Below, piece by piece: positions 1 to 43,671 of a stretch of DNA of 43,671 bases. Under the pieces are notes generated by a model, which did not search any database, was not told the DNA's origin, and worked only from the letters and a program-made list of their open reading frames with translations. Source of the stretch: Methylobacter sp. (GTDB lineage Bacteria > Pseudomonadota > Gammaproteobacteria > Methylococcales > Methylomonadaceae); assembly GCA_024636505.1 (NCBI GenBank), contig JAGXGY010000006.1:1-43671 (forward strand). The letters run 5' to 3'. Numbering within the stretch: the first letter of the stretch is position 1; each line of letters begins with the position of its first letter. The position numbers and the translations under genes were made by a program.

Positions 1-205
1 GTGAATGACTCCTACCTAAAGGAAGGAGCTTCCAGCTTCAACGGGGCGATGCTCGGCATAATGCGGAGTCTAAAGTCCCCTCGACTGGCAGTACCGGATA
101 TTCCCTCCGGCAGGCTGAATTATCAGCACGGGAAAAATCGTACACAGATGCAAAGGCAAAATCAAGAGCATTCTTATATCCCTGCCTAAAGTAAGGGGAA
201 TTACG
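1..205 (+). mobile_element. ORF-less HEARO/IscB-type (IS200/IS605-like) element
   Basis: The segment begins with GTGA and ATGA tetranucleotides (1-4, 5-8), directly followed by a hairpin at 9-28 (CTCCTACC, loop TAAA, GGAAGGAG). A related hairpin sits at 179-198, 170 bases downstream; 15 of 20 positions match, the TAAA loop is the same, and both stems carry a mismatch at the same internal position. Hairpins near both ends are typical of IS200/IS605-superfamily elements, and HEARO elements are known to insert after ATGA or GTGA. No IscB or transposase reading frame is present between the ends; the only candidate ATG there gives 13 codons. This is inferred to be a non-autonomous or decayed copy. 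The exact right boundary is uncertain. Confidence 0.5.
9..147 (+). ncRNA. HEARO-like RNA (omega-RNA scaffold of IscB)
   Basis: Several nested stems can be drawn by eye: the 9-28 hairpin; GGGG (43-46) with CCCC (77-80) enclosing a small CTC-G-GCA / TGC-G-GAG hairpin (about 52-68); a CCGGA / TCCGG hairpin (about 94-110); and a GCTGA / TCAGC hairpin (about 114-127). The stretch CAACGGGGCGATGC and the GTCCCC partner resemble the HEARO RNA as I remember it. HEARO RNA is the guide-carrying RNA of IscB nucleases and normally lies upstream of the iscB gene. Here the next gene is an aminopeptidase. No covariance-model search could be run, so family membership is a recognition call. Confidence 0.5.
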
Positions 206-238
206 GACTTTTTTCGTTAAAATTGATGCATGCAAACC

Positions 239-1183
239 ATGAAAACCCTTTACCCTGAAATTCTACCCTATCACCACTTTTTCCTGGAAACCGGCAGTAC
301 GCATACGCTTTATGTGGAGCAAAGCGGCAATCCTGAGGGCATTCCTGTTATTTTCCTGCACGGCGGTCCGTGTTCCGGGACCAAGCCCGATCATCGGCGT
401 TTTTTTAATCCCGAGCTGTATCGCATTATTCTATTCGATCAGCGCGGCTGCGGGCTGTCGCTGCCTTTTGGCGAACTGGAAAACAATACCACTCAGGATT
501 TGATCGATGATATGGAGCGCATCCGTAAACAGCTGGATATAGCGCAATGGCTGGTATTTGGCGGTTCTTGGGGCGGGGCATTGGCTTTGTTGTATGCTAA
601 TCAGCACGCCGACAAAGTACTTGGCTTGATTGTGCGTGCGGTGTTTCTGGCGCGACAGCAGGATTTGGACTGGTTTGCTCAAGACGGTGCCGCCAAGATT
701 TATCCTGAACAATGGCAACGGTTAATTGAAAGCATCCCGGAACAGGGGCGAGGGAATCCGGTGCAAGGCTTGTGCGATGTGATCTGGGGCGAAGACCAGG
801 TGGCGCAAAGGCGAGCCGCCAAGGAATGGATGGCCTGGGGTGCGCAGGTATCATTAGGTAACGATTATCAGTCGAGTCCAAAAGTCGAACATGCAACCAA
901 GCTTATGGTTAAGCAGGTAGCCATGGAATTGCATTATGCCAGACAGCATTATTTTATCAGGGAAAACCAGATTCTGGATAATTGTGGCGGTTTGGTTAAT
1001 ATACCAACGGTTATCATTCATGGACGCTATGACTTGGTGTGTCCGATTGAAGCCGGTTATAGTCTGCACAAAGCATTGCCGAATGCCGAATATATTGTTT
1101 TACCCAATGCCGGGCATATCGCTCAGGGTAAGGAAATGATTCATGCATTGGTTGCTGCAACCGATAGTTTTGCAGATCATTGA
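239..1183 (+). CDS. pip: Proline iminopeptidase
   Basis: Alpha/beta-hydrolase of peptidase family S33 that removes N-terminal proline from peptides in the cytoplasm. The oxyanion region HGGP is at about residue 41, the nucleophile elbow GGSWGG at about 108-113 (Ser about 110), the acid in GRYDLVCP (Asp about 265) and the base in NAGHIAQG (His about 293), so the triad is complete. The oxyanion loop reads HGGPCSG rather than the common HGGPGGG, a mild oddity. Length (314 residues) is normal. An ATG lies at both 230 and 239; 239 is preferred because family members usually begin close to M-x-T-L-Y-P. Neither start has a clear ribosome-binding site. It stands alone, just right of the HEARO-like element. 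Confidence 0.93.
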   Translation: MKTLYPEILPYHHFFLETGSTHTLYVEQSGNPEGIPVIFLHGGPCSGTKPDHRRFFNPELYRIILFDQRGCGLSLPFGELENNTTQDLIDDMERIRKQLDIAQWLVFGGSWGGALALLYANQHADKVLGLIVRAVFLARQQDLDWFAQDGAAKIYPEQWQRLIESIPEQGRGNPVQGLCDVIWGEDQVAQRRAAKEWMAWGAQVSLGNDYQSSPKVEHATKLMVKQVAMELHYARQHYFIRENQILDNCGGLVNIPTVIIHGRYDLVCPIEAGYSLHKALPNAEYIVLPNAGHIAQGKEMIHALVAATDSFADH

Positions 1184-1328
1184 CAATCCGCTGAATTTAC
1201 CATTCAGCTGTCCCATAAAGTGGTAAATGCTTTATCATTCCTGTAAATTAATAAGCTTTTAAAGGTAAGCATGTTTGAGATGCCGCATTTAGTCTGTCTG
1301 AGCGATTGAAACATATTCTATACAAATA

Positions 1329-2306
1329 ATGAAATTACATGATCAAAAGCTCCGCGAATTGGGCTTAGCTGTTATTCAGGTGGAAACGCAGGCGATTGCG
1401 GCATTAGCCGAGCAAATTAATGATGATTTTGTGGCTGCCTGCAAATTAATGTTTACTTGTAAAGGACGTGTAGTGGTTACCGGCATGGGTAAATCGGGAC
1501 ATATCGCCGGTAAAATTGCTGCGACCTTAGCCAGTACCGGAACCCCGGCTTTTTTTGTACATTCGGGCGAAGCCAGCCATGGCGATTTGGGCATGATTAC
1601 CCGGCAGGATGTGGTGCTGGCTTTATCGAATTCAGGGGAAACCGGGGAGGTTTTAACGATACTGCCGATCATTAAACGATTGAATGTACCGTTAATAGCC
1701 ATGACCGGCAACCCGGCGTCAACGCTGGCCAAATTCGCCACCACCCATATCAACGTGGCTGTTGAGCAAGAAGCTTGTCCGCTGGGGCTTGCGCCTACCT
1801 CCAGCACCACAGCGGCATTGGTGATGGGCGATGCCTTGGCGGTTTCTTTATTGGAAGCGCGGGGTTTTACCCGCGATGATTTTGCCTTGTCTCATCCCGG
1901 CGGCAGTTTAGGCAGGCGGCTGTTATTAATGGTAAGGGATATCATGCATGCCGATGAAAAAGTACCTTTCGTGCCGGAGTCAGCACTGATCAGTGATGCT
2001 TTGCTGGAGATGACTGAGAAGAAGTTGGGCATGACCGCGATAATCGATGCAAATAACCGCGTCACCGGTATTTTTACTGATGGCGATTTGCGGCGGATGC
2101 TGGGCAGGAATCTTGATATACACAAGACCGCTATTACCGAGGTAATGACACCGAATTGTGCGGTCATTTCGGCGGATATGCTGGCGGCTGAGGCCATGCA
2201 AATTATGGAGCGAAAAAAAATTAATGCATTGATTGTTGTTGATCGGCAGCACAGGGCGATAGGTGCGCTGAATATGCATGACCTGATTCGAGCAGGTATT
2301 GTGTGA
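1329..2306 (+). CDS. kdsD: D-arabinose 5-phosphate isomerase KdsD
   Basis: Converts ribulose 5-phosphate to arabinose 5-phosphate, the first dedicated step to KDO for lipopolysaccharide. An N-terminal SIS sugar-isomerase domain carries GMGKSGHIAGK (about 52-62), HSGEASHGDLG (about 78-88) and LSNSGETGE (about 99-107); two CBS repeats fill residues from about 203 to the end. The length of 325 residues matches KdsD. It heads a tightly packed forward block (kdsD-kdsC-lptC-lptA-lptB-rpoN-hpf-rapZ) and its stop overlaps the kdsC start by one base, implying translational coupling. The 145-base gap upstream is AT-rich and probably holds the operon promoter, but I could not define clean boxes. Confidence 0.96.
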   Translation: MKLHDQKLRELGLAVIQVETQAIAALAEQINDDFVAACKLMFTCKGRVVVTGMGKSGHIAGKIAATLASTGTPAFFVHSGEASHGDLGMITRQDVVLALSNSGETGEVLTILPIIKRLNVPLIAMTGNPASTLAKFATTHINVAVEQEACPLGLAPTSSTTAALVMGDALAVSLLEARGFTRDDFALSHPGGSLGRRLLLMVRDIMHADEKVPFVPESALISDALLEMTEKKLGMTAIIDANNRVTGIFTDGDLRRMLGRNLDIHKTAITEVMTPNCAVISADMLAAEAMQIMERKKINALIVVDRQHRAIGALNMHDLIRAGIV

Positions 2307-2851
2307 TGACCGATAATCAAAGCAGGCAAGCCATTGTGGAAAAAGCCAGGAAACTCAAATTGCTGATTCTGGATGTCGATGGGGTGTTAACGGACGGTAA
2401 GTTGTTCTTTGATAATGATGGTAACGAATACAAATCATTTCATGCTCAGGATGGGCACGGCATCAAGATGTTGCGGCAGACCGGTGTCGAGGTTGCGATC
2501 ATTTCAGGCCGAAAATCGAAATCAGTCGCACTGCGCATGAAAAATCTGGGTATCGAGCATGTGTATCAGGGCCATGAAAATAAAGTTGCCGCGTTCAATG
2601 AGATTATTGCGCTTATTGGTATAACGCCAGATCAGGCCGCCCATGTCGGCGATGATGTCATAGACTTGCCTGTAATGCGTAGAGTAGGGCTTGCGATTGC
2701 TGTTAATGATGCTAATTTTGTTGTTAAACAATATGCCGACTGGTGTACGACATTGCCCGGAGGAATGGGGGCCGTCAGGGAAGTCTGTGACTTTATTATG
2801 CAGGCGCAAGGCAATTTTGATGGCATCTTAACGGCTTATCTGACCCGTTAA
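2306..2851 (+). CDS. kdsC: KDO 8-phosphate phosphatase KdsC
   Basis: HAD-superfamily phosphatase that releases KDO from KDO 8-phosphate. Motif I DVDGVLTDG sits at about residues 23-31 with the two catalytic aspartates (D23, D25), motif II is in IISGRKS (about 65-71), the motif III lysine is near residue 93, and motif IV is GDDVIDLP (about 115-122). There is no cap domain, as expected for the small tetrameric KdsC type (181 residues). The ATG at 2306 shares its A with the kdsD stop; a GTG three bases earlier is possible but less likely. It is followed after 12 bases by lptC. Confidence 0.96.
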   Translation: MTDNQSRQAIVEKARKLKLLILDVDGVLTDGKLFFDNDGNEYKSFHAQDGHGIKMLRQTGVEVAIISGRKSKSVALRMKNLGIEHVYQGHENKVAAFNEIIALIGITPDQAAHVGDDVIDLPVMRRVGLAIAVNDANFVVKQYADWCTTLPGGMGAVREVCDFIMQAQGNFDGILTAYLTR

Positions 2852-2863
2852 GCGCAGGGAAAA

Positions 2864-3433
2864 ATGATTCGACTAAACGGCAATTACAGTTATCTGTATC
2901 TACTTATTATCGCAGTAATAAGCTGGTGGCTGGTTAAATTGACCGGTTCGGATGAGCTTGGTCGTATAACCGTTCCCGCGCATAGTCCCGATTATTTCAG
3001 CAAGGGCTATACAAAATGGGAAATGAGTGAATTCGGCATTCCTAAAAGCAAGCTGATTGCCGATGAAATGATTCATTACAGCGACGACAGCACCACACAT
3101 ATGACCAATCCCGTGATGTTTTTTTATAACGAGAAAACCCCGCCTTGGGCAATTAAATCAGAGACGGGTATTTTATCTGCCGATGGCAAGGATTTGTTAT
3201 TAAATGGCGAGGTCGCTGTTGAGAGGGCAGCGGCTGAAGGGGTCAGAGAGCTTAAAATATATACCTCCAATTTAAAAGTAAAACCGGAAACCAGTTATGC
3301 AGAAACGGATGCGTGGGCAAAGTTGGTCAGTTTACCAAACTGGACGACAGGAATCGGTATGAAGCTGACTTTTGCGGATCCGATTCATATTGAATTGCTT
3401 TCTCATGTTAAAGGGAACTATGAAACAAAATAA
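2864..3433 (+). CDS. lptC: LPS export system protein LptC
   Basis: Bitopic inner-membrane protein of the Lpt bridge that takes LPS from LptB2FG and hands it to LptA. One N-terminal membrane helix is visible at about residues 9-26 (YLYLLIIAVISWWLVKL), followed by a periplasmic OstA-like beta-jellyroll rich in alternating polar and hydrophobic strands. The 189-residue length fits the family. Its 3' end overlaps lptA by 14 bases. The assignment rests strongly on position between kdsC and lptA-lptB, since LptC sequences are weakly conserved. Confidence 0.92.
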   Translation: MIRLNGNYSYLYLLIIAVISWWLVKLTGSDELGRITVPAHSPDYFSKGYTKWEMSEFGIPKSKLIADEMIHYSDDSTTHMTNPVMFFYNEKTPPWAIKSETGILSADGKDLLLNGEVAVERAAAEGVRELKIYTSNLKVKPETSYAETDAWAKLVSLPNWTTGIGMKLTFADPIHIELLSHVKGNYETK

Positions 3434-4010
3434 TAAATCTCGCTGCTGGGCACTACTGAGAAGTAGCTGTTATGTACTTTTAGCGGCGCTTTATAGTGCG
3501 GGTGCTTACGCCCTGGAAAGTGACGCCAACCAGCCGATCATTATCGATTCAAATACAGCGACTTATGATGATCTAAAAGCCGTCAGTATTTATACGGGTA
3601 ATGTGATCTCAATTCAAGGCAGTATTCGGGTGCACTCAGATAAACTGGTAGTTTATTTTATAGACGGTGACGCCGATAAACTGGTGTTTACCGGTAATCC
3701 GGCAAAATTCAGACAAACGCCTAACGAGGGTGCCCAGGACATAACCGGCGAAGCGTTAACCGGCGAGTATTATCCTAAAAAGAATTTGTTGGTTTTGATT
3801 GATAAAGCCACGGTCTGGCGCGAGTCCGGCGCTTATTCCAGCGATAAGATTGTGTACGATCTTAAAACCTCGTTAGTTAAGGCGGGCGAAAAAGAATCAA
3901 CCAGCAAACGTGTCCATGTGGTACTGCAGCCGAAAGGTAAAGAAGAGCCGAATACTAAAGAACAATCGTCAGCATCAGAGCGGTCGGCTGTAAAGGACCC
4001 TAGTAAATGA
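3420..4010 (+). CDS. lptA: LPS transport periplasmic protein LptA
   Basis: Soluble periplasmic bridge protein that passes LPS from LptC to LptD. A signal peptide (about residues 1-33, ending in SAGAYA before LESD) precedes an OstA/LptA jellyroll domain with the typical opening QPIIIDSNTATYDDLKAVS and the later YTGNV and ITGEALTG strands. The last 30 or so residues are a Lys/Ser/Glu-rich tail that is likely disordered. The ATG at 3420 is chosen because AAGGGA lies just upstream and the signal peptide then starts properly; an in-frame start at 3372 would add 16 residues inside lptC. A 73-base repeat-like gap separates it from lptB. Confidence 0.93.
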   Translation: MKQNNKSRCWALLRSSCYVLLAALYSAGAYALESDANQPIIIDSNTATYDDLKAVSIYTGNVISIQGSIRVHSDKLVVYFIDGDADKLVFTGNPAKFRQTPNEGAQDITGEALTGEYYPKKNLLVLIDKATVWRESGAYSSDKIVYDLKTSLVKAGEKESTSKRVHVVLQPKGKEEPNTKEQSSASERSAVKDPSK

Positions 4011-4083
4011 TGACGCGAAAGACGCAAGGCGCAAGATACAAAACGACGTTTTTCGCATTTAGCCTTGAACTGCTTGTTTAACC
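4011..4083 (+). repeat. Leader repeat of the ACCTT/CGAAA family, copy 1
   Basis: The gap between lptA and lptB contains GACGCGAAAGACGCAAGGCG, then TTTTTCGC and CCTTGAAC. The same vocabulary (AAGGCGAAA, TTTTCGC, CCTTGAAC) recurs before rpoN, rapZ, the PfkB kinase and polA. GCGAAA and TTTTCGC can pair, so a loose hairpin is possible. It ends at the lptB ATG, with no clear Shine-Dalgarno sequence. Confidence 0.4.
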
Positions 4084-4809
4084 ATGACCAGACTAGCCGC
4101 AAAACAGCTGATTAAAAATTATAATAAACGTAATGTAGTGAACGGGGTTTCATTGCATGTTGATACTGGTGAAGTGGTCGGTTTGCTGGGGCCTAATGGT
4201 GCGGGAAAAACCACCAGTTTTTATATGGTGGTGGGCCTGATTAAGGCCGATGAAGGTCAAATTACCCTGGATTCAAAAGACATTACTCATTATCCAATGC
4301 ATCTACGGGCCCAGCTTGGGATAGGTTACTTGCCCCAGGAACCCTCGGTTTTTCGAAAGCTGAGTGTGGCAGATAATTTGCGTGCGGTGTTACAAATCCG
4401 TTCTGACTTAACGCAAGGACAGGCGGAGTTAGTGATTGAGGAATTATTGCAAGAATTCCATATCCTGCATCTACGCGATCAAATCGCCTTAGGCTTATCG
4501 GGTGGAGAGCGGCGGCGTGTTGAAATTGCCAGGGCGTTGGCGACTAACCCGCAATTTATATTGCTGGATGAGCCTTTTGCCGGCGTAGATCCAATATCGG
4601 TAGACGATATCAAGAAAATCATAGAGCACTTGAAATATCGCGGTATTGGCGTATTGATTACTGAGCATAATGTCAGGGAAACGCTAGGTATTTGCGATCG
4701 TGCGTATATACTCAACGACGGCAGAGTGATTGCCGAAGGCGGAGCCGAAGCTATCGTTGCCAATGAGGAAGTGCGTAAAGTTTATTTAGGCAATAATTTT
4801 AGCCTTTAG
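4084..4809 (+). CDS. lptB: LPS export ABC transporter ATPase LptB
   Basis: Cytoplasmic ATPase of LptB2FG, which powers extraction of LPS from the inner membrane. The ABC motifs are complete: Walker [10 protein letters not shown] (about 36-44), Q-loop in [13 protein letters not shown] (about 85-97), signature [15 protein letters not shown] (about 138-152), Walker [14 protein letters not shown] (about 158-170) and the switch His in ITEHNVRE. Length (241 residues) is as expected. It follows lptA and precedes rpoN as in most gammaproteobacteria. lptF and lptG are not in the window; they are usually encoded elsewhere. Confidence 0.97.
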
Positions 4810-4837
4810 CTTTGGAACCTTGAACCTTGAACCTTAA
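4810..4837 (+). repeat. Tandem CCTTGAA leader repeat before rpoN
   Basis: Three consecutive heptamer-like units (GGAACCTTGAACCTTGAACC, then TTAA) fill the whole gap from the lptB stop to the rpoN ATG. It displaces any ordinary ribosome-binding site. This is the clearest tandem copy of the ACCTT-rich leader repeat also seen before rapZ and polA. Confidence 0.6.
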
Positions 4838-6283
4838 ATGAAACAATCCTTACATCTTCGCCTAGGCCAACAGCTGTCTATGACGCCGCAATTACAGCAG
4901 GCGATCAAGTTGTTGCAGATGTCGACATTAGAATTGCAGCAGGAGATTCAGCAGGCTCTTGAGTCTAATATGATGCTGGAAGTTAATGAGGATGAACAGG
5001 GTGCTCAGGGAACGGAGATAACGCCTGATAAAAAAACCGATAATACCGATTTATTGACCAGTCAAGGTTCGCAAACCGATATGCCGGATGAACTGCCGAT
5101 CGATTCTTCCTGGGATGATGTGTATGAATACGCGATGGAGTCGGGCAGTAATTCCGCCGAGACTATTGAATTTGAATCGCAGCGCAGTAAATCATCAACT
5201 TTGCAGGATCATTTGTTATGGCAAGTGGAACTGACCTCGTTTTCAGAACGTGATCATGCTATCGCTATGGCTATTATTGATTCGATCAATGAAGACGGCT
5301 ATTTAATCAGTAGTCCTGAAGAGATTTTTCAAGGAATGTCGGGCCAGCTAGATGAGCTGGAATTCGATGAGCTTAATGCGGTACTGCATAGGGTGCAAAA
5401 TTTTGATCCAGTCGGTATCGCCGCCATTGATTTAAAAGATTGTCTGAGATTGCAGCTGCAGCAGTTGCCGGAGACCACGCCTTATCGACAGGAGGCGTTG
5501 ATTCTGGTGACTCGATATCTGGATTTGTTGGCTAGCCATGAGCAGTCGAAACTGATGCGCAAATTGGGTGTGACTGAACGGCAACTCGATGAGGTGGTGG
5601 CACTCATCAGAACGCTGGACCCCAAGCCAGGCGCACAGATACAGGATTCAGATTCCGAATATGTTATTCCCGACGTCTACGTGGTGAAGCGAAACGGTAA
5701 ATGGCAAGTCAATCTAAATCTCGATATAGCGCCTAAATTACGGATCAATCCGTTTTATTCCGGCATGATAAAAAGGGCGGATAACAGCAAGGACAATGTT
5801 TGCATGAAAGATCATTTGCAGGAGGCGAGATGGTTTATTAAAAGCCTGCATAGCCGTAACAATACCTTATTGCGCGTTGCCCGGTGCATCGTGGAAAAGC
5901 AGGCCGGATTCCTTGAACATGGCTCTATTGCCATGAAGTCTATGGTATTGAGAGATATTGCTGAAGAACTGGAATTACATGAGTCCACAATATCCAGGGT
6001 GACCACACAAAAATTTATGCATACCCCTAATGGTATTGTCGAATTTAAATATTTTTTTTCCAGTCATGTGGCAACAGAAGGGGGAGGCGAGTGCTCATCT
6101 ACGGCTATCAGGGCGTTTATTAAAGAACTCATCGGCAATGAAAATCTGGCAAAACCGTTAAGTGATAGTAAAATAGCCGAGCTATTAAAAGAAAAAGGCA
6201 TTAATGTTGCTAGAAGGACAATTGCCAAGTATCGTGAAGCGATGCTTATTTCATCATCAAGTCAGCGTAAACGTATTTTATAA
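4838..6283 (+). CDS. rpoN: RNA polymerase sigma-54 factor
   Basis: Directs RNA polymerase to GG/GC (-24/-12) promoters that need AAA+ activators. Region I is intact at the N terminus (SLHLRLGQQLSMTPQLQQAIKL and on to about residue 50) and is Leu/Gln-rich as needed for activator response. Region II is acidic (about 50-110), the core-binding domain spans about 115-300, a helix-turn-helix lies at about 365-400, and the RpoN box ARRTIAKYRE is at about 458-467. Total length is 481 residues. A short Ser/Lys/Arg tail follows the box. hpf is 55 bases downstream. Confidence 0.97.
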   Translation: MKQSLHLRLGQQLSMTPQLQQAIKLLQMSTLELQQEIQQALESNMMLEVNEDEQGAQGTEITPDKKTDNTDLLTSQGSQTDMPDELPIDSSWDDVYEYAMESGSNSAETIEFESQRSKSSTLQDHLLWQVELTSFSERDHAIAMAIIDSINEDGYLISSPEEIFQGMSGQLDELEFDELNAVLHRVQNFDPVGIAAIDLKDCLRLQLQQLPETTPYRQEALILVTRYLDLLASHEQSKLMRKLGVTERQLDEVVALIRTLDPKPGAQIQDSDSEYVIPDVYVVKRNGKWQVNLNLDIAPKLRINPFYSGMIKRADNSKDNVCMKDHLQEARWFIKSLHSRNNTLLRVARCIVEKQAGFLEHGSIAMKSMVLRDIAEELELHESTISRVTTQKFMHTPNGIVEFKYFFSSHVATEGGGECSSTAIRAFIKELIGNENLAKPLSDSKIAELLKEKGINVARRTIAKYREAMLISSSSQRKRIL

Positions 6284-6338
6284 TATTATTTGGCGCTGAT
6301 AACAAACTAATCATTCACCATTAAAGGAAGTTTATTTT

Positions 6339-6629
6339 ATGCAAGTTATCATAACTGGCCACCACCTTGAAGTAACCGACGCTTTAAAAGCGCATATCAA
6401 TTCAAGATTTGAAAAATTAGCACGTCATTTTGATAATGTTACTGAGGTGCACGTTATTTTAAGTGTGGAAAAATTAGTTCAGAAGGCCGAAGCAACACTG
6501 CAAATGAGTGGCGCTAAATTATTTGCGGAAGATCATCAGGACGATATGTATGTAGCTATCGATCATATGGTTGAAAAACTAGACCGTCAAATTACCAAGC
6601 ATAAAGAAAAAACGGCACAGCATAGATAA
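6339..6629 (+). CDS. hpf: Ribosome hibernation promoting factor, short form
   Basis: HPF/RaiA family protein that binds the 30S decoding centre and promotes 100S ribosome dimers in stationary phase. It begins MQVIITGHHLEVTDALK, the usual N terminus, and contains the HVILSVEK and DDMYVAIDHMVEKLDRQI strands and helix. At 96 residues it is the short form, without the extra dimerisation domain of long HPF. An AAAGGAAG ribosome-binding site precedes the ATG at 6339. It lies between rpoN and rapZ, where ptsN would normally come next. Confidence 0.95.
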   Translation: MQVIITGHHLEVTDALKAHINSRFEKLARHFDNVTEVHVILSVEKLVQKAEATLQMSGAKLFAEDHQDDMYVAIDHMVEKLDRQITKHKEKTAQHR

Positions 6630-6723
6630 TAAAGCAGGCGAAAGGTTCAAGGCGAAAAGTGTTGAACCTTTTACCTTTTACCTTGGATTTTTTACCTTAA
6701 ATCTCGCACCTTGTACCTCAATT
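6630..6723 (+). repeat. ACCTT-rich leader repeat before rapZ
   Basis: The 94-base gap between hpf and rapZ contains GGTTCAAGGCGAAAAG and then TTGAACCTTTTACC, CTTTTACCTTGG, TTTTACCTTAAA, GCACCTTGTACCT. Six ACCT units occur before the ATG. It shares CAAGGCGAAA and TGAACCTT with the other copies (4011, 4810, 21062, 38035). GGTTCAA (about 6643) is the reverse complement of TTGAACC, so a hairpin is possible. Confidence 0.55.
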
Positions 6724-7581
6724 ATGAAGCTATTAATCGTCAGCGGTCTTTCCGGCTCGGGTAAAAGTATTGCCTTGGATACGCTGGAAGATTGCGGCTA
6801 TTACTGCATCGATAATCTACCGGTAACCTTGCTGGAAAACTTTATCAACCATGTTATGTTGGCGGATAAGAAAACTTATGCAAAAACAGCCATAGGCATT
6901 GATGCCAGGAACCAGAGTGAAAGTCTGGTCAATTTTTCCGAAAGCCTGGAGATAATCCGCAATAAACAGATTGATTGCGAAATTATCTTTATGCAGGCTG
7001 AAGAGTCTACCTTATTGAAGCGCTATAGTGAAACTCGGCGGCGGCATCCATTGACAGATCTAAATGTGCCGTTAAAAGAAGCGTTAAAAATCGAAAAGGA
7101 AATGCTGTCGCCGGTTGCAAGGCATGCCAGCGTAGTCATTGATACCAGTCGAACCCATTACCACCAGTTGCGTGAACTGATCAAGGAACGGATAGGTGAG
7201 CGGGATGCCAGACATGTTTCCTTGCAGTTCCAGTCATTTGGCTTCAAGCATGGTGTTCCGCTGGATGCGGATTTCGTATTTGACGCCCGCTGTTTACCGA
7301 ATCCCTATTGGGTACCGGAATTGCGGGGGTTAACAGGCAAAGATCAGCCGGTCATTGATTTTCTTAATGAACAAGAACATGTTGCCGAGTTTTTTAAAGA
7401 CATTGCCGGATTTCTTGAACGATGGATTTCCCGGTTTGAGGCTGAAGGCCGCAGTTATTTGACCGTAGCTATAGGTTGTACGGGCGGCCAACATCGTTCG
7501 GTTTATTTAGTGGATGCATTCGCCAAGCAGTTTAAAGGCCCTTTTTTAAATGTAATTGTCCGTCATCGGGAATTGCAATAA
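6724..7581 (+). CDS. rapZ: RNase adapter protein RapZ
   Basis: P-loop protein that in E. coli presents the sRNA GlmZ to RNase E and thereby tunes GlmS and amino-sugar synthesis. Walker A GLSGSGKS is at residues 8-15, followed by DTLEDCGYYCIDNLP; the C-terminal sensor half carries FSFGFKHG-like and VAIGCTGGQHRSVYL segments. Length is 285 residues. The protein ends at VRHRELQ and seems to lack the basic tail that follows the equivalent RHR in the E. coli protein, so GlmZ-type binding should not be assumed. ptsN and npr, the usual neighbours, are absent. A weak AGTTTC/GAAACT hairpin follows the stop (about 7580-7596). Confidence 0.95.
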   Translation: MKLLIVSGLSGSGKSIALDTLEDCGYYCIDNLPVTLLENFINHVMLADKKTYAKTAIGIDARNQSESLVNFSESLEIIRNKQIDCEIIFMQAEESTLLKRYSETRRRHPLTDLNVPLKEALKIEKEMLSPVARHASVVIDTSRTHYHQLRELIKERIGERDARHVSLQFQSFGFKHGVPLDADFVFDARCLPNPYWVPELRGLTGKDQPVIDFLNEQEHVAEFFKDIAGFLERWISRFEAEGRSYLTVAIGCTGGQHRSVYLVDAFAKQFKGPFLNVIVRHRELQ

Positions 7582-7744
7582 GTTTCTTTTTGAAACTATT
7601 ACGTTACAACCTCTTCACTGCTTCGGCAGCGCTCTATCTCTCGTATAACCTGTGTAGCAGAATGCAGCGGTCTGCTGATCAATGTAAAAAATAGGTTTTT
7701 TATCCTGTTTTTCGTTTTAGTCATTTTTACTTAAGGAGATTTCT

Positions 7745-9118
7745 ATGGATCCGTCTTCCGCTCCATTTACTGAAAAAAAATACAATAACGAACTTTTATT
7801 AAAACAGCTTACGGTATTGTTGAAAAGCGACTCCCTCTATCAGATTAGGCGCTTTATTCATGATTTATACCCTGCGCAGACAGCACATTTAATTGAGTCG
7901 CTACACCCCGAAGACCGGAAGAAAATCTGGGTGGTTATTCCGCCTGATGTTATGGGTGAAATTCTGGTTCAATTGCATGTTGAGGTCGCCAGAGGGTTAA
8001 TTGAAATCACCGCGCCGAAAGACCTGATTAAAGCGGTTGAAAGCCTGGAATCGGATGATTTCGTCGATCTATTGCACGTCATTCCTGAACCGTTATATTC
8101 GGAGGTAATGGCATCAATAGATGTGCAGGAAAGAAATCGTTTGGCGTCGGCATTATCTTACGATGATGATACTGCGGGCGGATTAATGAGTCTGGATGTA
8201 TTGACGATACAGGCAACCCAGTCTCTGGATGATGTTTTGCAGGATTTGAGAAAGCGCGGATCTATGCCTAAAGCCACGGATAACTTGTTCGTTGTCGATC
8301 AGCTGGATATTTTTCAAGGTATTTTACCCTTATCAGTGTTATTAACCCGTGATCCACTAGCCATGGTATCCGCATCGATGGATTCGGGTATTGACGGTAT
8401 TCCATACCAGATGTCGGCAGAAGAGGTGGCTTTATTATTTGAACACCGCGATATACTTTCGGCGCCTGTAGTCGCCGAGAATGGCAGGCTGCTGGGGAGA
8501 ATTACCGTTGATGATATTGTTGATGTGATTCGTGATCAGGCTGACCACTCGTTCATGAGTATGGCCGGGCTGGATGAAGAGCAGGACATGTTTTCACCGG
8601 TCATGATCAGTGCGAAACGGCGCGCCGTCTGGTTGGGCATTAATCTATTAACGGCTTTTATGGCTTCTTGGGTTATTGATTTATTTGAGGCAACGTTGGA
8701 ACAAATTGTTGCCTTAGCGGTATTGATGCCAATTGTCGCCAGTATGGGCGGAATCGCCGGTAGCCAGACGCTAACCCTGGTTATTCGGGGCCTGGCATTG
8801 CGGCAGATTAGCGGTATTAATGCAATCCAGTTATTTAAAAAAGAATTGTCGGTGGGTATCGTAAACGGTGTGCTGTGGTCTTTGGTTGTTGCCAGTATTG
8901 GGGGGATATGGTTTCACAGTGCCGGTATTGGGCTGATATTAGGGGGGGCGATTATTATTAATCTGATTTGCGCGGCCTTTGCCGGTGCAAGCATTCCATT
9001 AATTTTGCAAAAAATGAACATAGATCCGGCATTGGCGGGCGGGGTTTTGCTGACAACGGTGACCGATGTGGTCGGATTTATGGCATTTCTGGGTTTAGCA
9101 ACGCTGTTTTTGATATAA
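7745..9118 (+). CDS. mgtE: Magnesium transporter MgtE
   Basis: Homodimeric Mg2+ channel of the inner membrane. Domains in order: MgtE N-superhelical domain (about 20-135), a CBS pair (about 140-265, containing DDTAGGLMS and GRITVDDIVDVI), a plug helix, then five membrane helices (about 290-457) with the family motif PIVASMGGIAGSQT in the pore. The length of 457 residues is typical. In the family the cytoplasmic domains sense Mg2+ and close the pore. The start is well supported by AAGGAG seven bases upstream. It is followed by a strong terminator, so it ends the forward block. Confidence 0.96.
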   Translation: MDPSSAPFTEKKYNNELLLKQLTVLLKSDSLYQIRRFIHDLYPAQTAHLIESLHPEDRKKIWVVIPPDVMGEILVQLHVEVARGLIEITAPKDLIKAVESLESDDFVDLLHVIPEPLYSEVMASIDVQERNRLASALSYDDDTAGGLMSLDVLTIQATQSLDDVLQDLRKRGSMPKATDNLFVVDQLDIFQGILPLSVLLTRDPLAMVSASMDSGIDGIPYQMSAEEVALLFEHRDILSAPVVAENGRLLGRITVDDIVDVIRDQADHSFMSMAGLDEEQDMFSPVMISAKRRAVWLGINLLTAFMASWVIDLFEATLEQIVALAVLMPIVASMGGIAGSQTLTLVIRGLALRQISGINAIQLFKKELSVGIVNGVLWSLVVASIGGIWFHSAGIGLILGGAIIINLICAAFAGASIPLILQKMNIDPALAGGVLLTTVTDVVGFMAFLGLATLFLI

Positions 9119-9135
9119 GCATGATGGACGACACA

Positions 9136-9180
9136 ACATTAAGACGTTGCATTGCATGGCAACGTCTTAATGTTTTTCTT
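9136..9180. terminator. Bidirectional intrinsic terminator
   Basis: A perfect 15-base-pair stem (ACATTAAGACGTTGC, 9136-9150, and its complement, 9159-9173) with an 8-base loop is followed by TTTTCTT. The left side begins with AC-A-A-rich sequence, so it can also serve the reverse genes that end at 9180. It separates mgtE (+) from the reverse winged-helix gene. Confidence 0.88.
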
Positions 9181-9377
9181 TACTTTAACGATAGCGTTTC
9201 AGCGCGACCAATCATCTCAATGGACAGCTTGTCTTCTTTGCTTAGCCAGCCTATGGCGCGTTGAATATCATTTCTATTGATGCCGGTTTCAGTGGTAACT
9301 TTATTGACACTGGACGGACCGTTTTTCTCCAGATATTTCCAGACTGCTCCTGCTGCATCGCCGATTGTATTAGACAT
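9180..9377 (-). CDS. Small winged helix-turn-helix protein (DUF2582 type)
   Basis: A 65-residue protein: an N-terminal helix (IGDAAGAVWKYLEKNG), then SVNKVTTETGINRNDIQRAIGWLSKEDKL as a helix-turn-helix, and IEMIGRAETLSLK as the wing strands. This matches the small winged-helix family once called DUF2582, found in many bacteria with no firm role. The HTH suggests nucleic-acid binding, though the fold is also used for protein contacts. It lies 29 bases downstream of minE in the same direction and may be read through from min. It stops next to the strong terminator. Confidence 0.8.
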   Translation of the reverse strand: MSNTIGDAAGAVWKYLEKNGPSSVNKVTTETGINRNDIQRAIGWLSKEDKLSIEMIGRAETLSLK

Positions 9378-9406
9378 AGTGTTTACCTTTAGTTTAAATG
9401 GTTATA

Positions 9407-9676
9407 TTAAGAAGTCTTGGTTTGATGTTCATCAGGTAACACGATATTTAATTCCAGCGTCTCCTGAGTGTCGTTTTGTTCAAAATTAACGGAAATGGCA
9501 TCCTGCTCAACATTAATATATTTTCGAATAACTTCCAGCAATTCTTTTTGCAATTGAGGAAGGTAGGATGGCTGGTTTCTGGAGGTGCGTTCGTGAGCAA
9601 CCAGGATTTGCAGTCTTTCCTTGGCAAGTGACGCCGAACTGGTTTTAGATGTTTTAAAATAATCCAGTAAGCTCAT
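9407..9676 (-). CDS. minE: Cell division topological specificity factor MinE
   Basis: Stimulates MinD ATPase and drives pole-to-pole oscillation that keeps MinCD away from midcell. The N terminus MSLLDYFKTSK is the membrane-targeting segment, followed by the contact helix/strand ASLAKERLQILVAHERT (about 18-34) and a C-terminal dimerisation domain with the usual ELLEVIRKYI. Length is 89 residues. Its ATG overlaps the minD stop by one base, so translation is coupled. Confidence 0.96.
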   Translation of the reverse strand: MSLLDYFKTSKTSSASLAKERLQILVAHERTSRNQPSYLPQLQKELLEVIRKYINVEQDAISVNFEQNDTQETLELNIVLPDEHQTKTS

Positions 9677-10485
9677 TATTTTCTCCCGAACAACTTCCCA
9701 AATAGGCCTTTTTTATCATCAATGAATCGGTGTGGTTTATCTTCACCCAAATAACGAGCAACAATATCCGCATAAGCTTGGCCCGCGTCACTTTTTTCGT
9801 CAAGAATAACAGGCATACCGGAATTTGACGCATTGAGTACCGATTTTGATTCGGGGATAACGCCCAGCAAGTGCAGCGATAAGATTTCCTGTACATCATC
9901 GACACTCAGCATCTCGCCTAATTTTACCCGGTCCGGGGAGTAGCGCGACAGCAGCAGGTATTCCTTGATCGGGTCTTCGTTTTGTTCAGCCCGGCGTGAC
10001 TTGCTGGATAAAATACCTAGCATGCGATCTGAGTCCCTGACTGAGGAGACTTCAGGATTGGTCACGATAAAAGCGTCATCGGCAAAATACATGGCCAAAT
10101 GAGCGCCTTTTTCAATGCCGGCAGGAGAATCGCAGACGATGTATTTAAAGTCTTTTTTGAGCTCATCTAAGATTTTTCCGACACCTTCCAGGCTCAGGGC
10201 GTCTTTATCCCGGGTTTGCGAAGCCGGCAAAATATACAGCAGATTACAGTTTTTATCGCGTATTAAGGCTTGGTTAAGAGTCGCCTCGCCATTGATGACG
10301 TTAACAAAATCGTAAACAACGCGGCGTTCGCAACCCATAATTAAATCGAGGTTACGCAATCCCACATCAAAATCAATAACGGCTGTTTTGTGGCCTTTTT
10401 TTGCAAGCCCCATGGCGATAGCGGCGCTGGTGGTGGTTTTACCGACTCCGCCTTTACCCGATGTTACAACTATGACTCGTGCCAC
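9676..10485 (-). CDS. minD: Septum site-determining ATPase MinD
   Basis: ParA/MinD-type ATPase that binds the membrane as an ATP dimer and recruits MinC. The deviant Walker A GKGGVGKTT is at about residues 10-18, DFDVGLRNLD follows (about 38-47), the switch DSPAGIE is at about 116-122, and the C-terminal amphipathic targeting helix is KKGLFGKLFGRK. I chose the GTG at 10485, which has GAGGGG just upstream and gives the standard start (V/M)ARVIVVTSGKGG, 269 residues; a TTG five codons earlier is also open. Middle gene of minC-minD-minE. Confidence 0.96.
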   Translation of the reverse strand: MARVIVVTSGKGGVGKTTTSAAIAMGLAKKGHKTAVIDFDVGLRNLDLIMGCERRVVYDFVNVINGEATLNQALIRDKNCNLLYILPASQTRDKDALSLEGVGKILDELKKDFKYIVCDSPAGIEKGAHLAMYFADDAFIVTNPEVSSVRDSDRMLGILSSKSRRAEQNEDPIKEYLLLSRYSPDRVKLGEMLSVDDVQEILSLHLLGVIPESKSVLNASNSGMPVILDEKSDAGQAYADIVARYLGEDKPHRFIDDKKGLFGKLFGRK

Positions 10486-10512
10486 GCATTTTCCCCTCAA
10501 GAATAATGTAAA

Positions 10513-11241
10513 TTAAATATCTTTAATAACTAAAGTATGATTTTGCAAATAAATCTGAACGGGCTGGTGGAGAACGGTACCATTCAAATCTTCACTGATT
10601 TTATAATTCCCGGCAATCGAAATCAGCTCGGCCTGTAAATCGGAACAAAAAATACGGGCTTCTGTGTTGCCTTGCACGCCTGCCAGAGCGCGGCCCCTTA
10701 GCGATCCGTAGACATGGATATTGCCTTCAGCCAGAATTTCAGCTCCGGCACTGACCTGAGCTAAAATGATTAAATCACCCGACGCATAAATACGTTGGCC
10801 GGATCGAACCGGATGGGTGATCATTGTGGTCGTTGCCGCAGCAACGGCTTGCGGCTCAGGCTCGGGAGCTTGTTGTTTTTGCGTTTCGGAATATGCCGTA
10901 ACGTTATGACCGGCATGTACGGGAATGCCTAATTCCAATGCCTGTCGATTCTGTTGTGTGGTGCCGCCACGTATCCCTATCGGCAATAAACCCAGCTTAC
11001 GGACGGTATTGCCGAGTTCCGTAACATCAATGTTGAGATCGTGTTTGTTCAGTTCCTGTACGTCAATTACCAGCGGTGAGTTTTTGAAAAACTCAGGTGC
11101 CAAATGGATTTTTTCCTGTAATTGATGCTCGACAGCAATGACATCATTGCTGGCCAAAATTAAAACAGGCACCGAAAAAGTACTGCTTTTAAATTCGAGG
11201 ACCGGTAGGTAATTGTCGTGCTGTTGAGGGTCTGATGACAT
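10513..11241 (-). CDS. minC: Septum site-determining protein MinC
   Basis: Inhibitor of FtsZ assembly. The N-terminal FtsZ-binding domain (about 1-105) is followed by a low-complexity linker (QKQQAPEPEPQAVAAATTT, about 120-138) and a C-terminal beta-helix (HPVRSGQRIYASGDLIILAQV, GAEILAEGNIHVYGSLRGRALAG) that binds MinD. Length is 242 residues. It is the first gene of the reverse minCDE operon, 27 bases before minD. The 95-base gap to the phosphate transporter holds AT-rich sequence where its promoter is expected. Confidence 0.96.
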   Translation of the reverse strand: MSSDPQQHDNYLPVLEFKSSTFSVPVLILASNDVIAVEHQLQEKIHLAPEFFKNSPLVIDVQELNKHDLNIDVTELGNTVRKLGLLPIGIRGGTTQQNRQALELGIPVHAGHNVTAYSETQKQQAPEPEPQAVAAATTTMITHPVRSGQRIYASGDLIILAQVSAGAEILAEGNIHVYGSLRGRALAGVQGNTEARIFCSDLQAELISIAGNYKISEDLNGTVLHQPVQIYLQNHTLVIKDI

Positions 11242-11336
11242 CCGTTAAATCTGGTTAGTCAGAAATGAGATTAATTCTAACATTGCTGATAAAAAAAATC
11301 ATTTTTACCATGTAAGTGCTGATCAATCGCCAGACG

Positions 11337-12908
11337 CTAAGACAGCAGCATCCCGCGGAGCATGAAAAACAGCAGAGCCGCTAACATGGCGGATAACGGC
11401 ACGGTAGTGACCCAAGCCACGGCAATCCTGTAGATGTGTGAACGTTTGACTAATTCTTTGCGATACACTTTTTTCAGGCTTCTGCGGGTTTTTTTATTCA
11501 GTTGCATGGCATTGGCCTCTTGTTTTAGCTCTTTAAGCATGCGTTTTTTATGTTCAACAGTAGCTGTGCTAAAAATTTCCAAGAAAGCCGTTATTTTTTC
11601 AGGATCGTTAAGCACTTGATGATGCGCCTTAATTTCTTCTATGCGTTTTACATTATTGTATTTTAACAGTTCTCGTAAAAAGCCAACGCCGAAGACGGCT
11701 CCAACGGCAATATGAGTGGAGCTGACCGGCAAGCCTAATTGGCTGGCAATAATAACGGTAACGGCTGCGGACATGGCTATGCAGAAGGCGCGCATCTTAT
11801 CCAGTTCGGTAATATCGCTGCCGACCGTGCGGATTAGCTTGGGTCCGTAAAGCGCTAAGCCAGTTGAAATGCCCAATGCACCCACCAATATCACCCAGAG
11901 AGGGATAGTGGCTTTAGTGGCAACGCCGCCGCTGAAAATAGCGTCATTAATGGCTGCCAGCGGGCCAACAGCATTAGCGACATCATTGGCGCCATGGGCA
12001 AAGCTTAACAGTGCTGCAGAAAATATCAGCGGCAGCGTAAACAATGCGTTAATACTGTCTTTGGATTGATTCATTTGTTGCGCGGCTTTAGCAATATGCG
12101 GCTTCACCACCAGATAAACGCAAATGGCGATTGCAAGACTGATGCTCGCTGCGGTAGAAATATCGAGTTTCCAAATATTTTTTAAGCCTTTCATCAGCAA
12201 ATAAGTTGAAAAAACCCAGGTCATCAGGAAAATAAGTAAGGGCACAACCTTGGCGGCGGCTTGGAGCATATCTTCCCGATAGGTAATCGTGCGCTTGATG
12301 ACATACAGAAACGCTGCCGCAATCAAACCGCCAAATAGCGGTGAAATGATCCAGCTGGCCGCAATACCTCCCAGCACCGGCCAATTGGCAATGCCAAAGC
12401 CGCCTGCAGCAATGCCCGCGCCTAATACGCCGCCAACAATGGCGTGAGTCGTCGACACCGGCGCACCTAAGGTCGTTGCTATATTGAGCCAGATGGCTGC
12501 AGCCAGCAGAGCGGCCATCATTAGCCAGATAAAGGTATCGGTATCGTTGATCTGTGAGGGTTCGATGATGCTGTTTTTGATGGTGCTGACCACTTCTCCG
12601 CCGGCGATAACCGCACCGGCCGATTCAAAAATAGCGGCAATAACAATCGCACCGGTCATCGTTAAGGCTTTGGAGCCGACTGCCGGACCGACATTATTGG
12701 CAACATCGTTAGCACCGATATTTAAAGCCATGTAGCCGCCAATGACGGCGGCAATAATCAGTAAATAATGGTGGTTTACCGGGTGGTTGGTTATGCCTAC
12801 ATAGAACATGACGGCGATGATGAAGGCCAAGGATAATCCGGCACGGAATAGTTCTTTTCTCGAAAAGAAGCCGGTATTTTCCGGTTTAGTCATGTTATTT
12901 GATTCCAC
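11337..12908 (-). CDS. Inorganic phosphate transporter, PiT family
   Basis: Low-affinity phosphate (metal-phosphate) symporter of the inner membrane. The duplicated PiT signature is visible twice: GANDVANNVGPAVGSKALT (about 65-83) and HGANDVANAVGPLAA (about 305-320), with two further repeats around PVSTTHAIVGGVLG and PVSSTHIAVGAVFG. About ten to twelve hydrophobic helices are apparent; a charged cytoplasmic segment (about 415-490) precedes a last helix. At 523 residues it is PitA-like. The GTG at 12908 is supported by AGGAG five bases upstream; an in-frame ATG lies five codons in. No phoU-like regulator gene is adjacent. Confidence 0.93.
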   Translation of the reverse strand: MESNNMTKPENTGFFSRKELFRAGLSLAFIIAVMFYVGITNHPVNHHYLLIIAAVIGGYMALNIGANDVANNVGPAVGSKALTMTGAIVIAAIFESAGAVIAGGEVVSTIKNSIIEPSQINDTDTFIWLMMAALLAAAIWLNIATTLGAPVSTTHAIVGGVLGAGIAAGGFGIANWPVLGGIAASWIISPLFGGLIAAAFLYVIKRTITYREDMLQAAAKVVPLLIFLMTWVFSTYLLMKGLKNIWKLDISTAASISLAIAICVYLVVKPHIAKAAQQMNQSKDSINALFTLPLIFSAALLSFAHGANDVANAVGPLAAINDAIFSGGVATKATIPLWVILVGALGISTGLALYGPKLIRTVGSDITELDKMRAFCIAMSAAVTVIIASQLGLPVSSTHIAVGAVFGVGFLRELLKYNNVKRIEEIKAHHQVLNDPEKITAFLEIFSTATVEHKKRMLKELKQEANAMQLNKKTRRSLKKVYRKELVKRSHIYRIAVAWVTTVPLSAMLAALLFFMLRGMLLS

Positions 12909-13106
12909 GTAATCTCCTCAGGGTGTCTCAATGAACGGATATTTTAACTGAATGGCCGCCGCTGGGCTTGTGTCGGTTGCAAAAAAACTGTTTTAATAAG
13001 CTCGGCTCTCAAAACCATCTGTTTTATAAGGTATTAATTGTATCGGGACAGCGCTTCAGCTTGCAATCTGCGGCATTATCCTTTAACTTACGGCTACATC
13101 CGTAAA

Positions 13107-15128
<2,022 letters not shown>

Positions 15129-15150
15129 CACTCAATCGTCAAATACAATG

Positions 15151-15186
15151 GAACGCAGATACCGCTGATGAATAGGATAAACGCGG
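15151..15186. repeat. Partial copy of the AACGC-GGAT dispersed repeat
   Basis: GAACGCAGATACCGCTGATG followed by AATAGGATAAACGCGG resembles one arm of the larger palindrome at 19946-20028 (AGAACGCGGATGGCGCAGAT and TCTGCGTTATCTGCGTTCT). It lies just after the thiC stop. Confidence 0.45.
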
Positions 15187-15205
15187 CGAATAGTTTCAGC
15201 GCCTG

Positions 15206-15228
15206 AAAGCCGTTTATTCGGCTTTTTA
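15206..15228 (+). terminator. Intrinsic terminator after thiC
   Basis: Stem AAAGCCG (15206-15212), loop TTTATT, stem CGGCTTT (15219-15225), with a T run closing the stem. It sits 78 bases after the thiC stop and before the universal stress gene, separating the two units. Confidence 0.7.
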
Positions 15229-15235
15229 GGGGTAA

Positions 15236-15262
15236 TTCGATTAAGTCTTTTTTAATTATAAT
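15236..15262 (+). promoter_or_regulatory. Possible sigma-70 promoter for the universal stress gene
   Basis: A perfect -10 hexamer TATAAT lies at 15257-15262, just downstream of the thiC terminator and 83 bases before the next ATG. The -35 region is poor (TTCGAT at 15236-15241, spacing 15), so this is a weak call based mainly on the -10 box and position. Confidence 0.3.
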
Positions 15263-15344
15263 CATCCGCGTCGCTAGAGGCGCCTACTTTTGGTATCGGC
15301 GTTCTATTTTTAACCTGTGGTTGATTTCTAGTAAGGCAAAAGCT

Positions 15345-15788
15345 ATGAGCGCTTATCAACATATTTTACTGGCAGTGGATTGTTCTGAACATGGCGCTAT
15401 TGTTGCCAGAAGAGCAAAAGACCTCGCCAAAAAATATCAGGCTAAATTAAGCCTTATTTATGTATTGGATAATATTCCGATGCCGGATACCACTTATGGA
15501 ACGGTGATTTCTTTAGTCGAAGATTCAGGCTATGAGCTGCTGGAGGCGGAAAAAGCCAAGTTAATGCAAATTGGCGGACAATGGGGTGTGGATCAGGAAA
15601 ACCGTTGGATGATCTGGGGCGCGCCTAAACAGGAGATTATCCAACTTGCTGAGCGCGAGCAGGTTGATTTAATCGTGGTCGGCTCTCATGGACGGCATGG
15701 ACTGTCGCTATTGCTGGGCTCAACGGCAAACAGTGTTTTGCATCATGCCAAGTGTGATGTGATGGCAATCCGCTTGCTGAATGCTTAA
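15345..15788 (+). CDS. Universal stress protein, UspA family
   Basis: Small cytoplasmic alpha/beta protein of 147 residues with the family start YQHILLAVDCSEHG and end KCDVMAIRLL. The C-terminal loop reads VVGSHGRHGLSLLLGSTANSVLHHA; compared with the ATP-binding G-2x-G-9x-G(S/T) pattern, the second spacing is one residue shorter, as in UspA-like members, so nucleotide binding is uncertain. The ATG at 15345 is preferred to an earlier in-frame start at 15321 because the fold starts there. Monocistronic between a terminator and the chemoreceptor gene. Role inferred: stress or stationary-phase survival. Confidence 0.9.
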   Translation: MSAYQHILLAVDCSEHGAIVARRAKDLAKKYQAKLSLIYVLDNIPMPDTTYGTVISLVEDSGYELLEAEKAKLMQIGGQWGVDQENRWMIWGAPKQEIIQLAEREQVDLIVVGSHGRHGLSLLLGSTANSVLHHAKCDVMAIRLLNA

Positions 15789-15933
15789 CCTTTAGATGCT
15801 ATAATTTTTAATATTAGATCAGATTGATCAGGGATTAGTCGAGGCGGCGGTTTCGCCGAGTGGTTAATGGTGTTATCTGATATCTGTAGATGCTCTGAAA
15901 TATTTTGAAAATATTACTCTTAAGGAATGTAGC

Positions 15934-18900
15934 ATGCCAAACAATACCACTTTCACGTCGAGCTTAAGATCAAAACTAATCCTGATGGTGACTATTCCGG
16001 CGCTTGCCTTGCTGTATTTTGCCGGGACAGGCGTTTTGGAACGCTTGTCGACCTCTAAAGACATGGTTAAGCTAGAGTCACTGGTTGATGTTTCTGTTCA
16101 AATCGGGGGTTTAGTACACGAAATGCAAAAAGAGCGCGGCATGAGCGCCTCTTTTATCGCAAGCAAGGCTGTTAAATTTTCTGTCGAATTGCCGGCGCAA
16201 CGCGTAAAAACCGATATAGCGGTAGAGACGCTGCAAACGACTCTGAAAAGCTTTGATGCTGACATGTACAGCGATCGACTGAAGGCATTATTGGCCACTG
16301 CCGAAAGTAATCTGGGCGAGCTGGCGGCAAAGCGTGCCAGCATCAGTGCTTTGAGCATGGAAGGCTTGCAATCGGGTGCTTATTATACGAAAACCATCAG
16401 CTCCTTTCTCGACGTTCCGGCGCTGGTTGCTACGCTCAGCAGCCATAGTAAAATTTCCCGTTTAGCCTCTTCGTATTCAAGTCTGCTTCAAGCCAAGGAG
16501 CGTGCGGGCAGGGAGCGTGCCTTGCTGGCTACGGTATTTGTCGCCGACCAATTCACGCCTAATACCTTAAGCGGCTTTTTAAAGAACCATTCCGCTCAAG
16601 AAGTTTATACCGACCTGTTTTTTGCCTACGCGCTGGATAGTCAAAAAGAATTTTACAGAGCCAAGGTCTCGGGAGCGGCTGTCGATGAAGTCGCACGGAT
16701 GAAAAAGGTTGCCGTGGATAAGGCTGATCAATTCGGACTTGGCATCGATCCGCTCTACTGGTTTAAAACGGTGACTGAAAAAATTGATCTGATTAAGGCG
16801 GTTGAAGACAAACTCTCCGGGGATCTGCTCAATACTGCGAGCGAACTTAAGAACGATGCGCAGAACATGGTGATATTTTTTATCCTATTAACCCTATCGT
16901 CTATTCTGATGACGATAGTATTGGCCATTGTTATCAGCAGGGGGATTTTACGTTCGATTAACACCTTGCAGCAGGCGGCCAACGCCATTGCCGATGGTGA
17001 TTTAAGCACCCATATCGATATTCAACAAAAAGATGAGTTGGGTGAGTTGTTTCGTTCGATGAGTGCCATGCAGCAACTCTTGCTGGCGCGAACAACCAAG
17101 GAACATCAAGAGCATAATGAAGCCCTTCGCCTCAAAATTGCCTTGGACGGCATTACCTCTAATGTGATGGTCGCGGATAATGAAAGGAACATCATTTATA
17201 TAAATCCGGCGGTTATCGCTATGATGCAACATGCCGAGTCTGATATACGCAAGGTTTTTCCCCGGTTTGATTCCAGTAAATTATTGGGAGCGAATATAGA
17301 TAATTTTCACAAGAACCCGGCGCATCAGAAGCAATTACTTGGCGAGTTAAATTCGACGTTTCGTAGCGAGATCACCATTGGCATGCGTACTTTCTATTTG
17401 ATGGCCAATCCTATTCGTGACGAACAGGGACACAGAATCGGCTCTGTAGTCGAATGGAAAGATCGTACTGCCGAAGTGGCTATCGAACAGGAAGTGGCCA
17501 AAGTGGTCAGCGGGGCTGTGTTAGGCGATTTCAACCAGCGGATTAGCGAGAATGATAAGGAAGGCTTCTTTCTGCAATTGGCGCAAGGGATTAATGAATT
17601 GATGGAGACCAGTTCCACCGGTCTGAATGAAGTGGTTCGCGTACTTGACGCGCTGTCTCGTGGCGACCTGACCGAAACTATTACCAATAACTATTCGGGT
17701 ACTTTCGGTCAACTTAAAAATGATTCTAATTCTACAGTAGAAAAACTGAAAGAAATTGTCGGGCAAATCAAGGATGCTTCCGAAACCATTAATACCGCAG
17801 CGAAAGAAATTGCCGCAGGCAACAATGATCTGTCGCACCGTACCGAAGAGCAGGCGGCCAGTTTGGAAGAAACCGCTGCCAGCATGGAACAGCTGACCTC
17901 TACGGTACAAGCGAACAGCCAAAACGCCAAACATGCCAATCAGCTTGCGGTCGGCGCAACCGACATCGCGGGTAAGGGTGTTAAGGTCGTAGGTCAGGTG
18001 GTATCGACCATGGAAGGCATTAATGAGTCTTCACGTAAGGTTGTAGACATTATCTCGGTGATAGACGGCATTGCCTTTCAAACCAATATTCTCGCGCTCA
18101 ATGCCGCCGTCGAAGCGGCCCGGGCCGGCGAACAAGGTCGCGGCTTTGCGGTGGTGGCTGTGGAAGTGCGCAGTCTAGCTCAGCGCGCAGCGGCAGCGGC
18201 AGCCGAAATCAAATGTCTGATTGGCGATTCGGTGGAAAAGGTTGAAGACGGTACCAAACTGGTTGCCCAGGCCGGAAAGACCATGGAGGAAATTGTTGGC
18301 GCTATTCAAGGGGTGACTACCATCATGTCTGAAATCAGTGCCGCCTCAATGGAGCAGACTTCCGGCATTGAGCAGGTCAATCAGGCCATAGGACAAATGG
18401 ACGATGTGACTCAGCAAAATGCTGCCTTAGTTGAGCAAGCCGCAGCAGCTGCCGAATCGTTGGAAGAGCAAACTCAGAGCTTAGCGGTTGCGGTAGACCA
18501 TTTCAAATTGGGCGGCACTGCGCGCGGTTTTACTGGATTTGCCAATGCTGATCCGGTACCTATTGTCAGCCAAAGCAGGATAAAAAGCATACCTGCCAAG
18601 ACCGCGCCTTATCAAAATACAGCTGTATCGGATAACCTTGGCATAGACTTGGATAAGGCGCTTGAGAAACATTCCGAGTGGAAGGTGAAACTGCGTACCG
18701 CCATATCAAAACGCGAAGAAATGGATGCGGTAACGATTTCAAGAGACGATTGTTGCGATTTCGGCAAATGGTTGCACCTCGACGCTAAGTCTCATCTTGC
18801 TCATGAGCCGAGTTATGCAGATTGCGTGTCCAAACATGCAGCCTTTCATATCGAGGCGGGAAGAGTCGCTAATACCATTAATGCAAAGAAATTCAGCGAA

Positions 18901-19065
18901 GCGGAGGGCATGCTGGGTAATGGGTCGCCGTTCGTTTCCGCGTCAACCGCAGTCGGCGTTGCCATCATGCGTTTGAAAAAAGATTTCAATTACCCGGTCA
19001 GCACCGCAGTCAAGCCGAAACCGCAGTCAAAACCGGTTGTTAGCGAGGAGTGGGAAGAGTTTTAA
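15934..19065 (+). CDS. Chemoreceptor with NIT, HAMP, PAS, signalling and CZB domains
   Basis: A 1043-residue methyl-accepting chemotaxis protein. In order: membrane helix (about 13-35); periplasmic nitrate/nitrite-sensing-like NIT domain (about 55-300, with [19 protein letters not shown]); membrane helix (about 311-336); HAMP (about 337-385); PAS (about 400-515, [20 protein letters not shown]); a second HAMP-like stretch ([10 protein letters not shown]); the signalling coiled coil with tip [20 protein letters not shown] (about 710-730); and a C-terminal CZB zinc-binding domain (about 908-1000) with [14 protein letters not shown] and KHAAFH supplying the likely ligands. The protein ends in WEEF, resembling the CheR/CheB-docking pentapeptide. 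No che genes are adjacent. AAGGAATG precedes the ATG. Ligand is not known. Confidence 0.93.
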
Positions 19066-19074
19066 TTTGTTTTT

Positions 19075-19106
19075 GCCTGGGGCGGCCGAAGGGTCGCCCA
19101 GGGCAA
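19075..19106. terminator. Hairpin between convergent chemoreceptor and mazG genes
   Basis: GCCTGGGGCGGCC, short GAAG loop, GGTCGCCCAGGGC (19075-19104) form a strong imperfect stem between two convergent genes. On the reverse strand a run of A/T follows (CAAAAAC), and on the forward strand TATTTTTTG comes six bases after the stem, so termination in both directions is plausible. Confidence 0.6.
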
Positions 19107-19109
19107 GGC

Positions 19110-19910
19110 CTATTTTTTGTTTAAAGCCAATTTGGCCTGATTCCACAAAGCATCCAGTTCGGCCAGTTCGCAGTCTTTCAGGTTCAGCCCGGACGCTTGA
19201 ACCTGTTGCTCTATATGCTGAAAACGCCTGGAGAATTTTTTAGTGCTTTCTTTTAGCGCAATTTCGGCATTGACGTTTAAATGGCGGGCCAGATTAACCG
19301 CCACCAGCAATAAATCGCCGATTTCTTCCTGAATATGCGCCTGATCCCCGGATTGCCAGGCTTCTTTCACCTCATCCAGTTCTTCCAGCACTTTATCAAA
19401 AACCGGTAACACATCCGGCCAATCGAAGCCGTGATTGGCAGCGCGATCCTGTATTTTTTCGCATTCGATCAATGCCGGAAGATTGCGGGCGACGCCTGAC
19501 AGCACGCTGTCTGCTTCTGCTGTTTTGCTTTTTTTCTGCCGCTCCAACGCTTTTTCCTGTTCCCAGGCCTGGTGACGTTGTTCATCGGTGTTGAAAACAG
19601 CATCGGAAAAAACATGGGGATGGCGGCGTATCAGTTTGTCGCAAATGCCCTCTGCAACCTGTTCAAAGCTGAACAAGCCCTGTTCCTCGGCGATCCGGGA
19701 ATGGAATACCACTTGCAACAGCAGGTCGCCCAGTTCCAGGCGCAAATCATCCAGGTCGTTGCGTTCAATCGCATCGGCGACTTCGTAGGCTTCTTCGATC
19801 AGGTAAGGAATCAAGCTGGTGAAATCCTGCTTAACGTCCCAGGCACAGCCTTGTTCCGGGTGGCGCAGGCGCGCCATGATGTCTAAGAGATTTTGGGTGT
19901 GTTTTAGCAT
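19110..19910 (-). CDS. mazG: Nucleoside triphosphate pyrophosphohydrolase MazG
   Basis: All-alpha NTP pyrophosphatase that hydrolyses (d)NTPs to monophosphates and PPi and is linked to (p)ppGpp control in E. coli. Two MazG repeats are visible: LRHPEQGCAWDVKQDFTSLIPYLIEEAYEVADAI with LRLELGDLLLQVVFHSRIA (N-terminal), and LEELDEVKEAW with EEIGDLLLVAVNLARH (C-terminal), carrying the acidic metal ligands. The length (266 residues) is close to the E. coli enzyme. Reverse strand; a large palindromic repeat lies between it and the kinase gene. Confidence 0.95.
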   Translation of the reverse strand: MLKHTQNLLDIMARLRHPEQGCAWDVKQDFTSLIPYLIEEAYEVADAIERNDLDDLRLELGDLLLQVVFHSRIAEEQGLFSFEQVAEGICDKLIRRHPHVFSDAVFNTDEQRHQAWEQEKALERQKKSKTAEADSVLSGVARNLPALIECEKIQDRAANHGFDWPDVLPVFDKVLEELDEVKEAWQSGDQAHIQEEIGDLLLVAVNLARHLNVNAEIALKESTKKFSRRFQHIEQQVQASGLNLKDCELAELDALWNQAKLALNKK

Positions 19911-19945
19911 GAATCAGTTACTCAACAGTTGTCGACTTTAATAAT

Positions 19946-20028
19946 AGAACGCGGATGGCGCAGATTAGACGGATTTTATAAGATTTTTATCCGCGTTTAT
20001 CAGCCAAAATCTGCGTTATCTGCGTTCT
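19946..20028. repeat. Large imperfect palindromic intergenic repeat
   Basis: The outer ends AGAACGC (19946-19952) and GCGTTCT (20022-20028) pair; inside, CGCAGAT and CGGAT on the left can pair with ATCCGCG and ATCTGCG on the right. The 83-base unit fills the gap between mazG and the kinase gene. A related half-copy is at 15151-15186. AACGCGGAT/GCAGAT vocabulary is typical of dispersed intergenic repeats in methanotroph-like genomes (from memory). It could also act as an RNA hairpin at the 3' end of the kinase transcript. Confidence 0.65.
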
Positions 20029-20047
20029 ATTTTTCTACCATGCGTTT

Positions 20048-20980
20048 TTAAAACGAAGAGCCAAAATCCTCGTGGTATCTTTGTTTGAAACTGTCCATAT
20101 CAAATGAGTGATTCTGAGTGCCGTTATGTTCGATTTTAATGGCGCCCATCAGTGAGGCGACTCTGCCGGTAGTTTCCCAGTCCAATTCGTTCATCAGGCC
20201 GTATAAAAGCCCGGCACGATAGGCGTCGCCGCAACCGGTCGGATCGAGTATCGCTTTGGGTTTTGCCGCCGGGATAGTCAGGCATTTGCCCTGCGTATAA
20301 ATTTGCGAGCCCTGGGCGCCCAAGGTAATGATCAGCGCGCCAACCCGCCCAGCCAGTTGCTCCAGCGACAAGCCGGTACGTTCCTGCATTAACTCGGATT
20401 CATAATCATTCAAGGTCACCCAGGTGGCCTGATCGATAAACTTGAGCAGTTCTTCGCCATTAAACATCGGCATGCCCTGGCCGGGATCGAAAATAAACGG
20501 TATATCCAGTTCCGCGAATTGCTCGGCATGCAATTGCATACCTTCCTTGCCGTCGGGCGATACGATGCCGATGCTGATTTGTCGGTCAGTCGGTATGGAA
20601 TTCAAATGCGACGAATTCATCGCGCCCGGATGGAATGCGGTAATCTGATTGGCTTCCTCATCGGTAGTGATATAGGCTTGGCCAGTGTAACTGTTGTCTA
20701 AAATCCGAATGAATTCGCTGGATAACTGGTTTTGCGCCAGCCATTGGGCATACGGTTCAAAATCATGGCCGACGGTTGCCATAATTAACGGTTCTTCATC
20801 GAGCAGTTTCAGATTGTAGGCAATGTTACCCGCACAGCCGCCGAATTCGCGTCGCATCACCGGCACCAGGAATGATACGTTCAGAATATGGATTTTTTCC
20901 GGCAAAATGTGATGTTTGAATTTATCATGAAAAACCATGATGGTATCGTAAGCCATAGACCCACATATTAATGCACTCAT
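20048..20980 (-). CDS. PfkB-family carbohydrate/nucleoside kinase
   Basis: Ribokinase-fold kinase, 310 residues when started at 20980 (MSALICGSMAYDT). The N-terminal PfkB motif is GGCAGNIAYNLKLL (about 47-60), and the C-terminal signature is DPTGCGDAYRAGLLYGL (about 239-255) with the catalytic Asp in GCGD. The general features (GG-x2-GN, absence of sugar-specific insertions) fit the group often labelled adenosine kinase-like, but the substrate cannot be read from sequence. An in-frame extension to 21061 exists but overlaps leader-repeat sequence and is not family-like. It follows gcvH in the same direction at 139 bases. Confidence 0.88.
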   Translation of the reverse strand: MSALICGSMAYDTIMVFHDKFKHHILPEKIHILNVSFLVPVMRREFGGCAGNIAYNLKLLDEEPLIMATVGHDFEPYAQWLAQNQLSSEFIRILDNSYTGQAYITTDEEANQITAFHPGAMNSSHLNSIPTDRQISIGIVSPDGKEGMQLHAEQFAELDIPFIFDPGQGMPMFNGEELLKFIDQATWVTLNDYESELMQERTGLSLEQLAGRVGALIITLGAQGSQIYTQGKCLTIPAAKPKAILDPTGCGDAYRAGLLYGLMNELDWETTGRVASLMGAIKIEHNGTQNHSFDMDSFKQRYHEDFGSSF

Positions 20981-21061
20981 TGCGTTCCTTTTTATCGTCA
21001 GGGATGGTGTGTATGCCGTAAAGCTGCGGGGAGCAAGCACGGCTAAAATAAAAGTTATCAA

Positions 21062-21119
21062 GGTAAAAAGCGAAAAGACTATTGTTTGGCATCTTTCGCC
21101 TTGTACCTGTTAGCCTAAA
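21062..21119 (-). repeat. ACCTT/CGAAA leader repeat, copy between gcvH and the kinase gene
   Basis: Read on the reverse strand this gap gives AACAGGTACAAGGCGAAAGA, then CTTTTCGC, TTTTTACCTTG. CAAGGCGAAA and TTTTACCTTG match the copy before rapZ (6630-6723). It lies about 80 bases before the kinase start. Confidence 0.5.
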
Positions 21120-21503
21120 TCATTGCTCAATCATTTGCTGATAAGCATCTGCGTCCATCAATGCGTCCAGTTCGGTCAGGTTATTTGCCTTGATGCAAAA
21201 CAGCCAGGTGCCATAAGCGTCATCATTGACCCGCTCAGGTTCATCGGCCACCGCTTCGTTAACAGCGACCACTTCGCCGCTAACCGGGCTGAATAAATCG
21301 GATGCCGTTTTAACCGACTCGACTACCGCGCATTGCTCTTTTGCCATGACTTTACGGCCCAGTTCCGGCAACTCAATAAAAACCAAATCGCCCAATTCTT
21401 CCTGCGCAAAATCGGTTATGCCGATGCGAACGATGTTATCGTCTTCCACCTGCACCCATTCGTGGCTTGTTGCGTACTTCAAGTTATCCGGTAGGTCGCT
21501 CAT
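21120..21503 (-). CDS. gcvH: Glycine cleavage system H protein
   Basis: Lipoyl carrier that shuttles the aminomethyl group between the P, T and L proteins of glycine cleavage. The lipoylation site is in VESVKTASDLFSPVSG, Lys about 65; N-terminal NLKYATSHEWV and GITDFAQEELGDLVFIELPELG are diagnostic. Length is 127 residues. gcvP and gcvT are not in the window, so H is encoded apart from its partners here. It lies upstream of the PfkB kinase gene in the same direction, with a repeat-bearing gap. Confidence 0.96.
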   Translation of the reverse strand: MSDLPDNLKYATSHEWVQVEDDNIVRIGITDFAQEELGDLVFIELPELGRKVMAKEQCAVVESVKTASDLFSPVSGEVVAVNEAVADEPERVNDDAYGTWLFCIKANNLTELDALMDADAYQQMIEQ

Positions 21504-21672
21504 GATTATGTCTCAATGCTGATAGTTACTTTAGTTTTTAAGGATAACGTGCAATTTTTTAAAAACAACAAAAAAATGCATTTAACAATGGAAATCCTGC
21601 GTTCCTTTCCGTGGAACGAGGCAGTCGTTAAAAAGCATAGCGATGCAGGTGTATCATTGTCAAACTTAAATA

Positions 21673-21692
21673 ATCCTCCTGAAGGAGGCGGT
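21673..21692 (+). repeat. CCTCC/GGAGG hairpin upstream of the adaptor gene
   Basis: CCTCC-TGAA-GGAGG followed by CGGTTTTC sits about 25-40 bases before the adaptor start. The shape (short stem, TGAA loop, T run) could be a weak intrinsic terminator/attenuator, or an end hairpin left by an IS200/IS605-type element. No further evidence separates these. Confidence 0.35.
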
Positions 21693-21714
21693 TTTCGACC
21701 AGCAAGGAAATGTG

Positions 21715-22770
21715 ATGAATAGCTTTTCAATAGCCTGTATGTTTTTACTCGGTGTTAGCTTAAGCTTTGCCGATGATGACGATAAGCCAGTGGGTAGGCA
21801 ACAACCGGGTTCGGCGCAGCCGGGAACCATTTTCCTGTCCGATCAAACCCAGTCTTTATCGGGTTTGCAGACAATAACGCTGGCTCCTGTCAGCCAGCAT
21901 GCTGAATTTACCGCTTACGGCAGAGCGGTCGATTTACAGCCGTTGATTGAGTTGCGACAGCGGTATTTGCTCGCGTTAACCGGGCGGCGCGGCGCGGCCG
22001 CAAAGTTTAAACAGGCCGAGCAGAACATCAGGCGCCAGCAAGACTTGTATCGCGAGGGCGCGACATCAAAGCGCAACATGCAGGTTCAGCAAGCGCAATG
22101 GCAGGCCGATAAAGCCCAGGTTGATGCAAGCGCCGTGCAAAGCGAAGCTATCCTTGATGAAGCTCGGCTCAATTGGGGTAAAAAACTGACCGAATGGGCG
22201 TTATCTCCCGATAATAATAAACTGAGCATTTTTTTATCGGGCAAACAAACGCTGCTGCAAATTACCCTGCCGGTTAATAAACAACTGGACCGTAACATTC
22301 AGAGCATTCACATTGAAGCCTCGGGAAACCGCAGTGCAGCCGGTAAAGCCGAGTTGATTTCAGCGGCTCCGCAAACCGATGCCGGCGCGCAAGGCGAAAG
22401 CTATTTCTTCCAGACCGATGGTCGCCGCAACTGCTCCCGGCAGTCTTGCGGTATACGCATCATTGCTGACGATAACTCTATCAGAACCGGCATGCGCGTT
22501 ACCGCCTGGATACCAGAACAAGCTGAAAACCGCTCCGGCGTTGTTATTCCTAAATCCGCTTTAGTCTGGCACCTGGATCAGGTCTTTGTTTATATTAAAA
22601 CCGCTGACCAACAGTTTAGCCGTCGCATCATAGACCAGTATTCGGTAACGACCGGCGGTTATTTTGTCGGCACCGGCATTAATGCCGGTGAGCAACTGGT
22701 TGTCACCGGAGCACAAATGCTGTTATCGGAAGAATTTAGAGGGCAAATTCCGGATGAGGATGATTTATAA
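21715..22770 (+). CDS. Orphan HlyD/RND-type membrane-fusion (efflux adaptor) protein
   Basis: A 351-residue exported protein. A signal peptide (about 1-20, IACMFLLGVSLSFA) is followed by an acidic DDDDK stretch, a beta segment (SLSGLQTITLAPVSQHAEFTAYG, about 45-68), a helical hairpin rich in Gln/Ala/Arg (about 80-150), and C-terminal beta domains with SGVVIPKSALVWHLDQVFVYIK and GEQLVVTGAQMLLSEEFRG. These resemble periplasmic adaptor subunits of RND or ABC efflux pumps, near the CusB-like class. No inner-membrane pump or outer-membrane channel gene follows, so its partner is unknown or lost. The ATG at 21715 is supported by AAGGAAA upstream; a GTG lies three bases before it. Confidence 0.65.
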   Translation: MNSFSIACMFLLGVSLSFADDDDKPVGRQQPGSAQPGTIFLSDQTQSLSGLQTITLAPVSQHAEFTAYGRAVDLQPLIELRQRYLLALTGRRGAAAKFKQAEQNIRRQQDLYREGATSKRNMQVQQAQWQADKAQVDASAVQSEAILDEARLNWGKKLTEWALSPDNNKLSIFLSGKQTLLQITLPVNKQLDRNIQSIHIEASGNRSAAGKAELISAAPQTDAGAQGESYFFQTDGRRNCSRQSCGIRIIADDNSIRTGMRVTAWIPEQAENRSGVVIPKSALVWHLDQVFVYIKTADQQFSRRIIDQYSVTTGGYFVGTGINAGEQLVVTGAQMLLSEEFRGQIPDEDDL

Positions 22771-23071
22771 TATTTTTTCTGCGCACTCGACTGAACGAAG
22801 TGATAAAAGCGATTGGGCGCTTGCACATCCTGGCGCATTGCGATTTCAAAAAAATGGACGCATCGAACACCTGCCATGACAATAGGCTTGACTCAACAGC
22901 CATGAACCTGGAGATTGTTATTGACGATGCCGATTCCGGTAACCCGTTGATAAAAAACAACCTGCATTGATTTGCAGAGACTATCCCCTCGCGGTACATG
23001 GTTTTCAACTGCAAGCTTAAGCGGATCTACGGTATAATTACTTCAAATTTCACTCTATATAATATCGATCA
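22771..23071 (+). other. 301-base spacer, no recognised gene
   Basis: Between the adaptor gene and yciO. One forward frame is open from about 22771 to the TGA near 22969 (reading ...LNEVIKAIGRLHILAHCDFK... to ...IKNNLH) but has no good start codon or ribosome-binding site and no family I recognise; it could be chance or a decayed gene. A short imperfect palindrome (CACTCGACTGAACGAAGTG, about 22784-22802) is present. The last 40 bases are AT-rich and likely hold the yciO promoter. Confidence 0.4.
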
Positions 23072-23692
23072 ATGGCTCAATTATTTGAAATACATCCGGA
23101 GAACCCGCAGCTGCGCTTGATACATCGTGCTGTGGAAATACTTCGCAAGGGCGGTGTTATTGCTTATCCGACCGATTCATCTTATGCGGTTGCCTGTCTG
23201 ATAGGCGATAAGCAGGCCATGGATAAAATCCGCCGTATCAGACAGTTGGATGATAAGCATAATTTTACGCTGGTGTGCAAAGATCTGGCTCAAGTGTCGA
23301 TGTTTACCAAAATCACGAATGATGCTTATCGATTGATTAAGGCATTAACGCCCGGCGCGTTCACTTTCATTTTAGACGCTACGCGTGAAGTGCCGCGTCG
23401 CTTGCAACACCCAAAGAAAAAAACCATCGGTATTCGTATCCCCGACCACCCTATTACCCAATTGCTGGTTCAGGAATTGGGCGAGCCTCTGTTTAGCTCC
23501 ACATTAATATTGCCGGGCGAAAATGAGGCGTTGACCGATCCTCATGAGATCATGGACAAACTCGAACGGGAGCTGGATCTGGTGATTGATGCCGGTATTG
23601 TCAAGTTTGAAGAAACAACTATTATCGAGTTTTTCAGTAGTGGTACTGAGATCATCAGGCAAGGCAAGGGTCTTGCGCCAATGCTGGATTGA
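23072..23692 (+). CDS. yciO: YciO-type Sua5/YrdC-domain protein
   Basis: A 206-residue member of the Sua5/YrdC/YciO fold. GGVIAYPTDSSYAVAC (about 28-43), KIRRIRQLDDKHNFTLVC and the TPGAFTFIL and KKKTIGIRIPDHP segments are characteristic. The related TsaC/Sua5 proteins make threonylcarbamoyl-AMP for tRNA t6A, but the length and the KxR/DDKH variant point to the YciO paralogue, whose physiological role is less certain. It begins the conserved yciO-protease-scpA-scpB-rluB cluster and is 16 bases from the next gene. Confidence 0.9.
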   Translation: MAQLFEIHPENPQLRLIHRAVEILRKGGVIAYPTDSSYAVACLIGDKQAMDKIRRIRQLDDKHNFTLVCKDLAQVSMFTKITNDAYRLIKALTPGAFTFILDATREVPRRLQHPKKKTIGIRIPDHPITQLLVQELGEPLFSSTLILPGENEALTDPHEIMDKLERELDLVIDAGIVKFEETTIIEFFSSGTEIIRQGKGLAPMLD

Positions 23693-23708
23693 TGAAGATG
23701 CAAATATT

Positions 23709-24377
23709 ATGATGAATGAATTGACGCTGTTACAACGCATAGTGGTCTGGATTTTACCGGTGATTTTTGCGATCACCGTACATGAAGTGGCGCATGGCTG
23801 GGTAGCCAAAAAATACGGCGATAACACCGCCTCGATGTTGGGCAGGTTAACCTTAAATCCGGTCAAGCATATCGATTTGTTCGGCACCCTTATTATCCCG
23901 GGCTTGTTATTGCTCTCCGGTACAGGTTTTATTTTCGGCTGGGCAAAACCGGTGCCTGTCGACGCGCGGAATTTTAAAAATCCACGGCGCGATATGGCGA
24001 TAGTCGCTTTGGCGGGGCCGGTTGCTAATCTGTTGATGGCTATTGCTTGGGCGTTAATAGCCCGGTTAGGGGTGATGATGTATCCGCAAGCCGAAGCGGT
24101 TGGCTTGCCACTGATTTATACCGGGATTGCCGGTATTTCTATTAATATAGTGTTGGCCTTGGTGAATTTATTGCCGATTCCGCCGTTGGACGGTAGCCGG
24201 GTTTTGACCGGCATTTTGCCGGGTTATTGGGCGTGGCAATATAATCGCCTGGAACGCTTCGGCTTTGTTATTCTATTGGTGTTGTTATATACCAATGTTT
24301 TGGGTTCTATTTTGGCTTATCCGCTGTATTTTGTTCAGCAAGTGTTTTTTTCAGTTGCCGGATTACCGGGCGGATAA
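23709..24377 (+). CDS. Site-2 protease family (M50) membrane metalloprotease
   Basis: A 222-residue polytopic inner-membrane protein. The zinc motif HEVAHG (H25, E26, H29) lies in the first membrane helix and the second metal site is NLLPIPPLDGSRVL (about 155-168, the NPDG-like motif, here PLDG). Further helices include the MAIVALAGPVANLLMAIAWALIARLG stretch, given here as AGPVANLLMAIAWALIA. There is no PDZ domain, so it belongs to the small YwhC/Rv-type group, not RseP. Natural substrate unknown. Two adjacent ATGs (23709, 23712) are possible. Position between yciO and scpA is conserved among gammaproteobacteria. Confidence 0.9.
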   Translation: MMNELTLLQRIVVWILPVIFAITVHEVAHGWVAKKYGDNTASMLGRLTLNPVKHIDLFGTLIIPGLLLLSGTGFIFGWAKPVPVDARNFKNPRRDMAIVALAGPVANLLMAIAWALIARLGVMMYPQAEAVGLPLIYTGIAGISINIVLALVNLLPIPPLDGSRVLTGILPGYWAWQYNRLERFGFVILLVLLYTNVLGSILAYPLYFVQQVFFSVAGLPGG

Positions 24378-24384
24378 ACAGTCG

Positions 24385-25257
24385 ATGACCGCGCTTGTCG
24401 ATATACTTCAGGATGATGTCGAAACTTTGACGGAGTCGCCGGTGTTTGCCAGGGTTAACGGCGCACCGTTTAATAAACTGCCGGATGATCTTTATATTCC
24501 TCACGATGCGCTGGAAGTGCTGCTGGATACTTTTGAAGGGCCGCTGGATTTATTGCTGTATTTGATACGCAGGCAAAATCTGGATGTGGTTAACATACCG
24601 ATAGCCAGGATTACCCATCAATATATCGCCTATATTCAGATAATGGGGGTATTGAATCTGGAGTTGGCTGCAGAGTATCTGGTGATGGCAGCGCTGCTGG
24701 CGGAAATCAAGTCCAGAATGCTGTTGCCTAGGCAGCCGGATGTTGAAGATGACGAGGAAGATCCGCGAGCAACCTTGATCCGACGTTTACAGGAATATGA
24801 GCTGATTAAAAATGCGGCGGAAGAAATTGATCGGTTGCCTAGAATCGAACGCGATATATTCGAGGTCGGCGTCGATGTTTCGGCGTTAAAAAATGCCGAA
24901 AAAAATCTACCGGATATCCAGTTAAAAGAAATGCTGCAGGCATTTCAGGATGTACTTAAAAGAGTTGAGCAGCTCAGTCATCATCACATTACCAAGGAGC
25001 CCTTATCTGTCCGTGAACGCATGTCAGCCATTTTGGAAAACCTTAAAGGAGCGGATAGTCTCCTTTTCTCGCAGCTATTTGTCCGAAAAGAAGGTCGACA
25101 CGGAGTTGTTGTCTCGTTTTTGGCCATCCTCGAACTCAGCAAAGAACGACTCATCGATATTATCCAGTCAGAACCCTTTGCCGAAATACGCGTCAGAACC
25201 GCCGAAGCCTCTAGCGAAAGCTTCGCCGACGAAACCCAAGCCAAAACCGGCAGTTGA
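24385..25257 (+). CDS. scpA: Segregation and condensation protein A
   Basis: Kleisin subunit of the SMC-ScpAB complex, which compacts and helps separate chromosomes. DTFEGPLDLLLYLIRRQNLDVVNIPIARIT (N-terminal SMC-neck binding region; core GPLDLLLYLI at about 52-61) and EYLVMAALLAEIKSRMLLP are the family hallmarks; the C-terminal winged-helix part ends with SFLAILELSKERLIDI. Length is 290 residues. The ATG at 24385 is chosen seven bases after the protease stop; an open stretch upstream (from 24265) overlaps that gene out of frame and is not ScpA-like. An acidic loop (DVEDDEEDP) is present. Confidence 0.95.
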   Translation: MTALVDILQDDVETLTESPVFARVNGAPFNKLPDDLYIPHDALEVLLDTFEGPLDLLLYLIRRQNLDVVNIPIARITHQYIAYIQIMGVLNLELAAEYLVMAALLAEIKSRMLLPRQPDVEDDEEDPRATLIRRLQEYELIKNAAEEIDRLPRIERDIFEVGVDVSALKNAEKNLPDIQLKEMLQAFQDVLKRVEQLSHHHITKEPLSVRERMSAILENLKGADSLLFSQLFVRKEGRHGVVVSFLAILELSKERLIDIIQSEPFAEIRVRTAEASSESFADETQAKTGS

Positions 25258-25300
25258 GCCGGCGCCATCACCTTCCGTAACCGAACAATCTGAAATTAAC

Positions 25301-25903
25301 GTGGAAATTAAACGTGTAGTTGAAGCCATTTTATTTGCGGCAAATCGTCCTATGACTTGTCGGCAGGTGCAACAGGTTTTTCCTGAAATTGAACAGCCGG
25401 AAATACAAGAAATACAGGCGGCAATTGATGCGGTCACTGAGGATTATCGCTTCAGGCCGGTCGAATTAAAACAGGTAGCCAGCGGTTATCGGTTTCAAGT
25501 TAAAAAAGAGCTGTCGCGCTGGGTATCAAGGTTGTTTGAAGAAAAACCGCCAAAATATTCGAGAGCATTATTGGAGACACTGGCCATTATTGCCTATCGT
25601 CAGCCGGCAACACGCGGCGATATTGAGGATATTCGCGGCGTTAGTGTCAGTTCAAGCATTATTCACACGCTACTTGAACGCGAGTGGATTAGAGTGGTGG
25701 CGCACAAAGAGGTGCCGGGCAGACCGGCTTTATACGGTACGACCAAACAATTTTTGGATTATTTTAATATTACGTCATTAAGCGAACTGCCAACGCTACA
25801 AGAGATTCAGGAGCTTGATATGTCATTAGATGATCCGCAACAACCCATGCAGGTAAAGAGTGAACAACAAGAAACAGTCGAACAGGCAATCGAAACCATT
25901 TAG
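25301..25903 (+). CDS. scpB: Segregation and condensation protein B
   Basis: Paired winged-helix protein that binds the ScpA linker in the SMC complex. The core begins EIKRVVEAILFAANRPMT and contains RFQVKKELSRWVSRLF, YSRALLETLAIIAYRQPATR and IRGVSVSSSIIHTLLEREWI, all typical. I chose the GTG at 25301 (200 residues), which puts the start where ScpB proteins normally begin, although no good ribosome-binding site is visible. The same frame is open far upstream (to 24950) and reads a Pro/Lys/Ala-rich segment through the end of scpA, so a longer protein starting at a TTG near 25180 cannot be excluded. Confidence 0.9.
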   Translation: MEIKRVVEAILFAANRPMTCRQVQQVFPEIEQPEIQEIQAAIDAVTEDYRFRPVELKQVASGYRFQVKKELSRWVSRLFEEKPPKYSRALLETLAIIAYRQPATRGDIEDIRGVSVSSSIIHTLLEREWIRVVAHKEVPGRPALYGTTKQFLDYFNITSLSELPTLQEIQELDMSLDDPQQPMQVKSEQQETVEQAIETI

Positions 25904-26816
25904 CCGTTCAGGGAAACAGCCAAGCAAGCCGCCTAAGCTATCGGGCAGACCACTGAAACCCTCAAGCGGTTCACTGAAACAGCCGACTACTCAACAAGGC
26001 GGCGCCAGTCAGTCAGGCGAAGGCGAGCGTATTCAGAAAGTGCTGGCGCGCGGCGGCATTGGTTCCAGGCGCGAAATTGAACGCTGGATAGATGAGGGGC
26101 GCTTGAAGATTAACGGTAAGCCTGCCGGTTTAGGTGATCGATTGAAAGCCGGCGACCATTTGCTGATTAATGATCGGGTGGTGCATTGGGAAAAATTTGT
26201 CGAGCAGCCTACCCGGGTGCTGCTTTATCATAAACCTGTCGGTGAAGTGGTTACGCGTCGCGATCCGCAAGGTCGTCCGGTGGTGTTTACCCAATTACCG
26301 AAACTGGCTATCAGTCGCTGGATAGCGGTTGGTCGTTTGGACATCAATACTTCGGGATTATTGCTGGTTACCAATAACGGTGAATTGGCTAATCAATTAA
26401 TGCATCCGTCGACACAAGTCGAACGTGAATATGCGGTGCGTATTTTGGGTGAAGTTTCGGATGCTACCTTGGCAAAGCTCAAGCAGGGCGTGGAACTTGA
26501 AGACGGTAAAGCCAAGTTTGATCAGATTACGTTTTTTGGCGGTGAAGGAGCCAATAAATGGTACAACGTGATCGTTGCCGAGGGTCGCAACAGATTGGTA
26601 AGACGCTTGTGGGAGTCCCAGGAAGTTATTGTCAGTCGCTTAATGCGGGTGCGCTATGGGCCGGTGGTTTTACCGGAGCGGTTGAAAACGCATACGTTTT
26701 ATGAGTTAACCGATAAAGAGCTGGAATTGTTATTTGAATTTGCGGGTATGGCTGGCGATAAACCGGCGTATAGCAATAAATCCGAAGCTAAAGCTTATAA
26801 ATCTGGAAAACGTTAG
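25860..26816 (+). CDS. rluB: Ribosomal large subunit pseudouridine synthase B
   Basis: Makes the pseudouridine at E. coli 23S position 2605. Residues 1-50 are a Lys/Ser/Pro/Gln-rich tail, likely disordered and RNA-binding; an S4 domain follows (ERIQKVLARGGIGSRREIERWI, about 55-110), then the RsuA/RluB catalytic domain with GRLDINTSGLLLVTNNG (catalytic Asp about 161) and YNVIVAEGRNRLVRRLWES. Length is 318 residues from the GTG at 25860, which has AGGTAAAGA upstream and overlaps scpB by 44 bases. Last gene of the cluster. Confidence 0.93.
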   Translation: MNNKKQSNRQSKPFSRSGKQPSKPPKLSGRPLKPSSGSLKQPTTQQGGASQSGEGERIQKVLARGGIGSRREIERWIDEGRLKINGKPAGLGDRLKAGDHLLINDRVVHWEKFVEQPTRVLLYHKPVGEVVTRRDPQGRPVVFTQLPKLAISRWIAVGRLDINTSGLLLVTNNGELANQLMHPSTQVEREYAVRILGEVSDATLAKLKQGVELEDGKAKFDQITFFGGEGANKWYNVIVAEGRNRLVRRLWESQEVIVSRLMRVRYGPVVLPERLKTHTFYELTDKELELLFEFAGMAGDKPAYSNKSEAKAYKSGKR

Positions 26817-26902
26817 CAAGGACGGATCGGTTTTTGTGCAAAGCCGATGGGTGTTGCGCGCCAACAATAGGCGCTTTACGACGGCATGGACAGATATTTG
26901 CT

Positions 26903-27072
26903 CCTCGGTAATTGCTCCTGCATGACTCTACTACACGCCATTCATGGCGTTATACAATATCTGCATTCACTACATCCATGCGGATCAGGCAAGAGGTACG
27001 ACCCCAAGGATGGGGGAGGTAGAGCAACGCATGGAGCGGTTGCCGAGAGCAATGCAGGAGCAATTGCCGAGG
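26903..27072. repeat. MITE-like inverted-repeat element
   Basis: A 21-base arm at 26903-26923 and its inverted partner at 27052-27072 match at 20 of 21 positions (core AATTGCTCCTGCAT against ATGCAGGAGCAATT). The 170-base unit also contains an internal CGCCATTCATGGCG palindrome (about 26937-26950) and a third variant of the arm (GGAGCGGTTGCCGAG, about 27033-27047). It lies between convergent rluB and the diguanylate cyclase and codes for nothing recognisable. Target-site duplications were not evident. Confidence 0.6.
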
Positions 27073-27092
27073 CGTCCCGCCTTGCCGTTGAT

Positions 27093-27980
27093 TTAATTAA
27101 CCGAGACAACCCGGTTTCTGCCGTTGTGTTTGGCGGTGTACATGGCTTTGTCGGCACGCATAACGAAAGATTCGCGAGTGTCGTTGTCACGTAAGGTGCT
27201 AACGCCAAGGCTTGCGGTGATCTTGATGATGTCCATGCCGTAGGCTATGGTGTGCTGCTCAATAGAGGCGCGAATCCGTTCAGCCAGAAATTCCGCGCCG
27301 TTGGCATCGGTGTCGCTTAATAAAATCACGAATTCTTCGCCGCCATAACGGAAAAAAATATCACTGTCTCTTAAGTTTTCTTTGATCCGTTTTGCACTTG
27401 AAGCCAGGGTGATGTCGCCGCAATCATGACCGTAAGTATCATTGATGGCTTTAAAATGATCGATGTCAAAGAAAATCAGTGATAATTTTTTGATATTGCG
27501 CGTGGCAAGACTTATTTCCCTGTTAATGGAATCATTGAATGATGCTCTATTGTTGGCTTGGGTGAGCTGATCCGTATACGCTAATTTTAAAGCCTGGTGA
27601 AATAAAGTTGCATTTCTCAACGGGTAAATTAAACAGCAAAGCATCGTTTCCAGTAGCTGAAGATCGGATTCGCTGAATCTATGATTGTTCATCAGCGTTA
27701 ACTCCCCCAGTTGCTGATGCTCAACTTTAAGTGCGTAATTACAAGAATGTCGGGTAAATACGCCGCTTTTTACTTCCAGATCGAATTCTTTATTGGTGTA
27801 AGCATAAGCGCTATGAGGAATTTTATTGGCGATCTTGCTACAGAAAATTGCGATCAGCTCAGGAAATTTCAATGTTGTTTGTAAAGCGCTGCTGAGGTCG
27901 TAATGATGAAGGTTAATCGCTTTTGTTGCTTCAAAGGTGTTATTGGTGATAATGGCTAGATTTGCTGATTTACCGTTCAT
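27093..27980 (-). CDS. Diguanylate cyclase (GGDEF domain)
   Basis: Makes cyclic di-GMP, which in such bacteria switches between swimming and attachment. The C-terminal GGDEF domain starts at AYTDQLTQANNRASF (about 127-141); the active-site loop is YGGEEF (about 211-216, a functional GGDEF variant), and RDSD five residues before it forms the product-inhibition I-site. IFFDIDHFKAINDTYGHDCGD is the substrate/metal region. The N-terminal 120 residues look GAF-like and have no membrane helix, so it is a soluble sensor-cyclase; its signal is unknown. AGGAAG lies before the ATG at 27980. Single gene on the reverse strand. Confidence 0.92.
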   Translation of the reverse strand: MNGKSANLAIITNNTFEATKAINLHHYDLSSALQTTLKFPELIAIFCSKIANKIPHSAYAYTNKEFDLEVKSGVFTRHSCNYALKVEHQQLGELTLMNNHRFSESDLQLLETMLCCLIYPLRNATLFHQALKLAYTDQLTQANNRASFNDSINREISLATRNIKKLSLIFFDIDHFKAINDTYGHDCGDITLASSAKRIKENLRDSDIFFRYGGEEFVILLSDTDANGAEFLAERIRASIEQHTIAYGMDIIKITASLGVSTLRDNDTRESFVMRADKAMYTAKHNGRNRVVSVN

Positions 27981-28201
27981 GATGACTTCCTCGTGGATAG
28001 AGAACGTTGCTTTGCAGTAATTCTAGCGAAGATTGTGCCAACGTATAAAAATATATCTTAATCAAGATGTTAGTGATTATTTTTATTTTTGGCTACTGAC
28101 TTGTTTTTTCAATGTGGCAAGAAACTGCCGGTCAGCTGATTGTTGTTGCCGGTAATGACCAAAAAATAGGCAATGGTGTTTCCGGATTTATTTGGTGTTG
28201 T

Positions 28202-28409
28202 TTATACACAGATGAATTTTTATAATCATTGTGTCAGACAGTGAAGTGCGGCGTTCATTTATTGATATTATATGAAGTTAATTCGTTGGTTTTTATGCGG
28301 ATAATTTTTTATATGAAAACACCGCCATTTTACAAAATAATACTTTTCATCGGATATGAAAAGTTATTTGGATCTTATGCACAGAGTTATGCACAGGACT
28401 TGTGGAAAG
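28202..28409. promoter_or_regulatory. Cluster of DnaA-box-like sites
   Basis: TTATACACA at 28202-28210, TTATGCACA at 28375-28383 and again at 28387-28395 (12-base spacing, same face and direction) all fit TTATNCACA. A weaker inverted site, CTTTCCACA, lies at 28401-28409. The last three sit within 35 bases. The surroundings are AT-rich. There is no dnaA, dnaN, mnmG or rpmH gene nearby, so this is more likely a DnaA-titrating or regulatory site than the chromosomal origin. Confidence 0.4.
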
Positions 28410-28492
28410 ATTCGATGCACGCAACTTTTGTTAAATTTGAAAGCTCAAATTAACAGGTATACTCAAAAAAGCCAGTCTATCAATTTTTCCAG

Positions 28493-28567
28493 ATGAAACT
28501 ATCACTCACATTCAAGAACGATGATTTTGTTGACCTTGAGCAATGCTCTCCTAATAGGCACCGTTGA
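28493..28567 (+). CDS. Possible 24-residue leader peptide before recB
   Basis: ATG at 28493 opens a 24-codon frame (MKLSLTFKNDDFVDLEQ... ending SPNRHR) whose stop is three bases before the recB ATG at 28571. The closeness would allow translational coupling of recB. No clear ribosome-binding site precedes it and I recognise no family, so it may be chance. Codon choice looks ordinary for the window. Confidence 0.25.
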   Translation: MKLSLTFKNDDFVDLEQCSPNRHR

Positions 28568-28570
28568 CCG

Positions 28571-31500
28571 ATGAAAACGATTACTTTTGATCCGGTTCGA
28601 ACCGAGCTGTTAAAAGGCGTAAACATGATTGAAGCCAGCGCCGGAACGGGGAAAACCTATGCCATAGCGATGCTGGTACTGCGTTTTGTGGTCGAGCAGG
28701 GAATCGCCATTGAAAAACTGCTAGCCGTGACCTTTACCAAGGCGGCAACCGAGGAGCTTAAAGACCGGGTTCGCTCCAGATTAGTCGAAGCCGGACGAAC
28801 ACTAGACGGCTACACTGACAACATCGACAATAATATTGTCAGCTGGCTGGACAATCTGGATATGGAGCCGGAACTGATTAAACGGCGCCTGACTCTGGCG
28901 TTGCTGGATATAGATCAAGCCGGAATATTCACTATTCACGGTTTTTGTCAGCGCGTATTAAGGGAGCATGCGCTGGAAAGCGGGCAATTATTCGATGCGG
29001 AATTGACTGGCGATCTGGCGACAATCAAACAGGCTTGTGCAGATGATTTTTGGTGTCAGCAGGTTTACCGGCGTTCAGCATGGCAAGTCGCGGTGTTAAC
29101 GGCGGAGTTTAGTACTCCAGATAGTCTGCTTGCCAGTGTTGCCGGATTTTCCGGCCAGGGTTTGGCAACCAAGGTTTATCCCGATTGCGCGAATCTGGAC
29201 AGCGCATTAAAAGAATTACAAAGGCTAACCGGATTAGCGAAAGATCAGCTTAATAAAAATATCAAGGTTTTGCGCAATAGTTTCGCCGATGAGAAATTCA
29301 AAGCGGCTTATACCGATACATTTGACTATCATTGCGACTCCCTGACTGCCTGGTTGCATGGCGCCAGTATGAAAATTCCTGATGCTGAAGCACTGAGCTT
29401 ATTAACTAAAGAGGGTTTGCTCAATGGCCTAAATGGCAACAAATTCAGGGCCAATAAAACCCAATCCGGCGATCAGCGTAAAGCGGAATATTTAACTGAA
29501 TTAGCTGTCGATACTGCCGCTTTCGATGCGCTGGCTATAGCGGTTAAACACATCACGTTGGTATTTCGCAGGGCCTTGCTAGACAACTTGCGCGAGGAGC
29601 TGGACAAGCGCTTGCAGCAGCTTAATGTGCTGTCGTTCGATAATTTAATCAGCCGCCTGGCTGAGTCCTTACAAAGTGAAAAAGGTCAATTACTGACAGC
29701 AGAACTACAGCAGCGATTTGAAGTCGCGCTGATCGATGAGTTTCAGGATACCGATGACAGCCAGTGGTTCATTTTCTCGTCACTGTTTGCCGCATCAAGC
29801 CAGTATTTATATTTGATCGGCGACCCCAAACAAGCGATATACAAGTTTCGCGGTGCTGATATATATTCGTATTTGAATGCGCAACAAAACACCGGGCATC
29901 GATTTACCTTAGGCAAAAATTGGCGTTCGCATCCGCAGTTGGTCGATGCGGTCAATGCCTTGTTTCAGCGGGATCGGGCATTTTTTCTGGATGGACTGGC
30001 GTTTCTCAAGGTAAAACCGGCGTTGTCGGCAGATGACGGTGAGTTGCATTATACAGGGCAAGCGGTAGCGCCGATGCAGCTGTGGCAGTTACCGGAAAGC
30101 GACAGTAAAACCGGATACTGGACTGCAGGCAAGGCGGCCGAGGAAATCAGGATTGCTGTTGTTAATGAAGTTGTCGAATTGTTGGGCGGCGACTATAGCC
30201 TGCAACCCATGAACCGGGCTATACAACCCAAGGATATAGCCATTCTGGTTAGAACCAATAATCAGGCCAAGGATTATCAGACGGCATTACGACTCGCGGG
30301 GGTGCCTTCGGTATTAAACAGCACCGAGTCGGTTTTTGCCTCGCAGGAGGCCGCCGATTTGTATAGTCTGTTGCAGGCCGTAGCTCACCCCGGCAATAGC
30401 GGGCTTCTCAAGCAGGCATTGACGCTGGACTGGTTTGATTTGGATGGGCAAAGCCTGCATCAGCAGATCACTAACGAGACTGAACTGGATACCCGGATGT
30501 CACGGTTTCTCGGCTATTTTCAGGACTGGCAGAAAGTCGGTTTAATGGCGATGATGCAGCATTTGCTTCGTCAGGAAGAAATCAGAACCCGTCTGTCGAA
30601 AACACGGCTGGCGGAACGGCAACTGACTAATTTGCATCATCTTATCGAATTAGTGCAACAAGCGGCGGTCGATGAGCATTTAGGTATTAATAAAACCTTG
30701 GACTGGTTGCGGAGTGCGATGGCTAAAGCGAGCAGCGCCGAAGACCAGCAGTTGCGTCTGGAAAGCGACGATGATGCGGTCAAAATCGTCACCATGCACC
30801 GCGCTAAGGGGCTGGAATATTCCATTGTATTTTGTCCTTATCTTTGGCAGCGCAGCGACCGTTTACAGCGTGAAAAATTGCTGATTACATGCCATGAAAA
30901 CAGCCGAAGCATAGTTGATTTGGGCTCGGCGGATTTTGAACGCCGCCGGGAACTGGCATTAAAAGAAGAGCTGGCAGAAGATTTGCGGGTGTTTTATGTC
31001 GCAGTCACTAGAGCTAAATACCGTTGTTATATTGCCTGGGGCGATGTACGTTCGCAGGATAAATCGAATGATTCGGCGATGGCGTGGTTGCTTGACTTTA
31101 CCGGGACTGATTTTTCTGAGCAACAGGAAAAACTGCAGGTTTTTCAGCATCAGGCTGATTATCGGTTGCTGGATGTGCCGGGTAAAATTACCGGCAATTA
31201 TCGAAAACCGATCATACCGACAAACTTGCAAGCAAAAAAACGCCAAAGATCACTGTACAGCCACTGGCAAATGAGCAGTTATACTGCCTTGTCGGCATTA
31301 AGTCAGCACGATACGCCGGAGTTGCCTGAAGATAAAGCCGGTGAGCTGACGCCGATTGCCAGACCCGAGCCCGGCAGCACCGTCATAGAATTGCCCAGAG
31401 GGGCCCATACCGGTAATGTCGTCCATGATCTATTGGAAAACAATGCGTTCATCGACTTGGCTCAGCTCAAGGATATTGCCAGGCAACGGGATCAGGCTTG

Positions 31501-32089
31501 TCAGCGCTACGGCTTAAAACTGGAGCGTCCGGAAATGCTGGATGAGCTGTTACAAGCGGTGGCCTCCACGCCGCTGTCAGAAACGGACAGTGATTTTTGC
31601 CTGATGAATCTGGCGGAAAACCGGTGTGTAAAAGAAATGCCGTTTTATTTGTCCATGCAAACCATGGATGCGGCCCAGATCAATCATATTTTGCGCGATA
31701 CCCCGGCTTTTCAGCCGTTGACCGCCAAGCAGATGTGTGGCTATCTAACTGGATTTATCGATCTTATTTGCGCGTTTCCGGCCGCTTCTCCCCGCTTTTA
31801 TGTGATGGACTATAAATCCAATGGTCTGCAAGATTACGGTTCCGACAGCTTAACCCAGGCGATGCGCGAACATAATTACGGCCTGCAATACTGGATTTAC
31901 ACCGTGGTGCTGCATCGTTATTTACAAACGCGCTTGCCGGATTACGATTATGAAAGCCATTTTGGCGGCGTGCGCTATTTGTTCGTGCGCGGCATGCAAC
32001 CCGATCAAGCTATGAGCGGCGTTTTTCAGGACAGACCCGATCTGGAGCGGGTTGAAGCGCTGGCGGCGTTGTTTGGCGGTGCTCAGTGA
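28571..32089 (+). CDS. recB: Exodeoxyribonuclease V subunit beta (RecB)
   Basis: The 3'-5' helicase and nuclease subunit of RecBCD, which processes double-strand breaks and degrades foreign linear DNA. UvrD-like helicase motifs: Walker A EASAGTGKTYA (about 21-31), LAVTFTKAATEELKDRVR, Walker B ALIDEFQDTD, LIGDPKQAIYKFRGAD, VKIVTMHRAKGLEYSIVF and FYVAVTRAKYR. The C-terminal nuclease site has GFIDLIC and VMDYKSN (about 1062-1083) with the metal-binding Asp/Asp-x-Lys. Length (1172 residues) is normal. It overlaps recD by four bases (GTGA). recC, usually upstream, is not in this window. Confidence 0.96.
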   Translation: MKTITFDPVRTELLKGVNMIEASAGTGKTYAIAMLVLRFVVEQGIAIEKLLAVTFTKAATEELKDRVRSRLVEAGRTLDGYTDNIDNNIVSWLDNLDMEPELIKRRLTLALLDIDQAGIFTIHGFCQRVLREHALESGQLFDAELTGDLATIKQACADDFWCQQVYRRSAWQVAVLTAEFSTPDSLLASVAGFSGQGLATKVYPDCANLDSALKELQRLTGLAKDQLNKNIKVLRNSFADEKFKAAYTDTFDYHCDSLTAWLHGASMKIPDAEALSLLTKEGLLNGLNGNKFRANKTQSGDQRKAEYLTELAVDTAAFDALAIAVKHITLVFRRALLDNLREELDKRLQQLNVLSFDNLISRLAESLQSEKGQLLTAELQQRFEVALIDEFQDTDDSQWFIFSSLFAASSQYLYLIGDPKQAIYKFRGADIYSYLNAQQNTGHRFTLGKNWRSHPQLVDAVNALFQRDRAFFLDGLAFLKVKPALSADDGELHYTGQAVAPMQLWQLPESDSKTGYWTAGKAAEEIRIAVVNEVVELLGGDYSLQPMNRAIQPKDIAILVRTNNQAKDYQTALRLAGVPSVLNSTESVFASQEAADLYSLLQAVAHPGNSGLLKQALTLDWFDLDGQSLHQQITNETELDTRMSRFLGYFQDWQKVGLMAMMQHLLRQEEIRTRLSKTRLAERQLTNLHHLIELVQQAAVDEHLGINKTLDWLRSAMAKASSAEDQQLRLESDDDAVKIVTMHRAKGLEYSIVFCPYLWQRSDRLQREKLLITCHENSRSIVDLGSADFERRRELALKEELAEDLRVFYVAVTRAKYRCYIAWGDVRSQDKSNDSAMAWLLDFTGTDFSEQQEKLQVFQHQADYRLLDVPGKITGNYRKPIIPTNLQAKKRQRSLYSHWQMSSYTALSALSQHDTPELPEDKAGELTPIARPEPGSTVIELPRGAHTGNVVHDLLENNAFIDLAQLKDIARQRDQACQRYGLKLERPEMLDELLQAVASTPLSETDSDFCLMNLAENRCVKEMPFYLSMQTMDAAQINHILRDTPAFQPLTAKQMCGYLTGFIDLICAFPAASPRFYVMDYKSNGLQDYGSDSLTQAMREHNYGLQYWIYTVVLHRYLQTRLPDYDYESHFGGVRYLFVRGMQPDQAMSGVFQDRPDLERVEALAALFGGAQ

Positions 32090-33801
32090 GCGCCGATAGC
32101 CGCGTATTCAGTCGCCTGGATGTTGCCTTTGCCCGATTCCTTAGTCGGCGCACCGGCCTGGACGCCTTACAAAAACAGGCTTTCGAAGCTGTCGTGATGA
32201 TCGTGTCTTATGAGCAAAACCAAGGGCACAGCTGCATTCATGTGGACGAACAGACGCAGGCCTTGCTGCTCGCTTCAGGACTGGTTTCCGACGATCCGGA
32301 AAAGACACTGCCCCTGGTTCTCGAGCGGGATCGTTTGTATCTGCACCGTTACTGGCATTACGAAAACCGGCTGGCGAGACAAATTCAGGCGATGACTCGG
32401 GCCGAGCCTGACGGCAACCTGCCGGTTGCCGCTACGGAATTGTTGCTGAATCATTATTTTGAGGCGAGCGATGAAATTGATGATCAGCGCGAGGCGGCAA
32501 AAATGGCCGTCCACCAGGCATTTTGCATCATTACCGGCGGGCCGGGAACCGGTAAAACCTTTACTGTCGTTAAGATCCTGGCACTGTTGCAGGAATTGGC
32601 CGAACAACCGCTGCATATCGCCTTGGCGGCACCGACCGGAAAAGCCGCCATGCGGCTGCAGCAATCGATAGGCGCCAGCAAGGCGCAGCTGCCCTGTTCG
32701 GAGGCGATAAAACATCATATCCCTGAAACGGTAACCACCTTGCATCGTCTGTTGGGTGCAATGCCGCCTTCCCCGTATTTCCGTCATCATGCCGACAAAC
32801 CCTTGGTTTACGATCTGGTCGTAGTTGACGAAGCGTCGATGGTCGATTTGGCTTTGATGAGCAAGCTGCTTGACGCGTTAAAACCCGGCGGGCGCTTGAT
32901 TTTATTGGGCGACAAAGACCAGCTGGCCTCGGTGGAATCAGGTGCGGTATTAGCCGATCTGGCCGTTACCGAAAGCTTGCAAAATAATGTGTATACTTTA
33001 AAAAAATCACACCGTTTTGGTGGGGCTATCAAAGCGTTGGCAGAAGCGGTCAACCTTCAGCAGGATCAGCTCGCCTGGAAAATTTTAAGCGATGGCGCCG
33101 ATGACGCAGTGCAATATCTGCATGAGGATTTAATCGATTATGTCGCCGCACAGCAAGCGGATTATTTGCAATTGATGAAAGCCGGTGCCGGATTTGAGCA
33201 GATTTATCAGGTATTCAGTCGCTTTCAGGTGTTGTGTTCCAATCGGCAGGGAAACAACAGCGTTGCCGATATTAACTATCGAGTCGAGCAAAAACTGGCC
33301 GAGCAAAAGCGTATCGATTTGTCCGGCTTATGGTATTCGGGGCGGCCGGTTATGGTGACGCAAAATACCCCGGCGCTGCATCTTTATAATGGCGATATCG
33401 GCATTTGCATGGCGGACAAAACAGCCGACATCGATTCCGCTGCAGAGAAACTGATGGTCTTTTTCCTGCGTCCTGACGGCAGCGTCAAAAAATACCTGCC
33501 TGCTCGCGTAGCGCATTGCGAAACTGTTTTTGCGATGACTATACATAAAAGCCAGGGCTCGGAGTTTGAGGAAGTGTTAATCGTTTTGCCTGATGCAATC
33601 AACCCGGTGTTAACTAAAGAATTACTGTATACCGCCATTACCCGAGCCAAGAAAACTATTAAACTGCTTGCCGGGGAGGCGGTATTTGCCGCGACAGTTC
33701 AGCAAAAAATTGACAGAATTACCGGCTTGGCCGATAAGTTCAAGGCTGACAACAGATCCGGCACAGCCATGGTCAAGGCAGATAATCTGCGCGCTCATTA
33801 G
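32086..33801 (+). CDS. recD: Exodeoxyribonuclease V subunit alpha (RecD)
   Basis: The 5'-3' SF1B helicase subunit of RecBCD. Walker A ITGGPGTGKTFTVVK is at about residues 148-162, APTGKAAMRLQ (motif Ia) at about 184, DLVVVDEASMVDLALM (motif II) at about 243, LILLGDKDQLASVESGAVLADL (motif III; core GDKDQLASVE) and the C-terminal AMTIHKSQGSEF and YTAITRAKK motifs (V, VI). Length is 571 residues. The GTG start at 32086 overlaps the recB stop. It ends three bases from the convergent motB gene, with no terminator hairpin between them. Confidence 0.96.
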   Translation: MSADSRVFSRLDVAFARFLSRRTGLDALQKQAFEAVVMIVSYEQNQGHSCIHVDEQTQALLLASGLVSDDPEKTLPLVLERDRLYLHRYWHYENRLARQIQAMTRAEPDGNLPVAATELLLNHYFEASDEIDDQREAAKMAVHQAFCIITGGPGTGKTFTVVKILALLQELAEQPLHIALAAPTGKAAMRLQQSIGASKAQLPCSEAIKHHIPETVTTLHRLLGAMPPSPYFRHHADKPLVYDLVVVDEASMVDLALMSKLLDALKPGGRLILLGDKDQLASVESGAVLADLAVTESLQNNVYTLKKSHRFGGAIKALAEAVNLQQDQLAWKILSDGADDAVQYLHEDLIDYVAAQQADYLQLMKAGAGFEQIYQVFSRFQVLCSNRQGNNSVADINYRVEQKLAEQKRIDLSGLWYSGRPVMVTQNTPALHLYNGDIGICMADKTADIDSAAEKLMVFFLRPDGSVKKYLPARVAHCETVFAMTIHKSQGSEFEEVLIVLPDAINPVLTKELLYTAITRAKKTIKLLAGEAVFAATVQQKIDRITGLADKFKADNRSGTAMVKADNLRAH

Positions 33802-33804
33802 CGG

Positions 33805-34671
33805 TTAATTGGTTTTATCCGTATCAATTAACGAATCGGTATTCATGTTTTTCTGAGCCAAGCCTAAGGTAGGATCGTCACTGACGATAATGACTTCAAC
33901 ACGCCTGTTTTTTGCCTGATTTTCTGCCGATGTATTGGGCGATAAGGGCTGGGTGTCGGCATAACCTTGTACAACGATACGGCTTTGGTCGAGGTCTTGA
34001 TTTTCGAGCATTTGCTGGGCGACGGTAACCGCTCGCGATGCGGATAAATCCCAGTTGGAACGATAATTAATATTGGCGATAGGAATATCATCGGTGTGTC
34101 CGGAAACCTGAACCTTACCTTTTGCCTCGATAACGGCGAGGGTGATTTTATCTACGACAGCGGAAAACCCAGGTTGAGGATCGGCACTGCCGGAAGCAAA
34201 TGAACCTTTTTCCTGGATGCGTATGATAATTGTCAGGTCAATGGTTTCTACCGTCACCTGATCTTTTTGTATTTCTTCTTTCAACAACTCTTTAATCTTT
34301 TTCGCTTCAGCTGCAAGCTCCCTGAGTTTGATGTCCATGAGTTGTTTTTTTACTTCTTCAAGATTAGTACCCAGGGTTGGTAATTCCCGGACTGTTGTCT
34401 GCCTGACCTCATTGCTTATAGTGGGTTCTGTTTGTGCCGGAGAAAAATCCTGGGCGATAAAGCTGGTACCCATCGGCGTGTCAGGCTGGATAATTTCGTT
34501 TTGCACGCCGAAGGCCATTTTCATAGAGCCGGCTACCTGCTTGAATTTTTTCGCATCCTGGGTTGCTGTCGACAGCATCAATACAAAAAAAGACAGCAGC
34601 AAAGTCGCCAGATCGGCAAACGTTGCCAGCCAGGCGGCTCCTTTAGATCGGCGAGGTTTGCGACGTTGCAT
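33805..34671 (-). CDS. motB: Flagellar stator protein MotB/PomB type
   Basis: Peptidoglycan-anchored stator subunit. A single membrane helix (about 15-35) contains TFADLATLLLSFFVLMLS; the Asp is the ion-carrying residue. The sequence around it is closer to sodium-type PomB (TFADL) than to E. coli MotB (as I recall them), but ion choice cannot be decided here. A long periplasmic linker (about 60-150) precedes an OmpA-like domain with VSGHTDDIPI, NWDLSASRAVTVAQ and NRRVEVIIV. Length is 288 residues. The ATG shares a base with the stop of the upstream stator gene. Confidence 0.92.
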   Translation of the reverse strand: MQRRKPRRSKGAAWLATFADLATLLLSFFVLMLSTATQDAKKFKQVAGSMKMAFGVQNEIIQPDTPMGTSFIAQDFSPAQTEPTISNEVRQTTVRELPTLGTNLEEVKKQLMDIKLRELAAEAKKIKELLKEEIQKDQVTVETIDLTIIIRIQEKGSFASGSADPQPGFSAVVDKITLAVIEAKGKVQVSGHTDDIPIANINYRSNWDLSASRAVTVAQQMLENQDLDQSRIVVQGYADTQPLSPNTSAENQAKNRRVEVIIVSDDPTLGLAQKNMNTDSLIDTDKTN

Positions 34672-35429
34672 CACTCGCCGTCTTTTTTGCGTTTTTTATT
34701 GGAAATATAGGATGTTAATAATGTTTCCAGTATTTTGGGATTCACACCTTCTTGAATGCCGTTAATGATTTCAACAATCAGCTCCATATTGGTTTGCTCA
34801 TAGAGCAGCACCGAGGACAGCTTATCGATAATGGGGATGGCGAAACAGTTGGCTATCATGGCGCCGTAAAGCGTCGTTAATAGCGCTATTGCCATGGCCG
34901 GACCGATACTGGCTGGGTCGGCCATATTCGCCAGCATCTGCACCAGGCCCACCAAGGTTCCAATCATACCCATCGCCGGGGATAGATCGGCAACGCCTTG
35001 CCATAAATATTGGCCGGATTCATTGCGGGAAATCATTTGGTCTATTTCTTTATTGAGCATTTTCCTGACTAAGTCAGCGTCATGCCCGTCAACACATAAG
35101 CTGATGCCTTTTTTTAAAAAAGGATTGTCAATTTCTTCATTGTCCAGTGCCAGCAAACCGGCTTTTCTTGCCACAGCGGAAAGGTGCACTGCATTTTCAA
35201 TCAGTAGTTGAGGATTTTCCCGTTTATTGAAAAAAGCTTTTCCTACCACGCTAAATGAACGGAAAAACTCATTAAGCGGAATGCGCATCAGCGATACGCC
35301 GAATGTCCCGCCAAAAACAACCATGATAGACGGTATATCGATAAATAACATGATGTCGCCACCTGTGGCTATGGCTGCAAAAATAATGCCTACGCCCAGG
35401 AAGAAACCAATGAGAGAAGCGATATCCAT
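34671..35429 (-). CDS. pomA: Flagellar stator protein PomA/MotA type
   Basis: Ion-channel subunit of the flagellar motor with four membrane helices. MDIASLIGFFLGVGIIFAAIA (helix 1), the cytoplasmic loop with LVDGHDAD-like CVDGHDADLVRKML, and the paired helices DLSPAMGMIGTLVGLVQML (about 147-165) and GPAMAIALLTTLYGAMIANC match PomA closely, and length (252 residues) fits PomA rather than the 295-residue E. coli MotA. GGAG lies before the ATG. It forms an operon with motB, divergent from relA. Torque generation needs both; other flagellar genes are not in the window. Confidence 0.94.
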   Translation of the reverse strand: MDIASLIGFFLGVGIIFAAIATGGDIMLFIDIPSIMVVFGGTFGVSLMRIPLNEFFRSFSVVGKAFFNKRENPQLLIENAVHLSAVARKAGLLALDNEEIDNPFLKKGISLCVDGHDADLVRKMLNKEIDQMISRNESGQYLWQGVADLSPAMGMIGTLVGLVQMLANMADPASIGPAMAIALLTTLYGAMIANCFAIPIIDKLSSVLLYEQTNMELIVEIINGIQEGVNPKILETLLTSYISNKKRKKDGE

Positions 35430-35854
35430 TATCGATCTCCGTCTGTTATTGAATGCATAAAGGCTTGAGCTGAAACCCGGTCGTTAAAATCCGGTAAATT
35501 ATACTGCAAATAGGGTGATTGTGCGTATTACAGATTAAAATTCAGGCGCTTTGCGATCAGGCGTTCGGCGTCTATTTACCGGTTAAAAATCGCTTTTTGT
35601 CGATGTCGGCCGATATGCTGCCTGCGACAAGCGACCCTGGTTATTGCTTGCAGCTGAAAGTCTTTGTCTGAAAAGCAAGAAAGCGATTTGAGCCGGTCGT
35701 GGGGGAATATTTGATGGCTGTGGCCGCTGCGCTTCGGGTAACGGAGACCTATGGATAATGAGAGGTTGCCGCATTCAGGCAATGATTGCTTGTTAGATTA
35801 ACCGGCATTGACCTATTATAACCGCCAAGTTTTCAAATTATTCGCTATCATTTG
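35430..35854. other. 425-base divergent spacer between stator genes and relA
   Basis: No recognised gene. A forward frame is open from a TTG at 35519 to the TGA at 35669 (about 50 codons, ...GVYLPVKNRFLSMS...) with no ribosome-binding site and no known family; overlapping reverse frames are equally unconvincing. No clear sigma-28 or sigma-54 promoter could be picked out for the stator genes. The 40 bases before relA are AT-rich (TTGACC near 35809) and may contain its promoter. Confidence 0.5.
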
Positions 35855-37984
35855 ATGCAAAAAAACGCCCTGCCCAATAAATATCTTTTTAGCGGATTTT
35901 CTGCGCCCGATACCGAACAAATCAATCGGGCGCTGGCAATTATCGCCAAAATTCCTGAAGATCCCCATTATTTTCGCCCCAAGGGGTTCGAGGTGGCGGC
36001 AATTTTGATGGACTTTAATGTCGACCTGAAAACCATTGTTGCCGCAATATTAAGCGATCCGCGTTTAGCCCATTTAAGTCCACAGCCTAACATTAAAGAA
36101 CAGTTTGGCGAAACCGTTGCAACGCTGGTTAACGATGTTAACTGGCTGAATAAATTGACCGTTTATTCTCTGGAAATGACGGATCAACCCAGCCAGGCGG
36201 AAACTTTGCGCCGAATGCTGCTGTCTATGACCCAGGATGTCCGCGCGGTGCTGATAAAGCTGGCTTACCGGCTTAAACGACTTAAGGTTTTACCCAGAGA
36301 ATCTTATGAAATCAGACGTTTTATTGCCCAGGAAACGCTGGATATTTATGCGCCGATTGCCAACCGTATGGGTATTCATCAGTTAAAATGGGAACTGGAG
36401 GATATGGCTTTTCGTTATCTGAAGCCTCAATCCTATCGCCGGATTGCCAAGTCGCTGACCGATAACCGTGTGCAGCGGGAAAACTGTATTAATCATTTCA
36501 TTGCCTTGCTAGAGGAAAAACTTGCCGAGGAGTCGATTTCCGCCCAGATTTACGGTCGCCCCAAGCATATTTACAGCATCTGGAAAAAAATGTGCCGCAA
36601 GCAACTGGACATAGACGAACTTTACGACTTGTTAGCGGTACGCATTATTGTTGACAATCTGACCGCTTGTTATACCACTTTAGGTATCGTACATAGCCTT
36701 TGGCAAACCATTCCCAAGGAATTTGACGATTACATCGCCAATCCCAAAGAAAACGGTTATCAGTCTTTGCATACCGTTATTGTTGATGCCGACGGCAACC
36801 GTATCGAAGTACAAATCCGCACCCAACAAATGCACGACTTTGCCGAGCTTGGGGTCGCTGCGCACTGGTCTTACAAAGAAGGCGGCAAGCATGATTCTGC
36901 AATAGAAAAAAATATTGCCTCGTTACGTAAATTACTGGAAGAAACCAGTCCCGATAATAGCCGCAAAGAAGGCAGCGACGAAACGCTGTCCGAGAATTTT
37001 CGCAGCGAATTATTTAGTGATCGCGTCTACGTGTTAACGCCAGCCGGTAAATTAATCGACCTGGTTAAAGGTTCTACGCCGCTGGATTTTGCCTACGCGA
37101 TCCATACCGAAATTGGACACCGGTGCCGTGGAGCAAAAATCAATGGGCGTATTGTGCCGCTGACCTACACCTTAAAATCCGGCGAGCAGGTAAAGATTTT
37201 AACGGCAAAAGACGGTGGCCCTAATCACAACTGGATTGATCCTAATCTGGGCTATTTAAAGACATCGGCGGCGATCGGCAAAGTTAAAAGCTGGTTTAAA
37301 AATCAGCAGCAAGCCCAAAATATCGCCACAGGCAAAACTATTCTGGATAAGGAAAGCCAACGCCTGGGCTTAAAAATGCTCAGCTTAACGGAGCTGGCTA
37401 AACATTTTCATCAGCCGGATACCGATAGGTTGCTCGAAGCGATAGGCCGTAGCGATATTACCAGCCGTCAGCTGGCCGCATTTTTCAAAGTGCCTGAACT
37501 GGAAGCCCCTGTTCCTATTCAGCGCAAAAAGCCGGAAGCTAAATCGGTTATTTCTGTCGCCGGCATTGATAATGTCCTGACTTCTTTTGCCCACTGTTGC
37601 TCACCGGTTCAGGGCAATGACATTGTCGGCTATATTTCCCATAAAAAAGGCATCACTATCCACCGTAAAGATTGCGAAAATATCTCGCACCTTGATCCCG
37701 AAAAGCAGGCTCAGCTTATTTCGGTGAGCTGGGGCGCAAAAAAGGCCAGCTACGCTGTGCCTATTGTTATTGATGCCTTTAACTCCCAAAACTTGCTCAA
37801 TGACGTTACCCAGATTCTGGCCCAGGCGAAGATTCATATATCCAATGCGGCGCTGGATACCCATCCTGATTTTTCAGCGCGACTCAATTTGACCATTCAA
37901 ATTGAAAATACCGATCAATTAAGCCAAGTGCTTAATAAAATAAATCAATTACCTAATATCGTCGATGTTAAACGTAAAACCTAA
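35855..37984 (+). CDS. relA: GTP pyrophosphokinase RelA
   Basis: Ribosome-linked (p)ppGpp synthetase of the stringent response, 709 residues. The N-terminal pseudo-hydrolase domain lacks the HD and ED metal ligands (ILSDPRLAH where SpoT has HDxxED), so hydrolysis is not expected. The synthetase domain shows YGRPKHIYSIWKKM (about 237-250), DELYDLLAVRIIV and the RelA-specific EFDD before YIANPKENGYQSLHTV (about 286-307). TGS (VYVLTPAGKLIDL, about 388), zinc-finger-like CCSPVQGNDIVGY and a C-terminal ACT domain follow. The ATG at 35855 is preferred over a TTG one codon earlier. No adjacent rlmD gene. Confidence 0.95.
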   Translation: MQKNALPNKYLFSGFSAPDTEQINRALAIIAKIPEDPHYFRPKGFEVAAILMDFNVDLKTIVAAILSDPRLAHLSPQPNIKEQFGETVATLVNDVNWLNKLTVYSLEMTDQPSQAETLRRMLLSMTQDVRAVLIKLAYRLKRLKVLPRESYEIRRFIAQETLDIYAPIANRMGIHQLKWELEDMAFRYLKPQSYRRIAKSLTDNRVQRENCINHFIALLEEKLAEESISAQIYGRPKHIYSIWKKMCRKQLDIDELYDLLAVRIIVDNLTACYTTLGIVHSLWQTIPKEFDDYIANPKENGYQSLHTVIVDADGNRIEVQIRTQQMHDFAELGVAAHWSYKEGGKHDSAIEKNIASLRKLLEETSPDNSRKEGSDETLSENFRSELFSDRVYVLTPAGKLIDLVKGSTPLDFAYAIHTEIGHRCRGAKINGRIVPLTYTLKSGEQVKILTAKDGGPNHNWIDPNLGYLKTSAAIGKVKSWFKNQQQAQNIATGKTILDKESQRLGLKMLSLTELAKHFHQPDTDRLLEAIGRSDITSRQLAAFFKVPELEAPVPIQRKKPEAKSVISVAGIDNVLTSFAHCCSPVQGNDIVGYISHKKGITIHRKDCENISHLDPEKQAQLISVSWGAKKASYAVPIVIDAFNSQNLLNDVTQILAQAKIHISNAALDTHPDFSARLNLTIQIENTDQLSQVLNKINQLPNIVDVKRKT

Positions 37985-38004
37985 CGCCGGGACAATTGTT
38001 GCTT

Positions 38005-38034
38005 CTGCGGGTGCGAATTTATTCGCGCCCGCAG
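38005..38034 (+). terminator. Hairpin after relA
   Basis: CTGCGGG-T-GCGAAT pairs with ATTCGC-G-CCCGCAG (14 positions with one T-G wobble, 2-base loop). It is only partly followed by T (CCTTTAATCTTT), so it could be a terminator or a REP-like repeat. Very similar GCGAATTTATTCGC palindromes are common in related genomes (from memory). Confidence 0.5.
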
Positions 38035-38065
38035 CCTTTAATCTTTAACCTTGCACCTAATTCCT
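38035..38065 (+). repeat. ACCTT leader repeat before polA
   Basis: CCTTTAATCTTTAACCTTGC followed by ACCTAATTCCT ends directly at the polA ATG. TTTAACCTTGCACCT matches the copy before rapZ (GCACCTTGTACCT). No Shine-Dalgarno sequence is visible. Confidence 0.5.
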
Positions 38066-40828
38066 ATGCCCCTACAAACCCAAACCTGTTCTGAGTCCGG
38101 TCGAAGGGAACGTCTGATTCTGATTGACGGTTCCTCTTTTTTATTTCGTGCTTATCATGCCATTCCGCCGTTAACCAATGCCAATGGCGAACCCACCAAC
38201 GCCATTCACGGCGTAACCAGTATGTTGCGTAAACTGATCGCCGACTATCACAGCGACTACATCACCGTGGTCTTTGATGCGCCGGGTAAAACATTTCGCA
38301 ATGCGCTTTACGACCAGTACAAAGCCCATCGGCCGCCGATGCCCGACGATTTGCGGGTACAGATTGCCCCGCTGCACAAGCTGATTCGAGCTATGGGTTT
38401 GCCGTTAATCATCGAATCCGGCGTAGAAGCCGACGATGTACTGGGCGCTTTAGCTCAACACGCCGAACAACAAGGCCTAGACGTCATTATTTCTACCGGC
38501 GACAAGGATATGGCACAGCTGGTTACCGAGCACATTATTCTGGAAAACACCATGTCCAATACCCGCATGGATATTCAAGGGGTTTTCGACAAATTTGGCG
38601 TCAAGCCGGAGCAGATTATCGATTATCTGGCCTTGATCGGCGACACCGTCGACAATATTCCCGGGGTACCCAAAGTCGGCCCTAAAACGGCGGCAAAATG
38701 GCTGGCGCACTATCAGACCTTGGAAAATCTGGTCGCCCACGCCGATGAAATCACCGGAAAAATCGGCGAAAACCTGCGCGCCAGTTTGGATCAGCTGCCG
38801 TTATCCAAACAACTGACCACCATTAAATGCGACCTGGATTTGCCCTACAGCATCGAAGACCTGAAGCAGCAGCCGATGGACAAGGCGGAACTGAAAAATT
38901 TATTGGCTGAGCTGGGCTTTTCGTCCTGGTTAAAAATGCTGGATAATCCTCCGGCTGCGCCCAGGATAAACTCGATTGAAACGGCAACCGCTCAAATTGA
39001 TGATAAACCGGCAGCCATTGAATTCGGTTACGAAACGGTATTAACCAAGCAGCACTTTAACGACTGGCTGGCTCGACTGGAAAAAGCCGAGCTGTTTGCG
39101 TTCGACACCGAAACCACCAGTCTCGATTACAGCAAGGCGCAGGTTGTCGGCGTATCGTTTGCGGTGACGCCAGGCTTTGCCGCCTATGTGCCTTTGGCCC
39201 ACGACTATCCCGGGATGCCGGACCAGCTGGATCGTTCCGAAATACTGGAGCAACTGCGGCCGCTGCTGGAGAATCCGCACAAAGCCAAGCTTGGGCAAAA
39301 CCTGAAATACGACATGCATGTGCTGGCTAATCACGGCATCGCCTTGCAGGGCATTGCCCACGACACCATGCTCGAATCCTACGTGTTAAACAGCACTGCG
39401 ACCAAACACAATCTGGATGATCTGGCTAAACACTATCTGGGCGTTGACACCATCCATTACCAAGATGTGGCCGGTAAAGGCATCAAACAAATAGGCTTTC
39501 AGCAAGTGCCGATAGAGCAAGCCGCCCCTTACGCCGCAGAAGATGCCGACATTACCTTGCGACTGCATCAGGTGCTGTCGGCAAAACTGGCACACTATCC
39601 AGAATTGGACAAGCTGTATACGGAAATGGAAGTCCCGCTAATCAGTGTACTCGCCCGCATTGAAAACAATGGCGTATTGATCGACACCGCGATGCTCGCG
39701 CAGCAAAGTCTTGAGCTTTCCAGTCAGATTATCTCCCTTGAACAATACGCTCACGATTTGGCCGGACAGACCTTTAATCTGGGTTCGCCCAAGCAGATCC
39801 AGGACATACTTTATGATCAGCAAAAACTGCCGGTATTAAAGAAAACCCCAAAAGGCCAGCCCTCAACCGAAGAATCGGTATTGCAGGAATTGGCACTCGA
39901 TTACCCGCTGCCCAAGCTGATTTTGGAGTACCGCAGTTTAAGCAAACTGAAATCGACTTATACCGACAAGCTGCCGCAACAGCTTGACGGACAGACGGGG
40001 CGGATTCATACCTCATACCATCAGGCGGTAACCGCAACTGGCAGGCTGTCGTCGTCCGATCCCAATTTGCAGAATATCCCGATACGCAGCGAAGAAGGGC
40101 GCAAAATCCGGCAAGCGTTTATCGCCCCCGAAGGCAGGAAAATAATCGCCGCCGATTATTCGCAAATTGAGTTGCGCATCATGGCGCATTTGTCGGCTGA
40201 TTCAGGCTTGTTAAAAGCCTTTACCGCAGGACAGGATGTGCATAGAGCCACTGCCGCTGAAGTGTTTGGCGTTGCTCCCGAACAGGTCACCAGCGATTTG
40301 CGGCGCTCAGCCAAGGCCATCAATTTCGGACTGATCTACGGCATGTCGGCCTTTGGCCTGGCGCAACAGTTGGGCTTGTCCCGCAGCCAGGCGCAATCCT
40401 ATATTGACCTGTATTTTACCCGTTATCCCGGCGTCAAAAACTATATGGACAGCATCAGGGAACAAGCCCGCGAGCAAGGCTATGTTGAAACCTTATTCGG
40501 CAGGCGGCTGTATTTGCCGGAGATCAACTCGCGCAATGCCCAGCGCCGCCAATACGCCGAACGCACAGCCATCAATGCGCCGATGCAGGGAACGGCGGCA
40601 GACATCATTAAACGCGCGATGATTGCCGCCGACCTATGGTTATTTAAAGAAAACCCGGATGCCAAAATGATTATGCAGGTGCATGACGAACTGGTGTTTG
40701 AGATTGCACAGGATCAGGTCGATGACTGTGCCGCGCACATCCGAACGCTGATGTGCGCGGCCGCCGATCTTGATGTGCCGCTGATTGTCGATATAGGCAC
40801 AGGCAATAACTGGGACGAAGCACATTGA
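38066..40828 (+). CDS. polA: DNA polymerase I
   Basis: Removes RNA primers and fills gaps. Domains: 5'-3' exonuclease (about 18-290, LILIDGSSFLFRAYHA, GVEADDVLG, GDKDMAQLV, GDTVDNIPGVPKVGPKTA); 3'-5' proofreading exonuclease (about 330-500) with intact DTET (about 347-350) and YAAEDADIT; polymerase (about 530-920) with motif A DYSQIELR (about 696), motif B RRSAKAINFGLIYG (about 746-759) and motif C QVHDELVFE (about 870). Length is 920 residues. The first 16 or so residues (PLQTQTCSESGRRE) are unlike other PolA proteins and are encoded by a dispersed-repeat sequence; no other in-frame start exists before the conserved domain. Confidence 0.96.
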   Translation: MPLQTQTCSESGRRERLILIDGSSFLFRAYHAIPPLTNANGEPTNAIHGVTSMLRKLIADYHSDYITVVFDAPGKTFRNALYDQYKAHRPPMPDDLRVQIAPLHKLIRAMGLPLIIESGVEADDVLGALAQHAEQQGLDVIISTGDKDMAQLVTEHIILENTMSNTRMDIQGVFDKFGVKPEQIIDYLALIGDTVDNIPGVPKVGPKTAAKWLAHYQTLENLVAHADEITGKIGENLRASLDQLPLSKQLTTIKCDLDLPYSIEDLKQQPMDKAELKNLLAELGFSSWLKMLDNPPAAPRINSIETATAQIDDKPAAIEFGYETVLTKQHFNDWLARLEKAELFAFDTETTSLDYSKAQVVGVSFAVTPGFAAYVPLAHDYPGMPDQLDRSEILEQLRPLLENPHKAKLGQNLKYDMHVLANHGIALQGIAHDTMLESYVLNSTATKHNLDDLAKHYLGVDTIHYQDVAGKGIKQIGFQQVPIEQAAPYAAEDADITLRLHQVLSAKLAHYPELDKLYTEMEVPLISVLARIENNGVLIDTAMLAQQSLELSSQIISLEQYAHDLAGQTFNLGSPKQIQDILYDQQKLPVLKKTPKGQPSTEESVLQELALDYPLPKLILEYRSLSKLKSTYTDKLPQQLDGQTGRIHTSYHQAVTATGRLSSSDPNLQNIPIRSEEGRKIRQAFIAPEGRKIIAADYSQIELRIMAHLSADSGLLKAFTAGQDVHRATAAEVFGVAPEQVTSDLRRSAKAINFGLIYGMSAFGLAQQLGLSRSQAQSYIDLYFTRYPGVKNYMDSIREQAREQGYVETLFGRRLYLPEINSRNAQRRQYAERTAINAPMQGTAADIIKRAMIAADLWLFKENPDAKMIMQVHDELVFEIAQDQVDDCAAHIRTLMCAAADLDVPLIVDIGTGNNWDEAH
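38087..38112. repeat. Dispersed TCGAAGGGAACG-type palindrome inside the polA start
   Basis: TGTTCTGAGTCCGGTCGAAG then GGAACG is a diverged version of the widespread CCCTTCGACAAGCTCAGGGC/GAACGG intergenic repeat (recognised from memory). Here it lies in frame just after the polA ATG and encodes the CSESGRRER segment. Confidence 0.5.
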
Positions 40829-40830
40829 CC

Positions 40831-40993
40831 TGTAGCTCATGCGCTCAAATCCGTATGATAAAATTATCGCAACGGGTTTATGCGTGCGAATGCGGTTTAA
40901 CTATTGATCGCGACTTTAAACGCCGCGCGCAATATTAAAAGGGCTGGGTTAGTCCTGAGTGGAGCTGTATATCAACTTGGTAAGGCGGCATGA
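40831..40993 (+). pseudogene. TnpB (IS200/IS605) C-terminal remnant
   Basis: Directly after the polA stop, a forward frame reads the TnpB zinc ribbon: CSSC, then IRMIKLSQRVYACECGLTID ending in RD. One extra A at about 40918-40920 then breaks the frame; in the shifted frame the expected continuation DFNAARNIKRAGLVLSGAVY follows to a TGA at 40991. The CxxC...CxCG...DRDxNAA-N pattern is diagnostic of TnpB, the RNA-guided nuclease of IS605-type elements. All upstream catalytic domains are missing, and the first Cys pair begins two bases after polA. A hairpin-rich stretch (AACTGA...TCAGTT around CGCTC/GAGCG, about 41040-41078) may be what remains of its right end. Confidence 0.8.
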
Positions 40994-41075
40994 AAGTGTT
41001 TAGCCTGTATCGGGACAGTTGTGAAACTCGACCCAATTTTAACTGATAGCGCTCGCCCGGAGCGAGGCGGTCAGT
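40994..41075 (+). other. Hairpin-rich tail after the TnpB remnant
   Basis: AACTGAT (from about 41041) pairs with GTCAGTT (to about 41077), enclosing CGCTC/GAGCG. It could be a leftover right end or guide-RNA scaffold of the TnpB element. No guide or end boundary can be set from one copy. Confidence 0.3.
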
Positions 41076-41106
41076 TTGAAAGCGGATTCCAAACAAATGC
41101 TATACT
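41076..41106 (+). promoter_or_regulatory. Likely sigma-70 promoter for the HDOD gene
   Basis: TTGAAA at 41076-41081, a 19-base spacer, then TATACT at 41101-41106 preceded by TGC, giving an extended -10 (TGCTATACT). The gene starts 32 bases downstream. Confidence 0.45.
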
Positions 41107-41137
41107 TTTTTCATTGATTATTGCTTAACGACATACA

Positions 41138-41986
41138 ATGCTAAACGCGAAAAACGAAAAACTGCTTGTTCTGGTTGAAAAAATGCCTGCCTTTCCTAAA
41201 AGCGTCCAGCAGGTAGTGCAATTAACCTCGGATATCAACGCATCGGCAAAAGATATTGTTCGGGTTATCGAATATGACCCGGTTATGACCGTTAAAGTCC
41301 TAAAGGCGATTAATTCATCTTTTTATGGCTTGCCGCAAAAAATCACCTCCGTCCAAAAAGCGGTTGTACATATCGGCATGAATACCATTAAGAACATAGC
41401 CCTAAGCGTTGCCGCAATGGGTATGTTAAATGCCAACAACCAGTCTAATTTCAATACTGCCGATTTTCTGCTGCATTCGTTAACCACCGCAGCAATCGGT
41501 AAAATATTAGCTGAACGCCTCGGACTGTCTTCCTCGCAATGCAGCGATTGTTTTGTTGCCGGCTTACTGCATGACTTTGGAAAAGTGGTATTCGCCGAAT
41601 TTATGCCCGATGACTTTAAACTCGCCTTGGAAAAGAGCAAACAACAACAATTGCCCCTGCACCAAACCGAACTTGAGTTTATCGGTTTGACTCATGCACA
41701 GGCAGGTAAAATGCTAGCCGAGAAATGGGAGCTGTCTGAGGAGTTAATTGATGCCATTGCTTATCATCATATGCTTGAGCCTAGCCAAAATGTGTTAAGA
41801 GACTGCGTTTTTGCCGCCAATCAGGTCAGCAAACAGATGCAGTTCGGCGATGGCGGAAATCCGTTGATAGACGACTTTCCCGAAGCCATTAGCGCTCGCT
41901 TTGGCTTGTCGCTATCGGCGATGTGCGAGGCTTTAGGGGACTTGGCATCGGTCAAAGCAGAGGCGCAATCATTTATTAATATGTAG
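41138..41986 (+). CDS. HDOD domain-containing signalling protein
   Basis: A 282-residue soluble protein that is almost wholly one HDOD domain (about 12-215): FPKSVQQVVQLTSDINASAKDIVRVIEYDPVMTVKVLKAINS (core VIEYDPVMTVKVLKAINS), AVVHIGMNTIKNIALSVA and CFVAGLLHDFGKVVFAEF. HDOD proteins lack most metal ligands of true HD hydrolases; they act as regulatory adaptors in motility, stress and cyclic-nucleotide signalling. No output domain is attached. It is 32 bases upstream of the metallo-hydrolase gene in the same direction, and the two probably form a unit. Precise role unknown. Confidence 0.9.
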   Translation: MLNAKNEKLLVLVEKMPAFPKSVQQVVQLTSDINASAKDIVRVIEYDPVMTVKVLKAINSSFYGLPQKITSVQKAVVHIGMNTIKNIALSVAAMGMLNANNQSNFNTADFLLHSLTTAAIGKILAERLGLSSSQCSDCFVAGLLHDFGKVVFAEFMPDDFKLALEKSKQQQLPLHQTELEFIGLTHAQAGKMLAEKWELSEELIDAIAYHHMLEPSQNVLRDCVFAANQVSKQMQFGDGGNPLIDDFPEAISARFGLSLSAMCEALGDLASVKAEAQSFINM

Positions 41987-42018
41987 CGCCTGGCCTCCAT
42001 ATTCGAAGGGAAAAAACA

Positions 42019-42900
42019 ATGAAATTTAAATTCTGGGGCGTTAGAGGGTCCATACCGACACCGGGGCCGACTACCGTTAAATATGGCGGCAATACCACTT
42101 GTATAGAAATCAGAACAAATGACAATGATTTGATTATTCTCGATGCCGGTACCGGCATACACGCACTCGCACAAAACCTGCTAAGAGAAATGCCGGTTCA
42201 AGCGCATATCTTCATTACTCATACCCATTGGGATCACATACAGGGCCTGCCCTTTTTTATCCCCATTTTTATTCCGAACAATCAGATTACCATTTACGGC
42301 GGAATTGATCCGGTCACCAATGAAACTATCAATCGGGCGCTTTCCGTTCAGTTGCAATACAGCTACTTTCCGATACGGGAGGCGCAGTTAAATGCACGAA
42401 TTGAATACGCTACAGTCAATCCGGGCGTACCGGTCAAGGCAGGCAGCGCGACGATTACCCCCATTGTACTCAGTCATCCGGTATTAAACTTCGGCTACCG
42501 AATCGATTGTGACGGTCAATCGATTTTTTTTACCGGCGATTACGAGCCGCAGCTCAACATCTATGATCCGGAAGATGATGAATATGTCGAATTCCAGTCT
42601 TTTATCGATGCGAAATGGGACGAAGTGGTGCTGGCCATGAAAGATGTTGATGCGTTGATTGTCGATTCCTCCTATACCAACGAGGAATATCTCTCCAAAC
42701 AAGGCTGGGGGCACGGCACTTATGATTCAGGAATAAAACTGGCTATTGCCGCCAACGCAAAAAAACTGTTTTTCACCCACCATGAGCCGACTCGTAACGA
42801 CACAAGCCTTGATGCCATTTATCAAGGCTTGTTACAAAACAATCCGGAAACCGGCTGCGAGTTATTGCTCGCCCGGGAAGGTATCGATATTTCGCTTTGA
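42019..42900 (+). CDS. Metallo-beta-lactamase-fold hydrolase
   Basis: A 293-residue cytoplasmic protein starting MKFKFWGVRGSIPTPGPTTV, the hallmark of a phosphodiesterase-like branch of the MBL superfamily. The zinc motif is HTHWDH (68-73), with further ligands expected in LSHPV (about 154), FFTGDYEP (Asp about 174) and FFTHHEP (about 252). This branch includes class III cyclic-nucleotide phosphodiesterase-like and RNase Z-like enzymes; the substrate is not determined. AAGGGAAAAAAC precedes the ATG. The link to the HDOD gene suggests a signalling role, but that is inference. Confidence 0.88.
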   Translation: MKFKFWGVRGSIPTPGPTTVKYGGNTTCIEIRTNDNDLIILDAGTGIHALAQNLLREMPVQAHIFITHTHWDHIQGLPFFIPIFIPNNQITIYGGIDPVTNETINRALSVQLQYSYFPIREAQLNARIEYATVNPGVPVKAGSATITPIVLSHPVLNFGYRIDCDGQSIFFTGDYEPQLNIYDPEDDEYVEFQSFIDAKWDEVVLAMKDVDALIVDSSYTNEEYLSKQGWGHGTYDSGIKLAIAANAKKLFFTHHEPTRNDTSLDAIYQGLLQNNPETGCELLLAREGIDISL

Positions 42901-42932
42901 TCCTTTTTGTTGATACTCAGGACAAGCGCCTT

Positions 42933-43568
42933 TCAGATGGCAGAAGACTCCGATTGCTGAGCGGAGCCGAAACGCGGGGTAAACAATTGATCAAGCGCTG
43001 CATGCACCTCATCAACACCGGTTTTTTTCAAGGAGGAAAACAGCTGTATCGTCAAAGGAAAATTCGCCTCCCTTAGCTCCTTTTGTATCTGCAGCAAGGT
43101 ATTTTTAGCCGCGCCGTAATTCAACTTATCCGCCTTGGTTAGCAATATATGCAGCGGCAACCGGGTGTGTTCGCACCACTCTATCATCTGCCAGTCGAAT
43201 TCGGTTAACGGATGACGGACATCCATCACCAGAATAATGCCGCATAATGATTTGCGACTGGTTAAATACGTTTCCATCAACTCGTGCCATTGCTTTTTTA
43301 CCGCTAACGGCACTTTGGCATAGCCGTAACCCGGCAAATCGACAAACCGTTGCTGTTCATTAATTTCAAAAAAATTGAGCATCTGGGTTCTGCCCGGTGT
43401 TTTACTGATCCTGGCCAATCCGTTTTGCCGGGTTAAGGTATTAATCGCACTCGATTTACCCGCATTAGATCGTCCGGCAAATGCCACTTCCATGCCCTGA
43501 TCCTCGGGCGTGTCACTGAGATGCGGCGAACTGTTAATAAATTTTGCTTGATGATAAACTGGATTCAT
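42933..43568 (-). CDS. engB: Ribosome biogenesis GTP-binding protein EngB/YihA
   Basis: Essential TRAFAC GTPase for 50S subunit assembly and thus cell growth. G1 is AFAGRSNAGKSSAI (about 29-42), G2 lies around TPGRTQ (about 58-63), G3 is VDLPGYGYAKV (about 75-85) and G4 TKADKLNY (about 143-150), followed by the G5 FSSLKKTG. Length is 211 residues. It converges with the metallo-hydrolase gene across a 32-base gap with no clear terminator. The 103 bases to the window edge are AT-rich and should hold its promoter; the usual divergent cytochrome c gene could lie beyond but is not visible. Confidence 0.95.
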   Translation of the reverse strand: MNPVYHQAKFINSSPHLSDTPEDQGMEVAFAGRSNAGKSSAINTLTRQNGLARISKTPGRTQMLNFFEINEQQRFVDLPGYGYAKVPLAVKKQWHELMETYLTSRKSLCGIILVMDVRHPLTEFDWQMIEWCEHTRLPLHILLTKADKLNYGAAKNTLLQIQKELREANFPLTIQLFSSLKKTGVDEVHAALDQLFTPRFGSAQQSESSAI

Positions 43569-43671
43569 CGTTGTCTCGCTTAGAATTACTATTTAGAGTA
43601 AAATTTAACATTGTAAAGGCAGTCATAATGCCTGCTGCTACGTAAAACTGATTAACCATTCCGAAGGGGAA

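Follow-up and report, generated by a model that had tools for sequence, protein, structure and literature searches.

The first 216 nucleotides of the Methylobacter sp. DNA analysed here (a stretch of 43,671 nucleotides, referred to as the window) very probably form, on the minus strand, an internally deleted transposon of the IS200/IS605 (tnpB-only) type that has no protein, that is, a palindrome-associated transposable element (PATE), with its left end (LE) at position 216 and its right end (RE) at position 1. From the sequence comparisons given below, its membership in this family, i.e., PATEs derived from tnpB-only IS200/IS605 elements, is nearly certain. Judged by the same kind of evidence, positions 1–113 of the minus strand are a homolog of the omega-RNA (reRNA) scaffold of TnpB. 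An earlier note on this DNA had proposed a non-autonomous, protein-less mobile element that depends on proteins encoded elsewhere, and an OMEGA-type guide-RNA scaffold with its guide to the left of base 1. Both points are borne out, the former by dispersed copies, shared edges, and empty sites, and the latter by a scaffold that ends exactly at base 1.

The edges of the element are those common to its copies, and the corresponding site in relatives is uninterrupted; the unit of 1–205 described previously is a real and recurring one, though its true extent is 1–216. With its 216 nt, the element lacks the length to encode a transposase, and the two reading frames of at least 60 aa that overlap it gave no Pfam match at E ≤ 0.01. 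That neither iscB nor a transposase lies within the unit had been noted correctly. Plasmid and phage collections held no match to 1–216. Here, each end has a subterminal hairpin that we presume to be a TnpA site, and the two stem-loops are found where the earlier note placed them, with the TAAA loops and the pair changes that it pointed out. In the RE hairpin (8–29, minus strand), which is supported by its fold and by the covarying helix 3 and would also be the 3′ hairpin of the RNA, the pairs as written on the plus strand at 9–28 are C9–G28, T10–A27, C11–G26, C12–G25, T13–A24, C15–G22, and C16–G21, with A14 and A23 left unpaired. The LE hairpin (179–198, minus strand) has a weak fold in the window copy; its plus-strand pairs are T179–G198, C180–G197, C181–G196, C182–G195, T183–A194, and C186–G191, with G184 and A193 as well as C185 and T192 unpaired. 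The first of these mismatches does match the one in the RE hairpin in position, as had been observed, while the additional C185/T192 mismatch had been overlooked. Against shuffled sequences, the RE hairpin gave a z of −2.46 (4 of 200 fold as well) and the window copy of the LE hairpin a z of −0.46 (63 of 200 as good). At the RE itself, the terminal TTCAC of the minus strand is identical in all 31 right ends of our alignment A1, tnpB elements included. On the plus strand, the copies start with GTGAAT, one of them with GTGAAC, and a further copy (L057) lacks the first base and terminates in TTCAA on the minus strand. A reading of GTGA/ATGA as the target site was rejected, these bases being part of the transposon RE.

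A search of the source genome (2.83 Mb, 69 contigs) with a 229-base query returned 23 full or partial matches. The good copies have both edges in common and lie in unrelated flanks, and this recurrence with fixed edges is more than chance would give. The far edge of most copies is near ..TTTACGGAC....TTAAA or ATAAA, and in two short copies from the same genome (on contigs C65 and C32) the LE is damaged or divergent. Directly outside the LE, positions 217–221 are host DNA and read TTTAA on the minus strand (TTAAA on the plus strand). The same place is taken by TTTAA (seven copies) or TTTAT (two copies) in all nine copies of the source genome whose LE flank can be seen, a constancy that resembles that of a target-adjacent motif (TAM), the role of which in cutting is a prediction. 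With the R1 model, matches were found in six of the 46 genomes searched (20, 18, 20, 3, 1, and 1 per genome). The 20 in the source genome were resolved by contig ends and flanks, with joins between contig ends inferred, into eight window-type loci (10 hits), three other short loci, and five tnpB-type right ends, the rest being one decayed tnpB and one other tnpB; for three of those five right ends, just the last 40 codons are visible before the contig ends. By this count, the source genome would have about 11 protein-less loci, the window element among them.

The window element begins where its contig begins. Over 141 bases from there, it agrees with the end of contig C16 without a single difference, and three further contig ends differ from it at one base. 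Given the uniqueness of this 141-base identity, together with synteny, contig C16 most likely provides the flank to the left of base 1 (..GCCGGGAAACAAA), which would supply the guide. As for other short elements, a second family in seven loci of relatives (L045, L047, L052, L056, L059, L061, and L062) has the same LE with another interior and right part (..GGACGACTCTGAAAATCGTCTTACTTCACGCCATCTC..GGAGATACGCAGCAACAGCG..), and two own-genome loci (L020 and L023), of which just the last part is seen, also belong to it. These combinations suggest that end modules may be exchanged between families of short elements. Separately, five short copies (L009, L010, L015, L021, and L043) contain, between their ends, an additional hairpin (GCTGATGGCGCTAGTCGCCCTAAGTCAGC or sequences very like it) that occurs with two different RNA cores and was not seen in the aligned tnpB right ends.

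Downstream of the element is a gene for a pip-like alpha/beta hydrolase (230–1183, plus strand; the pip of the earlier note), the ATG of which, at 230, is 13 bases from the element's end. Such closeness would suit a domesticated host RNA or a fixed, immobile regulatory leader of pip. We regard this reading as very improbable, since among the pip loci of relatives (29 fetched, 21 compared) the element is present in none of the 21, and in six the C16 flank runs uninterrupted into the pip leader, thus representing the empty site; the remaining 15 have different or diverged DNA at this place. In one such empty junction, GGAAACAAA is joined directly to TCAAATTTGACG, while the occupied site here reads AAACAAA, then positions 1–216, and then TTAAAATTGATG. 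The copies at unrelated loci also speak against a leader, and with them and the empty sites the idea of a domesticated guide RNA, one of the options raised earlier, is largely refuted. A second insertion, the copy on contig C27, allowed the comparison to be repeated. In the source genome, an insert of 217 bases splits its flanks; of 40 relatives searched with the flanks joined, 21 gave a single match across the joint. In 12 loci that we read base by base, the site is empty in every one, three of them with gaps (1–3 bases) at the joint or close to it; in one locus (L268), the 30 guide-side bases shown plus TTAAA are identical to the source genome. Set against these empty sites, neither the pip nor the C27 junction has a target duplication. 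At the empty sites of relatives, TTTAA is present in six of 12 (C27) and one of six (pip). The earlier note had set its reading against a lack of any HEARO hit combined with a lack of any empty site; the HEARO hit is indeed absent, but empty sites exist.

The ends of the element lead to its parent. Reverse-complemented, tnpB 3′ ends from the same genome (L033 and L037) match window positions 1–44 at 80–82%, and the LE as a whole (160–216, minus strand) is related to sequence upstream of tnpB start codons at three loci (L016, L018, and L113) and, in more diverged form, at a fourth (L115). By these sequence likenesses, the element is homologous at both ends to the tnpB transposons of its genus. 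The near-terminal palindromes are IS605-like and shared with the tnpB elements, as the LE hairpin is held in common with L016, L018, L115, and L189, and the RE hairpin with L033, L037, L113, and L189. Moreover, L113, from a genome of the same genus, has a tnpB frame of 413 aa (396 aa from its ATG) with OrfB_IS605, TNB, and HTH Pfam domains, flanked by part of the element's LE at its 5′ edge, where the contig end cuts, and by the element's RE at its 3′ end. In a Nitrosomonas MAG (L189), tnpB lies between both kinds of end on one contig, as read by eye. In the source genome itself, tnpB is split by contig breaks: an N-terminal frame of 312 aa is on C9, C-terminal parts are on C7 and C49, and left ends leading into a tnpB start are on C1, C12, and C32; on C62, the LE is present and the tnpB start absent. 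In the reading frame of the tnpB C-terminus, the window element retains a remnant without stop codons (15–95, minus strand; GTASRGDFRLRIMPSIAPLKLEAPSFR, compared with tnpB C-termini GTANRGTVSQVRGRKPSV..), a likeness judged by eye. The window-type RNA core was absent from every tnpB gene fetched. As candidate sources of protein, the source genome gave seven hits to Y1 TnpA and 18 to TnpB, many of the latter partial; a scan of six of the seven Y1 loci with one loop motif found no TnpA with matching ends. Elsewhere in the window, between polA and the next gene (40829–40945, plus strand), we noticed a decayed fragment of another tnpB (CSSC..CECG..DRDF), whose TNB domain scored 23.6 bits, under the cut-off of 26.3.

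The element had been taken for a HEARO/IscB omega-RNA unit without iscB. A compact OMEGA-like RNA that adjoins a transposon end, with its guide to the left of base 1, would agree with this. IscB omega-RNAs occur without iscB in some genomes. Here, the Rfam search at gathering scores found no HEARO in the window, the sole Rfam match being a TPP riboswitch (13101–13218, plus strand, 64.8 bits), and an Rfam search of positions 1–400, which cover the region for which HEARO had been proposed, gave no HEARO match and nothing credible even at E ≤ 10. Two low scores in 1–400, for Yfr8 (13.3 bits) and L31 (12.7 bits), were taken as chance, the gathering scores being 40 and 36. Among five iscB loci in relatives, the HEARO model passed its cut-off of 83 at four (126.4, 103.2, 102.6, and 86.7 bits) and reached 42 at the remaining one, and three copies of the element run alongside these controls were without a match; it is on this difference that we set HEARO aside. 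There was no HEARO across the source genome or in 14 control genomes. The IscB RRXRR domain (PF14239) is absent from the source genome, though the search itself works, with a match in 22 of 151 genomes, many only stretches of 40–50 aa. Of the further copies, with and without iscB, that the earlier note advised looking for in the genome, the protein-less ones were found. Many relatives (L069–L082) have short frames that match just the first 40–50 positions of RRXRR, and those translated are short and free-standing. Conversely, our tnpB-based model R2 (see below) was weak at three of the five iscB loci (17.5 bits with E 0.0048, 9.7 bits, and 7.2 bits) and silent at two. With no RF02033 match, no iscB in the element, and both ends and RNA being those of tnpB elements on the opposite strand, the HEARO identity falls away and is now extremely improbable.

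For the RNA, we aligned 31 minus-strand right ends (A1), comprising 10 window-type copies, nine plus two other short copies, eight tnpB copies, and two others. They were drawn from 38, with C3, C16, C24, and C47 (right-end sequence the same as in kept copies), T_C14 (the same as T_C63), L057, and L126 omitted. The architecture that emerges is a 5′ hairpin with a GGGAAU loop (92–112, minus strand; helix 1), a long and imperfect central stem (CCAGU CGA GGGG / CCCC GUUG GCUGG) with an apical hairpin (32–88, minus strand; helix 2), and the end hairpin, the first two being also seen in the fold. In A1, 93.7% of cells are paired versus 85.3% in shuffles, and two-sided cells number 84 versus 28.0 ± 6.7, a value reached by none of 500 shuffles, in a control that takes no account of relatedness among the copies. 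Less striking is the count of pairs that show two-sided changes (10 versus 7.5 when shuffled; reached by 15 of 500 shuffles). When partners were slid by 1–3 columns, at most 52.6% of cells paired and at most eight were two-sided. Helix 2 is paired in 98.4% of cells, with two-sided changes in five of its 12 pairs, and helix 1 is weaker (85.4%). RNAalifold, unaided, returned the same helices, with two-sided changes in 10 of 26 pairs. A pseudoknot for the central helix was considered and rejected, this helix being nested in the computed folds.

The strand follows from the G–U pairs. Read as minus, 803 of 857 cells are paired and, read as plus, 695 of 857, so the RNA is assigned to the minus strand, which is the sense of tnpB; the intervening stems, read previously on the plus strand as resembling the IscB guide RNA, belong to the minus strand. 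While a plus-strand RNA is rejected on pairing, folding energy alone does not separate the strands: against shuffles, the window scaffold gave a z of −1.42 as minus (18 of 200 as good) and −1.29 as plus (20 of 200). The tnpB copy L033 and the copy L010 fold better, with three of 200 shuffles as good for each.

Homology of this scaffold to tnpB RNA was examined with a covariance model (R2) for which 20 tnpB 3′ ends, and none of the short copies, served as input; 12 of the 20 are labelled as cyanobacteria and one as Gracilibacteria. Of this input, 16 were among the best-scoring of 59 loci matched by R1 and four were of the genus, with the similar-scoring L197 and L232 left out, and the boundaries of R2 were derived partly from R1; this choice favours sequences like R1, which itself contains short copies. 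In R2, 16 of 25 pairs have two-sided changes. Its sole match in the window runs from 113 to 1 on the minus strand (65.9 bits, E 2.8e−13) and ends exactly at base 1, i.e., at the right edge, and all 24 short-copy loci that it was given matched, some of these being the two contig ends of one copy. In the other direction, R1 (short copies included) matched 59 of 80 tnpB loci at E ≤ 0.1. Thus, a 113-nt scaffold homologous to the RNA of tnpB 3′ ends, with a covariation-supported structure on the tnpB strand, has its 3′ end at base 1 (1–113, minus strand). At two cyanobacterial loci (L207:4786–4919 and L236:4843–4948, both minus strand), we also saw second RNA-model matches away from tnpB, possibly protein-less copies.

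Whether the scaffold is still of use is a separate matter. A passive version of our interpretation keeps the same TnpB-derived PATE and takes the scaffold as a fossil from which no functional guide RNA is made, its persistence owing to the young age of the copies or to the need of TnpA for the right end; this is a serious possibility, if somewhat short of an even one. It would fit with the window scaffold being barely better than its shuffles, as given above, with a promoter and terminator scan of the window copy that yielded nothing at threshold, and with the distribution of substitutions, as the stems of window-type copies are the richer in them (25 in 56 stem columns versus seven in 73 elsewhere). 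The corresponding stem and elsewhere counts are 42 and 30 in other short copies, and three and 23 in tnpB copies. Against a fossil, 15 of the 20 departures from the consensus pair in the 10 window-type copies still pair (two-sided changes account for five of these), and of the five breaks, three come from a single copy that has an indel in the stem concerned, the departures not being independent. Moreover, the scaffold inside the RE hairpin is retained in all 24 short-copy loci tested, and in nine other short copies 28 of 33 departures still pair. Taken together, this is suggestive only of constraint on the RNA fold in protein-less copies, since the copies share ancestry, segments may pass between them, and TnpA may be what holds the end hairpin. 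A candidate promoter on the element (TTGATT-17-TACGAT; 137–165, minus strand) is possible, if weak, and its RNA would start about 130 nt before base 1. A promoter-like pair with this 17-nt spacing is the best-scoring one in 19 of 19 copies examined, ties left aside, with eight of 12 matches in 16 copies and nine in three.

Returning to an element whose RNA may be active, the tnpB gene was very probably lost by internal deletion, with the LE, a possible weak promoter, the scaffold of about 113 nt, and the RE retained, and the element has inserted into the pip leader beside TTTAA without duplicating target bases. Single-strand transposition by Y1 TnpA leaves no target duplication. Movement in trans by a Y1 TnpA encoded elsewhere, through both end hairpins, would be the most likely mechanism. 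The minus-strand transcript would end in some 16–20 nt of flanking host DNA, i.e., the guide. In the available parts of two TnpB reports, TnpB uses RNA from the tnpB 3′ end plus the RE with about 16–20 nt of flanking DNA as guide, requires a TAM that is the insertion target on the LE side, and is proposed to restore the transposon by cutting the empty donor joint (PMC8612924, PMC10278001). Since the element has no tnpB, any nuclease must act in trans. TnpB encoded by one of the genome's tnpB copies could load the element's RNA and could, after excision, cut the empty site flanked by the motif, whereupon repair would restore the element. All parts required in cis lie within the 216 bases or next to them, if the uncertain promoter is counted, and we put the use of the element's RNA in trans by a resident TnpB at about an even chance. 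As a tentative extension, held with rather less than even confidence, the genome might contain a distributed set of trans-acting guide RNAs, in which about 11 protein-less elements, their guides fixed by insertion site, would be served by a few tnpB copies, and the window-type scaffold would be an independent mobile lineage of guide RNA, with its fold kept by compensatory changes and its own promoter.

If usable guide RNAs are indeed made, the guide RNAs of transposons could spread and evolve apart from their nuclease, with a single TnpB able to serve many elements that lack a protein. PATEs were known before the RNA-guided nature of TnpB, and OMEGA systems are related to CRISPR-Cas12; a testable link between such ends-only transposons and OMEGA systems would then follow. 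Protein-less copies are missed by gene annotation, and both strands are worth searching with RNA models of tnpB 3′ ends. In the literature that we searched, mostly open-access, we found no description of TnpB guide RNA coming from protein-less elements, and later work on TnpB may mention ends-only elements.

Among known systems, HEARO/IscB omega-RNA (RF02033) is likewise a transposon-linked guide RNA of compact stems, but differs in family, strand, and nuclease, with no covariance-model match here. A closer likeness is to TnpB reRNA, which, in the available parts of the two reports, is formed, as that of the window element would be, from the RE and the 3′ end of tnpB, takes its guide from the flank, goes with a TAM on the LE side, and has a scaffold of 106 nt in AmaTnpB versus about 113 nt here; those systems have tnpB in cis, whereas the window element is without it (PMC8612924, PMC10278001). 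The window-type scaffold is also 13 nt shorter, in its apical region, than that of tnpB copies. The 271-nt PATE-like sequence of Halanaerobium hydrogeniformans, described in the available part of its report as an LE hairpin, the last 58 nt of tnpB, and the whole RE, with no tnpA, has the same architecture as the window element, but is a single such sequence, compared with about 11 inferred loci, copies in sister genomes, and empty sites here (PMC7290912). The PATEs of Haloquadratum walsbyi, in the part of that report available, have near-terminal IS605-type palindromes and no target duplication, and are too short for a transposase; some types are more than 90% alike between copies, and some arose by deletion of the core (PMC3119063). 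Palindromes, absent duplication, short length, and several dispersed copies (here, the 23 matches) place the window element beside such PATEs, the first three being shared with those of H. walsbyi, though its host is a gammaproteobacterium of the methanotroph group rather than a haloarchaeon, and its interior is a covariation-supported guide-RNA scaffold of the TnpB type, a feature not discussed for the H. walsbyi PATEs in that available part (PMC3119063). What the evidence adds over the known PATEs is this retained interior, identified as a guide-RNA scaffold of TnpB whose fold and strand are conserved.
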